From the NCBI RefSeq assembly GCF_006937785.1, contig NZ_SJEE01000001.1, positions 1 to 64,000 of the forward strand: DNA of 64,000 bases, in the 5' to 3' direction. Origin of the DNA: Pseudanabaena sp. UWO311 (GTDB lineage: Bacteria > Cyanobacteriota > Cyanobacteriia > Pseudanabaenales > Pseudanabaenaceae). The position numbers and the translations under genes are program-made. Positions within the stretch are counted from its first letter, which is position 1, and each line of letters starts with the position of its first letter. Shown here in pieces: positions 1 to 64,000 of this stretch. The notes beneath the pieces are model-generated. The model was not told the origin of the DNA. It ran no database searches and saw only the letters and a program-made list of their open reading frames with translations.

Positions 1-1
1 C

Positions 2-91
2 GCAATTACTATGGCTATTAATTCTATTACTGATGAAGATGCTCTTAATTGGTTTCATCATTGTGGTCTCTGCTTCGACCCTTTTAGTTAG
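2..91 (+). pseudogene. C-terminal end of a transposase-like reading frame (possibly IS630 family)
   Basis: An open frame enters from the left edge and stops at the TAG at 89-91. Its last residues include the stretch DALNWFHHCGLC. That ending resembles the C-terminus I associate with cyanobacterial IS630-type DDE transposases, but about 29 residues are too few for a firm family call. It lies just upstream of a GUN4 domain that has lost its 5' part, which fits an insertion there. It may be a complete transposase cut by the window edge rather than a remnant. Confidence 0.4.
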
Positions 92-130
92 CTTCTTTTG
101 TGGCGGGTTTGATCGGTATTTGCTGTAAAA

Positions 131-550
131 GTGGCAAATCGAGAAAAAGATGGATGCTTAAATATTGAAAATATTAAAGATTTCCCTTCTGAAGATTTGC
201 AGATGATTGACTGGCTATGGGTAAATTATAGCGATGGCAAATTTGGTTTTAGTGTCCAAAAAAAACTATGGTTAGAGTGTGGCGGTAAAATTGGTGAATA
301 TGATCAAGGGGTTTGGAGGGAATTTGCAGCAAGAGTTGGTTGGTATTATCCAGAGAACGATGACTGGCAAACATACAATAATAACTGGAGAACATATAGT
401 GAATTTACGAAAGACACTGATAACTTCCAAAATCTTCTCCCTGCAAGTCTTCCGTGGCGAAAGTTAATTGGTGGAATAGAGCGTATTGGTAGAAGAATTT
501 TAGTAAGTGGAGTAGTGATTTGTTCTCTTTTTTCTCGTAGTGATTTGTAG
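131..550 (+). pseudogene. 5'-truncated GUN4 domain protein
   Basis: The frame encodes the second part of a GUN4 domain: FPSEDLQMIDWLWVNYSDGK and FGFSVQKKLW match the core that in GUN4 binds porphyrins, and the tail CSLFSRSDL is a common ending for GUN4-domain proteins. The first 35-40 residues of the domain, with the usual ADxxT helix, are missing. In-frame codons continue upstream of the GTG at 131 only to a stop at 110-112. The transposase-like frame ends 19 bases before that stop, so an insertion probably removed the 5' part. GTG 131 could start a 139-residue product, but I regard it as a fragment. It is not the full chlorophyll-pathway GUN4. Confidence 0.6.
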
Positions 551-982
551 TAATCAGGTTCCCATCACTTTTGTTACCTGTCACCACCGATTTTCCTGTA
601 GGGGCAGAGCATTCCCACCACAATCTATAAATTCTGCAACCATCTCAAATTGGGAATGCTCTGCCCTTAACCTCCAACATTCACCGACAATCCTAAACCT
701 CCCTAAGCGATCAACATTCACTGAAAACTCCCAAACCGCAGGGATAAATTATCGATAAAAGCGCATAGGGTAGAGCATTTGCGATCGCAACTCTCCACTG
801 CGATCTGCGATCACAAATGCTCTACCCCTAACAATATTTTCCTTTTTCCTTGATCTCCCGTGACCCCGATCGCATTTACGCACACACAACATCACAAGAG
901 CATAGATTTGCGATCGCAACCCCAGCCTTGATAGAACGAGATACTAATCTCATAGAAAAATTCTTTCAAATGGCAAAAAGCA
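551..982. repeat. Gene-free gap with two related palindromes
   Basis: Two inverted repeats of one type lie here. Arms at 602-617 and 651-666 share the core GCAGAGCATTCCC and its complement. Arms at 767-780 and 815-829 share GGGTAGAGCATTT and its complement. Both read (C/T)AGAGCATT at the base of the stem, so they look like two members of one interspersed hairpin family. I see no convincing gene in 551-982; open frames here simply read through the palindromes. Confidence 0.6.
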
Positions 983-1228
983 ATGATCCTCAATTCACTA
1001 AACCAAGTTCGCTCGATTGTAATCAACACCGTCGCTGGCACAGAACAAGCGATCGTTTTTCTAGGCAAAACTTTTGTAGCTGATAAAGTTTATAACTCTC
1101 TCAACGATGCGATCGCGGGATGCAGAAGAGATTTAGATTTGGGCATGGCAGTCTTAATCGCACCAAATGACAGCCAGTTTAGTGTTTGGTTATCAATTCC
1201 TAATGAAATGATTTTACAAGCTGCCTAA
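983..1228 (+). CDS. Small hypothetical protein, 81 aa
   Basis: The frame starts at ATG 983 and ends with TAA. The product has no signal peptide or membrane segment. Its middle (NSLNDAIAGCRRDLDLGMAV) looks like an alpha-beta fold of a short soluble protein. I do not recognise a family. Support for coding is the absence of a competing gene, one in-frame HIP1 site and an ordinary amino-acid composition. There is no clear Shine-Dalgarno sequence, and an overlapping frame at 850-1083 is less protein-like. Treat as probable, function unknown. Confidence 0.45.
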   Translation: MILNSLNQVRSIVINTVAGTEQAIVFLGKTFVADKVYNSLNDAIAGCRRDLDLGMAVLIAPNDSQFSVWLSIPNEMILQAA

Positions 1229-1393
1229 TCCCTTCCTAGTTAAAGAATAGGCAAAGGAAATAAAGAAAACAAAAGTCAGCCTACAGCTATTTTTAATTGA
1301 CTATGTGGAATGCTGTTGTACAATGTGATTCCAGAGAATGCAAACAAAGCGCTATATTAACTACACAAACTGATTTCGCGATTTTGATCAAAT

Positions 1394-2422
1394 ATGGTAC
1401 TTGTAAATACTGCTATAACATTACAAGATTTGCCTATTCAACCAGAAGGCAAAACGGGCTGGCCTTGGACAGAAGAGACAGAAGTATTGCCTGATAAAAT
1501 GCCTGACGGTTCTGACTGGCCAAGAATTAGTATTGTCACTCCAAACTATAACTATGGACATTTTATAGAGGAAACAATTCGTTCAGTTCTACTTCAAGGA
1601 TATCCAAACCTTGAGTATATAGTTATTGATGGAGGAAGTACTGATAATTCTATTGAAATCATCAAGAAGTACGAAAAATGGTTATTCTATTGGATTAGCG
1701 AAAAAGATTCTGGGCAAAGCAATGCGATTAATAAAGGGATCAGAAAATCCAGTGGAGTAATCTTTAATTGGATAAATTCTGATGATATATTGAACTTGGG
1801 AGCTTTATATAATGTTGCCTCGATTTGGAAAGAAAGAAACCCAGATATTTTAGTAGGCTCTAGCAGAATAATCACTCAAGAAAAATATATTGATTGGATA
1901 CCAAAAGAAACAATTTCAGTATTAGAGCTAGCACTGAGTTTTCAGGGCAAAGTCGGAATGTCACAGCCTTCAACTTTTTTGAATCTAGATCTTGTCAAAT
2001 GTATTGGAGGTCTATGTGAAAACTTCCATTACATAATTGACTATAGCTTATACATCAATCTACTTTTAAGTAACAATACAAGTATAAGTAGGTTGACAAC
2101 TATCAATACGTACCTGTCAACTGTTAAACTACATGAAGAAGCAAAGACAGTTTCATCTTGGATTCAGTTTGAAAAGGAAACTATTCAGATGCTTTCTAGC
2201 GTTATAACTAAGTTTCCAGAAAATGACAGAAAAGGTATAAAACAATATATATATCAATTGTCTGTTCAAGTAGCCGTAAGAGAGACCACTCTGAATCTAA
2301 GATTTTTAGGACTTGTTTTCCTCCTAAGCTTACTCTTAAAAAAGCCTTCCTTCATCTTCTCACGATTTTATCTCGGAGCATTAAAGAATAAACTTGTGGA
2401 AGTCACTGGTAGGGAACATTAG
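1394..2422 (+). CDS. Family 2 glycosyltransferase
   Basis: This 342-residue GT2 (GT-A fold) enzyme would transfer a sugar from a nucleotide donor during surface polysaccharide or glycolipid synthesis. The N-terminal stretch GKTGWPWTEE is typical of one cyanobacterial GT2 subgroup. The domain begins at about residue 44 with RISIVTPNYNYG. The donor-site acid is in VIDGGSTDN (about 77-85), and the DxD-like motif is NSDD at about 128-131. Residues 304-330 are hydrophobic and may associate with the membrane. The next gene starts one base after its stop, so the two are surely cotranscribed. Acceptor and sugar cannot be told from sequence. Confidence 0.85.
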   Translation: MVLVNTAITLQDLPIQPEGKTGWPWTEETEVLPDKMPDGSDWPRISIVTPNYNYGHFIEETIRSVLLQGYPNLEYIVIDGGSTDNSIEIIKKYEKWLFYWISEKDSGQSNAINKGIRKSSGVIFNWINSDDILNLGALYNVASIWKERNPDILVGSSRIITQEKYIDWIPKETISVLELALSFQGKVGMSQPSTFLNLDLVKCIGGLCENFHYIIDYSLYINLLLSNNTSISRLTTINTYLSTVKLHEEAKTVSSWIQFEKETIQMLSSVITKFPENDRKGIKQYIYQLSVQVAVRETTLNLRFLGLVFLLSLLLKKPSFIFSRFYLGALKNKLVEVTGREH

Positions 2423-2423
2423 T

Positions 2424-3395
2424 ATGACTGAACTGGTTTCTATTATTATCCCATGCTACAACGCCGAAAAATGGATTGCAGAATGTATTGATTCTGCACT
2501 TTCACAAACCTACAGCCCCATAGAAATAATTGTTGTTGACGATGGATCTACGGATAGAAGTCTATCTATAATTAAAAAATATGGCAATAAAATTAGGTGG
2601 GTTAGTTATGAAAATGGGGGGGCAAGTGCAGCTCGAAATCGAGGAATTCAAATTAGTAAAGGAAAGTATATTCAATTTATAGATGCTGATGACTATATTT
2701 CTCCTATAAAAGTAAAGGATCAAGTAGAGTTTTTAAAAGTATCAGGCAAAGATATTGTTTATGGTGATTGGTGTCATCAAGTTTATAATGATGATAATAC
2801 AATCAAATCATCAAGTTACATTACAAATCAGTCTTCTGATGACATGACTTATTATGTAATTAGTAATAACACTATTCATAGCGGATCTTGTTTATGCAAA
2901 CGTGAAGTAATTGAAAGAATATCAGGATTTGACGAATCGATAAGAATTGCGGAAGATTATGATTTTTTTGTTAGGTTAGCTCTCTCTGGAGCTAAATTTA
3001 CCTATCTTCAGGGTCGCAACTACTTTTATCGTATATATAGCCAAATTACTGCTTCTAATGGGCAAGGAATAAAACACCCAAATTCAGTTAAATTTGTTTT
3101 AGACAAAACAAGCTTTTACCTAGCACAAAAAGATCTTTTGACTGGTAAATATCGTCGCTTGCTTGCTTGTAAATACTTTCTAGTTGCTAAAAATTATCTA
3201 ATGCTTGGGGAGTTTAAACAATCTAATACTTGTTATAATATATCTAATAACTTGTCAGAAACACATAAATATAGATCAGAAGGAAGCTCGAAATTTGAGA
3301 AGGTATACAATTTGTTTGGTTGGAAAGTCACTTCATTGTTGATGTATGCTTTACATTTTATTTCTATGACAATAAACAAGTTAGCTAAAAGTTAA
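2424..3395 (+). CDS. Family 2 glycosyltransferase
   Basis: A second GT2 enzyme of 323 residues. I chose ATG 2424 because AGGGA at 2411-2415 sits at good distance and the preceding gene stops at 2422; an earlier in-frame start at 2394 would overlap that gene. Motifs in order: LVSIIIPCYN at the first beta strand, VVDDGSTD for nucleotide binding, GGASAARNRG (about 65-74), and DADD at 87-90 as the metal-binding DxD. The last 30 residues are hydrophobic. It lies between another GT2 and a hexapeptide acyltransferase, a typical mini-cluster that builds and decorates a glycan. Substrates unknown. Confidence 0.87.
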   Translation: MTELVSIIIPCYNAEKWIAECIDSALSQTYSPIEIIVVDDGSTDRSLSIIKKYGNKIRWVSYENGGASAARNRGIQISKGKYIQFIDADDYISPIKVKDQVEFLKVSGKDIVYGDWCHQVYNDDNTIKSSSYITNQSSDDMTYYVISNNTIHSGSCLCKREVIERISGFDESIRIAEDYDFFVRLALSGAKFTYLQGRNYFYRIYSQITASNGQGIKHPNSVKFVLDKTSFYLAQKDLLTGKYRRLLACKYFLVAKNYLMLGEFKQSNTCYNISNNLSETHKYRSEGSSKFEKVYNLFGWKVTSLLMYALHFISMTINKLAKS

Positions 3396-3401
3396 AGTGA
3401 T

Positions 3402-3968
3402 ATGAAAAATCTTTTACTAACATTTACTTGTAATCTTAAAAGTTATATAGGAAATTTCCTTCTGTATTTTAATAATTATATTTTATCTTATATACCACTA
3501 CACACATTAAGAAAGTGTTTCTATATTAATTTTTTGGGTCTTGAAATTGGGGAAGGAAGTAGTATTTTTATGGGAGCATGGTTTGACAGTAGAAAAAATT
3601 TTAGGATAGGGAAAAATAGCATTATTAATCAAAAATGTCGTTTGGATAATCGCGGAAGATTGACGATAGGTGATAATGTCTCTATATCCGCTGAAGTATG
3701 TATTCTAACTGCTGATCATGATTTGCAATCCCCTCTATTTACTGGAAGATGTCGAGCAGTAACTATTGAAGATTATGTGTTTGTTGGAACAAGAGCGATT
3801 GTATTGCCTGGGGTAACATTGGGGAAGGGTTGTGCGGTTGCAGCAGGTGCAGTTGTTACTAAAGATGTTGAACCATTCACAATTGTTGGTGGTGTTCCTG
3901 CTAAACATATTTCTAATAGAAATGAAAACTTGAACTATGAATGTCATTATCCAAGGTCTTTCTTTTAG
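3402..3968 (+). CDS. Hexapeptide-repeat O-acyltransferase (WcaF/maltose-acetyltransferase-like)
   Basis: This 188-residue left-handed beta-helix protein probably acetylates a sugar hydroxyl on the glycan made by the two upstream glycosyltransferases. Hexapeptide repeats run from about residue 48 (LEIGEGSSI, FRIGKNSIIN, LTIGDNVSIS). The catalytic histidine is in TADHDL at about residue 106. The cofactor-side loop is followed by VFVGTRAIVLPGVTLGKGC and the hallmark ending IVGGVPAK. Only six bases separate it from the preceding gene, so it is the last gene of the operon. The N-terminal 45 residues are an extra helical cap seen in WcaF-like members. Confidence 0.85.
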   Translation: MKNLLLTFTCNLKSYIGNFLLYFNNYILSYIPLHTLRKCFYINFLGLEIGEGSSIFMGAWFDSRKNFRIGKNSIINQKCRLDNRGRLTIGDNVSISAEVCILTADHDLQSPLFTGRCRAVTIEDYVFVGTRAIVLPGVTLGKGCAVAAGAVVTKDVEPFTIVGGVPAKHISNRNENLNYECHYPRSFF

Positions 3969-4253
3969 TTCTGCTATAGCCAGAAATTTTAGAACAGAGA
4001 GTTGCGCTGCTTTGGCACTGGACAGCTAAAACGTGATCGACGTATTTGCGTCTTTTTTGTCCTCATGACATGGACGTTTCAGTACCCATCACTCTTTGAC
4101 AATCCAGTACCCCTGATAGAGAGCTTTTACAGCTTTTAGATTTTTTTGGCTTTGGGTTTTATAATGCAAATTGCTGATTTAGAGTTATTTTTTAGGAAAA
4201 GTTTCTGAAAAAATGTTAGTTTTTTGTAGAGCGATTTTTTCAATCTGAAATAA
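3969..4253. other. Intergenic region upstream of the lipid-transport operon
   Basis: No gene is apparent. At about 4001-4030 there is a worn version of the ACAGAGAGTTGCG hairpin that is intact at 25972-26010. The 3' half is AT-rich and must carry the promoter of the ATPase gene, but I cannot place -35 and -10 boxes with confidence. Confidence 0.3.
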
Positions 4254-5093
4254 ATGTCGATGGAGCCAGTCCGATCTCTGATCAAAAATAGTAGCAATGT
4301 GGTTACGCCTTTGCTAGAACTGCGTGATATTCACAAAAGTTTTGGTTCTAATGCCGTGCTAAATGGTGTTGATCTCACTGTGCATTCAGGGGAAGCGATC
4401 GCGATCATTGGCCCCTCTGGTACTGGTAAATCGACAATCTTACGGATTATTTGCGGTCTCCTTGCCCCTGAGCAAGGTGAACTCTATATCAATGGCAATC
4501 TCGTTTCCTCCGAAGATGATATTCAAGAAGGAGGCTATGGGGTAAACATCGGTATGGTGTTTCAAAATGCGGCGCTATTTGACTCGCTTACGGTTGCAGA
4601 AAATGTGGGTTTTTCACTATTTGAGCATTCTCGTTTGTCGCGCCGCGAAATATATCGACTGGTCGAACATAAACTTGCACTCGTGGGTTTAGAGAATATT
4701 AGCGATCGCTATCCTAGCCAACTATCAGGCGGGATGCGAAAGCGAGTTAGTTTTGCTCGCGCCATTATGGATGACCCCACTGCGAAAACGCAAACCAAAA
4801 AAGTGCTGCTCTATGATGAACCCACCGCAGGACTTGATCCTGTGGCTTCGACAATTATAGAGGACTTAATGCGATCGCTACGAGAGCAACAGGTCTGTGA
4901 TAGTTATATTGTCGTCACTCACCAAGACAGCACTATCCGTCGTACTGCCGATCGTTTGGTCGTGCTTTACCGTGGATTGGTTCGCTACGCAGGAAACGTG
5001 AGTACAATTGATACTGTTGACAATCCATATGTCAGGCAATTTTTTAGCGGCAGTACTGAAGGTCCAATTCAACTTTTGACTAGGGAGGTATAA
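4254..5093 (+). CDS. ABC transporter ATP-binding protein, MlaF/TGD3-like lipid transport
   Basis: This is the ATPase of an Mla/TGD-type importer that moves lipids between the envelope membranes. Walker A is GPSGTGKST at about residues 53-61, the Q-loop is in VFQNAALFDS, the signature is LSGGMRKR, and Walker B with its glutamate is in LLYDEPTAGLDP. The phrase NAALFDSLTV is characteristic of the MlaF subgroup. The next gene, an MCE-domain protein, follows after five bases, supporting the substrate class. The permease MlaE is not in this window. ATG 4260 is an alternative start; the difference is two residues. Confidence 0.87.
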   Translation: MSMEPVRSLIKNSSNVVTPLLELRDIHKSFGSNAVLNGVDLTVHSGEAIAIIGPSGTGKSTILRIICGLLAPEQGELYINGNLVSSEDDIQEGGYGVNIGMVFQNAALFDSLTVAENVGFSLFEHSRLSRREIYRLVEHKLALVGLENISDRYPSQLSGGMRKRVSFARAIMDDPTAKTQTKKVLLYDEPTAGLDPVASTIIEDLMRSLREQQVCDSYIVVTHQDSTIRRTADRLVVLYRGLVRYAGNVSTIDTVDNPYVRQFFSGSTEGPIQLLTREV

Positions 5094-5098
5094 GACTC

Positions 5099-6427
5099 GT
5101 GCAGCGAAAAACATTACGCGACGGTGCGCTTGGCTTATTTATCATCGGTGGAGTAGTTGCCTTTGGTGGCGCTTTATTATGGTTACGCGGGTTGCAACTT
5201 AGTAGCTCTAAGTTTACATTTACGATCAAAATAGCTGATGCAAGTGGTCTAAATAATGGCTCAGTTGTCAGATTTCGTGGTGTCGAAGTAGGACGGGTCA
5301 CAGCGTTGACAGCCCAAACAGAGGGTGTTGATGTCCAAGTAAGTATTGAAAACTCTAGATTAATTATTCCGAAGAACTCGATCGCTGAAACTAATCAAAG
5401 TGGTTTTCTGGGGAATACCAATATCGATATTTTTCCGCCGCAAGATAAATTAGCAATTGATCCGAAGATGAATCCGATCGCAAAGGATTGCAATGCCGAT
5501 CTGATTATTTGTCAAGGTGGAGAAATTGAAGGAACTCGAGGTGTGAGCTTCATTGCATTGCTCAAGGATTCGAGTGCTACATTACGCAAAATTAACGATC
5601 AAAATTTAGTCGATAACCTCAATGAGACTCTAGTTGCAGCCAAAGCTACTGCAAAAAGCATCCAAAAATTGACGGATTCCGCGAGTAAAGTGATCGGTAC
5701 ATTTGAGGGGCAAATCGTTAAATTTGGCGATACAGCGGACGCAATTAGTGGAGCAGCCACTAAGGTTGGCAATGTCGCAAATAGTGCCCAAGATTTAATC
5801 GAGGTCAATCGCGAAAAACTAGCGCAAACCCTTGATGGCATTGCCGCTACTTCCAATGAAGCGAGAGCTTTACTTGCTAGTGCCAAGCCCTTATTGAGTG
5901 ATGGTAAGATCATCGCAAATTTACAGCAACTAGCCGAAAATGCTGCTGAAACATCAGCAAACCTTCGGAAAGTATCTGGTGAGTTAAACAATCCTGCCAC
6001 AATGTCGGCATTGCGTGAAACCCTCGATTCAGCAAGGGCAACTTTTGCCAACGCCAAGAAGATTACCGCCGATCTTGATGAACTAACGGGAGATCCCAAG
6101 CTGCGCAGCAATATTCGTAATTTGATCAATGGTTTAGGAGGGCTACTTTCCAATGCTCCGAATCTAGACTCCATTGCACCAACCGCGACTAATGCACGCC
6201 CTAGCGAACCTGCTACAAGCGATCGACCTAAATCACCAGCAACCGTAGAAGTTGCTCGAAATAAAGTGATTAAATCTACTACAGAGGATGATCGCTTTAA
6301 ACGAGAAAAATCTCTTGACTCTCAAAAAGTGAAGATCAACAGCCCCAAACCTAGCAGCACAATTGTGAAGTCAGGAACATCTTCTGAGACAGCTACATCC
6401 AATTCTGATAAATCAAGCAATCCATGA
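5099..6427 (+). CDS. MCE-domain protein, MlaD-like lipid-binding subunit
   Basis: This is the periplasmic lipid-binding partner of the preceding ATPase, anchored by one N-terminal membrane helix (GALGLFIIGGVVAFGGALLW, about residues 9-28). The MCE domain follows at about 38-118, with FTIKIADASGLNNGSVVRFR and VGRVTALTA. Residues 150-350 are a long amphipathic helical region rich in Ala, Asn and Leu, as in MCE proteins that form tunnels. The last 90 residues are Ser/Pro/Lys-rich and probably disordered. The start is GTG 5099, with the Shine-Dalgarno AGGGAGG overlapping the end of the ATPase gene. Length 442 residues fits cyanobacterial MlaD-like proteins. Confidence 0.85.
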   Translation: MQRKTLRDGALGLFIIGGVVAFGGALLWLRGLQLSSSKFTFTIKIADASGLNNGSVVRFRGVEVGRVTALTAQTEGVDVQVSIENSRLIIPKNSIAETNQSGFLGNTNIDIFPPQDKLAIDPKMNPIAKDCNADLIICQGGEIEGTRGVSFIALLKDSSATLRKINDQNLVDNLNETLVAAKATAKSIQKLTDSASKVIGTFEGQIVKFGDTADAISGAATKVGNVANSAQDLIEVNREKLAQTLDGIAATSNEARALLASAKPLLSDGKIIANLQQLAENAAETSANLRKVSGELNNPATMSALRETLDSARATFANAKKITADLDELTGDPKLRSNIRNLINGLGGLLSNAPNLDSIAPTATNARPSEPATSDRPKSPATVEVARNKVIKSTTEDDRFKREKSLDSQKVKINSPKPSSTIVKSGTSSETATSNSDKSSNP

Positions 6428-6858
6428 ACTTACTACCTAGTCAAGTCTGGCTGCTGCTCGGGATTGCTCTTGTCGTTATTGAGCTACTAGTGCCATTGCC
6501 AACTTTTCTAATTGCAGGAGCAATGGGAATAGCCGCATTGTTAGTAGCTGCGATCACCATAATCTTACCTATTCCTGCGTTGCAAATCTTGGTCTGGATG
6601 TTGCTCTCAGGTATGTTGGCAATGTTTTCACGGCGATTCATTCCTAAGGATTCGCATCAACTTAAAGAGTCTAGTGAGGGGATTACGCTCACGGAAATAC
6701 CTGTAGGAGAAACTGGACGAGTCAAGTATGAGGGTGGTTCATGGAAAGCAAGATGTGATAATCCGCAAATTGCGATCGCAGCCAATCAAAAAGTAATCGT
6801 GCTAAGGCGAAAAGGTACAACACTGATAGTTGTTCCTGAAAATTGGCTGAGTAATTAA
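6424..6858 (+). CDS. NfeD-family membrane protein
   Basis: A 144-residue NfeD-like protein. Residues 7-67 form two or three membrane helices (LLLGIALVVIELLVPLPTFL, then ALLVAAITIILPIPALQILV). The C-terminal half is a small beta-barrel of the OB fold, with GETGRVKYEGGSWKARCDN and VIVLRRKGTTLIVVP. NfeD proteins usually pair with stomatin-like or SPFH proteins to organise membrane domains. Here the start ATG overlaps the stop of the MCE gene by four bases, so it belongs to the lipid-transport operon. A role in organising the envelope near the transporter is inference. Confidence 0.82.
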   Translation: MNLLPSQVWLLLGIALVVIELLVPLPTFLIAGAMGIAALLVAAITIILPIPALQILVWMLLSGMLAMFSRRFIPKDSHQLKESSEGITLTEIPVGETGRVKYEGGSWKARCDNPQIAIAANQKVIVLRRKGTTLIVVPENWLSN

Positions 6859-6870
6859 GTAAAAGAAATT

Positions 6871-6924
6871 ACATAAACATACAAGGTAGCGCCCCCTTGG
6901 GGCGTAACCCTTGTATGTTTATGT
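6871..6924. terminator. Long hairpin after the lipid-transport operon
   Basis: Arms ACATAAACATACAAGG (6871-6886) and its complement (6909-6924) enclose a second short stem GCGCCCCC/GGGGCG. It begins 12 bases after the nfeD-like stop and is a likely transcription end, although it lacks a clear U-tract. Confidence 0.55.
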
Positions 6925-6939
6925 TTGTAATTGTCGTTT

Positions 6940-7250
6940 TTTGCTTGTGTAGTGATCGCTATAAACATGCCACAAATATTAAGAAAAAAATAATTTTCAA
7001 CTTAAATACCCAAAAGTTTTCCACAGACTTTTCCACAGATATTGTGGCTTTATCCACAGATAACCATTAGTTTTCCACAGGTGTTTTTATAGATATAGAT
7101 ACTTGCGCCTTACTGGTTAAGGATTCGTTAATAGAATGAACACTTCACTTGGGAAAACTTTTTAATTGCTTCTAATATAAATAAATGTAACCTAAAATCA
7201 TCTAAAATGCTGATTCTAGCAAAGCGATTTCAGTATTTTGTCATCGCTAC
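6940..7250. other. DnaA-box cluster, candidate replication origin
   Basis: Four DnaA boxes lie within 63 bases in the same orientation: TTTTCCACA at 7017-7025, 7029-7037 and 7071-7079, and the perfect consensus TTATCCACA at 7050-7058. To the left, 6975-7005 is a very AT-rich run that could serve as an unwinding element. TTTTCCACA is the box form used in cyanobacterial origins. The gap has no gene, and 6859-7362 is one of the longest gene-free stretches in the window. No dnaA or dnaN is next to it, which is not unusual in cyanobacteria. It could instead be a DnaA-titration or DnaA-regulated promoter site. Confidence 0.5.
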
Positions 7251-7362
7251 TTAATATTCCGTTACGTTGACAAGATCCATAGATACACGCACAATTAAAG
7301 CCCGACCGCTGAAAATGGTTGCGTCATTTCTATCAAACTTGTTTAAAAGTTGAGGTTTCAGC

Positions 7363-7599
7363 ATGAGTACGACCGTCAGTATATTGGCAGAAATTCCTGA
7401 AGAATTACACGAAACCCTCAAAAACTACTTAGAGTCACATCCCGACTGGGATCAAGATCGCGTATTTGCTGCAGCATTATCTTTATTTCTATTGCAAAAT
7501 GGCGGGAATGATCGCCATGGCTCATCCCATAATGCATCCCATAGTTATCGCAGCACCGCCAAAGTTTATCTAAATGCTTTATTTCAGCACTCAGTATAA
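7363..7599 (+). CDS. DUF2811 family protein
   Basis: A 78-residue protein whose N-terminus (VSILAEIPEELHETLKNYLE, then SHPDWDQDRVFAAALSLFLL) matches the small cyanobacterial DUF2811 family. The family has no known function. It looks like a compact helical protein related in style to ribbon-helix-helix or antitoxin-like folds, but I see no DNA-binding signature. The Shine-Dalgarno-like GAGGT is a few bases upstream of ATG 7363. It is monocistronic, with the putative origin before it and a hairpin after it. Confidence 0.75.
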   Translation: MSTTVSILAEIPEELHETLKNYLESHPDWDQDRVFAAALSLFLLQNGGNDRHGSSHNASHSYRSTAKVYLNALFQHSV

Positions 7600-7620
7600 A
7601 AGCGGCTTTCCTCAGAAGAG

Positions 7621-7668
7621 CCAATTGTGTGTTTTGTAGCACCTCAGTCGCTAAATACACACAATTGG
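7621..7668. terminator. Hairpin after the DUF2811 gene
   Basis: Perfect 12-base arms CCAATTGTGTGT (7621-7632) and the complement (7657-7668) flank a 24-base loop, 21 bases after the stop. Probable terminator or RNA-stabilising stem; there is no strong U-run. Confidence 0.5.
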
Positions 7669-7756
7669 TTTATTGACTTTCAAAGCTTGTACTAAACTAT
7701 AAGAGCTTAGTTGTACTAGACTAAAAATTGCTCAATTGATCAAAGCGCTCTAAGCT

Positions 7757-9196
7757 ATGTCCCTCAAGCCATCCTCCGAAGCCAATCCCCCTTTAGATGT
7801 CCTTGTCGTTGGGGCAGGAATATCAGGATTAACGATCGCTCATGAACTAGCGATCGCCAACCAATATTGTGTCTTAGTTGCAGAAGCTCAAGATCGTGTG
7901 GGTGGGGCTATAACCAGTGCCAAAAATGACGAAGGTTATCAATGGGAAGAGGGGCCAAATAGTTTTCAGCCTGCTCCTGAACTATTACGTCTAGCTGTAC
8001 AAGTTGGACTCAAGGATGAATTGGTTCTAGCCGATGGCAAATTACCCCGTTTCGTTTTTCTGAATGGCAAGTTAAACGCTTTGCCCATGAGTCCACCTGG
8101 TGCGATCGCTTCCAAGATTTTGACTTGGGGTGGCAAAATTCGCTTAGCTATTGGTGCGCTTGGCTTTGCCCGTCCAGCTATGGCAGGAGAAGAATCTGTC
8201 GATCAATTCTTTTCGCGTTTATTAGGCAAACAAGCTGTTGAGAGATTAGTTGCACCGTTTATATCAGGTGTATACGCAGGGGATCCCAAGAAACTAAGTG
8301 CTAGTGCAGCTTTTTCTAAGATTTTTAGATTAGAAAATAACTATAATGGGCTGCTCGCTGGAGCAATGCTTTCTGCAAAAGAACGTAAAGCCCAGAAGCT
8401 TTCTGATCCGAATCTTCCCAAAGTTAAAACTGGTGAACTGGGATCATTTCGTGAAGGTATTAAGATGCTGCCTGAAGCGATCGCCACCAAGTTAAGAGAT
8501 CAAGGTGCTGTTGTGAAACAACAATGGACTTTGAGATCGCTGGAAAAGCAAGGCGAAGTCTATATTTCTAAGTTCGATACACCAACGGGTGAAGAAACTG
8601 TGACATCGCGATCGGTAGTTCTCAGTACCCCTGCTTATATCACCGCAAAACTTTTACAAGATTATTTGCCATCAGCTAGCCAAGCCTTAAATGAGATTTT
8701 CTATCCGACTGTTGCTTGTGTGGTACTTGCTTACCCTAAGAGCGAATTTGCCTATGATATGAAAGGCTTTGGTAATCTGATCCCCCGCACTCAAGGGGTG
8801 CGAACTTTAGGCACAATTTGGTCATCGAGTCTATTTGCTGGACGAGCTCCAGAAGGTTGGCAACTATTACTAAACTTTATCGGTGGGACGCTTGATCCCG
8901 CTCTAGCCAAACTTTCAGAATCAGAAATCATTGCCGCCGTGCATCAAGATCTAAAAAAGACTATTCTCAGACCTAATACAAAAGCTGAACCGAAAGCGAT
9001 CGCTGTTCATATATGGGATAAAGCGATCCCCCAATACGAAATTGGACATTTAGAGCGACTTGCCACTGTGGAAACAGAATTACAGAAATCTCAGGGACTG
9101 TATGTCAGTGCCAATTTTATCGGCGGTGTGGCTCTAGGTGACTGTATCAAGCGTAGCTTGCAAGAAGCTAATAAAATTGATGCATTTTTAAAGTAA
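7757..9196 (+). CDS. hemY: Protoporphyrinogen oxidase, oxygen-dependent (HemY type)
   Basis: This FAD enzyme oxidises protoporphyrinogen IX to protoporphyrin IX with oxygen, the last common step before heme and chlorophyll branch. The dinucleotide-binding motif VVGAGISGLTIAHELA is at about residues 16-31. Family blocks follow: DRVGGAITS, EEGPNSFQP, and the mid-domain LVAPFISGVYAGDP typical of plant and bacterial PPOX. The C-terminal FAD segment reads YVSANFIGGVALGDCIKR. The 479-residue length matches the family. Many cyanobacteria rely on HemJ instead, so a HemY gene is informative. It stands alone, with three hairpins downstream. Confidence 0.9.
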   Translation: MSLKPSSEANPPLDVLVVGAGISGLTIAHELAIANQYCVLVAEAQDRVGGAITSAKNDEGYQWEEGPNSFQPAPELLRLAVQVGLKDELVLADGKLPRFVFLNGKLNALPMSPPGAIASKILTWGGKIRLAIGALGFARPAMAGEESVDQFFSRLLGKQAVERLVAPFISGVYAGDPKKLSASAAFSKIFRLENNYNGLLAGAMLSAKERKAQKLSDPNLPKVKTGELGSFREGIKMLPEAIATKLRDQGAVVKQQWTLRSLEKQGEVYISKFDTPTGEETVTSRSVVLSTPAYITAKLLQDYLPSASQALNEIFYPTVACVVLAYPKSEFAYDMKGFGNLIPRTQGVRTLGTIWSSSLFAGRAPEGWQLLLNFIGGTLDPALAKLSESEIIAAVHQDLKKTILRPNTKAEPKAIAVHIWDKAIPQYEIGHLERLATVETELQKSQGLYVSANFIGGVALGDCIKRSLQEANKIDAFLK

Positions 9197-9213
9197 CGTT
9201 AGTTCGGCTAAAT

Positions 9214-9378
9214 CACAAAATAGGAAGAATCGCAAAGCGATTCTTCCTATTTTGTGCCATCTGCGCCGTGCAAAGCACGGTGCAGATGGCGATATAGAAC
9301 TCACTCATGTCAAAGCAATAGAAGTTATGTCTAAAAAGCAAAAGCCTCGCTCAGCGAGGCTTTTGCTTTTTAGACATA
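9214..9378. terminator. Three consecutive hairpins between hemY and the STAS gene
   Basis: Stem 1 (9214-9256) has 20-base perfect arms starting CACAAAATAGG with loop AAA. Stem 2 (9257-9289) has arms CCATCTGC. Stem 3 (9326-9378) has 25-base arms with core AAAGCCTCGC and loop TCA. They lie between convergent genes and can terminate transcription from both sides. Having three different palindromes side by side suggests repeat insertions as well as terminators. Confidence 0.6.
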
Positions 9379-9415
9379 AGACAAAGAGCATAGAATGTTC
9401 ACTTTTATACTGATT

Positions 9416-9841
9416 CTAGGCAGCTAATAGATAGTCAGAACCTTGATTTTGAACATCAGAGCGATTTACGAAGTTGCTAACGCTAGGGAAAACTGCAAAC
9501 AGTTGATCAATTCTTGTAATCTCGAATACAAGACGAACAGAAGGTTGTTGAGAGCAAAGTAAAAAATTACTCTTGTGGGATTGCATTAGTCTTAAACATG
9601 CTAAGAGCTTTTGTAAACCTTGACTATCAATAAATTCAACATTTTCCATATCAACAATCAGAACAGGAACTTCTTTATTGTTCATCATGACATTAGCTGA
9701 AACCCAAGACTCAACATTAGCAAGAAGTTCAGATCCCGCGAGGCTATCAAACTTGCTATTGGTAAGTTTAATTGTAAAGGCGGATTCGCTATTTAAACCT
9801 TGGTGGAAGGATAGCTGGTTAACTTTAGTAATTGTATCCAT
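9416..9841 (-). CDS. STAS-domain protein (anti-sigma-factor antagonist type)
   Basis: This protein of about 141 residues probably switches partners with an anti-sigma factor or acts in a similar phospho-switch. The STAS core is VPVLIVDMENVEFIDSQGLQ, where the serine of DSQG is the usual phosphorylation site, followed by KLLACLRLM and the C-terminal helix. I placed the start at ATG 9841 because AAAGGAAGA lies just upstream of it; the open frame extends to 9970, but those residues look unlike the family. No kinase or phosphatase partner is adjacent. STAS proteins of this length in cyanobacteria often take part in stress or motility control. Confidence 0.8.
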   Translation of the reverse strand: MDTITKVNQLSFHQGLNSESAFTIKLTNSKFDSLAGSELLANVESWVSANVMMNNKEVPVLIVDMENVEFIDSQGLQKLLACLRLMQSHKSNFLLCSQQPSVRLVFEITRIDQLFAVFPSVSNFVNRSDVQNQGSDYLLAA

Positions 9842-10210
9842 TGTTCTTCCTTTTAGCTTCTTTAAGAGAGTGTCAGTTTGAGTTCTAATGTCTAGCATCT
9901 GATTTAGAAGAGAATTTAGATTGCTGGACAGCGCAAACTTATTTTTTACTTCTTGGATTCTATTATTCACGCTTTTCTATTTTTTAAAACCATTAATAGA
10001 TATACAAAGGTTAGTAAATAGAAGTTAGAAAGTTATATAAAAGTTATTTTTCTCGTCTTGATATAAATTTTCTAAAAACTATGTAGCTATATATACCAAA
10101 ATGAGGCTATACCCCTTAAGCTGCAACTCTCTCACATTAAAACCGTTCTGCCCATGCCAAGCGCAGCAAGGGAAGAACAGACTTATAATTTTTAATTGTT
10201 TAGGTACTTA

Positions 10211-11590
10211 TTAGACAATTTCACCAAATAGATCGTAGTGATCGGCGGCAGTAACTTTGACGGAAAACATAGAGCCTAGAGTTGCTTTGCCAAGGGGATC
10301 GCGAACATAGACCACACCATCAACATCAGGAGCAAATCTTGCCGATCGCCCAATTAGTTCACCCGTGGCTGGATTTTCTTGCTCGATCAACACATCAATG
10401 GTTTTACCGATCTCTAACTGGTTATTCTTGAAAGAAATTTCCTGTTGAGCTGCCATGATGCGATCGCGGCGGTCTTGTTTGACTTCTTCGGGTAATTGGT
10501 TTGGCAAATCAAAGGCAGGTGTACCTTCTTCTGCGGAAAACGTAAATACACCGACATGATCAAATTCATGACGCTTCACAAATTCTAGTAAATGCTCAAA
10601 CTGATCCTCAGTTTCCCCAGGAAATCCAACAATGAATGTAGTACGGGTAACAGCATTGGGAAGTGCAGCTTTGAGTTGCTCCATGATCTTGTCATTGATC
10701 CGCCCTTGCCAAGGACGATTCATGGCTCTTAATACATCGGGATGTGAATGTTGCAAAGGTAAATCTAGATAAGGAACCACGTTATGAGTGGACTTCATCG
10801 CATTGATTACTTTTGGAGTAAGTCCTGTGGGATAGGCGTAATGCATTCTGATCCAAGGCACATCGACTTGTCCAAGAGCGGTTAAAAGTTCGGCAAGGCG
10901 AGGCTGACCGTAAATATCTAGACCATAATTAGTAGTGATTTGCGAAATCAAAATAATTTCTTTTACGCCTTCACTGGCTAAGCGATCGCATTCAGTCACA
11001 ATCGACTCAATCGATCGCGATCGCTGATCGCCGCGTAAATGAGGAATGATGCAAAATGCGCAACGATAGTCACAACCTTCAGCTACGCGGACATAGGCAA
11101 CAGCTTCATTGGTGGTGCGATATCGCGGTACGGTGTCATCAGCGATATAGGTGGGGACTTGAGTAACTTCTTTGACTCGTTCGCCTTTCTCGGCACGTTC
11201 AATTACATCAACAATTTTTTGATAGTCGCCAGTACCAACAAGGGCAACCGCTTCAGGAATTTCATCAAGTAGTTCCTGCTGAAAGTGTTGCGCCATACAG
11301 CCAGCGATGACGATACGCTTGCCCATATCGGCAAGTTCAACCAGTGTCCGCACAGATTCGCGCCGCGCATCTTCGATAAAGCTACAGGTATTAACGATCA
11401 CATAATCGGCTAGTTCTTCGTTGCTATCGACTTGATAACCTGCTTGAACTAGTAAGCCCAGCATATGTTCCGTATCGACGCGGTTCTTTTCACAACCCAA
11501 GTGAGAGAAAGCGATCGTGGGTTTGACGGTTGGAACCAGATTGACCATATTTGTATTAACGCAACTTTTGGCGCGAAAAATTTCAGACAC
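10211..11590 (-). CDS. rimO: Ribosomal protein S12 methylthiotransferase RimO
   Basis: RimO is a radical-SAM enzyme that adds a methylthio group to a conserved aspartate of ribosomal protein S12. The N-terminal UPF0004 domain shows [14 protein letters not shown] and [10 protein letters not shown] with cluster cysteines. The radical-SAM motif is CDYRCAFC, followed by [15 protein letters not shown] domain ends the protein ([20 protein letters not shown]). The second in-frame ATG at 11548 gives a tighter N-terminus and may be the true start; neither has a strong Shine-Dalgarno. The gene is monocistronic. Confidence 0.92.
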
Positions 11591-11620
11591 TCTAGCTTAA
11601 CAAAACTTAAGCACTATATG

Positions 11621-11675
11621 AAACCGATTTTGGTGTTTCCATCGCCTGCGGCGATGGAAACACCAAAATCGGTTT
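11621..11675. repeat. Long palindrome upstream of rimO
   Basis: 26-base arms beginning AAACCGATTTTGGTGTTTCC flank a loop TGC, and part of the arm (AAAAAACCGATTTTTATA) is repeated at 11688-11705. A similar AAACCGATTTTTATAATGAG segment recurs at 49138-49156. It lies between the rimO start and the stop of the phospholipase-like gene, so it can end transcription of neither convincingly; I call it an interspersed palindrome. Confidence 0.6.
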
Positions 11676-11720
11676 TTTGAAAGATCTCCAAAAAACCGAT
11701 TTTTATAACGAGAATGACTG

Positions 11721-13205
11721 TTAAAATTCTGAATTTTCAATCAAGGAGTTAGACTTGCTTTTAACTCGCTCAGCGCAGCTTTTGGAAGTAGCTTGGACTA
11801 GTTTTGCGGTGGGTCCCAAGGTGACATCTTGATAAAGGCGATCATATTCCCTTTGAAAATGTGCTGCTACAGTCTCATTTTGGATGGCAACTAAAACTTC
11901 ATCATTTGTGAAGTTTGCAGCCTTTGTCCAGTTGTGTGAACCTGTAAGAATTAAATTGCGATCAAGAATTGCGAACTTATGATGCAACGTATCTCCAGAT
12001 ACAAGATTGGGAATACCAACAGTTTTAATGGGTTGTTTCCATGCACTGCTCTTTCCTCTTCTGCAATCTTGGGTGGACTGAAGCCCCCACATATCGAGAG
12101 TTGACGAATAATCCCGATAGGCAAATTGAGGCTCTACTAGTGCTCGAATCTGTACATTTCCTTGTTGACGCTCTTCCAGAATTGTCGAAATAAATTCATC
12201 GGAATAGACAAATAGTGCCATATCAACATTTGTCTTAGTACCAGCGATCGCCGTGGCGATTAGTCCGTTACTGGTTTGTTCCCTTGCTGTATCTTCAGGA
12301 TCTGGAGAGAACTTAAGTCGGATTTGCGCTCCGCCAACGATGAGATAATCAATTTTTCGAGAAGGTTTTTTCGTGCCGAACAGACTGTCAGGTTTTCCAT
12401 TTGGACCGTCTCCCCACATTAGATTAAATTCTTGCTTAAATCTTGCGGCGAGTTCTTTACTTTCTATCCGAACAAGATTATTAGCATTACCTCTAGTCTC
12501 AGGTCTAGTAAAGTCACCATGAATATCACTCATGGTCAAATTTGCAGAACCAAACAAAACTATTTGATCGTCAATCACCATAAATTTATGGTGCATTAAT
12601 CCACTACCTTTTGAGCCATCAGCAGTATCGTCAATCCAAGGCACATTAGTAATCTTGATTAGCCGTAAACCATCACTACGATCCAATTCATCTTCACTTA
12701 AGCGACCATCGTTATCAATATCCGTAAACTTCTGAAATTCTTTATAGCGATCGCGATCGCGAGGATTCAGCTTCTCAACTTGCTCAGGTGTATATTCGCT
12801 CCAAGCTCGACTATAGTTGTTTTCGAGAATCAGTCGGACGTTTACGCCCCGCAATTTCGCCTCAACAATTGCTTTAGCAATATTAGGTAAACGTAGCTCT
12901 TGGACAGCAATATCAAGACTAACTTTAGATCGACTAACATTGTCAATCATCACCCGTTCTAGATTGTCACCAAGACGTTCGATTTTTCGATATGGGTCGG
13001 TGTATCGAGCGGCTTGATTTTGATTAAAAAACACCTGAATATTTGGATGCTGTGGCAAAGTTGGAACAATGCCAGACTCAGATTTGCAAGCATTTACCGC
13101 GATCGTAATTAGAGCAGTTATCCCAAAAAGTATTAACCAATAACCTATCCGACGAGATAGAGATGGGAATTTATAATTTATCTGCGAATAGGTCACATAA
13201 CCCAT
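11721..13205 (-). CDS. Phospholipase D-like lipoprotein with an EF-hand-like insert
   Basis: This 494-residue secreted protein has two PLD/HKD catalytic motifs: HHKFMVIDDQIVLFGSAN (from about residue 205) and HHKFAILDRNLILTGSHN in the C-terminal half. Together they form one active site that acts on phosphodiesters (phospholipid or nucleic acid). The N-terminus has a membrane segment (WLILFGITALITIAV) ending in NAC, a probable lipobox with Cys40. An unusual insert at about 162-175, DIDNDGRLSEDELD, has the spacing of a calcium-binding EF-hand loop. Anchoring on the outer side of the plasma membrane or the outer membrane is inferred. Substrate unknown; monocistronic. Confidence 0.85.
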   Translation of the reverse strand: MGYVTYSQINYKFPSLSRRIGYWLILFGITALITIAVNACKSESGIVPTLPQHPNIQVFFNQNQAARYTDPYRKIERLGDNLERVMIDNVSRSKVSLDIAVQELRLPNIAKAIVEAKLRGVNVRLILENNYSRAWSEYTPEQVEKLNPRDRDRYKEFQKFTDIDNDGRLSEDELDRSDGLRLIKITNVPWIDDTADGSKGSGLMHHKFMVIDDQIVLFGSANLTMSDIHGDFTRPETRGNANNLVRIESKELAARFKQEFNLMWGDGPNGKPDSLFGTKKPSRKIDYLIVGGAQIRLKFSPDPEDTAREQTSNGLIATAIAGTKTNVDMALFVYSDEFISTILEERQQGNVQIRALVEPQFAYRDYSSTLDMWGLQSTQDCRRGKSSAWKQPIKTVGIPNLVSGDTLHHKFAILDRNLILTGSHNWTKAANFTNDEVLVAIQNETVAAHFQREYDRLYQDVTLGPTAKLVQATSKSCAERVKSKSNSLIENSEF

Positions 13206-13263
13206 ACAAGCAAGACTTCAAATTTTGCAATTCTAGTCTACAGCCCTTAGCACTAAAATCAAG

Positions 13264-13294
13264 GCTAATAATTGGCGCTTAAGCCAATTATTAG
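13264..13294. terminator. Hairpin overlapping the end of the 62-aa gene
   Basis: Arms GCTAATAATTGGC (13264-13276) and the complement, separated by a short loop, run into the stop codon of the 62-residue gene. Likely terminator of that gene. Confidence 0.5.
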
Positions 13295-13479
13295 CTAACT
13301 TGCCTGACTTTACCTTGATCGATAGCCTGCATGAGATACTCTAGGGCTTCGTAGTCAGGATCAGTAATATAACCTTGCTCAGAAAGCTCATGATTAATCA
13401 TGTTTTCTAGTTCAGGGGTAAGGCGTTTGACGAGAAGAGCACGGTTGACGAGATTTCTGATGACACTCTTGTTACTCAT
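13291..13479 (-). CDS. Small conserved cyanobacterial protein, 62 aa
   Basis: The product begins MSNKSVIRNLVNRALLVKRL and continues TPELENMINHELSEQGYITD with DYEALEYLMQAID. This pattern (LTPE, GYIxDxDYxALExLM) is familiar from short, uncharacterised cyanobacterial proteins that often accompany stress or plasmid genes. It is probably all helical and soluble. No catalytic residues can be seen. Its upstream region carries three 23-base direct repeats that could be an operator. Function unknown. Confidence 0.65.
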   Translation of the reverse strand: MSNKSVIRNLVNRALLVKRLTPELENMINHELSEQGYITDPDYEALEYLMQAIDQGKVRQVS

Positions 13480-13617
13480 GATTTTTGTACTAGGTGTATA
13501 AGGATTAAATTAGAGAAATAGTCTTTCGAGTGATGATGACCAGATCTTGAATTGGTGTATCGTCACTTTTTAAGGACTATCCCTATACCAATTAGTTTCC
13601 TCTGAAATCACAGATAT

Positions 13618-13686
13618 AGATGTGACTCGTATCTATGTAAAGATGTGACTTATATCTGTAGATAGATGTGACTCTGATGTATATAT
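13618..13686. promoter_or_regulatory. Three 23-base tandem repeats, possible operator
   Basis: The decamer AGATGTGACT occurs at 13618, 13641 and 13664, exactly 23 bases apart, and the bases between are also partly conserved (TAT and TCTG/TCTAT blocks). The repeats lie about 140-210 bases upstream of the 62-residue gene. Such phased repeats are typical of regulator binding sites or iterons. There is no replication initiator gene nearby, so an operator is more likely. Confidence 0.5.
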
Positions 13687-13701
13687 GTTGGTGATCAGAA
13701 T

Positions 13702-13762
13702 CACAAAACCCAAAAAGACAAAGTGCCCGCTTAGCGGGCACTTTGTCTTTTTGGGTTTTGTG
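13702..13762. terminator. Long palindrome with AAAACCCA shoulders
   Basis: Near-perfect 29-base arms run CACAAAACCCAAAAAGACAA and onward around a three-base loop TTA. It directly follows the stop of the YkgJ-like gene and is probably its terminator, but it also belongs to a repeated palindrome type seen at 21089, 43391, 43516 and 51002. Confidence 0.65.
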
Positions 13763-13764
13763 AA

Positions 13765-14112
13765 CTAATTAACTGCTTGCTCGAACCGTAGTATTTCTAG
13801 AGATCTCTCACCATAAACTGACTCAATATTTTCCTCGCAACAAGCGATCGCAAACTCATCTAATTCTTCTGGCTCCACGCCAAACATGTCATAGAAAGTC
13901 TCAGGTTCTACTCGACAAAAGCGCGGTCTTTGCTCATAAATTGTACATTTGCGGTTCAGTTGATCGAAGTTGATGCACCAGCCATCGCTACCCACCATAC
14001 TTAAGTATTTTTGAAGTTCGTCGGCGGTGAGGTAATCTGCAAGGTCAGGGCGATCTTTCGGATCAAGATTGCAGCATGCGCCACAGCCGCTAATGCATTG
14101 CCAAGTTGCCAT
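13765..14112 (-). CDS. YkgJ-family cysteine-cluster protein
   Basis: A protein of about 115 residues with the pattern of the zinc- or iron-binding CxxCxxCC family: WQCISGCGACCNLDP at the N-terminus, then WCINFD, CTIYEQRPRFCR and a late AIACCEENI. The eight conserved cysteines probably chelate a metal or an iron-sulfur cluster; the biochemical role of the family is unclear. I prefer ATG 14112 over the in-frame ATG 14130, because the family begins right before the first cysteine motif. It precedes no operon partner and is separated from the hydrolase gene by a palindrome. Confidence 0.82.
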   Translation of the reverse strand: MATWQCISGCGACCNLDPKDRPDLADYLTADELQKYLSMVGSDGWCINFDQLNRKCTIYEQRPRFCRVEPETFYDMFGVEPEELDEFAIACCEENIESVYGERSLEILRFEQAVN

Positions 14113-14172
14113 TTTATATTTTCTAATCAATTCGTTTATTCAATATACAGCGCTTTGCGCTGTCCCCTAAAC

Positions 14173-14223
14173 CAAGAAAAATCTTAAAAGGCTTGCAAAG
14201 CAAGCCTTTTAAGATTTTTCTTG
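14173..14223. terminator. Palindrome after the alpha/beta hydrolase gene
   Basis: 24-base perfect arms with core AAAAGGCTTGC and loop AAA end three bases before the stop region of the hydrolase gene, which lies at 14226. It is immediately downstream of that minus-strand gene and has a T-rich flank on its transcript, so it is a likely intrinsic terminator. Confidence 0.65.
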
Positions 14224-14225
14224 AG

Positions 14226-15113
14226 CTATAAAGACAAAGACCACTCTCGAATTAATCTATTCACGACCTCTGGACTCTCATCATGGGGGCAATGTCCTGC
14301 ATTAATGTAATGCTCTGTGAGTGATGGATAAAACTCACGAAATTTTGCACCCCTCGCACAGGAATTCATCCAAGGATCACCTTCACCCCAAATCATTAAT
14401 AAGGGACTACTCATTGATCCTAATAACTCATCGACCTTTTTGCCTTGCGGTGTGCTAAATACTGACGCAAAAACTTGTGCAGCACCCTGATCACAGGAAG
14501 GACGATAAATATCTTCAACTAATTGATCGGTAACAGCAGATTGATCTAAATAGACTTTTTTTAAAGTGCTACGAATACGAGATTTTTGACGGACGAAGTT
14601 AAATAACAATTGATTTGCCCAAGGCTGGCGTAGGACTTTCTGCAAGGCTGGGGTGATCGCTTTTTGGATTGGATTTACTTTCTTAGCCCCAAGAGGATTG
14701 GTATCTGTAAATGGCCCCGCACTATTGAGTAAGATCACACCTGCCACTGATTGAGGATAATCAGCAGCTACACATAACGAAGAATAACCACCAAGGGAAT
14801 TACCAGCAATTACGGTTGGACGTTGAATTTTTTCGGTAATAAAATCATGGAGCTGATCGCGCCAAAGATTGCCGCTATATTGCCATGCAGGTTTTTGCGA
14901 TCGCCCAAAGCCTAACAAATCAATCGCATATACTTCAAAGTCTTGACTAAGTTCAGAGATATTCTTGCGCCAGTGATCTGTTGATGCCCCAAATCCATGC
15001 ACTAAGAGCAGTGGTGGACGCTGAGAATTATTTCCCGCTTTGACAAAATAAATTTTTTGTTCACGCCATAGCCAATATTGACCAGCGATCGATTCAGTAC
15101 TTGTTAAAACCAT
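14226..15113 (-). CDS. Alpha/beta hydrolase
   Basis: A 295-residue serine hydrolase. The oxyanion-hole region is LLLVHGFGASTDHWR, the nucleophile elbow is GNSLGG (serine at about residue 105), the acid is probably the Asp in MIWGEGDPW, and the catalytic His is in NAGHCPHDE near the C-terminus. The motif order and the phrase YAIDLLGFGRSQKP place it with cyanobacterial and plastid hydrolases of the pheophytinase/chlorophyll dephytylase type. That substrate assignment is only a family resemblance. Monocistronic, flanked by palindromes on both sides. Confidence 0.83.
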   Translation of the reverse strand: MVLTSTESIAGQYWLWREQKIYFVKAGNNSQRPPLLLVHGFGASTDHWRKNISELSQDFEVYAIDLLGFGRSQKPAWQYSGNLWRDQLHDFITEKIQRPTVIAGNSLGGYSSLCVAADYPQSVAGVILLNSAGPFTDTNPLGAKKVNPIQKAITPALQKVLRQPWANQLLFNFVRQKSRIRSTLKKVYLDQSAVTDQLVEDIYRPSCDQGAAQVFASVFSTPQGKKVDELLGSMSSPLLMIWGEGDPWMNSCARGAKFREFYPSLTEHYINAGHCPHDESPEVVNRLIREWSLSL

Positions 15114-15131
15114 GAAAGTTTATTAGCCACA

Positions 15132-15174
15132 AAAATAAGTAAAGAGAGCGCCAAGCGCTCTCTTTACTTATTTT
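15132..15174. terminator. Hairpin between the pst operon and the hydrolase gene
   Basis: Perfect 20-base arms AAAATAAGTAAAGAGAGCGC and complement around loop CAA, 18 bases downstream of the pstB stop. Probable terminator of the pst operon. Confidence 0.65.
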
Positions 15175-15191
15175 AATCTTGATTTTTAGCT

Positions 15192-16007
15192 TTAGCCAAA
15201 TCTACCGCTAATGTATTCCTCAGTGGCTACTTGCTTAGGACTGCTGAAGATAACTGAGGTGCGATCAATTTCCACTAACTTACCTGTACGCTTACCACTT
15301 TCGGTAAGTTCTGTATTAAAGAAAGCAGTCATATCAGCCGATCTCGAAGCTTGCTGCATATTGTGGGTCACGATTACCAGCGTATATTTCTGCTTTAACT
15401 CTTGCATTAACTCTTCAATGCGAAGAGTTGAGATAGGGTCAAGTGCCGAACAAGGCTCATCCATCAAGATCACCTGTGGCTCAACTGCGATCGCACGAGC
15501 AATACACAAACGTTGTTGTTGACCACCAGAGAGGGCTAAACCACTTTCTTGAAGCTTATCTTTGACCTCATCCCAAATCGCAGCCGATCTCAATGACTTT
15601 TCTACTAAGTCATCCATATCATTCTTAGAACCCTTAAATCCATTGATCCGAGGACCAAACGCGATGTTTTCATAAATCGATTTTGGAAATGGATTAGGGC
15701 GCTGAAATACCATACCAATGTGACGACGTACTGCCACAGGATCGATCTTGGGATCGTAAAGGTTATGACCATTGAAGGAGATTACGCCTTTAACTCTTGC
15801 ACCTTCAATCAAATCATTAAGACGATTAAAACATCTCAAAATTGTGCTTTTACCACATCCCGAAGGACCAATAAAAGCAGTGATTTGATTTTTGAAGATT
15901 TCTAAATTAACGCCTGCTACTGCTGGAGAGTTGGAGCTGTAAAAAACATTAACGTCTTCGACCTTTAAAATTGCCTGATTTTCAGAGGAGTTGCTGCTTA
16001 AGTTCAT
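15192..16007 (-). CDS. pstB: Phosphate ABC transporter ATP-binding protein PstB
   Basis: PstB hydrolyses ATP to drive high-affinity phosphate uptake. Walker A is GPSGCGKST, the Q-loop reads [12 protein letters not shown] (the PNPFP signature of PstB), the ABC signature is [14 protein letters not shown], and Walker B is [13 protein letters not shown]. The end EEYISGRFG is the family C-terminus. At 271 residues it is the usual length. It is the last gene of pstSCAB, 75 bases after pstA, and is followed by a strong hairpin. Control by the Pho box upstream of pstS is inferred. Confidence 0.96.
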
Positions 16008-16082
16008 TGTAAGAAACCAGATTCGTAATTATTATCTTTCATAAAATACTTTGCAAACGGATACCCTGCACAAGGACTCGAA

Positions 16083-17054
16083 TCACTTAGCCCGACTGCG
16101 TAAGAAAATGGCAATTAAATTCATCCCTAAAACTAACACCAGTAAAACAACGATACCTGCTGAAGCAAGTACTTGAAACTCTGGCTTAGGATCACCCACC
16201 CAGTCATAAATCTGGGATGGCAGAACTGAGAAGAAATTATCGTTTGACCATAATGTGTCGGTGAATACATCTCCTATTTTACCACTGGATAAAGCTCCAA
16301 AGTTGATGGGTGAAGCTTTTGGGTCAAACAGAACCGTACCAGCCCCAAGGACGATAATTGGAGCCGTTTCGCCAATACCTCTGGAGGTAGAGATAATCAC
16401 GGCTGTTAAAATCCCTGGTAGAGCTGAAGGTAAAACGTGATGGCGAATTGTTTGCCACTTAGTTGCACCAACTCCATAGGAAGCCTGACGAATTGATTGT
16501 GGGACGGCGCGAATTGCTTCTCTGGAAATAACAATTACTGGGGGCAAAATTAGCAATGTAATCGTTAAAATCCCTGTAACCAATACAGCTCTACCGCTAT
16601 AAATGCCCCGTACAAATAGCCCTAAGCCCAACAGACCATAAATGATCGAGGGAATACCAGCTAGATTATAAATATTTAATTCGATTAACTCTGTAAACCA
16701 ATTTTTCTTGGCATATTCTTCTAGGTAGATGGCGGAGCTAACTCCAATCGGGACTACCAAGAGTAACACATACGCGACCATCGAAATAGATCCTAGAATC
16801 GCGGCTTTGTACCCAGATTCTAAAGGTCGGCGAGATGGATACAACTTAAATAAATCCCAGTTGAGACGACTAGAACCATCTTTGACTACATTGAAAATTA
16901 ATACAACGAGGACAACTAAACCAAGTAGGGTAGCGAAAATGCAAAAGCCTGCAAATATGTTGCCCCATAACTGTCGAGATTCTAGTTTCGGGTCAAATTT
17001 TGAATCGCTAGATTGTCCGCCAAACGTATCTAATATTTCTGAACCGTTATTCAT
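16083..17054 (-). CDS. pstA: Phosphate ABC transporter permease PstA
   Basis: This is one of the two membrane permeases of the phosphate importer. The 323-residue protein has about six membrane segments. The binding-protein-dependent transport motif is EAIRAVPQSIRQASYGVGAT, continuing to LPGILTAVIISTSRGIGE. The N-terminal 35 residues are a cytoplasmic extension. It overlaps the end of pstC by eight bases, so translation is coupled. Confidence 0.95.
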   Translation of the reverse strand: MNNGSEILDTFGGQSSDSKFDPKLESRQLWGNIFAGFCIFATLLGLVVLVVLIFNVVKDGSSRLNWDLFKLYPSRRPLESGYKAAILGSISMVAYVLLLVVPIGVSSAIYLEEYAKKNWFTELIELNIYNLAGIPSIIYGLLGLGLFVRGIYSGRAVLVTGILTITLLILPPVIVISREAIRAVPQSIRQASYGVGATKWQTIRHHVLPSALPGILTAVIISTSRGIGETAPIIVLGAGTVLFDPKASPINFGALSSGKIGDVFTDTLWSNDNFFSVLPSQIYDWVGDPKPEFQVLASAGIVVLLVLVLGMNLIAIFLRSRAK

Positions 17055-18009
17055 AGGTTTCTTGGAAACGCTTGCTAATTTGCTTACTAATAATGTTGAG
17101 AAGGAGCGTGATTAGAAAAAGCGTCATACCTACTGCAAAAAGTGCTTGATATTCAACGCTACCAACCCGTGAATCACCCTTTGCGACTTGAGCGATATAA
17201 GCCGTCATTGTACCAACAGTTTGTCTGGGATCGAGAGTGAGAGTAGGTTTTTGTCCTGCGGCGATCGCTACAATCATCGTCTCACCAACGGCGCGAGATA
17301 TGCCCAAAATGATGGCAGCACATATACCTGACAAAGCAGCAGGAAGTACGACATTTGTCGAGACTTCTTTCTTGGTCGAGCCAAGCCCATAGGCGGCTTC
17401 ACGTAGAGATATCGGTACTGCACGCATGGCATCAGTACTAATTGAAGCGATGGTTGGTACGATCATTACGCCCATGATTAAACCCGCGCTGAGAGCATTA
17501 AAGCCTTGCAAATTAGGAATAATCTTACTAAGAACAGGGGTAATAAAGGTCAACGCAAAGTAGCCGTATACGACCGTTGGCACGCCAGCAAGCAACTCGA
17601 TTACAGGGCGCAAAAACTTGCTTAATCTTGGTGATGCATATTCTGACAAATAGATAGCAGTTGCTAGTCCCAGAGGAGTTGCTACCAACATCGCGATCAG
17701 AGCCACCATGATAGTGCCGTTCACAGTCGGCCATATACAAAAGCTTTTTTCGGAAAATTGAGGTGTCCAACTACAGCTATAGTTGCCATCTGGCAAGGTT
17801 TTGCCGAATAGAAATTCGCCAATATTTGCCTTGCCAAAAAAGCTGATGGTTTCCGAGGAAAGCTCAAAAACGATCGCTATGGTCGTCAGTACAGAAATGC
17901 AGGCACAAATAAGCAACGCATAGCCGATCGCATTTTCTTTAATATTGCGATCGCGACGTTGATAAATATCGAGTGAATCGGGTTCAGGAATATTCACAAA
18001 AATTGACAA
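17047..18009 (-). CDS. pstC: Phosphate ABC transporter permease PstC
   Basis: This is the second phosphate permease. Its 320 residues include the periplasmic loop between helices 1 and 2 (FGKTLPDGNYSCSWTPQFSE) and the EAA-type motif MRAVPISLREAAYGLGSTKK before LSGICAAIILGISRAVGET. It lies 84 bases downstream of pstS, with a hairpin between, and overlaps pstA. That hairpin could lower expression of the membrane genes relative to the abundant binding protein, as in many pst operons. Confidence 0.95.
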   Translation of the reverse strand: MSIFVNIPEPDSLDIYQRRDRNIKENAIGYALLICACISVLTTIAIVFELSSETISFFGKANIGEFLFGKTLPDGNYSCSWTPQFSEKSFCIWPTVNGTIMVALIAMLVATPLGLATAIYLSEYASPRLSKFLRPVIELLAGVPTVVYGYFALTFITPVLSKIIPNLQGFNALSAGLIMGVMIVPTIASISTDAMRAVPISLREAAYGLGSTKKEVSTNVVLPAALSGICAAIILGISRAVGETMIVAIAAGQKPTLTLDPRQTVGTMTAYIAQVAKGDSRVGSVEYQALFAVGMTLFLITLLLNIISKQISKRFQETYE

Positions 18010-18053
18010 TGAAGTTTTTCAATCAAGTAAATCAAACAAGTAAATCACAAAAA

Positions 18054-18085
18054 TAAGCCCTTTCCCAAATGCTGGGAAGGGCTTA
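18054..18085. terminator. Hairpin between pstS and pstC
   Basis: Arms TAAGCCCTTTCCCA and complement with loop AATGC lie eight bases after the pstS stop. Probably an attenuating or mRNA-protecting stem that raises pstS relative to pstCAB. Confidence 0.55.
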
Positions 18086-18093
18086 AATCAGGA

Positions 18094-19194
18094 CTATTTC
18101 AGGTCTTTTGCCATCAATTCCGAAACAGATACTCCAGCAGGTGCATCCATGAAGGTTGAACCAACGTTCTCAGCCTTGAATCGAGCGACAACTTTGGTGA
18201 GCGCGTCAGCAGGAAGATTAACGTAGCCGACTTCTTTCACCAACTTCGTACTAGTTAGATAAAAATCAATGTAAGCCTTAACTTCAGGACGTGCTAGAGC
18301 TTTCTTGGACACATAGATAAATAGCGGACGAGACAATGGCGAGTATTTACCAGAGGTGATGTTATCGGTTGTTGGTGCGACACAACCCTTACCACCATCG
18401 ACTTCAACCGCATTCAAGGTCTTTGCGTTTTCTTCAAAATAAGCAACTCCCAAGAAACCTGACGCGCCTTTGCCGCCTTGAACGCCTTTCACAATGATAT
18501 TGCTATCTTCAGTTGGTTGATAGTCCTTGCGAATTGCCTTAGATTTGCCGTTAACTGCTTCAGTGAAGTAGTCGAATGTACCCGAATCTGCACCGCGACC
18601 AAATAAAGCGATCGTTTCTTTAGGGAACTCAGGTCTTACTTGATCCCAAGTTGTGACCTTACCTTCAGAGTCTGGACTCCAAAGGGTCTTGAGTTCGGGA
18701 ACTGTGAGGCACTTTGCCCAAGTGTTTTCTTTATTAACAATTATAGTCAAGCCATCAACAGCGACTGGAAGTTCAACGAAATCAACATTCTTAGCCTTGC
18801 AATCTTCAGCTTCCTTGGCTTTGATCGGGCGAGAAGCACCAGAAATATCGATATCTCCAGAGCAGAATTTCTTGAAGCCGCCACCAGTGCCACTTGAACC
18901 AACAGGAACTTTCACCCCAGGATTTGATTTTGCAAAATCTTCTGCAACAGCCTTGCTAATAGGAGCGACTGTATTGGAACCATCAATGGTGATATTGCCA
19001 GATAAGTTGGAAGGAGCTTTAGCAGGTTCCTTAGCAGGTTCTTTAGCAGCCGTTGTGGTAGTTGCTGCGGGACTAGTTGCACTAGGAGTACTAGGTTTGG
19101 TGTCGCTTCCGCTACAGGATGCAAGTGTTGCGGCTAGTGTAACGCCTGCTACAAAAGTTACAACACTACGATTGATATTCTTCTTGGACATCAT
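18094..19194 (-). CDS. pstS: Phosphate-binding lipoprotein PstS
   Basis: PstS captures phosphate outside the cytoplasmic membrane and delivers it to PstCA. The signal peptide (VVTFVAGVTLAATLASC) ends in the lipobox LASC. A Pro/Ala/Thr-rich linker with AKEPAKEPAKAP follows. The ligand-binding core has ITIDGSNTVAPISKAVAEDF, VGSSGTGGGFKKFC and the SGDIDISGASRP block that binds phosphate. Start ATG 19194 or the next codon ATG 19191. At 366 residues it is typical for cyanobacterial PstS. A Pho box lies about 75-115 bases upstream, so it should be induced by phosphate starvation through SphS-SphR. Confidence 0.95.
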   Translation of the reverse strand: MMSKKNINRSVVTFVAGVTLAATLASCSGSDTKPSTPSATSPAATTTTAAKEPAKEPAKAPSNLSGNITIDGSNTVAPISKAVAEDFAKSNPGVKVPVGSSGTGGGFKKFCSGDIDISGASRPIKAKEAEDCKAKNVDFVELPVAVDGLTIIVNKENTWAKCLTVPELKTLWSPDSEGKVTTWDQVRPEFPKETIALFGRGADSGTFDYFTEAVNGKSKAIRKDYQPTEDSNIIVKGVQGGKGASGFLGVAYFEENAKTLNAVEVDGGKGCVAPTTDNITSGKYSPLSRPLFIYVSKKALARPEVKAYIDFYLTSTKLVKEVGYVNLPADALTKVVARFKAENVGSTFMDAPAGVSVSELMAKDLK

Positions 19195-19269
19195 AAAAAT
19201 CTTACTGCGATTATATCTGTTACGGTTGACTAAGCATTTAAACTAGACATGATTGATACTAAACTGCAT

Positions 19270-19310
19270 CCGTCAACCAAAGGTTAAGGGACGTTAAAGA
19301 TGCAGTTAAG
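19270..19310 (-). promoter_or_regulatory. Pho box upstream of pstS
   Basis: On the minus strand four units repeat every 11 bases: CTTAACTG (19303-19310), CTTTAACG (19292-19299), CTTAACCT (19281-19288) and GTTGACGG (19270-19277). The cyanobacterial SphR site is a direct repeat of CTTAACCT with three-base spacers, so spacing and sequence both fit. It ends about 75 bases before the pstS start, and a promoter should lie just downstream. Confidence 0.75.
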
Positions 19311-19845
19311 TTTAGTTTGCCAAAAAGTTTTTACGTCAAGATTAATTAACAAAACAGACTATAGAGAGGGGGCAAGTTTCCTCTGAATAGCATGTTTTGT
19401 GTGTGTTTTGCAGTTAAGCAGTTAAGCCATTAAGCGTAGGTATAAAACAAACCCAGATATGCGGGCGGCACTTTTGGGTTTGCTTTAGCGTCAGATGTAA
19501 ATAAGAACGACGATTTACTACCCGCCAGTGAATAATACCAAAACACAAAATGGCTACGCCATTTTGTGTTTTTAAAACCATAACGGGGCTTAGTTTTTAA
19601 TTCACAAAAGTGTGGCGACACTTTTGTGAATTGGTATAATCAGCAATACTCAGTAACACAAAATATAGATATTTGTGGCAAATATTTGTAGCAGATATTT
19701 GTGGGAATTAAGTTCTCTTGGGTGATGCGTTATCCCTTAGAACTGTGGCTAAGTATTAAGTGACGGTTTTCCGTCTAGCATCAAAGATTAACCCGATAAA
19801 AAATTTTTTGTAGAATGTTAGGTATTATTGGTCGCGGAAATAGCT
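19311..19845. other. Long gap between pstS and htrA holding one copy of a 100-bp repeat
   Basis: This gene-free stretch contains a copy of the double-hairpin element (19535-19638) and, near 19660-19705, short direct repeats of ATATTTGTGG/AGATATTTGT. An open frame at 19430-19621 on the minus strand reads through the repeat and is not a gene. The promoter of htrA should lie at 19740-19830, but I cannot place it. Confidence 0.5.
19535..19638. repeat. Double-hairpin interspersed repeat, copy 1
   Basis: It begins TACCAAAACACAAAATGGC and ends AATTGGTATA. Inside are one stem ACACAAAATGGC/GCCATTTTGTGT, a short central segment, and a second stem AATTCACAAAAGTGT/ACACTTTTGTGAATT. The outermost TACCAA and TTGGTA are inverted copies. 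Other copies are at 26011, 47257 and 49842. Confidence 0.8.
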
Positions 19846-21078
19846 ATGAGAGACTCAAATAAAAAATCTCGTTACAAGCAACCTTTGATTTATGTTTCGA
19901 TGCTGCTATTAGGTGTCATCTTGGGAGCTTGGGCGGTTGTGTCAGGAGTGCGATCGCCAAATACAACAGTAATTACCCCTGTTAGTCAGGTTGCATCGAT
20001 ATCACCTGCGATCGCACAGGATAGCGACAGAGTGAAATCAATCTCAGTCCCCCGTAATTATGTTGTGGAGGCAGTTAATCGCACTGGCCCGGCCGTTGTC
20101 AGAATAAACGCCTCACGTACTGTCGCTAGTAACCAACAAATTCCTCAGGAATTTATGGACGATCCCATGTTTCGCCAGTTTTTTGGCGATCAACTACGTC
20201 GGATGCCCAAGGAACGGGTTGAACGCGGCACTGGTTCAGGCTTTATCATCAACAAAGAAGGTGACATCATCACCAATGCTCACGTTGTTAGTGGAGCGGA
20301 CAAAGTGACTGTGATTCTTAAAGATGGTCGCCAAATTGAAGGTAAAGTCTTAGGTAGCGATGAACTTACCGATATTGCTGTTGTCCAAGTTAAGCCAGAT
20401 AATTTGCCTACTGTGAGCATTGGTAGTTCTCAAAATTTGCAGCCAGGCGACTGGGCGATCGCGATCGGTAATCCTCTTGGCTTAGACAATACAGTTACAG
20501 CAGGAATCATCAGTGCGATCGGTCGCAATAGTGGACAAATTGGAGTCGATAAGCGAGTTAGCTTTATTCAAACTGATGCCGCAATTAATCCTGGAAACTC
20601 AGGTGGACCTCTGCTTAATCAAAATGGTGAGGTGATCGGGGTAAACACTGCAATCATTCAAGGCGCTCAGGGATTAGGTTTTGCAATTCCCATTGAAACT
20701 GCTCAGCGCATTGCTAAACAGATAATCGCGAGTGGTAAAGTCAGTCGCGCCTATCTTGGTATTCAGATGGTGACAGTTGATGCAAATGTCAAGAAACAGG
20801 TCAATCAAGACACTGAGTTTGGAATTAAAATCTCCGAAGATAAAGGTGTCCTGATTACCAGAGTTGTTGATGATTCTCCTGCGGCAAAAGCAGGTGCTAA
20901 GCGTGGTGATGTAATCACCAAGTTTAACGACAAAGAAATTTTGACTGCTGATCAGGTCACTCAATTAGTGGAAGATCGTGCTGTTGGCGACAAGATTAAT
21001 ATGGAAGTCAAACGTAATGGTCAGACGGTAGCGTTGAGTGTAGAAACTGCTCAGTTCCCACAAAAATTCCCTAATTAA
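19846..21078 (+). CDS. HtrA/Deg-family serine protease
   Basis: A trypsin-like, PDZ-containing protease of the HhoA/HhoB/HtrA group that degrades damaged envelope proteins. The N-terminus has a membrane or signal segment (LIYVSMLLLGVILGAWAVV). The catalytic triad is visible: His in ITNAHVVSG, Asp in ELTDIAVVQV, Ser in NPGNSGGPLLN. A PDZ domain follows, with VLITRVVDDSPAAKAGAKRG and DVITKFNDKEI. I use ATG 19846; a TTG at 19828 in the same frame is weaker. The acidic-aromatic tract EFMDDPMFRQFFGD is also typical. About 410 residues, monocistronic. Confidence 0.92.
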   Translation: MRDSNKKSRYKQPLIYVSMLLLGVILGAWAVVSGVRSPNTTVITPVSQVASISPAIAQDSDRVKSISVPRNYVVEAVNRTGPAVVRINASRTVASNQQIPQEFMDDPMFRQFFGDQLRRMPKERVERGTGSGFIINKEGDIITNAHVVSGADKVTVILKDGRQIEGKVLGSDELTDIAVVQVKPDNLPTVSIGSSQNLQPGDWAIAIGNPLGLDNTVTAGIISAIGRNSGQIGVDKRVSFIQTDAAINPGNSGGPLLNQNGEVIGVNTAIIQGAQGLGFAIPIETAQRIAKQIIASGKVSRAYLGIQMVTVDANVKKQVNQDTEFGIKISEDKGVLITRVVDDSPAAKAGAKRGDVITKFNDKEILTADQVTQLVEDRAVGDKINMEVKRNGQTVALSVETAQFPQKFPN

Positions 21079-21088
21079 GTAACTCGGC

Positions 21089-21142
21089 AAAACCCAAAAA
21101 AATGTACCGCCCGCGCAGCGGGCGGTACATTTTTTTTGGTTT
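21089..21142. terminator. Palindrome downstream of htrA
   Basis: AAACCC shoulders and the stem ATGTACCGCCCGC around a three-base loop GCA, followed by a run of eight T residues: a good intrinsic terminator for htrA and a member of the AAAACCCA-shouldered palindrome type. Confidence 0.7.
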
Positions 21143-21240
21143 AATATTTGATTTTGCTGAGCGACTTAAATTTTTTTAAAGAGAGGCGGCGCAAAGCTCC
21201 GCCTTTTATCTTTTGGTACAGATATATTCAGGTAAATCCT

Positions 21241-22008
21241 ATGGGTAATTTTATTGGTTGGCTGGGAGCTTTACTACTGATTTTTCTGGCGGGATTTGGT
21301 CTGACTCAATGGTTGAATTTACCCTTTGGTAATTTTATTGATTGGGTAATTGGTGCAAGCATTTTTGTCTGGCTGATTATCATCGTGACAGTGCCTTGGA
21401 ACGTTTACTTTCAATCTAAGGCTGTACTCAATCAAGCTGAAATTTCTAAGGATAAAGGCATCGCCGTTGATGAGAACCAATTACCATATGTCCGATCGCT
21501 TGCCCAAAAATCCCTAGGATTGGCGATTGGGTTACATGTAATTTCGGCTATCGCTCTATATGTTTTAGCATCAAGTGGCATTGGCACTATCGGCTATGTG
21601 GGTGCGATCGCGGCGCTGTTGCTGACAATATTACGTCCTGCAATAAGTGCCTATGAATATATAGCTCAACGCTTAAGGTTAATCTCACAGCAAATTGATT
21701 ACCCTCGCGAAGACGTGATGGAATTAAGGCAAAGGTTTGCTAATTTAGAAGAGTCCGTTCGACAAATTAACGAGCAACTAAGCACTGAAAATCCCTATTC
21801 ATGGGTGACAAAGTATGAGCAATTTGCCAATGAGATGCGCAAAGATCTATCACGACTAGGTGCAAATGTTGAAGATTTACGAGCAACAAATGCACTGGAT
21901 CATGATCGCTTAGCCCGTGAATCTCGACAAGCGATCGCACAATTGAGTGCTGATAGCCAATTTTTAGAACAAGTTCGAGAAATTATTCGCTTTTTTAAAA
22001 GTGCATAA
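21241..22008 (+). CDS. Hypothetical membrane protein with C-terminal coiled coil
   Basis: A 255-residue protein that I do not recognise. The N-terminal half has about four membrane helices (FIGWLGALLLIFLAGFG, WVIGASIFVWLIIIVTVPWN, ALGLHV-type segment near residue 95, and GYVGAIAALLLTIL). The rest is charged and predicted helical, with LRQRFANLEESVRQINEQLS and further heptad-like runs, probably a cytoplasmic coiled coil. I chose ATG 21241 because the open frame upstream (from 21148) runs through a GC-rich hairpin and encodes an implausible Arg/Pro-rich leader. Similar architectures occur in cyanobacteria without assigned function. Confidence 0.7.
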   Translation: MGNFIGWLGALLLIFLAGFGLTQWLNLPFGNFIDWVIGASIFVWLIIIVTVPWNVYFQSKAVLNQAEISKDKGIAVDENQLPYVRSLAQKSLGLAIGLHVISAIALYVLASSGIGTIGYVGAIAALLLTILRPAISAYEYIAQRLRLISQQIDYPREDVMELRQRFANLEESVRQINEQLSTENPYSWVTKYEQFANEMRKDLSRLGANVEDLRATNALDHDRLARESRQAIAQLSADSQFLEQVREIIRFFKSA

Positions 22009-22243
22009 ACAAAACCTAAAATAGTTTAAAAGCAGTCAAAACTTACAGCAACCATTTTGCGATTTATTTGGAAAAAGTCGATGTGACGGAAACCATCATA
22101 TCGGCTTGCTTCAGCCAAATGTATTATGTTGATTCTTGCAAGTTTGATGTGGGTAGGCTAGTTTTAATCAAGGTCATTATTTTCAAGTATCTGAATCTTC
22201 TGACTATCGAGCTCTTCAATAATTAGAAATTGCTGATATTAAT

Positions 22244-23377
22244 ATGAATCCTAGATCCATTACTTCTCAAGATGCAACCGTAGTTGAAGGTAGTCAATAT
22301 GAGCATTATCTAATTTTGAAAGATCCTGAAGGACAGCAACGGATTTTACTAGATAGTAAGAGCTATGTACTTGGACGATCTCCAGAAAACGATATTGTCT
22401 TGCGATCGCAGTCAGTGTCGCGGGAACATGCAACTTTAATAGGAATTCCTGTACCAGATCCTTTACTACAATTATTTCGTCTTAGTGATGGGACTCCTGA
22501 AAAAGGGAAAAGTACAAATGGATTGTTGATTAATGGGGAAATGCGCGATTCATGGGTCTTAATGCATGGAGATGAAATTGTTTTTAGTAGCAATACTCTT
22601 GCCGTTTATCGAATTGAGCCTGAGCCGCCTTACGCGCAAGGCAAAGTTTCTATTTTTCTTGAATGCTTGCAAGAACTAGCAAAAAAAGATCGTAAGTCAG
22701 GTAAATATACTGATGCTGAAAACTATCTTGAGCAAACTTTAATTGTCAATCAACATTTGTATGGAGAATCACACCCTAATGTTGCTAATTGCTTAATAGA
22801 TTTAGCAGTAATTAGTTATTCCCAAAACCAATTCGATAAGACCGAAAAGTTATTTATACAAGCGATCAACATCCGTAAGCTGACTCTGGGGGAAGAGAGT
22901 CCTGATGTTGTCTCAGCAATGCTTGATTTATCAGCAATTTATAATTCTCAGGCTTTATATTCAAAAGCAGAATCATTGTTTTTGCAAGCTTTAGAAATTA
23001 AAAAAAAGGTGTTAGGTGTAGAGCATCCAGAAATTGCGGCGAGTTTAGTAGATTTAGCAGCCATATACTATTCTCAAAAGCGCTATCAAGAAGTAAAAAA
23101 TCTTTATGAACAAGCAATCAAAATTTATAAGCGATCGCTTGAAGATAAGCATCCACATATTTTGGCAGTACAGAACAAATTAGCAAATCTCAAGAAGAAA
23201 TTACGACCAAAATGGTTATCCTTCAATGTGCTAATTCCCGCTTCCTTGATACTGCTATCAGGTGTTATTGCCTATACTTTCTTTGCTCCAAAAACCGACA
23301 TTGCCTGCGTTAAGGTTTTACCTGATGGAAGCACTAAATCGATATCTGGTGATGAATGTCGCCAAATTAGTAAATAG
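22244..23377 (+). CDS. FHA domain and TPR protein with a C-terminal membrane helix
   Basis: A 377-residue signalling scaffold. The FHA domain (about residues 25-120) shows VLGRSPENDIVLRSQSVSRE and STNGLLING, which bind phosphothreonine. TPR repeats of the kinesin light-chain type follow (about 150-310), each with a version of LGEESPDVVSAMLDLSAIY. A single membrane helix (VLIPASLILLSGVIAYTFF) precedes a short tail with two cysteines, which would lie outside the membrane. The partner may be a Ser/Thr kinase, none of which is in this window. Confidence 0.85.
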   Translation: MNPRSITSQDATVVEGSQYEHYLILKDPEGQQRILLDSKSYVLGRSPENDIVLRSQSVSREHATLIGIPVPDPLLQLFRLSDGTPEKGKSTNGLLINGEMRDSWVLMHGDEIVFSSNTLAVYRIEPEPPYAQGKVSIFLECLQELAKKDRKSGKYTDAENYLEQTLIVNQHLYGESHPNVANCLIDLAVISYSQNQFDKTEKLFIQAINIRKLTLGEESPDVVSAMLDLSAIYNSQALYSKAESLFLQALEIKKKVLGVEHPEIAASLVDLAAIYYSQKRYQEVKNLYEQAIKIYKRSLEDKHPHILAVQNKLANLKKKLRPKWLSFNVLIPASLILLSGVIAYTFFAPKTDIACVKVLPDGSTKSISGDECRQISK

Positions 23378-23412
23378 TAAAAAGGGATGCGGAGCATCCC
23401 TTTTTACTATTT
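23372..23412. terminator. Bidirectional terminator between convergent genes
   Basis: Arms AAATAGTAAAAAGGGATGC and complement around GGA contain the stop codons of both neighbours. Poly-A/poly-T flanks on both sides make it a good two-way intrinsic terminator. Confidence 0.75.
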
Positions 23413-24402
23413 ATTGACTATGACTATGGCGAAGCTAAGCCAGATTAAAAAACAGGTGCGCGTTAGTTTAAGTGCTTGTGAAATTTTGGGAGATGTAATC
23501 GCTTTGATTGCATCTCCTAATAAAGGCTTTTGTTTGACAAGTCCACGATAGCGATTTTCGCCACCTAGCTGCACTTGCAAGATTGCCGCATACACACATT
23601 CACTCCATCCAGAATTGGGGCTAGGGTCTTGCTTAGCATCGCGATCGCAAATTTGCCAAACATAAATTGGCTTTCCTGAAAGTAAGGCTAAAGTAATAAC
23701 CGTTAATCGACAGGGCAACCAAGTCAGTACATCATCGGTTTTGGCGCTAAACCAACCTAGATCGGTATAGGGAGCCTCGCGATAACCAACCATTGAATCG
23801 AGAGTACTAGATGCTTTGTAAGCGATCGCTAAAACTACGCCACCATAATCAAACAATGCTGAGCCAATCAAGGCATAAAACAATGGCGATGTCACGGCAT
23901 CGATCGCATTTTCGGTCACAGTTTCCAGTACAGCCCGTAAAATTTCTAATTCGGTCAAATCTTCTGTGTCACGCCCTACATAGCGACTTAACTCTTGACG
24001 AGCATTTTCGATATTGCCAGTTTGCAGGACAGCTAGCACTGACTCAGCAGCATCACGAAGACTGCGCCCAGCAAAACAAGCGGCTAGTAAAATACTGGAA
24101 ACAGCGATCGCTAAAATCGGATGGACTTTTGCCGATGCGATCGAGATCAGCCAGCTTACTACACCACTTCCCAAGATCATGCTAACTCCTAAAATCATGC
24201 CTAGCACTTTCATGATTAGTGGCGAAAAGCGAGGAATACGATTGCTAGAAGCAGGATCTTCGATCAGCACCAAATCAGTAAATTGCGAGATGAACCAACC
24301 CATGACCTGCACTGGATGCAGCCAATTAACAGGATCGCCAATTAAGCGATCGAGACTTGCCGCAAAAATTAAAATTAGAAAGTTAGGAGATAGCTCTAGC
24401 AC
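23407..24402 (-). CDS. cbiB: Adenosylcobinamide-phosphate synthase CbiB
   Basis: This integral membrane enzyme attaches the aminopropanol arm to adenosylcobyric acid in cobalamin synthesis. Family motifs near the N-terminus are DRLIGDPVNWLHPVQVMGWF. Others are AGRSLRDAAE, RQELSRYVGRDTEDL and AVTSPLFYALIGS. The C-terminal part has PSPNSGWSECVYAAILQVQL and GGENRYRG. At 331 residues with several membrane helices it is full length. It is divergent from cobQ, which makes its substrate, and the two share a 59-base gap filled by a palindrome. Confidence 0.93.
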   Translation of the reverse strand: MLELSPNFLILIFAASLDRLIGDPVNWLHPVQVMGWFISQFTDLVLIEDPASSNRIPRFSPLIMKVLGMILGVSMILGSGVVSWLISIASAKVHPILAIAVSSILLAACFAGRSLRDAAESVLAVLQTGNIENARQELSRYVGRDTEDLTELEILRAVLETVTENAIDAVTSPLFYALIGSALFDYGGVVLAIAYKASSTLDSMVGYREAPYTDLGWFSAKTDDVLTWLPCRLTVITLALLSGKPIYVWQICDRDAKQDPSPNSGWSECVYAAILQVQLGGENRYRGLVKQKPLLGDAIKAITSPKISQALKLTRTCFLIWLSFAIVIVNK

Positions 24403-24410
24403 AGGAATTC

Positions 24411-24455
24411 GATGATAAGTTTAGTAGGGGCAACGCCCCTACTAAACTTATCATC
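24411..24455. repeat. Palindrome filling the cbiB-cobQ divergent promoter gap
   Basis: Perfect 21-base arms GATGATAAGTTTAGTAGGGGC-type around loop AAC occupy most of the gap between the two starts (24402 and 24462). Being in a divergent promoter region it cannot be a normal terminator; it may be an operator, an RNA leader or an inserted palindrome. Confidence 0.6.
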
Positions 24456-24461
24456 GATATT

Positions 24462-25943
24462 ATGAAAGCCATATCTGTTTTGGGAACTTCATCTAATGCT
24501 GGCAAAAGCTGGATGGTTACTGCATTAGGAGCATGGCTCAGACGCAATGGAGTGAAAGTTGCTCCATTTAAAGCGCAAAATATGTCGAATAATTCCTACG
24601 TGACCTTAGAAGGGGGAGAAATAGGAAGAGCGCAAGCAGTGCAAGCGATAGCCTGTGGAATGCGTCCAATCGTAGAGATGAATCCTATTCTCTTAAAGCC
24701 ATCGGGAAATGGAACATCGCAATTGGTACTATTGGGAGAAGCCCGTCAACATATCGCCGCAATTGATTATTATCAACATATCGAAAAGCTCTGGGAGACT
24801 GTGCGCGACTCTCTCGAATATTGGCGCGATCGCTGTGATATTTTGCTGCTAGAAGGTGCTGGCAGCCCTGTAGAACTTAATCTCATGCATCGCGATCTTG
24901 TGAATTTACGCCCGATTGTTCATTTGCAAGGACGATGGATTCTAGTTGGTGATATTGAGAAGGGAGGTGTATTTGCTCAGATAATTGGGACGCATCAGCT
25001 TCTACCTGAAACTGCAAGGGATTTGGGATTAGGCTTTATAGTGAACAAGTTTCGTGGCGATTTGAGATTGTTTAGTGATGCAGAGAAACACTTTCGCGAT
25101 CACATGCCGCATCTTCCCTATTTAGGTTTGCTTCCCTATGCTTCAGATCTACAACCTGAGAGCGAAGACAGTCTATGTAGCGAAGCGGAAGCTAAAGGTC
25201 AGGGTGCGAAGATCGCGTGGATTAGATTTCCATATTTGTCTAATTCTCAAGATAGTCAGCCTTGGCAATTAGATTTAGGCATAGAGACAGTTTGGGCAAA
25301 AAACATTGCGGACTTAGCCAATGCAAAGATCATTATTCTTCCCGGAAGCAAAAACACTCTAAGCGATCTGCAATGGTTAAAAACGTCAGGATTAGCAGAT
25401 GCAATTCTTACTGCACATCGTCACGGTGTGCCGATAGTTGGGATTTGCGGCGGTTATCAGATGTTGGGGAAATATCTATGCGATCGCGAAGGTGTGGCTG
25501 GTTCATCAGGCGAAGTAAAAGGTTTGGGACTGTTACCAATTAGCACCGAGTTTATGCCTACAAAACAAGTGCGTCAGGTGCAGGCAATCTGGCAATCAGA
25601 GCAGTCTATGGATGAATGGATGACATACGAGATTCATATGGGCGTTACCAAATTAATTGAGATAAGTGAATCTTCGCAAAATCGACCTTTATTGCAAGTG
25701 CAAGGCGATCGCGAGTTTCGTGATGAAGGAATGCAATGCGATCGGGTATGGGGAAGTTATTTACATGGTTTATTTGAGTCTGCGGCTGTGCGCCAAGCTT
25801 TAACCAGATTGGCAAATATTCCTGAACATCAGCCAGCCTCTATCTCTTGGCTAGATCATCAACAAAAGCTTTATAACGACATGGCAGGCTTACTAGAAGC
25901 GCATCTAGACCTTACTGCAATTCATCGTTATCTCGATATCTAG
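24462..25943 (+). CDS. cobQ: Cobyric acid synthase CobQ/CbiP
   Basis: This glutamine-dependent enzyme amidates the corrin side chains b, d, e and g to give cobyric acid. The N-terminal dethiobiotin-synthetase-like domain has VLGTSSNAGKSWMVTALGAW (P-loop) and PFKAQNMSNNSYVT. The C-terminal triad-type glutaminase has the nucleophile in GVPIVGICGGYQMLG and the partner histidine in WGSYLHGLFES. Residue count (493) and block order are standard. Divergent from cbiB, which uses its product. Confidence 0.95.
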   Translation: MKAISVLGTSSNAGKSWMVTALGAWLRRNGVKVAPFKAQNMSNNSYVTLEGGEIGRAQAVQAIACGMRPIVEMNPILLKPSGNGTSQLVLLGEARQHIAAIDYYQHIEKLWETVRDSLEYWRDRCDILLLEGAGSPVELNLMHRDLVNLRPIVHLQGRWILVGDIEKGGVFAQIIGTHQLLPETARDLGLGFIVNKFRGDLRLFSDAEKHFRDHMPHLPYLGLLPYASDLQPESEDSLCSEAEAKGQGAKIAWIRFPYLSNSQDSQPWQLDLGIETVWAKNIADLANAKIIILPGSKNTLSDLQWLKTSGLADAILTAHRHGVPIVGICGGYQMLGKYLCDREGVAGSSGEVKGLGLLPISTEFMPTKQVRQVQAIWQSEQSMDEWMTYEIHMGVTKLIEISESSQNRPLLQVQGDREFRDEGMQCDRVWGSYLHGLFESAAVRQALTRLANIPEHQPASISWLDHQQKLYNDMAGLLEAHLDLTAIHRYLDI

Positions 25944-26272
25944 CTTGTATAGCTTTTACCAATTTAGTGGAAACAGAGAGTTGCGGTGCTTTGCGCCGTA
26001 ACTCTCTGTTATACCAATTCACAAAAGTGTGACAACACTTCTGTGAATTAAAAACCAAACCCTGTAAGGGTTTTAAAAACACAAAATGGCTGCGCCACTT
26101 TGTGTTTTGGTATTATTTTTTGACTCAGAAGATCAGAAGATTTTTGTTAAAAGTGTTGCAAAGCAACACTTTTAACAAAAATCTTGGTTGCCCTGATAGC
26201 GCAAAGCACTGTAAGTGTCTTGAAGCATGATATTTTAGCTTGAGATGCTTAGATACTCAGTCCTTAAAAAAC
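25944..26272. other. Gap holding three palindromic units
   Basis: Three palindromes succeed one another: an imperfect stem of the ACAGAGAGTTGCG type (25972-26010), a copy of the 100-bp double-hairpin repeat (26011-26113), and a perfect palindrome with core AAAAGTGTTGC around AAA (26137-26185). No gene is visible. Confidence 0.6.
26011..26113. repeat. Double-hairpin interspersed repeat, copy 2
   Basis: It begins ATACCAATTCACAAAAGTGT and ends GTGTTTTGGTA, in the opposite orientation to copy 1. The centre reads AACCCTGTAAGGGTTTT, a third small stem. Confidence 0.8.
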
Positions 26273-28012
26273 ATGCTGCTTGAAGTCGAAAACTTGACTG
26301 TTCGTTATGGCGATGCAGAGCCTGCGGTCGATCGCGTTACTTTTCATTTACAAGCAGGTGAAGCTCTAGGTTTAATCGGTGAAAGTGGCTGTGGTAAATC
26401 GACGATTGGGCGATCGCTAATTAAGCTATTACCCAAATATGCCAGCATTGAAGGGACAATCTGTGTCGATGGCGAAGCGATCGCTGAGAAAAAAGACGGC
26501 ACATGGCGCGGTGAAAAGGTCGGATTAATATTTCAAGATCCGATGACAAGACTCGATCCACTCATGAGCATAGAGGCGCATGGTCTAGAAGTATTAGCAT
26601 CCCATTATCCTAAGCTAACATCAGAATCCGCTAAACAACGACTCAAGGATGCGCTTAAAGCTGTTCGTATCGATCCATCACGAGCTAGGCAATATCCCCA
26701 TGAATTTAGTGGTGGGATGCGTCAGAGAGTCGCGATCGCCCTTTCATTACTGCTGAATCCTGTTTTATTAATTGCCGATGAGCCAACCACTAGCCTTGAT
26801 GTCACTGTTGCCACAGATATTCTCAAAGAACTAACCGAACTTCGCAAAAGTCGTTCTATGGGCTTGCTATTGGTCACCCACGATCTTGGGATGGTTGCTG
26901 AATATTGCGATCGCATAGCAGTTATGTATAACGGAGTGATTGTAGAGACAGGATCGGTTGAAGAAATTTTCCGTTCCCCGCAACATCCCTATACACAAAG
27001 CTTATTAGCATCTGTTCTCCATTTCCATCCCGAAGAGTTAGCTTCTAATCAAGATTTTCAAGATATTTCTGAAGTACAAAATCAGGAAGTTCGCGAAGAT
27101 ATCCCAAAAAACATTCCAGAAAATGCTCTGGAAGAGAACCAAGATTCTGAAGAGACTAATGCAATTGCAAAAGTCCAAGTCACCCAAAAATCAGCATCAA
27201 GAGTAATGCTCTATGTTAGTAATCTCAAAAAACATTATGTCACTGGCGGCAATCTGTTAACGCGATTTATTGATCCTTCGATTGGTTTAGTCAAGGCAGT
27301 TGATGGCGTTGATTTGGAAATAGTCTCAGGAGAAACATTTGGTATTATTGGTGAAAGTGGCTCTGGCAAGAGCACGACAGGGCGAGCAATTTTGCAATTG
27401 ATTAAGCCCGATCGCGGTTCCGTGCGATTTAATAGCGTGGAACTAACTAGACTCAAAGGCGAACAACTACGCCAAATGCGATCGCAGATGCAGATGATTT
27501 TCCAAGATCCGCGTGCTTGCTTTAGTCCTTATATGACGGTGTTTCATAGCGTCGCCGATCCATTGCTGATTCATAAACTTGAACCTAATCTCGAATCTGC
27601 TCGCGAAAAAGTATATGCAATTCTCGAAAAGGTAGGACTGAATTCACAATTAGCCGAGCGCTATCCTTCAGATTTGTCAGGAGGGCAATTGCAACGAGTG
27701 GCGATTGCCCGTGCTTTAATTACTAACCCGAAATTAGTCATTTGTGATGAGCCTGTGAGTATGCTCGATGCTTCGATTCAAAGTCAAGTTTTGCGGTTAA
27801 TGCGCGATCTTAAGGAGGAATTTAAGCTAACTTATATCTTCATTACCCACGATCTAGCTGTTGCTCAATTTTTCTGCGATCGCATTGCCGTGATGCGTGG
27901 AGGTAAAATTGTAGAGCAGGGCAGTACTGTAGAAGTGTTGACCAATCCTCGACATGAATATACCAAGGCTTTGATTGCTTCAATTCCACGCATTCCTTAC
28001 ATCAATAGCTAA
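26273..28012 (+). CDS. Peptide-type ABC transporter with two fused ATPase domains
   Basis: This 579-residue protein is a DppD-DppF-like fusion (as in YejF/GsiA) that would power uptake of peptides, glutathione or similar solutes. The first domain has Walker A GESGCGKST, signature FSGGMRQRVAIALSLL and Walker B LIADEPTTSLD. The second has GESGSGKSTTGRA, LSGGQLQRVAIARALI and VICDEPVSMLD. Each is followed by an oligopeptide-type C-terminal motif (SPQHPYTQSLLASV; NPRHEYTKALIASIP). An acidic linker of about 70 residues separates them. ATG 26273 is chosen because family homology begins there. Permeases and binding protein are not in the window. Confidence 0.9.
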   Translation: MLLEVENLTVRYGDAEPAVDRVTFHLQAGEALGLIGESGCGKSTIGRSLIKLLPKYASIEGTICVDGEAIAEKKDGTWRGEKVGLIFQDPMTRLDPLMSIEAHGLEVLASHYPKLTSESAKQRLKDALKAVRIDPSRARQYPHEFSGGMRQRVAIALSLLLNPVLLIADEPTTSLDVTVATDILKELTELRKSRSMGLLLVTHDLGMVAEYCDRIAVMYNGVIVETGSVEEIFRSPQHPYTQSLLASVLHFHPEELASNQDFQDISEVQNQEVREDIPKNIPENALEENQDSEETNAIAKVQVTQKSASRVMLYVSNLKKHYVTGGNLLTRFIDPSIGLVKAVDGVDLEIVSGETFGIIGESGSGKSTTGRAILQLIKPDRGSVRFNSVELTRLKGEQLRQMRSQMQMIFQDPRACFSPYMTVFHSVADPLLIHKLEPNLESAREKVYAILEKVGLNSQLAERYPSDLSGGQLQRVAIARALITNPKLVICDEPVSMLDASIQSQVLRLMRDLKEEFKLTYIFITHDLAVAQFFCDRIAVMRGGKIVEQGSTVEVLTNPRHEYTKALIASIPRIPYINS

Positions 28013-28027
28013 AAGTTAGGAATCCCC

Positions 28028-28065
28028 AAAGCTGTGGCGCACTCGGCAGCGTGCGCCACAGCTTT
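28028..28065. terminator. Hairpin after the double-ATPase gene
   Basis: Arms AAAGCTGTGGCGCAC and complement with an eight-base loop, 15 bases after the stop. Probable terminator. Confidence 0.6.
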
Positions 28066-28110
28066 TAAATCCCTGATTTTTATTGGATATTATTTACAAA
28101 AAAAGCAACA

Positions 28111-29469
28111 ATGCCCGATTCTTCAAGAAAATCATTCCTTGATTCACACTTTCTTAATCCCGATCTCTCTAATCTCGAAGACATCCGTAAGTTAGGATAT
28201 GCCTTTGTTGATCTGATTGTGGATTCAGTTTTGGATACTCAAAATCAGCCCTTTGTAAAAGATGAATCTGCTTTTGATATTCTTATTCCTGATCAAGGAC
28301 AAGAGCTTTCAGAATTGCTTTCAGAAGTGCGATCGCAGATTTTGCCTCGTACTGTCAACTTCCAAAATCCTCGCTATATGGGACATATGGACAGTGTTCC
28401 TACTGCGATTACAATCTGGGCAGATGCTCTAGTTTCAGCAATTAACAACAACATGCTGAGCTATGAACTCGCCCCTGTTTTTACAGAAATGGAAGCACAA
28501 TTGATGCAATGGTTCGGTAATATCTTTGGAATGGGAACTAATTGTTTTGGCACACTTACTGCTGGTGGTAGCCTTGCCAATATTTCAGGACTATTATTAG
28601 CGAGAAACTGGAAACTGCCACAGAGCAAGAAAGCAGGAAATTCCAGCGATTTAGTTGCATTCGTTTCTGATGCTGCACATACTTCTTTTGAGAAGGCGAT
28701 GAATGTAATCGGAGTTGGCAAAGAGAACTTAGTGCGAGTACCAACTAACTATCGTGGCGAAATCATTTTAGAGGAATTGGAATCTGCTATTCAGAAGTCT
28801 ATTCAGGAAGGAAAAAAACCTTTTTTTGTGGCTGCGATCGCAGGGACAACAGTAACAGGAGCAATTGATTCAATTCAATCGGTAGGTGAAATTGCTAAAC
28901 GTTATGATTGTTGGTTTCATATTGATGCGGCTTATGGTGGCGCAGGCATTTTTACCCCAAAACTACAACCATTATTTCAAGGTTGTGAACTTGCTGACTC
29001 CATGACCTTTAATCCGCAAAAATGGCTATGGGTAGCACGAACCTGTGCGATGCTAATCGTGAAAGATAAGCAGCATCTCGTTGATGGCTTTGATGGGGAA
29101 CTTCCCTATATGGATGCTCACACGCTTAACTTCGGAAATCTCAATTTGCAGGGAACAAGACGGACTGATAGCCTCAAGTTATGGATGGCTCTGAAAGCGA
29201 TGGGAATTTCAGGTTGTCGTTATCTTGTGGAGCGATCGCTTGATCTATCAGACAATCTGCGTCAATGGGTTGAAGATTCAACCGAATTAGAAATGGTCTG
29301 CGAACCGACTGTAAATATTATTTGCATCAAATCTAACGATCCAAAGCTTAGTAGTGCTGCTCTGCGCCAGCAATGGATCGATGAGGGTAAATTATGGCTG
29401 TCGCTGCCACTTTGGAAAGGCGATCGCATTCTCAAAGCAGTAGTTTTACATCCCTACGCAAGTCAGTAG
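28111..29469 (+). CDS. PLP-dependent group II amino acid decarboxylase
   Basis: A 452-residue fold-type I PLP enzyme of the glutamate/aromatic/diaminobutyrate decarboxylase family. Substrate-side motifs are NFQNPRYMGHMDS and NMLSYELAPVFTEMEAQ; the PLP aspartate is in FHIDAAYGGAG, and the Schiff-base lysine is in FNPQKWLWVA. The family removes the alpha-carboxyl group of an amino acid, but the substrate cannot be read from the sequence; tyrosine/DOPA, diaminobutyrate and glutamate are possibilities. It stands between a transporter ATPase and aroE without operon links. Confidence 0.87.
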   Translation: MPDSSRKSFLDSHFLNPDLSNLEDIRKLGYAFVDLIVDSVLDTQNQPFVKDESAFDILIPDQGQELSELLSEVRSQILPRTVNFQNPRYMGHMDSVPTAITIWADALVSAINNNMLSYELAPVFTEMEAQLMQWFGNIFGMGTNCFGTLTAGGSLANISGLLLARNWKLPQSKKAGNSSDLVAFVSDAAHTSFEKAMNVIGVGKENLVRVPTNYRGEIILEELESAIQKSIQEGKKPFFVAAIAGTTVTGAIDSIQSVGEIAKRYDCWFHIDAAYGGAGIFTPKLQPLFQGCELADSMTFNPQKWLWVARTCAMLIVKDKQHLVDGFDGELPYMDAHTLNFGNLNLQGTRRTDSLKLWMALKAMGISGCRYLVERSLDLSDNLRQWVEDSTELEMVCEPTVNIICIKSNDPKLSSAALRQQWIDEGKLWLSLPLWKGDRILKAVVLHPYASQ

Positions 29470-29477
29470 CTAGGCTA

Positions 29478-29504
29478 CAAATCGCACGCTAAGCGTGCGA
29501 TTTG
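29478..29504. terminator. Terminator between the decarboxylase gene and aroE
   Basis: Arms CAAATCGCACGCT and complement, followed by a T-run on the plus strand. It serves the convergent genes. Confidence 0.6.
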
Positions 29505-29508
29505 CTTT

Positions 29509-30384
29509 TTAGTGTTTGGTAGCCAGATGCTGAAGCAATGCTTGGCGCATGATCTCAATCGGGATGGTTTGGTCTAACCAAAACTCTAGCCCGATCGCAC
29601 CCTGATTAATTAGCATTTCTAAGCCATCGATCGCTTTGAGTCCCCTAGCAGCCGCGATTTGTAAAAATTTAGTGGGAAGTGGTGTATAAATCAGGTCATA
29701 GGCGATCGCATGATCAGGCAATAAATTCATTTCTGAAACAGAAATTGGTGTATTTGGATCGCTTGCCATCCCGATCGGCGTGGCATTAATGACGATTCCT
29801 GCAACCTCTAGCAAGTGGGGTATTGATGCCCAAGGATGTACCCGCAGATTGTAATCATGGAGTTGGCTAGTCATTGCTCCATGAAATTTTTTCATCTTTT
29901 TGGGATCTCGCCCCACTACATGAATTACCGAACAGCCCAATTCCAAGCAAGCAGCAACTACTGCCTTAGCCGCTCCACCACTACCAAGGATCACAGCAGG
30001 CATATTTTCCCAATCACAGTTAAGTTTCTTGAGTGGCTCTAAAAAACCTGCCACATCAGTATTTGTGCCAACCCATCGTTCGCCAACCCGCCTTACTGTA
30101 TTGACTGCACCAACGGCTTTAGCGATCGGTAAGACTTCATCAAGTAAAGGCATCACTTCAACTTTATGAGGGATCGTCAGGTTAAAGCCTTGCACTGATT
30201 GAACAGCTTTCAAACCTGCGATTGCCGCAGGTAATTGCTCCACAGGAATCGGAAAAGGCACATACACATAGTCCACTCCCATCGCTGCGATCGCGGCATT
30301 ATGCATCACAGGTGAAAGACTATGACTGACAGGAAAACCCATCACTCCTAAAATTTTAGTTGTCCCTAAGATGCGCCCGCTCAT
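29509..30384 (-). CDS. aroE: Shikimate dehydrogenase
   Basis: AroE reduces 3-dehydroshikimate with NADPH in the aromatic amino acid pathway. The substrate-binding domain has GFPVSHSLSPVMHNAA and GFNLTIPHKVEVMPLLD, with the catalytic Lys in the latter. GAVNTVRR and NTDVAGF follow. The NADP-binding loop is GSGGAAKAVVAACLELG, and NATPIGM closes the second domain. At 291 residues it has the usual length plus a few N-terminal residues. Its upstream side faces the small defence island. Confidence 0.95.
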   Translation of the reverse strand: MSGRILGTTKILGVMGFPVSHSLSPVMHNAAIAAMGVDYVYVPFPIPVEQLPAAIAGLKAVQSVQGFNLTIPHKVEVMPLLDEVLPIAKAVGAVNTVRRVGERWVGTNTDVAGFLEPLKKLNCDWENMPAVILGSGGAAKAVVAACLELGCSVIHVVGRDPKKMKKFHGAMTSQLHDYNLRVHPWASIPHLLEVAGIVINATPIGMASDPNTPISVSEMNLLPDHAIAYDLIYTPLPTKFLQIAAARGLKAIDGLEMLINQGAIGLEFWLDQTIPIEIMRQALLQHLATKH

Positions 30385-30550
30385 AGTTGCTTACCTCACG
30401 TAATTAAAAAACTATGACACAAATGTTTCGCTTAGAGGCTAAGCAATATGGCAATCTTTGATAAAACTTACCTGAATTCTCGGTTTTAGGACGACCAGTT
30501 TGAGCTGCCAACCCATTTACCAAGACAGGTTGCGATCGACTTGCCACTCA

Positions 30551-30593
30551 TGCGATCGCGCAAAGCCTTAATTTTGTCTCGATAAGGCTATAT
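30551..30593 (-). pseudogene. Remnant resembling the 3' end of uvrB
   Basis: On the minus strand this short segment encodes YRDKIKALRDRMSGK, a UVR-motif-like tail very close to the end of the intact UvrB in this window ([15 protein letters not shown]). At DNA level the blocks GCGATCGCGCA and CTTAATTTTGTC are identical in both copies and four bases apart in both (30552-30578 and 33489-33515). The remnant lies directly after the interrupted HNH gene, so the defence island sits between two copies of this sequence in the same orientation. It could be an attachment-site relic or a leftover of a displaced uvrB end. Confidence 0.5.
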
Positions 30594-31478
30594 CTAGCCT
30601 GAGTAGGAAATATAAAGCAGATGATCTTCTGCTCCTTTACTTAACGCCCAACGGATTGTCGTAAAGAACCTCGGATAGTTCTCTTTTCCATTATCAAAAT
30701 ATTCTGCGGCTAATTGCTTTTCGATTATAGTTGGATCAATTATTCCGTCATCATAAGAGTCAAGTTCTTCTTCTATTTTCTTAATTACCGCTAATCTCAG
30801 TGTTTTCAATCGCTCAACATTCAGCCCTAATGTTTGAATAGTGAATTGAGCAACTGCAACAGGAATGCCCACTTTCTCACAATTAGCTTCATCGGGTAAA
30901 ATTTCACCATCTTCCCTTTTAAAGCGAAATAATCTTGCTGTGGGTAGCTCTAGGGGATTTAATAAACGCCCATCAGGAACAAAATTAGCTTTGGCTTTAC
31001 CACAACAGGGATATTTGTGAGGTAATTGCGAATTATCAATATTTTCATCCTCAATAGCCCCTGGCAGCTTACAAACGGCTAACATATTTTGCCAATCAAG
31101 ATCATAATTTTGCTCACGGGTTGATTGTTCGCAGGGAATAAAATGCTCAACTGAACAAAATTTTTCTCGAATCCGAGTTTCACAATAAGCGCAAATGCCC
31201 TTTTGATCTGAGACTAAGGTGCTTTGAATTGCTGACTTCAGATCGGATTTTTTACTTGCGTGTTTGCCCCACTTTCTGAGTTGACTTGTATATCGTTGTT
31301 TATATTAGACTTAATCGGAAATAAAACAGCCAAAATGCCATCAAACTCTTATGCAGTAAGCATTTTATCGATTTCTTGGGTGTTTCTGAAAACCTTGTGT
31401 AGTAAGGCTTTCACTTATTTCCGATTAAGTCTATTGTGTAAGCTCATATGGCTCTGGGGATTTGAGGACTTTTTTCAT
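30594..31478 (-). pseudogene. ptuB: PtuB-like HNH endonuclease gene interrupted by a 128-bp insertion
   Basis: Reading from ATG 31478, which overlaps the stop of the ATPase gene (ATGA), gives MKKVLKSPEPYELTQ and then a TAG formed by the insertion. After it, the same frame resumes at 31304 with YKQRYTSQLRKWGK and continues unbroken to the stop at 30594. Joining the two parts gives about 250 residues with the usual PtuB start (PEP-ELTQYK) and an HNH core: ICAYCETRI, FCSVEHFIP, NYDLDWQNMLAVC. Such proteins (TIGR02646/Septu PtuB) cut nucleic acid during phage infection together with the ATPase PtuA. No ATG, GTG or TTG lies between the insertion and codon 31085, so a downstream restart would lose the HNH residues. 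The gene is probably inactive. Confidence 0.75.
31306..31433. mobile_element. Miniature inverted-repeat element inside ptuB
   Basis: A 128-bp segment with perfect 19-base inverted ends: TAGACTTAATCGGAAATAA (31306-31324) and its complement (31415-31433). The interior has no coding capacity. Two related direct segments, TATGCAGTAAGCATTTT and TGTAGTAAGGCTTTCAC, lie near its two ends. If the outer TA dinucleotides are a target duplication this would be an IS630/Tc1-mariner type MITE, but the exact target duplication cannot be settled: restoring the ancestral CAATAT frame requires removing 129 bases. Probably a deletion derivative of an insertion sequence. Confidence 0.75.
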
Positions 31479-32785
31479 GCATTAACTTTTCTCTGTAACC
31501 GATGGATTTGCATATCTGCTCTAATCAAATCAGGATCAAAATGTTCCCAATCCTGTAATCTGTCACGAAGCTGTTTTGCTTCTTCTAAGTTACCATTATC
31601 GATCGCATCAAAAAGTGCCGTTAATGTCCGTGATTCTTCAGTGTCTGGACGTAATTTTTCTAGTCCCAAAACATCACGCACTATGTCTGAACTTGATCTA
31701 CCTCTAGTTGGGGTAGGACATTCTTTGATTTGATAGTTTTCTAAAATTTTGACCTGATGACGTTCTACAGTGGTGACAATTTCGGGGCTATGGGTGGTGG
31801 CAATAATTTGCGTATTAGGAAATACTTTGCGGAGGTTAGGAATAATTTTTTGTTGCCAAGTTGGATGTAGGTGTAAATCTAGCTCATCAATCATTAATAC
31901 TGCTTCAGCTTCTAATGGGTTTTCCATCTGTGGGTTTGCCTGTGCTAAACGTCTTGCAAAGTCCATCACAAGGGCTAACATATTGCGATATCCTGAACTT
32001 AATTGGTTAAGCGATAGTTCAATTTTTTCGCCTGTTTCAGTTTCCCATTCAACCATAAGTTGTGCAGAAGCTTTTTGAGTAAAGTAAACACGAGCATTTG
32101 GTGCAATGATTGTGGAAATTGCTTTTCGTATTTGCCGTAAATCCGAAAGTTCAAAATTAATATCCCCTCTTTTTTTTCCTTCTCTCAGTTCTTGTAGTTC
32201 TCTCACAAAAAACCAGTTAGATAAATCTGTAAAATCTGCAATTGCATCAAAAGTATTTGTTAAAGCTCCAAATCTATCAAAAGATTGATTTGATAGATTG
32301 TCAAGATCGATAACATCTGTTAAATTGCGATTTCCTTTATAGTAGGCTACAAGAAACATTTCATATTGCAAATTATTTTTTAGTTCATTTATCTTTTTAA
32401 ATGAACTTGTTTGATTAGAGTAGTCACTATTATTCTTTCTTTCTAATCTTTTATTGTCATCATTATTAAATGGTTTTGTATATATAACTTGCCAGCTTTC
32501 AGAATCTGTAGCTGACACGGCAAACTCTACTGCGTTCTTATGAATTGTGTCATTTTTTTTGATTGGTAAGTCTCTTTGAAAAATTGGTGGTACATCGGAA
32601 AATATTGTATTTACAGGTTCTTGAAATTTTGCCACATAGGGGTATATAGCAGCAGCGATCGCATCTAATACAGTACTTTTACCAGAGCCATTGTTGCCAA
32701 CGAATATATTGACATCTGGATTTAAGTTGACCGTTAGATCTTCAAAGCATCGAAAGTTTTTAATCTGAACTCGTTGAATGTGCAT
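31475..32785 (-). CDS. ptuA: PtuA-like AAA/OLD-type ATPase (Septu defence system)
   Basis: A 436-residue SMC/OLD-like ATPase. The start IQRVQIKNFRCFEDL leads to Walker A VGNNGSGKST at about residues 30-39; the signature-like helix is in SLNQLSSGYRNMLALVMD; Walker B is AVLMIDELDLHLHP; a His switch follows in IIATTHSPEIV. The C-terminal block RGRSSSDIVRDVLGLEKLRPDT is the pattern seen in COG3950/PtuA proteins that pair with HNH PtuB. The next gene overlaps it by four bases and is PtuB-like. No reverse transcriptase is nearby, so it is not a retron-Septu. The toxin/antitoxin genes end 15 bases upstream and are probably cotranscribed. Confidence 0.82.
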   Translation of the reverse strand: MHIQRVQIKNFRCFEDLTVNLNPDVNIFVGNNGSGKSTVLDAIAAAIYPYVAKFQEPVNTIFSDVPPIFQRDLPIKKNDTIHKNAVEFAVSATDSESWQVIYTKPFNNDDNKRLERKNNSDYSNQTSSFKKINELKNNLQYEMFLVAYYKGNRNLTDVIDLDNLSNQSFDRFGALTNTFDAIADFTDLSNWFFVRELQELREGKKRGDINFELSDLRQIRKAISTIIAPNARVYFTQKASAQLMVEWETETGEKIELSLNQLSSGYRNMLALVMDFARRLAQANPQMENPLEAEAVLMIDELDLHLHPTWQQKIIPNLRKVFPNTQIIATTHSPEIVTTVERHQVKILENYQIKECPTPTRGRSSSDIVRDVLGLEKLRPDTEESRTLTALFDAIDNGNLEEAKQLRDRLQDWEHFDPDLIRADMQIHRLQRKVNA

Positions 32786-32800
32786 TTTGATTGTTTTTTA

Positions 32801-33211
32801 TTAAAGCTCAAGAAAAGCGGCTGGCGTGATGATTGGAATACCTCGAAAGGGATGTAAAACTAATAAATCGCGATCGCCTGATATCAAATAATCAGCTTTG
32901 CCATTTACGGCTAATTCTAGGAATTTATCATCTTTAGAGTCTCGACAGGCAATGACTGGTTCATTAATTTCAACTAATTCCGATTGTTGGGTAAGTTGAG
33001 CGATAAATTCTGAACGAATTTCTCTGTCTACATATTTGTCAAATTTTGGACGATTCATTACTTTTTGTAATTCTTCGATAGTAGCAACAGAAATCAAAAT
33101 GATACCTGAATGTCTAATTAATTTCACTACTCGGTCAGGAACTGATGAGGCAATGAGGATACTACTGACTAATGTATTTGTATCTATGACAAATTTTAGT
33201 TTAGATGTCAT
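32801..33211 (-). CDS. PIN-domain toxin
   Basis: A 136-residue ribonuclease-type PIN protein (the PIN_3/COG1569 group of toxin components). The acidic metal-binding residues are in FVIDTNTLVSS near the start, ELQKVMNRPKF in the middle, CRDSKDDKFLELAV, and YLISGDRDLL. It would cleave RNA when released from its antitoxin. The upstream small gene overlaps it by 11 bases, the usual toxin-antitoxin arrangement, and the PtuA-like gene follows after 15 bases. Confidence 0.87.
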   Translation of the reverse strand: MTSKLKFVIDTNTLVSSILIASSVPDRVVKLIRHSGIILISVATIEELQKVMNRPKFDKYVDREIRSEFIAQLTQQSELVEINEPVIACRDSKDDKFLELAVNGKADYLISGDRDLLVLHPFRGIPIITPAAFLEL

Positions 33212-33422
33212 CGCTCAAGATCTCGTCTAGGATTTCTTGGGTTAAGCCATTTACTTGTGCTTGTGCTTGCATTTCTTGAATGATTTCTTCTAGCGATCTC
33301 CTATTTATAAATTGTTTGAGTGAACTATTGAGAATAAGCTGCATTTTTTTTCGTTCCATCAAGTTTGCCTCTTGATAGGCTCTAGCAATTTCTGGTTCGA
33401 CTTCGATACTGATGGTTTCCAT
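33201..33422 (-). CDS. Probable antitoxin partner of the PIN toxin
   Basis: A 73-residue acidic, mostly helical protein: METISIEVEPEIARAYQEAN followed by a basic stretch ERKKMQLILNSSLKQFINRR and an acidic C-terminus ILDEILSDDI. Its size, position directly upstream of a PIN toxin with an 11-base overlap, and the VEPEIARAYQ start are typical of cyanobacterial antitoxins of this type. The N-terminal part may form a ribbon-helix-helix DNA-binding dimer that represses the operon. A GAGGT-like Shine-Dalgarno precedes the ATG. Assignment rests mainly on context. Confidence 0.75.
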   Translation of the reverse strand: METISIEVEPEIARAYQEANLMERKKMQLILNSSLKQFINRRSLEEIIQEMQAQAQVNGLTQEILDEILSDDI

Positions 33423-33470
33423 GATTTACCTCTAATCTAATCTGAATAAATAAAGATTAGTTTTCTAAAA

Positions 33471-35474
33471 TTATACTTTTCCAAGTAAGCGATCGCGCAG
33501 TAACTTAATTTTGTCGCGAAAGGCAGCAGCTTGCTCGAATTCTTGTTTCTTGGCAGCATCTTTCATTTGGGATTCCAGTTCTCCTATTAAAGAGGGAATA
33601 TCATCAAGGGGAATCTCTTTGGCATTGTTTACGACATATTCAAGCTGACGTTCATTGAGACGGCGTGATACCGAGAGAAAGTCTAAGATCGAATTGCCTT
33701 CAATGGATTTGACAATTGAGGTTGGGGTAATCTGATTATCTTGGTTATACTTGGTTTGAATACGGCGGCGGCGCTCAGTTTCGGAAATGGCTTTTTCCAT
33801 GCTATTTGTCATGCGATCGGCATACATAATTACCTGTCCGCCAATGTTTCGCGCCGCTCGTCCAATTGTTTGAATCAGCGATCGCTCTGCTCTTAAGAAG
33901 CCCTCTTTATCTGCGTCCAAAATTGCCACTAGCGAAACTTCTGGCAAATCTAAACCTTCACGCAGTAGGTTTACACCAATCAATACATCAAATGTACCTC
34001 TGCGAAGATCTTGCAGAATCTCAATCCGTTCAATTGATTTAATGTCTGAATGTAGATAGCGCACTAAAAGATTTCGCTCTTGAAAATATGTAGTCAAATC
34101 CTCAGCCATCTTCTTTGTCAGAGTTGTGATTAGGACTCGTTCCTTACGCTTAATCCGTTCTTGAATCTCATGATAGAGGTCGTCCACTTGTCCCTCGGTC
34201 GGACGCACAAATATTTCGGGATCGATAACGCCAGTTGGTCTAATAATTTGTTCGACAACTTGTTCTGAAACTTCCATTTCCCAATCCCCTGGAGTCGCAG
34301 AAACAAAAATGCATTGCTTGACCATCTCCCAAAACTCATCAGCCTTGAGTGGACGGTTATCCGCAGCACTTGGCAAACGGAATCCATGATCGATGAGGGT
34401 CATCTTTCTGGCGCGATCGCTATTATACATTCCGCGAATTTGAGGGATAGAGACATGAGACTCATCCACAATTAGCAACCAATCATCTTTTGGGAAGTAA
34501 TCTACTAAACACGCTGGCGATTCACCAGCTTGACGACCTGCTAAATGGCGCGAATAGTTTTCGACTCCATTACAAAAGCCGACTTCCTGCAATAGTTCCA
34601 AATCGTATTTTGTGCGTTGTTCTAACCGTTGAGCTTCGAGTAATTTTCCTGCATTAGTTAATTCTTCAAGTCTTGCTTCCATCTCTTCTCTGATTTCTGC
34701 GCAGGCAATCTCTAAGCGATCAGTAGGAGTAACAAAGTGACGCGCAGGATAAATGTTCAAAGCTTCTAAACTTTGCAAAATCTCGCCAGTAACTGGATCA
34801 ACATAGCGAATTGCTTCGATCTGATCGCCAAAAAACTCGATCCGAATCGTGCGATCTTCGTAGGCTGGCCCAATTTCTAAAATGTCACCCTTGACGCGAA
34901 ATTTACCGCGTCCCATTTCGATATCGTTGCGCTCGTACTGCACATTGGTTAGCGATCGCAATAATTCTCGCTGGTCATATTCCACACCTACACCCAAGGG
35001 TATTGAGGCTTTGAGATATTCTTCAGGAATACCCAAACCATAGATACAGCTTACTGAGGCTACTACAATTACATCCTTGCGCTCAAAGAGCGATCGCGTT
35101 GCTGAATGCCGCAGCATATCGATCTCATCGTTAATCGAAGCGGTTTTCTCGATGTAGGTATCCGTTACTGGGATATAGGCTTCAGGTTGGTAGTAATCGT
35201 AATAACTGATGAAATATTCGACAGCATTATTAGGAAAGAATTCTCGCAATTCGTTGCAAAGCTGAGCCGCTAAGGTTTTGTTATGGGCAAGTACCAAGGT
35301 GGGCTTTTGATATTGGGCGATCGCATTGGCCACGGTCATGGTTTTGCCTGTCCCCGTCGCACCCAAAAGTGTCTGATAACGCAATCCTTTTTGTAATCCG
35401 TCAAATAATTGGGCGATCGCTTTGGGTTGATCGGCGGTGGGTGGCCAAGGTGTACGAATGTCAAACAATGCCAT
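33471..35474 (-). CDS. uvrB: Excinuclease ABC subunit B (UvrB)
   Basis: UvrB is the damage-verifying helicase-like subunit of nucleotide excision repair. Motifs: Walker [18 protein letters not shown], the beta-hairpin region [50 protein letters not shown], and helicase motif [21 protein letters not shown]. The C-terminal UVR domain ([20 protein letters not shown]) binds UvrC. I chose ATG 35474 ([10 protein letters not shown]); the open frame reaches a TTG at 35504, but family homology begins at ATG. The 3' end is partly duplicated about 2.9 kb downstream. Confidence 0.95.
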
Positions 35475-35556
35475 GAGCTTAGAAGGTATTGGGAAAGGGA
35501 GCAAAATTAGCGATCTCTATCATATCAAACCAAAATTTAAGGTGCTAAAAGCAAAA

Positions 35557-35669
35557 GCCGCCAAGAACTCAAGTTCTTGGCTAAAAGCTAAAGTCGGTTG
35601 AAACCGACTGAAAAAGTGCAACCCGTTTTAACGGGTTTTAGCTCTTAGCCTGCACTTGAGTGCAAGGCG
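35557..35669. repeat. Multi-hairpin interspersed repeat, copy 1
   Basis: Successive stems: AAGAACTCAAGTTCTT, AGTCGGTTGAAACCGACT, AACCCGTTTTAACGGGTT, and a right end TGCACTTGAGTGCA. The ends CGCC...GGCG are partly inverted. It lies between uvrB and the vWA gene. The better-preserved copy is at 55337-55453. This type of array (AACCCGTT plus TGCACTTGAGTGCA) is familiar from several cyanobacterial genomes. Confidence 0.75.
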
Positions 35670-35732
35670 TTTGCTTCCATGTCACATCAGATATAATTTA
35701 AGTCAGTTCACATTCTTGCTAAGGAGTTGTAT

Positions 35733-36335
35733 ATGCTAGACAAGCGCGACTATACCCTAATCATCGATAAAAGTGGAAGCATGTCAAACACTGACAGAGG
35801 CACTAACAAAAGTCGGTGGGAAATTGTCAAGGAATCGACGCTTGCCCTTGCGCGTAAATGCGATCAGTTAGACCCAGATGGGATTACGGTGTATTTGTTC
35901 TCAGGGAAATTTAAGCGATACGACAATGTGTCGGCAGTTAAAGTTGAGCAAATCTTCCAAGAAAATGATCCGATGGGCGGTACGAATTTAACCGCAGTAC
36001 TGCAAGATGCTGTTAATCAATACTTTCAGCGCAAAAAGGCTGGTCAAGCTAAGGCTGGGGAAACCATTCTAGTGATTACTGATGGAGAACCAGATGATCG
36101 TCGTTCTGTGTTTGAAGTCATCATCGACGCAACGCGCCGTCTCAATTCAGATGAAGAATTAGCAATCTCTTTTATTCAAGTTGGCTCCGATGCTAGTGCC
36201 ACTGATTTCCTCAAGGCTTTAGATGATAAGTTGCAGAGCATCGGAGCGAATTTTGACATTGTGGATACGATTACACTTAGTGATATGGAAGATATGACAC
36301 TTGCGGAAGTGTTAATGAGCGCGATTAGTGATTAG
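35733..36335 (+). CDS. vWA-domain protein
   Basis: A 200-residue stand-alone von Willebrand A domain. The MIDAS metal site is complete: DKSGSM near residue 13, a Thr in PMGGTNLTAVL, and the Asp in ILVITDGEPDD. It has no signal peptide, so it works in the cytoplasm, and such proteins usually scaffold or load a AAA+ or kinase partner; none is adjacent. ATG 35733 is fixed by AAGGAG at 35721-35726; a TTG two codons earlier is less likely. Similar solo vWA proteins in bacteria include the TerY type of tellurite/stress clusters. Confidence 0.83.
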   Translation: MLDKRDYTLIIDKSGSMSNTDRGTNKSRWEIVKESTLALARKCDQLDPDGITVYLFSGKFKRYDNVSAVKVEQIFQENDPMGGTNLTAVLQDAVNQYFQRKKAGQAKAGETILVITDGEPDDRRSVFEVIIDATRRLNSDEELAISFIQVGSDASATDFLKALDDKLQSIGANFDIVDTITLSDMEDMTLAEVLMSAISD

Positions 36336-36407
36336 GCTATTAGCTATTGGCTATTGGTGTTTCCCAAAAAATAAATATAAGCAAATTTATAGATATAAAT
36401 TAATCAA

Positions 36408-36860
36408 ATGGAATCTCTTGAGTCCATTCTTTCGGATCTTCAGGGCAAGTATAAAGATCCAGAAACTAGTAAACAGGGTAAGGACGAGAAGTCAACGTCT
36501 CAGTCACCCAATCAAAACAATAGCCCAACGATCGCACCAGCTGCCAATTCTTTGGATAACCTGCTAAATGATTTGCGGAATAATTCACAAAGCAAATCAC
36601 AAAACTATGTGCCTGATTACCAATCTCAGCAGGTAATCCCCGAAGTTAAACAAAAACCTACTTCACCAGTGATCGATCGCGATTTACAGCAGATTGCTAA
36701 TCAGCAAAAAGTCAAAGATCAAGAAGAAATCACAAAAACTGCAACTGAATGGTTAAAAAAGCTCGATCCGCTTGGTGGTGAAGGCTTATGGTTTGAGGAG
36801 TTCGCCAAAAACTATCCTTCACGATTAGAAGCTGCGATCGCACTACTTCAATCTCAATAA
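36408..36860 (+). CDS. Slr1339-like salt-stress family protein
   Basis: A 150-residue soluble protein. Residues 1-15 are a short conserved helix (MESLESILSDLQGKY), the middle is a low-complexity linker rich in Ser, Gln and Asn, and the C-terminus carries a conserved block: ATEWLKKLDPLGGEGLWFEE, then FAKNYPSRLEAAIALL. I associate this ending with the cyanobacterial Slr1339 salt-stress family; the molecular function is unknown. It lies 72 bases after the vWA gene, so the two may be cotranscribed. A palindrome follows. Confidence 0.65.
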   Translation: MESLESILSDLQGKYKDPETSKQGKDEKSTSQSPNQNNSPTIAPAANSLDNLLNDLRNNSQSKSQNYVPDYQSQQVIPEVKQKPTSPVIDRDLQQIANQQKVKDQEEITKTATEWLKKLDPLGGEGLWFEEFAKNYPSRLEAAIALLQSQ

Positions 36861-36899
36861 TTGTTAATAAGCTTTGCTTCGCTAAGCTTATTAACAATT
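36859..36899. terminator. Palindrome between the Slr1339-like gene and gloB
   Basis: Arms AATTGTTAATAAGCTT and complement around a nine-base loop, overlapping the stop codon of the upstream gene and ending 27 bases before the gloB start. Confidence 0.6.
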
Positions 36900-36925
36900 T
36901 GTACATTATCCAACTGAGAGATTCT

Positions 36926-37696
36926 ATGAATATTTACCGTTTAGCCGTTCTCAGTGACAACTACGTCTTTGTCTTGCATGATCCTGCTAGCAATACAGCA
37001 GCAGTAGTTGACCCTGCTGTACATGAACCTGTTCTTGCTAAATTAGAAGAATTAGGGGCAAATTTAGTTGCAATTTTTAACACCCATCACCATAGCGATC
37101 ATATTGGTGGAAATAATGCGCTCATTAAAAAATTCCCTGATGCAATTGTTTACGGTGGAGAAAAAGACCGCGATCGCATTCCCCATCAGCAAGTATTTTT
37201 AAAAGGTGGCGATCGCGTTACTTTTGGCGATCGGGAAGCGCAGGTGTTTTTTGTGCCTGGACATACCTACGCCCACATAGCCTATTACTTTGAGCCAAGG
37301 GGTGACCAAGGTGGTGAACTATTCTGTGGTGATACTTTGTTCGCAGGTGGCTGTGGGAGATTGTTTGAAGGCACTCCAGCGGAAATGCTTAACTCACTCG
37401 ATCAATTGCGTCAACTGCCCGATGATACTCGCGTCTGGTGCGCTCATGAGTATACGCTTGGCAATCTCAAGTTTGCTCTGACAGTGGATAGTGATAATCC
37501 TGATTTACAAGAACGGATGACTACAGCAACCGCAATGCGACAAAGAGGTGAAGCAACTGTACCAACCACAATTGGGCTGGAAAAACGGACTAATCCATTT
37601 ATGCGCTGGGATTTTCCTGCAATTCAGCGATCGGCTGGTATTGAGATTCCTGAGCGAGTATTTGCCAGAATTCGCGGTAAAAAAGATAATTTTTAG
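36926..37696 (+). CDS. gloB: Hydroxyacylglutathione hydrolase (glyoxalase II)
   Basis: GloB hydrolyses S-lactoylglutathione to lactate and glutathione, the second step of methylglyoxal detoxification. The binuclear metal site is THHHSDHIGG near residue 53, with later ligands in VPGHTYAHIAYYF and FCGDTLFAGGCGRLFEG, and the glutathione-binding C-terminal helices are present (VWCAHEYTLGNLKFALTVD). I chose ATG 36926, after GAGAG, rather than the earlier frame start at 36899, which lies in the palindrome. 256 residues, standard length. Confidence 0.93.
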   Translation: MNIYRLAVLSDNYVFVLHDPASNTAAVVDPAVHEPVLAKLEELGANLVAIFNTHHHSDHIGGNNALIKKFPDAIVYGGEKDRDRIPHQQVFLKGGDRVTFGDREAQVFFVPGHTYAHIAYYFEPRGDQGGELFCGDTLFAGGCGRLFEGTPAEMLNSLDQLRQLPDDTRVWCAHEYTLGNLKFALTVDSDNPDLQERMTTATAMRQRGEATVPTTIGLEKRTNPFMRWDFPAIQRSAGIEIPERVFARIRGKKDNF

Positions 37697-37752
37697 CAAA
37701 TAGAACCCAGAACTTGTGTGGCGGGCGTAGCCACGCCACACTAAGGCAAATG

Positions 37753-37789
37753 GAATAAAAAAGCTCCTCATTGAGGAGCTTTTTTATTC
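37753..37789. terminator. Bidirectional terminator next to the tRNA gene
   Basis: Arms GAATAAAAAAGCTCCTC and complement around ATT, T-rich on both sides: a classical intrinsic terminator that ends tRNA-Gln on the minus strand and gloB on the plus strand. Confidence 0.8.
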
Positions 37790-37793
37790 GGAA

Positions 37794-37865
37794 CTGGGGT
37801 GCAAGGATTCGAACCTCGGAATGTCTGGACCAAAACCAGATGCCTTACCACTTGGCGACACCCCA
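37794..37865 (-). tRNA. trnQ-UUG: tRNA-Gln (anticodon UUG)
   Basis: The minus strand folds as a 72-nt tRNA. The acceptor stem is TGGGGTG with CACCCCA and a G discriminator. The anticodon stem TCTGG/CCAGA carries the loop TTTTGGT with anticodon TTG. The T-loop is TTCGAAT in the arm CGAGG/CCTTG. The sequence matches cyanobacterial tRNA-Gln; in these organisms Gln-tRNA is usually formed by GatCAB from Glu-tRNA-Gln. CCA is not encoded. Confidence 0.96.
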
Positions 37866-38032
37866 ATAATACTATTGTATTTTGGTGTGATGCGTTTTTC
37901 AAATCTCTTTGATTGTGCGGTAATTACTATAGCAAAGGGAGGCAGGGTTTTGTCAACCCATTTCCAAAAAATCTTTTAGCACAATTCGTAATTCGTAATT
38001 CGTAATTAATCAAGAGTTTTTTTGACAAGTAC

Positions 38033-40591
38033 TTAATTGTCTAAAAGCACAGAATCTTTGGATAGGGCAACTTGAATCTTGCAGAACCCATCAATATGAC
38101 TGCAAAAATCTTCAATATTGCGCTCAGCCCATGCTTGTCCACTACTCAATGGCGTATCAAATCCATTCGCGAAAACATGCACAAGTGGATCACCAGCGTC
38201 AGGTAAAACTAAAACCCAATCACGATCGCTATAAAAAACTTTCACCCCATCAATCAGCTCAATTTTTTCGCGTCCATAAGATTCGACTAAATGGCGCATG
38301 AGTGTACCTTTGATGCTCCAAGGACAGCGGACGGTCTGTTTGCGAAAATGACAACGGGGCAAATGTACACGTACTTGCGATAGCGATCGCTTTTGCAGCG
38401 TAATCCATTCCATGATCTTGGCAATGCTAAACATCGCATCAAAACCAGGATGAAGCTGCGGGAAGATAAATCCCATTTCTGCTGAACCACCAAGCACTAC
38501 ACCTTCATAGCTATGGCAAGTCGCCATCAAAGCTGTTGGATTGGCTCGGGTACGAATCACTTTGCCCCCATGCTTTTCTGCTATCAGTTCCACCATACCT
38601 GATGCAGAGACAGGTACAACGACAGTGCCCCCATTCTGAGAAGTCAGTACCATTTCCACCATTAATCCAGTTAAAGCTTCATCACGGATAGGTTTGCCTA
38701 ACTCATCAATTAAGATAAATTTCTCACCATTAGCATAGACTTGCACACCAAAATTTGCCCGTACCGCCTTGACTACATCAGTTAACTGAGTCAACATTTT
38801 TTCGCGATCAACTGGTGCTGGGGCGACTTCATTGAGACTGGCATTGAGAACTACAACATCAGTACTAAATTTGCCTAATATTCTCGGTAAAACTGCGCCT
38901 GACACCGCATATACATAGTCAATAACGATTTTTTTACAATCACTAAACCTAATTGCCTCAACGTCAATATTTTTTGCAAAGCCGCTATTGTAATAATCTA
39001 AAACGCGAGTGGGATAGCTAATTTCACCAATTTCTTCAATTCTTGCCCTACGAAAATCTTCTTTAAAAAATGTGCCTTCAATCTTTTTTTCTGCGGATTT
39101 GTTGATATTAATCCCATTAGCATCAAGGAACTCAATCATCACGCAGTCGTTACGATCAGGATGTACGCGCACATGGATACCACCCACAACACCAAGACTA
39201 GGTGCTATAAATCTTGAAATAGGGATCGCTGTTGCCTCAAGGTTTTCCACATTGATGCCCACGGACATTAATCCTGAGATTAGAGATCGCGTTAACATTC
39301 GGCAAATCGTGCGTTGATCTCGCGAAACCATCACATGAGAGTTGGGGCGGAGAGTAGCACCATAGGCTGCACCAAGCTTGACCGCAAATTCTGGCGTAAT
39401 ATCTACATTGGCTAAACCAGACACGCTATATTGCCCAAACAAATTACGCGAGGCCATTGCTCCCCAAATCAAGTTTGTGGTTAGGGTTGCACCTGCTTCT
39501 ACATGTTTGCTCGGCCAAATTCGCACATTCGGGAAAACTCTTGCCTCTTCACCGATGACTGAGTTGGAACCAACCACTGCGCCCTCCATTACATGAGCGC
39601 GGCGACTAATGCGAGCATTGCGGGAGATCGTGCAAGCCCAAAGGTGACATTCTTCGCTAATCATGGCGCTATTGCCAATAATCGGACGCTGGAGATCGCA
39701 ATCTGTGCCAATCGTGACGCGATCGCCGATGATAGTTCCTGCGGAAATTTTGGTGCGATCGCCAATGGAGCAATTACTGCCAATCAGCACAGGTGGTTCA
39801 ATCTGGACGGTAGGCGAAATAACGGTATGTTTGCCAATCCACAACCCTGTCCGTAATTGCACATAATCTAGATCTAAGTGAACTCTCCCTCTGATCGCAT
39901 CATACTGGGCTTGTCGATAGGCATCTAAGGAGCCAATATCGCACCAATAACCATTGGCAATATAGCCGTACATCGGCACGCCTTTAGACAGTAAAAGGGG
40001 AAATAGATCTGTAGAAAAGTCGCTTGGTTCATTGGCTGGCAAAAAATCTAAAACTTCAGGTTCAAGAATATAAATACCTGTGTTGACTGTATCGGAAAAA
40101 ACTTCGCTCGTTGAAGGCTTTTCTAAGAATCTTTGAATACGATCCTGTTCGTCAGTAATCACTACCCCAAAAGCCATGGGATCGCTTACTCGGCGCAAAA
40201 TCAAAGTGGCTTGTGATTTCTTTTGGCGATGAAATTGGAGTGCAGCTGTGAGATCAAAATCAGTAATACTATCGCCACTAATGACTATAAAAGTACTATC
40301 TAAAAGACTTTCCACATTTTTGACGCAACCAGCGGTTCCCAGTGGTTGATCTTCTTCAACCACGTACATCATGTTTACGCCAAAATCCGAGCCATCACCA
40401 AAATGCTCGCGAATTACATCGGGTAAGTAATGCAATGTGGCAATTACTTCTCTAATGCCGTGACGCTTAAGTAAATTAAGAATATGCTCGGTAATGGGAC
40501 GATTTAGCACCGATACCATCGGTTTTGGCATATCGCAAGTAAGTGGGCGCAATCTCGTTCCTGAACCGCCTGCCATCAATACCGCTCGCAT
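38033..40591 (-). CDS. Fused sugar nucleotidyltransferase / phosphomannomutase-like protein
   Basis: This 852-residue protein has an N-terminal nucleotidyltransferase (AVLMAGGSGTRLRPLT, then DFDLTAAL-type DxD region), a long left-handed beta-helix with hexapeptide repeats (about 250-370), and a C-terminal phosphoglucomutase/phosphomannomutase-like half. Proteins of this type are annotated as mannose-1-phosphate guanylyltransferases. The mutase half lacks the usual phosphoserine motif TASHNP: the equivalent position reads VGGIHVRVHPDRND, so it may be regulatory or inactive. ATG 40591 is set by CGGAGG five bases upstream. It is divergent from pyrF, 66 bases away. Role in cell-envelope glycan synthesis is likely. 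Confidence 0.87.
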   Translation of the reverse strand: MRAVLMAGGSGTRLRPLTCDMPKPMVSVLNRPITEHILNLLKRHGIREVIATLHYLPDVIREHFGDGSDFGVNMMYVVEEDQPLGTAGCVKNVESLLDSTFIVISGDSITDFDLTAALQFHRQKKSQATLILRRVSDPMAFGVVITDEQDRIQRFLEKPSTSEVFSDTVNTGIYILEPEVLDFLPANEPSDFSTDLFPLLLSKGVPMYGYIANGYWCDIGSLDAYRQAQYDAIRGRVHLDLDYVQLRTGLWIGKHTVISPTVQIEPPVLIGSNCSIGDRTKISAGTIIGDRVTIGTDCDLQRPIIGNSAMISEECHLWACTISRNARISRRAHVMEGAVVGSNSVIGEEARVFPNVRIWPSKHVEAGATLTTNLIWGAMASRNLFGQYSVSGLANVDITPEFAVKLGAAYGATLRPNSHVMVSRDQRTICRMLTRSLISGLMSVGINVENLEATAIPISRFIAPSLGVVGGIHVRVHPDRNDCVMIEFLDANGININKSAEKKIEGTFFKEDFRRARIEEIGEISYPTRVLDYYNSGFAKNIDVEAIRFSDCKKIVIDYVYAVSGAVLPRILGKFSTDVVVLNASLNEVAPAPVDREKMLTQLTDVVKAVRANFGVQVYANGEKFILIDELGKPIRDEALTGLMVEMVLTSQNGGTVVVPVSASGMVELIAEKHGGKVIRTRANPTALMATCHSYEGVVLGGSAEMGFIFPQLHPGFDAMFSIAKIMEWITLQKRSLSQVRVHLPRCHFRKQTVRCPWSIKGTLMRHLVESYGREKIELIDGVKVFYSDRDWVLVLPDAGDPLVHVFANGFDTPLSSGQAWAERNIEDFCSHIDGFCKIQVALSKDSVLLDN

Positions 40592-40657
40592 AGATCCTCC
40601 GAACGACAATACGTAATAGGATTAGGCTCTAGTATCGTTCAAATTTGCGATAAAGCA

Positions 40658-41371
40658 ATGAAAATAAACCTTAATCCTGAAGCAGATCCCCAAGCAAAAA
40701 TTATTGTGGCGTTGGATGTCCCTTCTGCTAACGAAGCCCTAAATTTATGCGATCGCCTACCCCAAGTAAGTTTCTGGAAAGTTGGACTAGAGCTGTTTAT
40801 CGCCGATGGTAGTACGATTTTGCGCGAACTGAAGGCAAGGGATAAAAGGGTATTTCTAGATTTAAAGCTGCATGACATCCCCAATACAGTTGCTTCGGCA
40901 TGTCGAGTAGCGACAAAATATGGTGCGGATTTCCTAACAATTCACGCTTCAGGGGGAAAAGCCATGATGAAAGCTGCACAAGCCGAAGTCCAGGGATCTT
41001 CAACGCAACTTTTGGCGGTCTCGCTATTAACGAGTATTTCTAGCGTCGAATTGCAGTCTGATTTACTAGTACCTCTAGAAATCCCTGAATATGTCGCTAA
41101 ATTGGTACTTTTAGCCAAAGAGAGTGGACTCAAGGGTGCGGTCTGTTCGCCGCATGAGGTGACGAAGCTGAGATCGCTTCTTGGCGATGACTTTTGTTTC
41201 GTTACGCCTGGGGTTCGTCCCCTAGGAGCCGCTGTTGGCGATCAAAGTCGAGTGATGACTCCCAAAGATGCGATCGCTGCGGGTGCGAATTACTTAGTAA
41301 TTGGTAGACCGATTACAGCTGCACCTGATCCTGTTTTAGCGTGGGATCAAATTTGTAAAGATTGTTTGTAG
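40658..41371 (+). CDS. pyrF: Orotidine 5'-phosphate decarboxylase
   Basis: PyrF makes UMP, the last step of pyrimidine synthesis. The catalytic Lys-Asp network is in VFLDLKLHDIPNTVASA, the N-terminal strand is IIVALDVPSANEA, and the phosphate-binding C-terminal part reads VTPGVRPLGAA and NYLVIGRPITAAPDP. 237 residues, the usual length. The start ATG 40658 immediately precedes family homology. Monocistronic. Confidence 0.95.
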   Translation: MKINLNPEADPQAKIIVALDVPSANEALNLCDRLPQVSFWKVGLELFIADGSTILRELKARDKRVFLDLKLHDIPNTVASACRVATKYGADFLTIHASGGKAMMKAAQAEVQGSSTQLLAVSLLTSISSVELQSDLLVPLEIPEYVAKLVLLAKESGLKGAVCSPHEVTKLRSLLGDDFCFVTPGVRPLGAAVGDQSRVMTPKDAIAAGANYLVIGRPITAAPDPVLAWDQICKDCL

Positions 41372-41515
41372 ATGCCAATGGTTCATCTCAACAATGCTGC
41401 ATCAATGTATCGCGGTTTATATCTAAGCCCTACCACTGCGAGTTAGTATCCAACAGCTAAGCAAGCTAACTTAAAATTGCGATCGCAAATTCGATTAATT
41501 TCAACCAAATAAATC

Positions 41516-41956
41516 ATGAAAAAATTAAACTCCATTATCCTTACCGCCTGTGTCCTATTTGGTTCAGGTTTAGTTTGGAAAACTATGCCAGCTTTTAGCG
41601 CTCCAAGTGCAGATGCAGGTATGAAGAGTGTTGTTAAGGCTGAAGCAGACATTGCACCAGAGACATTGGCTCAAAAGTTGAATTTGACTGCTGACCAAAA
41701 ACAAAAGGCTTTGAAGATCTTTACTGAAAGCACCAAAAAAATTGCTCTATACCTCACTCCTGAACAGCGCAAAAAGTTAGAGGCATCATTAAAAGCAAAG
41801 CAAGGGTTTGGAGCTACTCTTCAAAGTTTAAACTTGACTGCTGATCAAAAGAAGAAGATTGCAGTTGTAATGATGGAGCGTCGCAGTCAGTTTGTTGGTA
41901 TTCTGACGGCTGAACAGAAGAAGAAATTTGAAGCGTTAGCTCCTATCAAGAAGTAA
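41516..41956 (+). CDS. Secreted protein with LTxxQ-like repeats (Spy/CpxP type)
   Basis: A 146-residue exported protein. A signal peptide (SIILTACVLFGSGLVWKTMP) ends around AFSAPS. The mature part is helical and lysine-rich, with LTADQ twice, each preceded by LNL (LNLTADQKQKAL and LNLTADQKKKIA), plus LTPEQRKKLE and LTAEQKKKFE. This LTxxQ pattern characterises Spy/CpxP-like periplasmic chaperones, but the similarity is short. Possible role in envelope stress or metal response. The gene is followed by a weak stem-loop. Confidence 0.65.
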   Translation: MKKLNSIILTACVLFGSGLVWKTMPAFSAPSADAGMKSVVKAEADIAPETLAQKLNLTADQKQKALKIFTESTKKIALYLTPEQRKKLEASLKAKQGFGATLQSLNLTADQKKKIAVVMMERRSQFVGILTAEQKKKFEALAPIKK

Positions 41957-41968
41957 TAACAATTCGCG

Positions 41969-42003
41969 CTCTCACAAAAGGCTCGCTTTGCGAGTCTTTT
42001 ATG
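41969..42003. terminator. Terminator between convergent genes
   Basis: Imperfect stem around AAAGGCTCGCTTTGCGAGTC followed by TTTT; it lies between the Spy-like gene and the minus-strand DUF2237 gene. Confidence 0.55.
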
Positions 42004-42006
42004 TTT

Positions 42007-42369
42007 TTAAATTGAGTGTTGTTGTAATTGCTCAAGAGACACAATTTTTAAAGCAGCTTCATGGGTGGCAGCAAGATCTACGGGTGGAGCAACACCTGCT
42101 TCTAATGCTTCCTTCCATCGCGACGCACACAAACACCAGCGATCGCCTGCATTTAGTCCCATAAAATTAAACATTGGTGCGGGTGTTCTTAAGTCATTGC
42201 CTTGAGCCTTGGTGAAATCTAGAAATTCATCAGTAACTTGAGCGCAGATAACATGTATCCCAAGATCTTGATCGCCAGTTTGACAAAATCCGTCGCGATA
42301 AAATCCAGTTATTGGCAATGAGCAGCATAGCGCCAGATTTTCGCCCAAAACATTTTTGATTACTGCCAT
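42007..42369 (-). CDS. DUF2237 family protein
   Basis: A 120-residue protein of the COG3651/DUF2237 family. Hallmarks are NVLGENLALCCSLPITGFYR at the start, CQTGDQDLGIHVICAQVTDE, FLDFTKAQGNDLRTP, GDRWCLCASRWKEALEAGV and AATHEAALKIV near the end. It has several conserved cysteines and no known activity. Its start overlaps the end of def by ten bases, so the two are cotranscribed; whether that has functional meaning is unknown. Confidence 0.9.
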   Translation of the reverse strand: MAVIKNVLGENLALCCSLPITGFYRDGFCQTGDQDLGIHVICAQVTDEFLDFTKAQGNDLRTPAPMFNFMGLNAGDRWCLCASRWKEALEAGVAPPVDLAATHEAALKIVSLEQLQQHSI

Positions 42370-42920
42370 AATTTTTGATATTCAGCTTCCGTAGCAAGAT
42401 CGAGAGTATTTTCGACGCGATCTAAAAATACTTTTCCTTCAAGATGATCATATTCGTGTTGAAAGATTCTTGCCACAAAATCAGTTAGTTGCGAAACTTG
42501 CCGATCGCCTTGCCGATCTGTATATTCAACTTCGATTTGGCGATCGCGAGGCACGAGCCCACGAATCATCGGTACTGAGAGACAACCTTCCCAACCTTTT
42601 TCAGTTTGTCCTGAATAGGAAATAATTTTGGGATTGATCATTGCTGTTGGTTCCATCTGAGGAGCATTTGGATAACGCTCATTAGGGTGAGATGCAATGA
42701 TAATTAACTGAAGCGATCGCCCAACTTGAGGAGCGGCTAAGCCCACACCCTTGCTTTCTTTTAGGGTAATTAGCATCTCATCAATTAACTGTTGAATTTC
42801 GCGATCACTTACATCTGAGATCGGCTTAGCAATCTCACTCAAAGCTGGATTACCGAGCTGATAGACAGTGAGTTTTTGGGTTTTTTGATTAAATATTTTG
42901 TGAAGCGATGGGGCAAACAT
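42360..42920 (-). CDS. def: Peptide deformylase
   Basis: Def removes the formyl group from the N-terminal methionine of new proteins. The three metal-site motifs are present: GVGLAAPQVG, EGCLSVP and QHEYDHLEGKVF, which supply Cys and two His. 186 residues. An N-terminal extension of about 15 residues precedes the catalytic domain. The 3' end overlaps the DUF2237 gene. Confidence 0.95.
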   Translation of the reverse strand: MFAPSLHKIFNQKTQKLTVYQLGNPALSEIAKPISDVSDREIQQLIDEMLITLKESKGVGLAAPQVGRSLQLIIIASHPNERYPNAPQMEPTAMINPKIISYSGQTEKGWEGCLSVPMIRGLVPRDRQIEVEYTDRQGDRQVSQLTDFVARIFQHEYDHLEGKVFLDRVENTLDLATEAEYQKLWQ

Positions 42921-42960
42921 AAATTAATTCATTACCTATGGCATTTGTCATGTAAAGACC

Positions 42961-43010
42961 GAATAATTTTTTATAAAACTTGCTTTGCAAAGTCTTATAA
43001 AAAATTATTC
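42961..43010. terminator. Palindrome at the end of the 77-aa gene
   Basis: Arms GAATAATTTTTTATAA and complement with an inner ACTTGCTTTGCAAAGT stem. It overlaps the stop codon of the minus-strand gene at 43005 and lies upstream of def. Confidence 0.55.
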
Positions 43011-43238
43011 AGGCTTTAATGGATTTGCTTCGTATGCAAGAATATCGATCAAAGCATCAGCTTCAGCAACTGATAGACGCGCTTTTTGGTACTCATCTTC
43101 AAACTTAGCATTGGCTGTTGTGTATCCCTGCATGATCATAATCGCAAAATATTCACGTTTAGTCATTCCTTCAATAAGGCTATCTGTATCTCGGTTATAA
43201 CCAATTGGAAATGCACTATCACTGCGTCTGGTTGACAT
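43005..43238 (-). CDS. Small hypothetical protein, phage-like style
   Basis: I chose ATG 43238 because TTAGGAAA precedes it and the residues upstream (to 43358) are not protein-like. The 77-residue product contains GMTKREYFAIMIMQGYTTAN and ends in LIDILAYEANPLKPE. The phrase MTKREYFAxxxMQG is common in short proteins of phages and prophages, but no other phage gene is nearby. Function unknown. Downstream it ends inside a palindrome. Confidence 0.5.
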   Translation of the reverse strand: MSTRRSDSAFPIGYNRDTDSLIEGMTKREYFAIMIMQGYTTANAKFEDEYQKARLSVAEADALIDILAYEANPLKPE

Positions 43239-43390
43239 ATATTGTTTTCCTAACAAAATATCAAGGCATATTTTAGCATCAACAATCTCAGACTGAACTA
43301 TTGATCGCACCATCGTGCAAAGCAACCGCATAAAAATAGTAAGGGGGAACTTCACCAAATATTTATTTGCATAGCTGTCACCAAGTGTAC

Positions 43391-43570
43391 TAGGACATAA
43401 AACCCAAGAATTGGTTAGCGGCGCTCCGCGCCGCTAACCAATTCTTGGGTTTTGATTTGTCCTAAGACAAGTGACATTAGCTGTATAGCCAAAAAAGAGA
43501 TAGATAGGACAAACCAAAACCCAAAAACAAAGTGGTGGCACTTCGAGCCACCACTTTGTTTTTGGGTTTT
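43391..43570. repeat. Two long AAAACCCA-shouldered palindromes in tandem
   Basis: The first (43391-43464) has AGGACA outer ends, AAAACCCAAGAATTGG shoulders and a GC-rich tip GCGGCGC around TCC; weaker pairing extends it to about 43370-43482. The second (43516-43570) has AAAACCCAAAAACAAAGTGG arms around a nine-base loop. Both share AGGACAnAnnAAAACCCA at the left base, but the cores differ. The gap 43239-43734 holds no gene I can defend; a short frame at 43597 is discussed under rejected items. Confidence 0.7.
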
Positions 43571-43734
43571 ATGTCTTACCGTAAATCTTTTTCGCTATGC
43601 GTGGTTATGACAAGCTATCAAACTTGACTTGGGTTAGTGCCGCGATCGCATCTTCTAACCTGATCGCTAATATTGCTCAAGCCGTGCCCCCTAGTGTTGC
43701 CAATGGTCAAAAATGGCTTGTAATATCACATAGT

Positions 43735-46700
43735 TTAACTATCCACAAAAAAAGTAAGTACAGTTTCATCAACCCCTTTAAGCTTAAGCGGTTCACGCTT
43801 ACGAAGCTCCTCATCATTAAGATAATCTGCAACCGCTGCTGAGACAAGAATGCAATCAGGTTCTGCTGCCGATTGGATACGAGCAGCAATATTTACAGTT
43901 GGTCCGATCGCTGTATAGTCCGATCGCTCCGCACTACCAAACATCCCCACCACTGCCGTACCTTGATGAATGCCGCAGCGAAATCTGACTGTGGGAATGC
44001 CCTGAACTGCCCATTGTTCATTGAGTTGAGCCAGCGATCGCTGCATATGTTTAGCTGTCTGAACGGCTCGGCGCACTTGTTCGTTAGGGCTACAATCTTC
44101 AGGCGCACCAAACAGAGCCATAATACCATCACCCATAAACTTATCTACCGTGCCACCATTGGCAAAAATTGCTTCTGTCATTGCACCTAGATATTGATTG
44201 AGCAACTCAGCAACACGACGCGATCGCAAGGTATTCGCAAGGGAAGTAAAGCCGACAATATCTGTAAAGAGAACTGTGATCATTCTTGGTTCAGGACGCA
44301 AATCAAGACTGAGTTCACCTGTGGCAGCTTTGGAAACCAGACTGGGAGGAAGGAAACGCTTAAGAACTGATTCGGTGAGATAGAGATTAAGTTGAGCTAC
44401 GCGGCGCTCATTGGTTTTGAGAGCGAGTAAATTCCGAACTTCTGCTAACAATTCGCGATCGTTAAAAGGCTTGGCTAGATAGGCATCAGCACCCATTTCT
44501 GTACCTTCAATGCGAGTCTCTTCATTGGCTTTAGCAGTTAACAAAATCATCGGAATTCCCGATAATTCAGGATCTTGGCGAATCATGGCAATTAAGTCCA
44601 AACCAGAGACTTGAGGCATCATCAAATCGGTAACGATTAGATCAGGTCGATGTTCTTGAGCTTGAGTGTAGCCATGAGCACCATTATGTGCCGAGATCAC
44701 ACTATAGCCAGCCTGATTAAGAACCCGTCGCAAATATCCCCGTAGATCACGATTGTCGTCAACGATTAAGATTTTGCCAGTAGTAGTATGTGGAGATTCT
44801 TCATGTTCACTATCAGTAATGAAACTATCTTCTTCTAAACCCAAGTCAGTTTCTAGATCCGCAAGTTCCACTGAGGCTCTCGATATTTGGAGATCGGCAG
44901 GTAAGTTAGTAACTTGATCGGTGGGCAAATGTTTTTTACCTGTGGGAATGGAGATCATAAAGGTAGTCCCATAACCATAGTCTGAGGTAACGGAAATGTT
45001 TCCCCCATGCAGATCCACCAATTCTTTGACCAGCGATAAACCTAAGCCACTACCCTCATAACTACGATTAACGGAACCTTCAGCTTGACGAAATCGATCA
45101 AATAGAAATGGAATTTGATCTTGGCGAATACCAATCCCAGTATCATGCACGCTAAGAATACAATGGTCACCATCTGGATCAGCTGAGATATCAACAGTAA
45201 CGCTACCGTTACTGGGTGTGAACTTCATCGCATTAGACAGCAGATTGTAGAGCACCTTATCAAACTTCTCTAAGTCTAGATAGATTTCTGGACATTCGCT
45301 AAACTTACTAAACAGGTGAATATTTTTGCGATCGCAGTAGGGACGAAACGCATCGATAGTTTGGCTCGTAAATTCGATCAGATTGCAAGGACGGAAACAA
45401 GCTTGCATTTTTCCAGCATCAAGGCGTTGTATATCTAGAAGTTGATTAACCAGACGCAGCAACCGACGACAGTTTCGTAGAGCAATCACCGATTGTTCAA
45501 GTGGGAGTGATTGGGATTTCTCGATCGCTGATTCTAATGGCCCAATGGTAAGGGTGAGGGGAGTACGGAATTCATGGGAGAGATTCTGAAAAAATTCGGT
45601 TTTTTGGCGATCAAGTTCAAGAAGTTGCTGTGCTTGTTGGCGAGTTTTTTGAAAGAGATTAGCCTGTTGCACTGCGATCGCCGCTTGAGCTGCCACAGCT
45701 TGCACCAAAGATACTTCTTCAGGTTGCCATTGTCGTGGCAGACTATTTTGACGCATAGAAATACTGCCAATAATCTTGCCATCAGATAGCAGTGGAACCA
45801 TGAGCAGCGATCGAGCAATGGAACGTAATGGCAAATCAGTGATATTCCATTCTGGATTTTCTTGTAAATCCGAGATGGCGACGGGTTGCTTGGTTTCAAT
45901 TAAAGCTTGAAAGACGGGATTAACGGAGATATTCGCAATCGATTGCGGCAATACTGGTTCGTTCGGATTTGACCGATCATGAACTACCTCATTAGGATCG
46001 AGTAAATGTAAACCGACACAGCGTAAGTAATGCTCATCTTCTGTCCATAAAGATAAAGCACAACTTTCCGAATTTAAGGCTTGACCTAATTGCTGGGTAA
46101 TTGACGCAAAAATCTTTTGAGGATCGAGACTGGAGCGGATCGTACTTGTAATCGTATTGAGCAAAGATTCCCTTTTTGCCAGTTCTTGAATGCGATCATA
46201 AGCTCTGGCGCGAGAACTAACGATCGCGGCTTGATCGGCTGCTAATTCAATCAAGGCTAATTCATCACTACTCCACAAATGCGGACTTTCGCAATGATAG
46301 AGGGCTAACATCGCTAAGCATTCTTGCTGGACTTCAAGGGGAACAAATAAAACTGATTTGATGTTTGCTTTAGCATAGATAGATTTATCAGTTTCCGAAA
46401 CACGCTGATCGTCCTCAATATTACTAATTGCGACAATCTGCGATCGCAGGGTGAGAATCTTCGATAGCTGAGGCAAACTAGCCATTGGGTGACTGCAATA
46501 GGCAAAATAGTCTTCTGAAAGTATTCTTGCCTCAGATAGTCGTAAAATGCTGCCAGAAACTTCAAAATTACGGGCAATAGATTCAGCGATCGAGGCAATA
46601 ATTTCCCGATATGGTGCGGCACTATCTACTGATGAGGCGATCGCGTTCAGGAGTGATTGTTGGCGCAGAGTGCGACGTAGCTCAGCAGTTCGATTTCGCA

Positions 46701-47091
46701 GGACATTATGAGTATCAATGGCTTGGCTTACTACATTTCTGAGTTCTACTTCGTCCCAAGGCTTGGTGACGTACTTAAAAACCTTACAAGTGTTAATCGC
46801 CTCAACCAAATCCTCAACATCGGTATATCCTGTAAGAATAATCCGCATTGTGTCAGGATATTTGACCGCCATTTGACTCAAAAACTCAGTTCCACTCATG
46901 ATCGGCATTCTTTGATCAGAGATAATTACGGCGACTTCCCCTTCGTGATCAAGCAATTCCAACGCTTCCAAGCCACTATTGGCTCGCAAAACTTGATAAT
47001 CTCGATAAAAAGTCCGAAATAGCAAATCCAAGTTATCGGGTTCATCATCGATAACTAGTAACTTAGGTTTGGGGGCGATTTGCGAACCCAT
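43735..47091 (-). CDS. Hybrid histidine kinase ending in an adenylate cyclase domain
   Basis: An 1118-residue cytoplasmic signalling protein. Domain order: receiver (about 8-125; DDEPDN, SDQRMP, KPW), GAF (155-295), GAF (320-475), HisKA with phospho-His in NLSHEFRTPLTL (about 500), HATPase (DTGIGIR, GSGLGLSLVKEL), second receiver (about 765-885; VDDNRDL, DLMMP), and class III cyclase (930-1100). The cyclase has metal residues in LFTDIVGF and MGDGIMA, the adenine-selecting Lys in TVDKFMGD and Thr in DYTAIGPTVNIAAR, so it should make cAMP. This links phosphorelay input to cAMP output. No transmembrane segment; partner unknown. Confidence 0.92.
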   Translation of the reverse strand: MGSQIAPKPKLLVIDDEPDNLDLLFRTFYRDYQVLRANSGLEALELLDHEGEVAVIISDQRMPIMSGTEFLSQMAVKYPDTMRIILTGYTDVEDLVEAINTCKVFKYVTKPWDEVELRNVVSQAIDTHNVLRNRTAELRRTLRQQSLLNAIASSVDSAAPYREIIASIAESIARNFEVSGSILRLSEARILSEDYFAYCSHPMASLPQLSKILTLRSQIVAISNIEDDQRVSETDKSIYAKANIKSVLFVPLEVQQECLAMLALYHCESPHLWSSDELALIELAADQAAIVSSRARAYDRIQELAKRESLLNTITSTIRSSLDPQKIFASITQQLGQALNSESCALSLWTEDEHYLRCVGLHLLDPNEVVHDRSNPNEPVLPQSIANISVNPVFQALIETKQPVAISDLQENPEWNITDLPLRSIARSLLMVPLLSDGKIIGSISMRQNSLPRQWQPEEVSLVQAVAAQAAIAVQQANLFQKTRQQAQQLLELDRQKTEFFQNLSHEFRTPLTLTIGPLESAIEKSQSLPLEQSVIALRNCRRLLRLVNQLLDIQRLDAGKMQACFRPCNLIEFTSQTIDAFRPYCDRKNIHLFSKFSECPEIYLDLEKFDKVLYNLLSNAMKFTPSNGSVTVDISADPDGDHCILSVHDTGIGIRQDQIPFLFDRFRQAEGSVNRSYEGSGLGLSLVKELVDLHGGNISVTSDYGYGTTFMISIPTGKKHLPTDQVTNLPADLQISRASVELADLETDLGLEEDSFITDSEHEESPHTTTGKILIVDDNRDLRGYLRRVLNQAGYSVISAHNGAHGYTQAQEHRPDLIVTDLMMPQVSGLDLIAMIRQDPELSGIPMILLTAKANEETRIEGTEMGADAYLAKPFNDRELLAEVRNLLALKTNERRVAQLNLYLTESVLKRFLPPSLVSKAATGELSLDLRPEPRMITVLFTDIVGFTSLANTLRSRRVAELLNQYLGAMTEAIFANGGTVDKFMGDGIMALFGAPEDCSPNEQVRRAVQTAKHMQRSLAQLNEQWAVQGIPTVRFRCGIHQGTAVVGMFGSAERSDYTAIGPTVNIAARIQSAAEPDCILVSAAVADYLNDEELRKREPLKLKGVDETVLTFFVDS

Positions 47092-47536
47092 GGAGCTACT
47101 TCTTCCTAAAAATTTTGATGCTTGAATACTCTGGGTTTAAAGTATCAGAGAACACTAATCTGAATGAGCTTGAAATTGATAAGCTCAACTTGGTTTTGAA
47201 TATACTTCCTTTTGCATCATAACCGATACTCCTTACGTGTTTTTGCCTAGTAAGTAATACCAAAACACAAAATGGCGTAGCCATTTTGTGTTTTTAAAAC
47301 CCTTACAGGGTTTGTTTTTTAATTCACAGAAGTGTGACAACACTTCTGTGAATTGGTGGAATTAAACGTAGGATGGGTTAGCGATAGCGTAACCCATCAT
47401 TGACAACTAATTGATGCGTTACGTTTCACTAACGCATCCTACATTTAATTAACCTTTCCTACACATGTGACCAACAACTAATAAAAACAAGAATCTATGC
47501 TGCGAACAAGGATCGCCATATAGATTCTTGTTTTTA
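47092..47536. other. Gap holding three repeat types
   Basis: It contains copy 3 of the double-hairpin repeat (47257-47357), then an inverted-repeat pair of the GGATGGGTTAGCG and ACTAACGCATCC type (47365-47443) that is common in cyanobacterial genomes, then a palindrome with arms AATAAAAACAAGAATCTAT (47479-47539) reaching into the murE stop. No gene seen. Confidence 0.6.
47257..47357. repeat. Double-hairpin interspersed repeat, copy 3
   Basis: It begins ATACCAAAACACAAAATGGC and ends CTGTGAATTGGT; orientation as copy 1. The central segment reads AAAACCCTTACAGGGTTT. Confidence 0.8.
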
Positions 47537-49033
47537 TTAAGCCAAGTTGTGGCGAAGGATTAAAGCTGATTGAGCCTCTTCGCGATCATCAAAATGGATT
47601 TTTTCTCGCCCAATGATTTGATAGTCTTCATGACCTTTTCCAGCGATCAGAATTGTATCGCCTGATTGAGCTTTCGCAATGGCTGTTTGGATGCATTTAT
47701 GCCGATCGCCTTCAATAGTCATTGGCTTATCACCTATATCGGCTTTGACTCCAACTACGACATCATCCAAAATTTGTTGGGGATCTTCAGTACGGGGATT
47801 GTCAGAAGTTACATAAATGCGATCAGCTAGTCTGGCGGCGATCCCACCCATTAACGACCGCTTGGTGCGATCGCGATCGCCTCCACAACCAAACACACAG
47901 ATTAATTCTCGCTGGGTAAAGGGACGCATCGCCTTTAATAGGTTTTCGAGACTATCAGGGGTATGCGCATAGTCCACCACGACCGTCACATCTTGATCGT
48001 CGCTTACCTGTACCCTTTCTACTCGTCCAGGGACGTTTTTAAATTCTGGCAAGCGGCTGACCACTTCGGCAAGACTCATCCCCATATGCAAAGCCGTTGC
48101 GATCGCAGCCAAGATATTCTCGACATTAAACCGACCAACTAGCGGTGAGTTGAAAGCGATCGCTCCCTGTGGTGTGTGTAATGTTCCCGTTGCGCCATTG
48201 GGCAAGTAGGTCAAGTTTCCGGTATAAAAATCGGCTTGGGAATTACTAATGCTATAAGTCCAAATTGGTTTGTCGCCGATCATTTGCACCAAACGCTGTC
48301 CAAAAGTATCATCAAAATTGATAATCGCTCTACCTTGCAAATAAATATCGCCAAATAGCAAAGCCTTTGCCTGAAAATAGGATTCTAAGTCTTTGTGATA
48401 GTCCAAGTGATCTTGGGTCAAATTGGTAAATACCGCCACCTCGAAGGGGCAACCTAATACACGCCTTTGGTCTAAAGCATGGGAGCTAACCTCCATCAAG
48501 CCTACGTCACAACCTGCGGCGATCGCATCAGCAAGTTGCGCTTGTAAATCTATAGCAAAAGGTGTGGTATGGCTTGCAGTCTTAGAATAGCCAGCCCAAC
48601 GGGTATAAAGTGTCCCAAATAGAGCCGATGCATATTGGGTTTGCAATAAAAACTCGATTAGGTGCGTGGTGGTCGTTTTGCCATTTGTTCCTGTTACGCC
48701 TACCAACTTTAGTTTTTGAGCAGGATAGTCATAAAATGCTGTTGCAATTTGGCTGCAAGCGACAACCACATCGTCAACGGCGATCGCTTTAGCTTGATCT
48801 TGCTCAGATAAATTGCCAAAAGCTTCACGGGAAATAATTGCTGCGATCGCTCCCTGTGCGATCGCCTGTGGTGCAAATTTGCCACCATCCACCTGTGTCC
48901 CCGTCATCCCGATAAACAAGTCCCCAGCTTGACAAGCCCGCGAATCTGTAATTACACGCTTTATTTCTAGCCCGTCTAGTTCAGGCTGAGAATTTTGATA
49001 ACCAGCTAACGCTAGCAATTGTCCTAAACGCAT
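47537..49033 (-). CDS. murE: UDP-MurNAc-tripeptide ligase MurE (meso-diaminopimelate type)
   Basis: MurE adds the third amino acid to the peptidoglycan precursor. ATP-binding loop VGVTGTNGKTTTTHLIEFLL, carbamylated-Lys region and the DNPRTEDP motif, which selects meso-diaminopimelate, are all present. N-terminal UDP-binding block: ITDSRACQAGDLFIGMTGTQ. At 498 residues it is full length. It stands alone, downstream of a palindrome-rich gap. Confidence 0.95.
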   Translation of the reverse strand: MRLGQLLALAGYQNSQPELDGLEIKRVITDSRACQAGDLFIGMTGTQVDGGKFAPQAIAQGAIAAIISREAFGNLSEQDQAKAIAVDDVVVACSQIATAFYDYPAQKLKLVGVTGTNGKTTTTHLIEFLLQTQYASALFGTLYTRWAGYSKTASHTTPFAIDLQAQLADAIAAGCDVGLMEVSSHALDQRRVLGCPFEVAVFTNLTQDHLDYHKDLESYFQAKALLFGDIYLQGRAIINFDDTFGQRLVQMIGDKPIWTYSISNSQADFYTGNLTYLPNGATGTLHTPQGAIAFNSPLVGRFNVENILAAIATALHMGMSLAEVVSRLPEFKNVPGRVERVQVSDDQDVTVVVDYAHTPDSLENLLKAMRPFTQRELICVFGCGGDRDRTKRSLMGGIAARLADRIYVTSDNPRTEDPQQILDDVVVGVKADIGDKPMTIEGDRHKCIQTAIAKAQSGDTILIAGKGHEDYQIIGREKIHFDDREEAQSALILRHNLA

Positions 49034-49167
49034 AATTTCTCGATCCTACTCTCAAGCACAAAATATCCAAGAATTCTGACATGAAATCTTGATTTGTGAC
49101 AACTAGATCAAACCAAAAGCAGCAATACTCAATATGAAACCGATTTTTATAATGAGAATTGCTGAAC

Positions 49168-49206
49168 CAAAAGGAGAAGCGGCGCTTTGCGCCGCTTCTC
49201 CTTTTG
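49168..49206. terminator. Hairpin downstream of purN
   Basis: Perfect 18-base arms CAAAAGGAGAAGCGGCGC around TTT, immediately after the purN stop, with T residues following on the minus strand. Strong intrinsic terminator. Confidence 0.7.
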
Positions 49207-49209
49207 ATT

Positions 49210-49779
49210 TTAATGGCTATATTCTGCGATCGCCTCTGGGTAAATAATATGCTCTTGAACTTGGATGCGCTTTTGGAGATCCTCTAGAGTGTCTTCTGGC
49301 AATACAGGAACCGCAGCTTGCTTGAGAATTTTGCCGCTATCAACTTCGAGGCTGAGTAAATGTACAGTGCAGCCCGTAACCTTGACCCCATAGTTAAAGG
49401 CTTGCTCGATCGCATGAATACCTTTAAAGCTTGGTAATAAACTAGGATGAATATTCAAAATTCGCTCTGGGAAAGCATCAATTAAAACTTGGGTAACGAT
49501 TCGCATCCAGCCAGCCATGATCACCAAATCGACATTGTACTTTTCGAGAATATTGATGATTGCGAGATCCAGGGCTTTACGGGATTTGTAGTCTCGATGA
49601 TTGACTAAAATTGCAGGAATACCATACTTTTCAGCGCGTTGACGGGCAAATGCATCAGGTTCGTTATAGATGACAACTGCGATTTTAGCTTTCAGTTCTC
49701 CATTTACGATCGCTTGAGCGATCGCTTCCAAATTACTGCCACTTCCTGAAGCTAATACAGCCAACACCTTTACGCTCAC
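49210..49779 (-). CDS. purN: Phosphoribosylglycinamide formyltransferase
   Basis: PurN transfers a formyl group from 10-formyltetrahydrofolate to GAR in purine synthesis. The phosphate loop ASGSGSNLEAI is at the start; the catalytic Asn-His pair is in ERILNIHPSLLPSFKG and the Asp in LEVDSGKIL. The start is GTG 49779, with AGGAG upstream. 189 residues, the expected length. Confidence 0.93.
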   Translation of the reverse strand: MSVKVLAVLASGSGSNLEAIAQAIVNGELKAKIAVVIYNEPDAFARQRAEKYGIPAILVNHRDYKSRKALDLAIINILEKYNVDLVIMAGWMRIVTQVLIDAFPERILNIHPSLLPSFKGIHAIEQAFNYGVKVTGCTVHLLSLEVDSGKILKQAAVPVLPEDTLEDLQKRIQVQEHIIYPEAIAEYSH

Positions 49780-49841
49780 AAATCTTCGAGGCTCCTAAAC
49801 AAAAAATGCAGACACAAGTTTACTATATAGAGGCAGTGATC

Positions 49842-49942
49842 CCAATTCACAAAAGTGTCATCACACTTTTGTGAATTAAAAAACAAACCCTGTAAGGGTT
49901 TTAAAAGCACAAAATGGCTGTGCCATTTTGCGCTTTGGTATG
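49842..49942. repeat. Double-hairpin interspersed repeat, copy 4
   Basis: It begins CCAATTCACAAAAGTGT and ends GCGCTTTGGTA, orientation as copy 2. It lies just upstream of dusA, and an open frame runs through it into dusA, so a longer dusA N-terminus would be an artefact of the repeat. Confidence 0.8.
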
Positions 49943-49974
49943 ACTTGAGCTGCATCTATATAGCTGATTCCGCC

Positions 49975-50994
49975 ATGACTAGTCTATCGAAATTATCGCT
50001 TGCTACTCCAGCAGTGCGCGATCGCCTCCAAACCTATCCCCTCAGCATCGCGCCGATGATGGATCGTACTGATCGCCATTATCGCTATTTCATGCGCCAA
50101 ATCACGAGGCGGACTTTGCTATATACAGAGATGGTAACCAGTGCGGCAATTAAGCATGGCGATAAAGACTATCTATTAGGATTCTCTCCGCTGGAAAATC
50201 CCCTAGCTTTACAAGTGGGCGGAGACAATCCTCAAGATCTCGCAGAATGTGCGAGGCTTGCCGAATCGATGGGTTATGACGAAATTAATTTGAACGTCGG
50301 CTGTCCTAGCGATCGAGTTCAGAGTGGGCATTTTGGGGCTTGCTTGATGAAAACTCCCGATCGCGTGGCGAAATGTATTGAAGCCATGATCGCCGCCGCT
50401 ACAATTCCAGTTTCAGTTAAGCATCGCATCGGAGTCGATGATTTAGATCGTTACGAAGATATGCAAAACTTTGTACGGATTTTGTCAGAAGCAGGTTGTC
50501 AGCGCTTCTCAGTTCATGCAAGGAAGGCTTGGTTGCAGGGGCTAAGCCCCAAAGACAATCGTGAAGTTCCACCTTTGCGCTATGCCGATGTGCATCGCCT
50601 AAAGGTGGAATTCCCACATTTATTTATTGAAATCAATGGTGGATTTACAACTCTAGAGCAGGCTCATGAACAGTTACAGTATGTCGATGCCGTGATGATT
50701 GGTCGTGCAGCCTATGACAATCCCTATCTGTTTGCGATGTGCGATCGCGAGTTTTTTGGTGAAGAAGCTCCTATTCGTAGCCGTGTTGAGGTTGCCGAAG
50801 CGATGATTGCATATATTGATCAATGGACAGCGAAAGGATTGAGGTTACATAAAATCACTCGTCATATGCTGCAATTGTTCCACGGTCAGGCTGGTAGTCG
50901 GATCTGGAAACGAATTCTTACAGAGAAATCTTGTATTACTGGAGCAGGTTCTGAAGTAATTCGTGATGCGATCGCTGCCGTTAGTAGTTTGTGA
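49975..50994 (+). CDS. dusA: tRNA-dihydrouridine(20/20a) synthase DusA
   Basis: DusA reduces uridines in the D-loop of tRNA using FMN. Signature blocks: LSIAPMMDRTDRHYRYFMRQ, LALQVGGDNPQDLAECARLA, INLNVGCPSDRVQSGHFGAC with the catalytic Cys, VKHRIGVDD, FSVHARKAWLQGLSPK (the DusA-specific block) and AVMIGRAAYDNPYLF. ATG 49975 gives 339 residues; the frame is open further upstream only because it crosses the repeat copy. Monocistronic; a palindrome follows. Confidence 0.92.
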   Translation: MTSLSKLSLATPAVRDRLQTYPLSIAPMMDRTDRHYRYFMRQITRRTLLYTEMVTSAAIKHGDKDYLLGFSPLENPLALQVGGDNPQDLAECARLAESMGYDEINLNVGCPSDRVQSGHFGACLMKTPDRVAKCIEAMIAAATIPVSVKHRIGVDDLDRYEDMQNFVRILSEAGCQRFSVHARKAWLQGLSPKDNREVPPLRYADVHRLKVEFPHLFIEINGGFTTLEQAHEQLQYVDAVMIGRAAYDNPYLFAMCDREFFGEEAPIRSRVEVAEAMIAYIDQWTAKGLRLHKITRHMLQLFHGQAGSRIWKRILTEKSCITGAGSEVIRDAIAAVSSL

Positions 50995-51001
50995 CCAAAC
51001 C

Positions 51002-51058
51002 AAACCCATATTTTTGTAAAAGCCATGCGAAGCATGGCTTTTACAAAAATATGGGTTT
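51002..51058. terminator. AAACCCA-shouldered palindrome between convergent genes
   Basis: 27-base arms starting AAACCCATATTTTTGTAAAA around GAA. It lies between dusA and the stop of the minus-strand hybrid kinase and can serve both. Confidence 0.7.
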
Positions 51059-54000
51059 TACTTCAGTACAAAGCTCTGCATGTTTGGTGAGTGAATGGGA
51101 ATTGAGAGCAAAAACTCAGTAAACTCGTTTAGCTCGCTGTTAATCACCAATGTCCCTTGATGTTGCTTAACGATAATGTCATGGGTAAGCGAAAGCCCCA
51201 GCCCTGTTCCTTCCCCAGGAGGCTTAGTTGTGAAGAATGGGTCAAGGATTTTAGAGCGGATCTGAGGGGTAAGACCACAACCATTATCACGAATGCGGAT
51301 TTCTACTTTATCTTCTACCAGTTGAGTAGAAACTGTGAGGCTAGGTATGTATGTACTAGGTCGTAAATCATCTTCACTTAACTGCATCTGCTTAGAGCGC
51401 ATCGCATCATAGGCATTATCGATTAAATTAATAAACGCTCTCATGAGAGTGTTAGAAATTATGTCAACTAGTCCTACTTCTGGATCATAGTTGGTGTGAA
51501 TAGAGACATTGAAGTTAATATCTTGTAACCGTTTGCTATGAAAGGCTAGTTTCAGGGCTTCATCAAGCAAGGTATTAAGTTTTGTAGGCTGCATTGGAGC
51601 AGGTTCGCTACGGGAATGTTGCATCATGCTATCAATAATCTCTGCGGCCCGGAGGCTATGTCGATGGATCGTAGAGGCATTTTCCTGTAAGTCGATGATT
51701 AGAGTTTCGATCGATGAAGCTGTTTGGGGATCTTGAACCAAAAAGATTGGCTGTAGAATCTCTAGTAGTTCTTGAGATAGATCAATAGAGCCTTCAGCAT
51801 AGTTTTTGACAAAGTTAAGAGGGTTACGCATTTCGTGGGCGATGCCTGCAGTGAGTGTACCTAACGAGGCAAGCTTTTCTTGAGCAATAATCCGCTCTTG
51901 AGCGCTTTTGAGCTCATTAGTGCGTTCTTGGACACGTTGCTCAAGAGTTTGGGAATAGTCTTCGAGTTGATGATTAGCTTCCTCTAGCTTACTGTTTAAT
52001 TGAGATAGTTCTTGCAACAGGCGATCAAGCTCTAGTTCAGCTCGCTTGCGATCGCTGATATCAGTGTGTGTTCCCAACATGCGCAATGGCTGTCCATTAT
52101 CGTCCCATTCTACAATTTTACCAAGCGAGAGAATCCATTTCCAGTCACCATTTTTAGTGCGATGACGAAACTCTACTTTATAATGCGGAAGCGCACCATT
52201 AACATAATCTCGATAAGTTTTTGCAACTATTGCCAGATCATCTGGATGGAGTCTTTCAATCCATCTAGCTCTAGTTTCCTGTAGCTCCTCAGGGCTATAG
52301 CCTAACATAGTGGCATATTCTGGACTGACAACAGTTTCTCCAGATTGAGGATTAAGGTCATAGAGTCCTTGATTGGCTGCGGTCAAGGCAAGGCGTAAAC
52401 GTTCTTCACTGTCTTGCAGAGATATTTCTGCTTCTCGACGTGCTGTCACATCTCGATTACTGATCACCACACCTGTGATTGAGCCATCGACTTCAAAATA
52501 AGGAGAATAGGTTGCACTAACAAATCGATTACCTGCCTTCTTAAAATAGAACCAATCCCCGTAATCAGTTGTTTCGCCTGTAAGACATCGATCAAACCTT
52601 GGCTTGACAATGTTTTGGAACGTGTCATCGCCCATGACATCACAAATAGAAACACCAACAATCTCATTCAACTGTCGCTCATTCTGATCTAAATAAATTT
52701 GATTGACCAAGCGATACGTATAGTTTTGGTCAACCAGAGCCATCCCGACTGGAGCGATCTCCACCATCCGCTGAAATTGTCTCAAGACAATTTCAGCTTG
52801 TTTGCGATCGGTAATATCACGCACTACACCGACAATTCTGAAACCATCACCCTCTTCTTTCTCAACAACTTTTCCATTTACAGCGACCCAACGTATCTCG
52901 CCATCATTACGATTAATCCGATATTCAATGTTGTAAGGGGAATGTGTAGTAAAACTATGATAAAGAGACTGAAACACTCGTTCTTGATCTTCGAGACGAA
53001 CTAATTTTAGAAAGGCTTCACGATCTCCAGGAAATGCTCCAGCCTCATAGCCAAAAATGGCTTCTGTCCTTTCCGACCAGATCCCTGTATCTAAGTTAGA
53101 CTCCCAAGTTCCCATCTCCATCACTTCGAGAGCCAGTTGTAACCGCAGTTTCTCTGACTGAAGTTGTTGCTCTGAGCGTTTGCGATCGCTAATATCTTGA
53201 ATAATGCCAATAAAATACTGCGGTTCTCCACTGTGGTTTCGAGCTAATGAGACAGCCAAATTCGCCCAAACAATCTCACCATCTTTGCGGATATACCGCT
53301 TTTCCATCGTAAAGCTTTGTAGTTCTCCTTTGACCAAAAGTCTGGATTTTTCGTCGTCTTTAGCAAGGTCGTCAGAATGAGTTAATTCGGCAAAAGATTT
53401 AACTAGCAATTCTGTTTCTGAGTACCCCATAATGTCGCAAAATCTTTGGTTGATTTGCATATATCTCCCATCCAAGCTATTTTGGCAAATCCCAACGGCC
53501 GCTTGATCAAAGGTAGCTCGCAAACGTTCATTACTATCGCCAAGGGCTATTTCAGCTCGTTTGCGATCGCTAATATCTTCATAACAGCCGAGAATCCCGA
53601 TTACCTCTCCTTGAGAATTTGTTAAAGGGATTTTGCTATTACGAATCCAGATCTGATCCCCATTTAGATTTCTAGTGAGTTCTTCATATCCCAATTTTGG
53701 GGTTTTAGTCTCTATGATTCTAGCGTCATCAGCACGGTAGAGATTAGCCCAATCATTCCAAGGTAGCTCAAAATCAGTTTTGCCGATAATTTGTTCTTCA
53801 GTTAGCTGATAGTCGTTGGCAAATGCTGGATTACAGCCCAAAAAACGAGACTGTCGATCTTTCCAAAAGACTCGTTGGGGAATAGTGTCGAGTACTAGCT
53901 GCAACATATTACGCGATTCTTGCAGGGCTTGAGTTCGTTCTTGGACTCGCTTTTCTAGGGTGGAATTCAATTGTTGCAGGTTTTCTAAAGTCTGTAATCT

Positions 54001-55296
54001 TTCTAACTCAGCCCCAGCACGGGCTGCAAAAATTTTCAGTAATATCTCAGCACGTTCAGGATTAGCGATGGACTTACGACTGAGAATATTAAGAACCCCA
54101 ATCGTTTCGTTAAATTCATTTTTAAGTGCAAGACCCATATAACTTTCAGATTCGTTTTGGACAAGAAATTCATCTTGAGGGAAATAGTCTTGAACATTTT
54201 TAGGACAGTAATAAATACCCTGCTTGATTACTTCAGCACATGGGGTATTAGAAATCTCATAGGTTACATTTGGCTGAAATTGTTGGTCATAATAGACAGC
54301 TAATGTTTCTAGACTTTTCCCAACCTTTTTGTTAATGCAGATATGCGATACATCCAAAGCAATGGCAATTTTCTCTGCTAAACAGACAAAAAAGTCTGCG
54401 CCAGTCACCGAAGCTGTACCTTCCATTAAGCTTTGGAGAGTTATTTCTGTCTGTTTGCGATCGCTAATATCTATAGCAATTCCAGCTGTGCCTAAGGGTT
54501 TATTGCGATCGCCAAAAACTGGGGTTTTAATTGTCTCAATCCATTGATGATTTCCATCGGCTGTAATTAGTTTTTCTTCAACCCGCTTTTGTTTGCCAGA
54601 TCTCATGACCTCAAAATCATCGCTGCGATAGGATTCAGCTACGTCTTGTTCCCAAACATCTAGATCAGTTAGTCCAACTAATTGAGAAGAATCGTAGCCA
54701 CAGGCTTGGGCGAATGGCTCATTAACTGCCAGAAATCTCCCTTCGCAGTCTTTGAGCCAAGCAATGTGGGGAATGTTATTTAGTAGTGAATATACCTGAT
54801 TGTTTCTTTGCAGGACGAGATTTTCTAAATTGGCGTTTATTAACTCAAGTTGAGAGTTTGCTTGCTGAAGTGATACCTGCTGTTGGGCGATTTTTTTTTC
54901 TTGTTCGTAGCACCGCAGAGCTTCTGTCACCGTTAATTTAAGATCGACTTCACTCCAAGGTTTTGACACGAAGCGATAAAGATTACCTTGATTGACCACA
55001 TTGGCTATAGACTCTGCACTTGCTTGACCAGTCAGCATGACTTTTAAGATCTCAGGATGTCGAGCATGAAGTTCAATCAAGACTTGATCTCCTTGCATGT
55101 TTGGCATAATTTGATCGGCAATTACTAGGGGTATTTCTATCCCATTCGACAATAGCTCTTCTACCAAAGTCAATGCTTCTTCGCCACTTTCGGCGACCTC
55201 GATCGCATAGTCGGGGAAGCATCTCATTAATTGACTTCTGAGGGTGATCAGAATATTAATTTCGTCATCCACGCAAAGGATTGTCATTCTATTCAT
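51058..55296 (-). CDS. Multi-PAS/GAF histidine kinase with N-terminal receiver
   Basis: A protein of about 1412 residues. Order: receiver (CVDDEINI, IADQIMPN, SKPW), PAS, GAF (about 290-440), then five more PAS domains with PAC ends of the DISDRK type repeated, a coiled coil (about 1115-1175), HisKA with HEMRNPLNF, and HATPase (NLIDNAYDAM, DNGCGL, GTGLGLSLTHDI). The class of HisKA resembles NtrB-like kinases. Six PAS domains and one GAF suggest integration of several small-molecule or redox signals. I chose ATG 55296 after AAGGTGA; the open frame upstream runs into an interspersed repeat. No output domain, so a separate response regulator is needed. Confidence 0.9.
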   Translation of the reverse strand: MNRMTILCVDDEINILITLRSQLMRCFPDYAIEVAESGEEALTLVEELLSNGIEIPLVIADQIMPNMQGDQVLIELHARHPEILKVMLTGQASAESIANVVNQGNLYRFVSKPWSEVDLKLTVTEALRCYEQEKKIAQQQVSLQQANSQLELINANLENLVLQRNNQVYSLLNNIPHIAWLKDCEGRFLAVNEPFAQACGYDSSQLVGLTDLDVWEQDVAESYRSDDFEVMRSGKQKRVEEKLITADGNHQWIETIKTPVFGDRNKPLGTAGIAIDISDRKQTEITLQSLMEGTASVTGADFFVCLAEKIAIALDVSHICINKKVGKSLETLAVYYDQQFQPNVTYEISNTPCAEVIKQGIYYCPKNVQDYFPQDEFLVQNESESYMGLALKNEFNETIGVLNILSRKSIANPERAEILLKIFAARAGAELERLQTLENLQQLNSTLEKRVQERTQALQESRNMLQLVLDTIPQRVFWKDRQSRFLGCNPAFANDYQLTEEQIIGKTDFELPWNDWANLYRADDARIIETKTPKLGYEELTRNLNGDQIWIRNSKIPLTNSQGEVIGILGCYEDISDRKRAEIALGDSNERLRATFDQAAVGICQNSLDGRYMQINQRFCDIMGYSETELLVKSFAELTHSDDLAKDDEKSRLLVKGELQSFTMEKRYIRKDGEIVWANLAVSLARNHSGEPQYFIGIIQDISDRKRSEQQLQSEKLRLQLALEVMEMGTWESNLDTGIWSERTEAIFGYEAGAFPGDREAFLKLVRLEDQERVFQSLYHSFTTHSPYNIEYRINRNDGEIRWVAVNGKVVEKEEGDGFRIVGVVRDITDRKQAEIVLRQFQRMVEIAPVGMALVDQNYTYRLVNQIYLDQNERQLNEIVGVSICDVMGDDTFQNIVKPRFDRCLTGETTDYGDWFYFKKAGNRFVSATYSPYFEVDGSITGVVISNRDVTARREAEISLQDSEERLRLALTAANQGLYDLNPQSGETVVSPEYATMLGYSPEELQETRARWIERLHPDDLAIVAKTYRDYVNGALPHYKVEFRHRTKNGDWKWILSLGKIVEWDDNGQPLRMLGTHTDISDRKRAELELDRLLQELSQLNSKLEEANHQLEDYSQTLEQRVQERTNELKSAQERIIAQEKLASLGTLTAGIAHEMRNPLNFVKNYAEGSIDLSQELLEILQPIFLVQDPQTASSIETLIIDLQENASTIHRHSLRAAEIIDSMMQHSRSEPAPMQPTKLNTLLDEALKLAFHSKRLQDINFNVSIHTNYDPEVGLVDIISNTLMRAFINLIDNAYDAMRSKQMQLSEDDLRPSTYIPSLTVSTQLVEDKVEIRIRDNGCGLTPQIRSKILDPFFTTKPPGEGTGLGLSLTHDIIVKQHQGTLVINSELNEFTEFLLSIPIHSPNMQSFVLK

Positions 55297-55336
55297 TGTT
55301 TCATCACCTTGCTTCGCAAGGGTGTGCATATAAGAA

Positions 55337-55453
55337 CGCCCTGCACTCAAGTGCGGGCTAAAAGCTAAAACCCGTTGAAACGGGTTGCTTAGAAGTATTC
55401 TTTAGTCTGCTTCAGTAGACTTGAGCTTTTAGCCCGCACTTGAGTGCAGGGCG
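55337..55453. repeat. Multi-hairpin interspersed repeat, copy 2, with 30-bp perfect inverted ends
   Basis: Ends are CGCCCTGCACTCAAGTGCGG and onward, 30 bases in all, and their exact complement. Between are stems AACCCGTTGAAACGGGTT and AGTCTGCTTCAGTAGACT. It lies just upstream of the kinase start and downstream of rsmH. The long perfect ends suggest a MITE-like, recently mobile unit. Confidence 0.8.
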
Positions 55454-55485
55454 ACTGCTGCTCAAGTACTACAATTATAAATTGA

Positions 55486-56349
55486 TTAAATCCTTTGGGC
55501 AATGCGTAACTTCGCCGATCGCGATCTAGGATTTGAACGAGTTTCTTCATCCGTAGCGATGATGACTTTTTTGGTGAGAACCTGTAAGCGATCGTCTTCA
55601 CGAAATGTATGCTTGACAATGCGATCTTCAAGACTGTGGAATGTAATTACGGCAATCTTACCGCCTGTTTTTAGCCAATTTGGAGCCACTGCAAGCCATT
55701 TTTCGAGGCTTTCTAATTCACGATTTACAGCTATTCTCAGGGCTTGAAAAGTTCGCGTAGCGGGATGGATTCTGCCATTCCGATAACTAGCAGGGACGCA
55801 AGCAGAAATGGCATTAGCAAGTTCCAACGTGGTTTTAAATGGACGCTTCTCTACAATTTGACGGGCAATTCGCCGCGAAAGTCTCTCTTCTCCCAGTTTA
55901 AAAAAAATATCCGCAAGTTCTACTTCTTTATAGTGGTTGATAATTTCCGCAGCAGTCAGAGTTTGGCGATTATCCATACGCATATCAAGGTCGCCTGACT
56001 CTCGGAAGCTAAACCCCCGCTCAGCAATATCAAATTGCGTTGAACTTACGCCCAAATCAGCAAGGATGCCATCAAATTTCAAATCTGGCGAAGGTTTATA
56101 TTCACAAAAGTTGCCCCGCCAAAAAGTTACTTGGTTTATATGATCTGCAAGTTTTGCGGTTGCCGCCGCGATCGCCATTTCATCGCGATCGATCGCAACT
56201 AAACGCACATTTTCCCCCCCTTGCAAAATTAATGCGCTATGTCCGCCACCGCCAACCGTGCAATCGAGGTACATACCACCTGAAATAATCTCTAAACCTG
56301 CGATCGCGGGTTCGGCAAGGACGGGAACATGATGAAACTGAGCAGTCAT
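55486..56349 (-). CDS. rsmH: 16S rRNA (cytosine1402-N4)-methyltransferase RsmH
   Basis: RsmH (MraW) methylates C1402 of 16S rRNA. The SAM-binding motif is [16 protein letters not shown]; family blocks are HHVPVLAE at the N-terminus, [31 protein letters not shown] and [15 protein letters not shown]. 287 residues. It is a lone gene here, not in a dcw cluster, which is usual in cyanobacteria. Confidence 0.95.
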
Positions 56350-56515
56350 ATTTTTGATGTTTGAATAGATTGCCTAAGAGGGGCGCGAAGCAGCCCCCTT
56401 AGTTTTGAGAGCAAAGCACCTAAATCGTTATCAATATGTATCTTGATAATCGCAATAAGGTAACCAAAGTCATTAATATAGTCTACTGTGCTGTTTATTT
56501 GCCGAATTTGTCACC

Positions 56516-57055
56516 ATGAAACATACTCTCTCCGTTGTCGTCCAAGATGAGGCAGGCGTGCTGACCCGCATTGCTAGCTTGTTCGCCCGCCGAGGTTTTA
56601 ATATCGAGAGCCTTGCGGTCGGGACTGCCGAGCAAGATGGATTTACGCGCATTACGATGGTGGTCTCTGGCGACGATCACACGATTGAGCAAATCACGAA
56701 GCAGTTGCATAAACTGATCAATGTGATCACAATTCTTGACTTTACCGATATTCCTTGTGTTGAGCGCGAGCTGATGCTCGTTAAGGTAAATGCTGCGCCA
56801 AATGTGCGATCGGAAATTATTGAAATATCTCAGATTTTCCGCGCCCGTATTGTTGATGTGGCTGATGATTTCTTGACAATCGAAGTGGTTGGCGATCCTG
56901 GGAAGATGGTGGCTATTTTGAAGATGTTAAACAAGTTTGGCATTCGCGAAATTGCCCGTACTGGCAAGGTTTCGTTAACTCGCGAATCGGGGGTTAATAC
57001 GGAATATCTCAAAATTTCCAAACACAGCCTAGGCAGCGCCGTCTCTAATTTCTAA
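56516..57055 (+). CDS. ilvH: Acetolactate synthase small (regulatory) subunit
   Basis: IlvH activates the catalytic IlvB subunit and confers valine feedback inhibition in branched-chain amino acid synthesis. The N-terminal ACT domain reads [20 protein letters not shown] and [13 protein letters not shown]; the second domain starts at about residue 78 with [16 protein letters not shown]. At 179 residues it has the usual length. The valine-binding ACT surface looks intact. No ilvB is adjacent, as is common in cyanobacteria. A palindrome follows at 57077-57138. Confidence 0.95.
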
Positions 57056-57076
57056 TTTTGAGCGATCGCGCTTTAT

Positions 57077-57138
57077 CCCAACCTATAAAATTTAAAAGCC
57101 TCGCAAAATAGCAAGGCTTTTAAATTTTATAGGTTGGG
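57077..57138. terminator. Palindrome downstream of ilvH
   Basis: 24-base arms CCCAACCTATAAAATTTAAA and onward with a 14-base loop, 22 bases after the ilvH stop. Confidence 0.6.
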
Positions 57139-57260
57139 CAACTTGTTGTCAGACCTCGATAGAAAATATTACTCAAAAACGCTATGTTAATATGAAATCA
57201 TTCGTCAATCTTAAATAATTGCAAAATTATTAGGGTGTAGCTAAAGACTCGTTTGACATT

Positions 57261-60200
57261 ATGACTTTTAACGAAAACTCCAGAGTAAAGTTACCATCAG
57301 TCTTGCATTTGAACCGATTGGGTTATCAGTATTTATCGTTGAAGGGGGCAGTGCGAGATGAGGTGACTAATATTTTTACAAATATTTTCAAGGAAAGTAT
57401 TGCTAAGGTTAACCCGCATATCGAAGAAGAAGATAGCGATCGCCTATTGTCAGAAATTCGCTTTGCTTTAGAAAATGAAGATCTAGGCAAGACTTTTTAT
57501 GAAAGATTGATTGATCAATCGGGGCATAAAATTATTGACTTTGCCAACTTTGAAAATAATAGTTTTCATGTGGTGACGGAGCTAACATACAAAAATGGTG
57601 ATGATGAGTTTCGTCCTGATATTGTGCTGTTAATTAATGGAATGCCTTTGGCTTTTGTGGAGGTAAAAAAGCCAAATAATAGGAATGGTTTGTTGGTAGA
57701 ACGCGATCGCATTAATGAGCGGTTTCAAAACAAGAGGTTTAGACGGTTTGCAAATATTACGCAGTTGATGGTCTTCTCTAATAATATGGAGTATGACAAT
57801 CAATCAGAATCGAGTTCGCTACTGGCGGGAGCTTTTTATGCTTCGCCATCCTATAAAAATCATGATTTTAATTATTTTCGAGAAGAAGAATCACTAGATT
57901 TATCGGCACTTTTAGCAGATGAAAGTGAAGAGATTGAAAATTATGTGCTGAAGGATAATAATTTACAGATTATTAAACATAATCCTGAATTTATTACCAA
58001 TAAGGACTCTGATACGCCGACAAATCGGTTGTTGACTTCGCTATTTAGCAAGGATCGTTTCAAGTTTATTTTGGGCTATGCGATCGCCTATTTAAAAGAA
58101 AGTCTTGGCTGGCAGAAACATGTCATGCGTTATCCGCAGATGTTTGCAACTAAGGCGATCGCGAAGACTTTAGATAAAGGGCTTAAAAAAGGGATCATTT
58201 GGCATACTCAGGGCAGTGGCAAGACGGCTCTGGCTTTTTATAATGTCAAGTTTTTGACGGATTATTTCCAACAAAAAAAGATTGTCCCTAAGTTTTATTT
58301 CATTGTCGATCGCATTGATTTATTAACGCAAGCTAAAGGAGAGTTTGAAAGTCGTGGTTTAAAGGTGAAGACCATCAGCTCAAGAGAAGAATTTACCAAA
58401 GAGATCAAGTCAACGAGTGTCATTCACAATTTGTCGGGTTCGCCCGAAATTACAGTGGTGAATATTCACAAATTTAAGGATGATCCTGATGTGCTGCGAG
58501 ATGAAGATTACGATGTAAATATTCAGCGTATTTACTTTTTGGATGAGGTACATCGCAGTTATAACCCCAAGGGCAGCTTTTTAGCGAATCTGGAAGAATC
58601 AGATCGGAATGCAATCAAGATTGGCTTAACGGGTACACCTTTGTTGGGAGATGAGTATAATTCCAAGGTTCTATTTGGCGAGTATATTCACAAGTATTAT
58701 TACAATGCTTCGATCGCTGATGGCTATACGGTGCGATTGATTAGGGAGGAGATTGCGACTAATTACAAGCTGATTTTGCAACAGGCTCTGGAGCAAGCGC
58801 AGATATTGCAAGGGGATATTGATAAAAAATTAGTATTTGCTCATCGGCATTATGTGGAGCCGTTGTTAGATTATATTTTGGATGATTTTGAGAATAGCCG
58901 ATCGCGTTTTGGCGATCATTCTATCGGTGGAATGGTGATTTGTGATAGTTCAGAACAGGCAAAAATGCTCTATGAGATTTTTCTTGAAAGATTTCCTAAT
59001 CTACAAAATTTGACAAATCCATCCTCTCGCCTAAGTGATGTTAGCGCTGAATATGAGGTGTTGCTCAACAAAAAGAAGACAAAGCAACGATCCAAGCTGA
59101 CGGCGGCGCTGATTCTCCATGACATTGGCACTAAAGACGAACGCAAGGATTGGAGAGACGAGTTTAGAGAAGGTAGGATCGATCTGCTGTTTGTTTACAA
59201 TATGCTGCTGACGGGGTTTGATGCGAAGCGGTTGAAAAAATTGTACTTAGGACGAGTGATTAGAAAACACAATCTATTACAGGCTTTGACTCGTGTTAAT
59301 CGACCTTACAAGAATTTTCGTTACGGCTTTGTGGTGGATTTTGCTGATATTAGTCAAGAATTTGATGCGACAAATAAGGCTTATTTTGATGAGTTACAGG
59401 CGGAGTTGGGGGATGAGTTAGAGCATTATTCTAATCTGTTTAAGTCGAAGGAGGAGATCGAAGCAGAAATTGAAGAGATTGAAGATGTTCTGTTTCGTTA
59501 CGACACGCGCAATGCTGATATTTTCTGTACACAAGTTACGGAAATAAGCGATCGAGAAACTGTTCTTGCACTGAAGAAAGCGTTAGGCAATGCGAAAAGC
59601 CTCTATAACTTGATTCGGTTAATGGGTCATTATGAGCTTTTGGAGAAGGTGGATTTTCAGCAGCTTAATCGAATGTATCAGGTGGCTAGCGATCGCTTAA
59701 ATGCAATTAATACTCTTGAACGAATAGAAAGCGGTGCGGATGTAACAAATCTACTGAACGAGGCACTAGAAGAGGTGATCTTTTCGTTTGTGAAGATTGG
59801 GGAAGAGGAACTGGTACTGGCGGACAAGCTAAAAAATACGCTGAGGCGGACTCGTGAGGCTTTGGCTAGTAATTTTGATAAGACCGATCCTAAATTTATT
59901 AGTTTAAAGGAAGAGTTAGAGCGTTTGTTTAAGCAGAAAAAGCTGAGTGAGGTGAGCCAAGATGAGATGAATGCCAATATTGGTAGCCTAAATAAAATCT
60001 ACGACAAGATTAAGGAGCTTAATCGTCAGAACAATCTCTTGCGAGATAAATACGACAATGACGTGAAGTATGTGCGGGTTCATAAGCGGATAGTGGAAGG
60101 CAAAAAATTGTCGCTGAATGAGCGCAAAATCTGTGAGGCTTTGCTGGGTATAAAGGTCAGCGCCGATGGGTTTGTTTTGCAAAACACGAAAATTCTAAAT

Positions 60201-60350
60201 AATGAAGTTTATTTTAGTAAGGAGATGGTACTCTTACTAATTGGGCAGTTTACAGAGCAAAAAATCGAGCTAAATGCAGAAACCTCGAACTATATTAATA
60301 ATCTGGTTGTGAAAGAATATATGAATGAATTTAATGGATTGGTTGGTTGA
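57261..60350 (+). CDS. hsdR: Type I restriction enzyme, R subunit
   Basis: HsdR supplies DNA cleavage and ATP-driven translocation for the HsdRMS complex. The PD-(D/E)xK nuclease domain is at about residues 85-145: EFRPDIVLLINGMPLAFVEV with KKPNNRNG. Helicase motifs follow: Walker A HTQGSGKTALAF, motif II DEVHRSYNP, motif III GLTGTPL, and motif VI-like QALTRVNRPYKNFRYGFV. The C-terminal 300 residues are helical. The 1029-residue length fits type I R subunits. It leads the operon hsdR-Uma2-hsdM-hsdS on the plus strand. Confidence 0.93.
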   Translation: MTFNENSRVKLPSVLHLNRLGYQYLSLKGAVRDEVTNIFTNIFKESIAKVNPHIEEEDSDRLLSEIRFALENEDLGKTFYERLIDQSGHKIIDFANFENNSFHVVTELTYKNGDDEFRPDIVLLINGMPLAFVEVKKPNNRNGLLVERDRINERFQNKRFRRFANITQLMVFSNNMEYDNQSESSSLLAGAFYASPSYKNHDFNYFREEESLDLSALLADESEEIENYVLKDNNLQIIKHNPEFITNKDSDTPTNRLLTSLFSKDRFKFILGYAIAYLKESLGWQKHVMRYPQMFATKAIAKTLDKGLKKGIIWHTQGSGKTALAFYNVKFLTDYFQQKKIVPKFYFIVDRIDLLTQAKGEFESRGLKVKTISSREEFTKEIKSTSVIHNLSGSPEITVVNIHKFKDDPDVLRDEDYDVNIQRIYFLDEVHRSYNPKGSFLANLEESDRNAIKIGLTGTPLLGDEYNSKVLFGEYIHKYYYNASIADGYTVRLIREEIATNYKLILQQALEQAQILQGDIDKKLVFAHRHYVEPLLDYILDDFENSRSRFGDHSIGGMVICDSSEQAKMLYEIFLERFPNLQNLTNPSSRLSDVSAEYEVLLNKKKTKQRSKLTAALILHDIGTKDERKDWRDEFREGRIDLLFVYNMLLTGFDAKRLKKLYLGRVIRKHNLLQALTRVNRPYKNFRYGFVVDFADISQEFDATNKAYFDELQAELGDELEHYSNLFKSKEEIEAEIEEIEDVLFRYDTRNADIFCTQVTEISDRETVLALKKALGNAKSLYNLIRLMGHYELLEKVDFQQLNRMYQVASDRLNAINTLERIESGADVTNLLNEALEEVIFSFVKIGEEELVLADKLKNTLRRTREALASNFDKTDPKFISLKEELERLFKQKKLSEVSQDEMNANIGSLNKIYDKIKELNRQNNLLRDKYDNDVKYVRVHKRIVEGKKLSLNERKICEALLGIKVSADGFVLQNTKILNNEVYFSKEMVLLLIGQFTEQKIELNAETSNYINNLVVKEYMNEFNGLVG

Positions 60351-60410
60351 ATGCGTTTCAAGGCTCTGGCTATAATATGAGAACTTAGTTCGTTAGTTAG
60401 GTAAACAAAA

Positions 60411-61028
60411 ATGATTCAAGCTTTAGCTAAGACTGAATTGGTAACTTTTGCAGAATTCGCAGAATGGAAACCAGAGAATAAGTTTTATGAATTACATAAT
60501 GGAGTAATTGTTGAGATGCCGCAGCCAACAGGAGATCATGAGGATATTGGTAGCTTTTTGGGTGAAGCGATTACGGCTGAATATTTGCGGTTAAATTTGC
60601 CTTATAGAATTCCTAAAACTGTTCTAGTAAAGCCCCCAAGTGCAGAATCTGCTTATGATCCTGATGTTTTGGTTTTAAATCGCTCGAACTTGGTAAATGA
60701 GCCGCTATGGAAAAAATCAGCAACAGTTGTGCAGGGATCATCGATCGCGGTGGTAATTGAGGTAGTAAGTACTAACTGGCGTGATGATTATTTAACTAAA
60801 TTGAAGGAATATGAGGAGATGGGGATTCCTGAATATTGGATTGTGGATTATTTGGGAATTGGTGGTCGGCGGTTTATTGGTAATCCTAAGCAGCCAACGA
60901 TTTTAGTGCATGAGTTAATTGATGGAGAGTATCAGGTAACTGCTTTTAGGGGAGATGATCGCGTTATATCACCAACTTTTCCAGAATTGAATTTGACGGC
61001 TAATCAGATTTTCCAAGCGGGTAATTAA
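60411..61028 (+). CDS. Uma2 (DUF820) family PD-(D/E)xK protein
   Basis: A 205-residue member of the Uma2/DUF820 family, which is widespread in cyanobacteria and has a restriction-endonuclease-like fold. Motifs: TFAEFAEWKPENKFYELHNG at the start, the acidic PDVLVLNRSNL (from YDPDV), AVVIEVVSTNWRDDYLTKLK with the ExK-like core, and GIPEYWIVDYLG. Whether it cleaves DNA is unknown. It lies 60 bases after hsdR and seven bases before hsdM on the same strand, so it is embedded in the type I operon. Confidence 0.87.
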   Translation: MIQALAKTELVTFAEFAEWKPENKFYELHNGVIVEMPQPTGDHEDIGSFLGEAITAEYLRLNLPYRIPKTVLVKPPSAESAYDPDVLVLNRSNLVNEPLWKKSATVVQGSSIAVVIEVVSTNWRDDYLTKLKEYEEMGIPEYWIVDYLGIGGRRFIGNPKQPTILVHELIDGEYQVTAFRGDDRVISPTFPELNLTANQIFQAGN

Positions 61029-61035
61029 CAGGGAT

Positions 61036-62673
61036 ATGAATCAACTTAACGATACAGATTTTGGGCAAAAGATTAAAGAGTTGATCGATAGCCTCAAGGG
61101 GATTTGCGCTGCCTATGGGTTGGGGAATGATGGGAATGAATTTAAAATCATTACTCAGGTATTTTTGTATAAGTTGATGAATGATAAGTTTGCGTATGAG
61201 GTGAAGCAGGCTGTACCAAAGGCGATCGCTCAGTCTTCAAGTTGGGAACAGTCTTTAAAAGCGATGTCTGAGGCTGATTATGAGTTTTTGTTGTTGAAGT
61301 TGCCTTCTAATACGGCAAATTTAAAGCCCGATCATTTTCTGGCGACTTTGTATGAGAAGCAAAATAATCCTGATTTTGCGAAGTTGTTTGATGATACGTT
61401 GCGGGATATTGCGATCGCAAATAATGATATTTTCTCGGTCAAAACGGAAGGGGATACGAAGATTCCATTATTCGATCGCGTGAGTGAGTTTGTTACGGAT
61501 ACTTCTAAGCGCGATAATTTCTGTCGGGCGGTGATAAATCAGTTAATCAAATTTAGTGCAGAACATATTTTTACGCAGAAGTATGACTTTTTTGCGACGT
61601 TGTTTGAGTATTTGATTAAGGATTACAACAAGGATAATGGCGGTAAGTATGCTGAGTACTATACGCCTCATGCTGTAGCAAGGATTATGTCGGCGATCTT
61701 GGTGAAGGGGCGGGTGCAGAATGTGACGGTTTATGATCCTTCGGCGGGGTCGGGGACTTTGTTGATGAGTATTGCCCATGCGATCGGTGAGGAGCGCTGT
61801 ACGATTTATTCGCAGGATATTTCGCAAAAGTCGTCGAGTTTGTTGCGATTAAATTTGATTTTAAATAATCTGGTACATTCGATTCCTAATATCATTCAGG
61901 GGAATACGCTAGAGCATCCCTATCATAAAGATGGAGCGCAGTTAGCGAAGTTTGACTATATTGTGTCAAATCCGCCCTTTAAGACAGATTTTAGCGATTA
62001 TCGGGAGTCTCTGGACAGTAAGGATCATAAGTTACGGTTTTTTGCTGGGATTCCGAAGATTCCGCCAAAGGATAAGGACAAGATGGCGATTTATACGCTA
62101 TTTTTGCAGCATATTATCTATTCCCTAAAGCCCAAGGGTAAGGCGGCGGTGGTGGTTCCGACGGGGTTTATTACGGCGCAGTCAGGGATTGATAAGGCGA
62201 TCCGTCAGAAGCTAGTCGATGAGAGGATGTTGGCGGGGGTGGTGTCGATGCCGAGCAATATTTTTGCAACGACGGGTACGAATGTGTCGATTTTGTTTAT
62301 GGATCGCGGCAATAAGGGTGATGTGGTGTTGATTGATGCGTCTGGGTTGGGAGAGACGGTGAAGGATGGCAAAAATCAGAAGACGGTGTTAACGGAGGCG
62401 GAGGAGGCGCAAATTATCTCGACTTTTAATGAGAAGAAAGCCATTGATGATTTTTCGGTGGTGGTGAGCTATGAGGATATTGCGGCTAAAAATTATTCGT
62501 TGAGTGCGGGTCAGTATTTTGATGTAAAGATCGAGTATGTGGATATTTCGCAGGATGAGTTTGAGGAGAAGTTAAGGGCTTTTTCTAGTAATCTAGATCG
62601 CTTTTTTGCGGAGTCTAGGGATTTGGAGATCGAGATTAAGAGCCAGTTGGCGGGGTTGACGTATGAAAGATAA
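61036..62673 (+). CDS. hsdM: Type I restriction-modification system, M subunit
   Basis: HsdM is the adenine methyltransferase of the complex. The N-terminal helical domain precedes the SAM motif VYDPSAGSGTLLMSIAHAIG, and the catalytic motif IV is NPPFKTDF (adenine-N6 type). Later blocks are KAAVVVPTGFITAQSG and SMPSNIFATTGTNVSILFMD. At 545 residues it is full length. An AGGGA Shine-Dalgarno is just upstream, and hsdS begins 11 bases before its stop. Confidence 0.94.
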   Translation: MNQLNDTDFGQKIKELIDSLKGICAAYGLGNDGNEFKIITQVFLYKLMNDKFAYEVKQAVPKAIAQSSSWEQSLKAMSEADYEFLLLKLPSNTANLKPDHFLATLYEKQNNPDFAKLFDDTLRDIAIANNDIFSVKTEGDTKIPLFDRVSEFVTDTSKRDNFCRAVINQLIKFSAEHIFTQKYDFFATLFEYLIKDYNKDNGGKYAEYYTPHAVARIMSAILVKGRVQNVTVYDPSAGSGTLLMSIAHAIGEERCTIYSQDISQKSSSLLRLNLILNNLVHSIPNIIQGNTLEHPYHKDGAQLAKFDYIVSNPPFKTDFSDYRESLDSKDHKLRFFAGIPKIPPKDKDKMAIYTLFLQHIIYSLKPKGKAAVVVPTGFITAQSGIDKAIRQKLVDERMLAGVVSMPSNIFATTGTNVSILFMDRGNKGDVVLIDASGLGETVKDGKNQKTVLTEAEEAQIISTFNEKKAIDDFSVVVSYEDIAAKNYSLSAGQYFDVKIEYVDISQDEFEEKLRAFSSNLDRFFAESRDLEIEIKSQLAGLTYER

Positions 62674-63847
62674 GTTACATATTGGTATTGCCTGTAATAT
62701 TACTACTGGTAAGCTCGACTCTAATCATGCAATTGAAGGTGGGGAATATCCATTTTTTACTTGCGCTGCCGAACCTATTCATATTGACCACTATTCATTT
62801 GACGGTGATGTTGTTTTAGTTGCTGGGAATAATGCTCAAGGCAATTTTCATATTAATAGATTCAAGGGAAAATTTAATGCTTATCAAAGAACTTATGTTT
62901 TAACAGCCAAAGAAAATTTCGACATTGATTATATTTATTATTCACTCAGATTAGAACTTAAACGCTTAAAAGAAAAAGCTCAAGGTTCGCAAACTAAGTT
63001 TCTTACAATGCCTATTCTAGAAGGTATAGCTCTTCGTGAAATAAATAGTAATATACAGAAAAAAATTGCAGATGTTCTTTCTGCTCTTGATGCCAAAATT
63101 GAACTGAATAATCGAATTAATGCTGAGTTAGAGAGTCTTGCTAAGACGATTTATGATTATTGGTTCGTGCAGTTTGACTTTCCTAATGCAGATGGCAAGC
63201 CCTATAAGTCTTCTGGCGGTGAGATGGTGTATGTGGATGGTGGAGGTTGCGATCGGGCAATTCCTGCGGGTTGGGAAATTGGATGTGTTTCTGATTTATT
63301 TGAAATCAATCCTTCTGAGACGTTATCCAAAGGAAATATTAGTGCTTATATAGATATGAGTGCTATCCCTACATCTGGCTTTATGACAGGAGAAATCCAA
63401 TATAAACCCTTTAATGGTGGTATGAAGTTTAGAAATGGAGATGTTGTAATTGCAAGAATAACCCCATGTTTAGAGAATGGTAAAACAGGCTTAATTACAT
63501 TACTAAAAGATAATGAGATAGGATTTGGATCAACAGAATTTATTGTTTTGAGAGGGAAAAATAGATCGTTAAGTAGTTTTGCAGCTTGTCTTTCACGCTC
63601 TACATCTTTTAGAAATTTTGCTATTTCAAATATGACTGGTACATCAGGACGTAAACGAGTAGATGCAAAAGCAATTGAAAGATTTTCTATCCCAATTCCT
63701 GAGAATGGATTGATTTCTCAATTTGAAAATGTTGTTAGTAGATATTTTCAGCTATTAACGATTAACACTAGAGAAAATCAACAACTAACCAAACTCCGCG
63801 ATTGGCTGCTACCGATGCTAATGAACGGACAGGTCAGCATTAAGTAA
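62663..63847 (+). CDS. hsdS: Type I restriction-modification system, specificity subunit S
   Basis: HsdS contains the two target-recognition domains that set the sequence specificity. TRD1 spans about residues 1-125 (NITTGKLDSN, YPFFTCAAE, AYQRTYVL), followed by the first conserved helix (IQKKIADVLSALDAKIELNN). TRD2 starts at about 180 (IPAGWEIGCVSDLFEINPSE) and is followed by the second helix near the C-terminus. The ending QLTKLRDWLLPMLMNGQV is typical. Codons overlap hsdM by 11 bases. A degenerate second copy of the 3' end follows at 63933. Confidence 0.9.
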   Translation: MKDKLHIGIACNITTGKLDSNHAIEGGEYPFFTCAAEPIHIDHYSFDGDVVLVAGNNAQGNFHINRFKGKFNAYQRTYVLTAKENFDIDYIYYSLRLELKRLKEKAQGSQTKFLTMPILEGIALREINSNIQKKIADVLSALDAKIELNNRINAELESLAKTIYDYWFVQFDFPNADGKPYKSSGGEMVYVDGGGCDRAIPAGWEIGCVSDLFEINPSETLSKGNISAYIDMSAIPTSGFMTGEIQYKPFNGGMKFRNGDVVIARITPCLENGKTGLITLLKDNEIGFGSTEFIVLRGKNRSLSSFAACLSRSTSFRNFAISNMTGTSGRKRVDAKAIERFSIPIPENGLISQFENVVSRYFQLLTINTRENQQLTKLRDWLLPMLMNGQVSIK

Positions 63848-63860
63848 CCTTCAGCAGTTG

Positions 63861-63926
63861 AGATCTCCGACTTTTTCTATAAAATCAGAGATAACCTATG
63901 TCATGCACAAAAAAAGTCGGAGATCT
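63861..63926. repeat. Inverted repeat between hsdS and its tail remnant
   Basis: Arms AGATCTCCGACTTTTT (63861-63876) and the exact complement (63911-63926) enclose 34 bases. It may be the hsdS terminator or a small inserted element. Confidence 0.6.
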
Positions 63927-63932
63927 GGATAT

Positions 63933-64000
63933 CAGCAACTAACCCAACTCCGCGATCACCTGTTGACGATGATAGCGATCGGGCAAGTTAACATTAAATA
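63933..64000 (+). pseudogene. Second, diverged copy of the hsdS 3' end
   Basis: From 63933 the frame reads QQLTQLRDHLLTMIAIGQVN, ending in IK at the window edge, against QQLTKLRDWLLPMLMNGQVS plus IK at the end of the intact hsdS. At DNA level CAGCAACTAACC-AACTCCGCGAT is nearly identical. It begins inside the gene with no upstream part, so it is a leftover of an hsdS duplication or replacement. Its stop lies at or just beyond the edge. Confidence 0.75.

Follow-up and report, generated by a model that had tools for sequence, protein, structure and literature searches.

Our analysis points to a chromosomal Septu locus (PtuA/PtuB) in Pseudanabaena that was recently inactivated by a MITE, a non-autonomous element of 126 bp lodged in ptuB, and we give this reading a probability of about 0.9. 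The locus lies in the window, by which we mean the whole stretch of 64,000 nucleotides that was analysed, and its features are collected in Table 1. In the course of events that we propose, an IS5-family transposase would probably have carried the MITE in trans into an ANT target behind codon 15 of ptuB, where the ATT would have been duplicated on insertion. The first codon into the insert is a stop, at which translation would end with 15 residues, and with no normal start ahead of the HNH core no nuclease would be produced. PtuA would still be made, but with its nuclease partner missing the defence encoded by this locus would be off.

Table 1. Features of the interrupted Septu locus, with positions in the window.
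Feature	Positions	Strand	Basis
ptuA (Septu AAA ATPase, 436 aa)	31475..32785	-	Frame intact; PADLOC PtuA, NF041760 and PF13175 matches
ptuB 5' part, codons 1-15 (MKKVLKSPEPYELTQ)	31434..31478	-	Read from the sequence; matches the start of relatives' intact PtuB
Target site duplication ATT (ANT type), ptuB 5' side	31433..31435	.	Matching ANT duplications at 7/7 copies
MITE, 126 bp, 18-bp perfect terminal inverted repeats	31307..31432	.	Seven genome copies; ends fixed by target duplications and empty sites
Target site duplication ATT, ptuB 3' side	31304..31306	.	Same duplication analysis
ptuB 3' part, 236 open codons	30594..31304	-	CAYC, EHFIP and NYDLDWQNM present; PADLOC PtuB, TIGR02646 and NF041761 matches
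Longest normally started product from the ptuB remainder (163 aa)	30594..31085	-	CAYC missing, as are the catalytic H and N

The two genes are those that define Septu, a PtuA-type ATPase and an adjacent PtuB-type HNH gene. An earlier note, made from the DNA alone, had described them as overlapping by four bases, and the ATGA in question indeed combines the ptuA stop with the ptuB start, ptuB beginning at 31478 on the minus strand. The ATPase matches the PADLOC PtuA profile over its full length (1.9e-111), the NF041760 PtuA model at 6.1e-72, which is under the strict cut-off of that model, and PF13175 (AAA_15) at 5.8e-33. It is 67-73% identical to the PtuA proteins of eight other genomes of the genus. 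For the 236-aa piece of ptuB we find matches to PADLOC PtuB (2.4e-60), to TIGR02646 (8.6e-17, above the cut-off) and to the NF041761 PtuB model (6.2e-27, below the cut-off). What sets the window locus apart from other Septu pairs with the same two neighbouring genes is that its ptuB is interrupted after codon 15, and because of this interruption, which is due to the insert, the locus is a Septu pseudo-locus. The same PtuA/PtuB protein pair also serves as the effector of retron Ec78 (Eco7). Immediately before ptuA and in the same orientation, 32801-33422 holds a PIN-family toxin gene (TIGR00305) together with a small gene of 73 aa that lies upstream of it and overlaps it; the two are probably a toxin-antitoxin pair.

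The way in which ptuB is broken can be read directly. The gene reads MKKVLKSPEPYELTQ and then TAG, which bears out the stop after 15 codons given in the earlier note, and many further in-frame stops follow within the insert. Beyond the insert the frame is open again for 236 codons, from YKQRYTSQLRKW to 30594. Over this whole 3' part we find no further lesion, and the alignment with relatives shows that the catalytic motifs are kept. When joined, the pieces MKKVLKSPEPYELTQ and YKQRYTSQLRKW align to MKKVLKSPEPEELKIYKDNYITQFRKW and MKNVLKSSEPKELNNYKERYSTQFKKW of intact relatives with a junction free of gaps. This alignment comprises intact genes from the genus and the family (L030-L037) together with L029, which is without a start, and the insert is absent from the ptuB of all these relatives (L029-L037). 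Judged against their PtuB, the net gain is 129 bp, a multiple of three, and removing 129 bases restores PtuB just as the earlier note had calculated. The two observations that could have spoken against its proposal were not made: the joined protein does match PtuB in the comparison with PtuB and TIGR02646, and the ptuB of relatives is free of the insert.

The first in-frame ATG, GTG or TTG past the insertion is found at 31085, beyond EHFIP and NYDLDWQN. Since no such codon precedes the catalytic H and N in the remaining frame, the nuclease function of the window locus should be lost and the locus is predicted to be inactive; the early stop, the late start and the expected loss of catalysis had all been anticipated in the earlier note. 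The product that would begin at 31085 matches PtuB only weakly (3.2e-8). In E. coli Septu, defence is abolished when either the Walker motifs of PtuA or the H or N in the H-N-H motif of PtuB are mutated (PMC13096335), and in retron Eco7 growth is stopped by PtuA and PtuB only when they are co-expressed (PMC11555353). By analogy, the PtuA encoded by the intact reading frame in the window is probably harmless on its own.

The insert has the properties of a MITE, as it is short, contains no transposase gene, has perfect inverted ends of 18 bp (AGACTTAATCGGAAATAA) and occurs dispersed in several copies flanked by target duplications. Seven copies with 98-100% identity are present in the genome, and two of the others are identical to the one in ptuB. 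Matching 3-bp ANT duplications are present at all seven, and the empty counterparts (homologous or paralogous) of five other sites each show a gain of exactly 129 bp, in agreement with the value obtained for ptuB. A miniature insert with inverted ends had been recognised before, but the size given for it, 128 bp with 19-bp ends, had taken in one base of the duplication at either end. With 3 mismatches allowed, 0.22 chance occurrences of the 17-base core of the inverted repeat are expected in the window; the inverted repeat in ptuB is not a product of chance. Among 25 other genomes of the genus, two contain diverged copies (about 77-84%). The TA flanks apparent at all copies first suggested an IS630/Tc1-type element with TA duplication. 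This model was rejected: under it the gain would be 126 bp and excision would leave a stop in frame, whereas the empty sites indicate 129 bp and the ANT model fits all seven copies.

Other copies of the MITE also lie within genes. In L005 (G000:C42) a copy interrupts a dCache-HAMP-HisKA sensor kinase gene that is otherwise open, and in L006 (G000:C38) an otherwise open gene without a Pfam match, which has close relatives both in other parts of the genome and in the genus. The copy in L001 (G000:C50, 906-1931) is located inside a gene for a PD-(D/E)XK nuclease family transposase (PF12784). There the MITE sits in its one stop-free frame and adds 43 codons in frame, extending the open frame from 299 to 342 codons and leaving the gene unbroken.

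A candidate for the mobilising element is found in the genus. Five contigs of the window strain's genome (C10, C16, C21, C33 and C52) start with short stretches ending in repeats near-identical to the MITE ends. A search with the C16 stretch across the genus resulted in a complete IS, with two 1051-bp copies in G022 (L131 and L133), each of which has matching ANT duplications and ends near-identical to those of the MITE, and with one copy of 1049 bp in G009 (L130) that has non-matching flanks. The transposase of this IS matches PF13359 DDE_Tnp_4 (7.9e-25) and HTH_Tnp_4, and it hits the IS5 model NF033581 at 2.3e-23, below the cut-off. The MITE shares the 3-bp ANT duplication and the ends with this probable IS5-family element but is without any transposase gene. 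An autonomous partner with the same ends is thus present in G022, while the assembled genome of the window strain holds end fragments only, and a PF13359 search of the latter found a single transposase, on C26 (L129), without a link to the MITE. An IS that combines near-identical ends with the same type of duplication is a likely mobiliser, and we suggest that the MITE most likely owes its transposition, in trans, to an IS5-family transposase of this kind. We take ANT duplications to mark the ISL2 group of the IS5 family, which would make the candidate IS ISL2-like; our search of the literature found no paper stating that ANT duplication marks this group.

The window locus is not the only Septu locus of the genome. 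Two further PtuA/PtuB pairs with open frames are found in L135 (863-2835, C3) and L136 (942-2905, C13), so that Septu may not have been lost overall. Both pairs are strongly diverged from the one in the window (PtuA 32-37% identical). The closest relative, G018, which we infer to be Pseudanabaena sp. M085S1SP2A07QC, has the same flanking genes, namely aroE and a decarboxylase gene, whose coding DNA is 94-96% identical to that of the window where compared. Its homology to the window ends inside the HNH region; ptuA is gone there along with the beginning of ptuB (the 5' part), and no PtuA was found in the G018 genome at E <= 1e-40. The remnant of the ptuB 3' part in G018 (L062, 6740-7777) is fused in one open frame of 346 codons to upstream sequence that is unrelated and matches WD40 weakly, and the CAYC motif is lost. 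Synonymous divergence between G018 and the window is about 0.15 for the shared ptuB part and about 0.15-0.24 for the neighbours. This similarity suggests that the locus was probably inherited from a common ancestor with G018, and the simplest reading is that G018 and the window strain represent two separate losses of one locus.

It could be asked whether the Septu locus was already useless through old and gradual decay, so that the MITE would have inserted into a gene on which selection no longer acted. The different loss at the same place in G018 and the presence of two other open pairs would fit such a history, as would the somewhat relaxed constraint on amino acids in the 3' part of ptuB that both strains have, with a dN/dS of about 0.27 compared to about 0.07-0.1 for the neighbours. 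However, this ratio is still well below 1, neither ptuA nor the rest of ptuB has another lesion, and the catalytic motifs are retained. The undamaged frame and the identity of the ptuB copy to two other MITE copies support the recent insertion that the earlier note had assumed. The similarity of the copies dates the activity of the family only roughly, and the insertion is probably recent. We therefore consider decay before the insertion rather unlikely, but a fresh inactivation and a MITE arriving in a weakly selected gene are not sharply separated by these data.

The earlier note had also raised the possibility of a phase-switchable system, in which exact excision of the MITE in some cells would restore the ptuB frame and create a population in which the nuclease is on in some cells and off in others. 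If true, such a switch would enable a population to drop a costly defence and to regain it later. It is true that taking out the MITE with one duplication returns the frame of the relatives and that near-identical copies suggest recent mobility, but the MITE is present at seven unrelated sites, as expected of an ordinary MITE and not of a dedicated switch, and no dedicated recombinase was found, nor an excised allele in the one assembled genome of the species. A 3-bp duplication, moreover, makes spontaneous exact excision rare. We regard a switch as very improbable, and the alternative offered in the same note, a decaying system, fits better with the different loss in G018 and the two other open pairs. 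Even less credible in our view is residual expression, in which ribosomes would bypass or read through the structured insert of 43 codons, or use an unusual start codon, to yield some PtuB. The net insert is divisible by three, CTG and ATT codons exist in frame ahead of the HNH core, and the RNA of the insert folds strongly (-45.6 kcal/mol, z -7.5). This fold stems from the long inverted ends, however, and with covariation negligible and every Rfam family below threshold we dropped the idea of an RNA-structure role for the MITE. The many in-frame stops speak against read-through, and the same MITE is found in unrelated genes in other frames and also between genes. Inactivation of ptuB by a recent MITE insertion remains the reading that we prefer.

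Mobile elements are known to disable defence genes. Insertion sequences inactivate CRISPR-Cas and other defence genes (PMC10359306); those cases concern full IS elements and cas genes, whereas here a non-autonomous 126-bp element has entered Septu. In another cyanobacterium, Anabaena sp. 90, MITEs make pseudogenes (PMC3542288), and MITEs in microcystin genes are cited in PMC10969869. The Anabaena elements are likewise short repeats with inverted ends in several copies, some of them in genes, but no IS there has the MITE ends (type II), while here a probable IS5-family element does (type I-like). In the literature that we searched, no publication dealt with a MITE inside Septu, and nothing came up on a MITE in Pseudanabaena. 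The interruption of ptuB is real, well resolved and ordinary, affects one of the genome's three Septu pairs, and is a tidy new example of a known phenomenon rather than a new kind.

Its value lies in being a cleanly resolved natural case in which a small non-autonomous element disables a nuclease gene of an anti-phage system, and for which the empty sites, the target duplications and a candidate mobiliser could all be defined. The locus also carries a warning for annotation, as an intact ptuA together with profile matches to a ptuB fragment could be annotated automatically as a working system. Finally, the same Septu locus has been lost differently in two related cyanobacteria, which fits the easy gain and loss of such systems.
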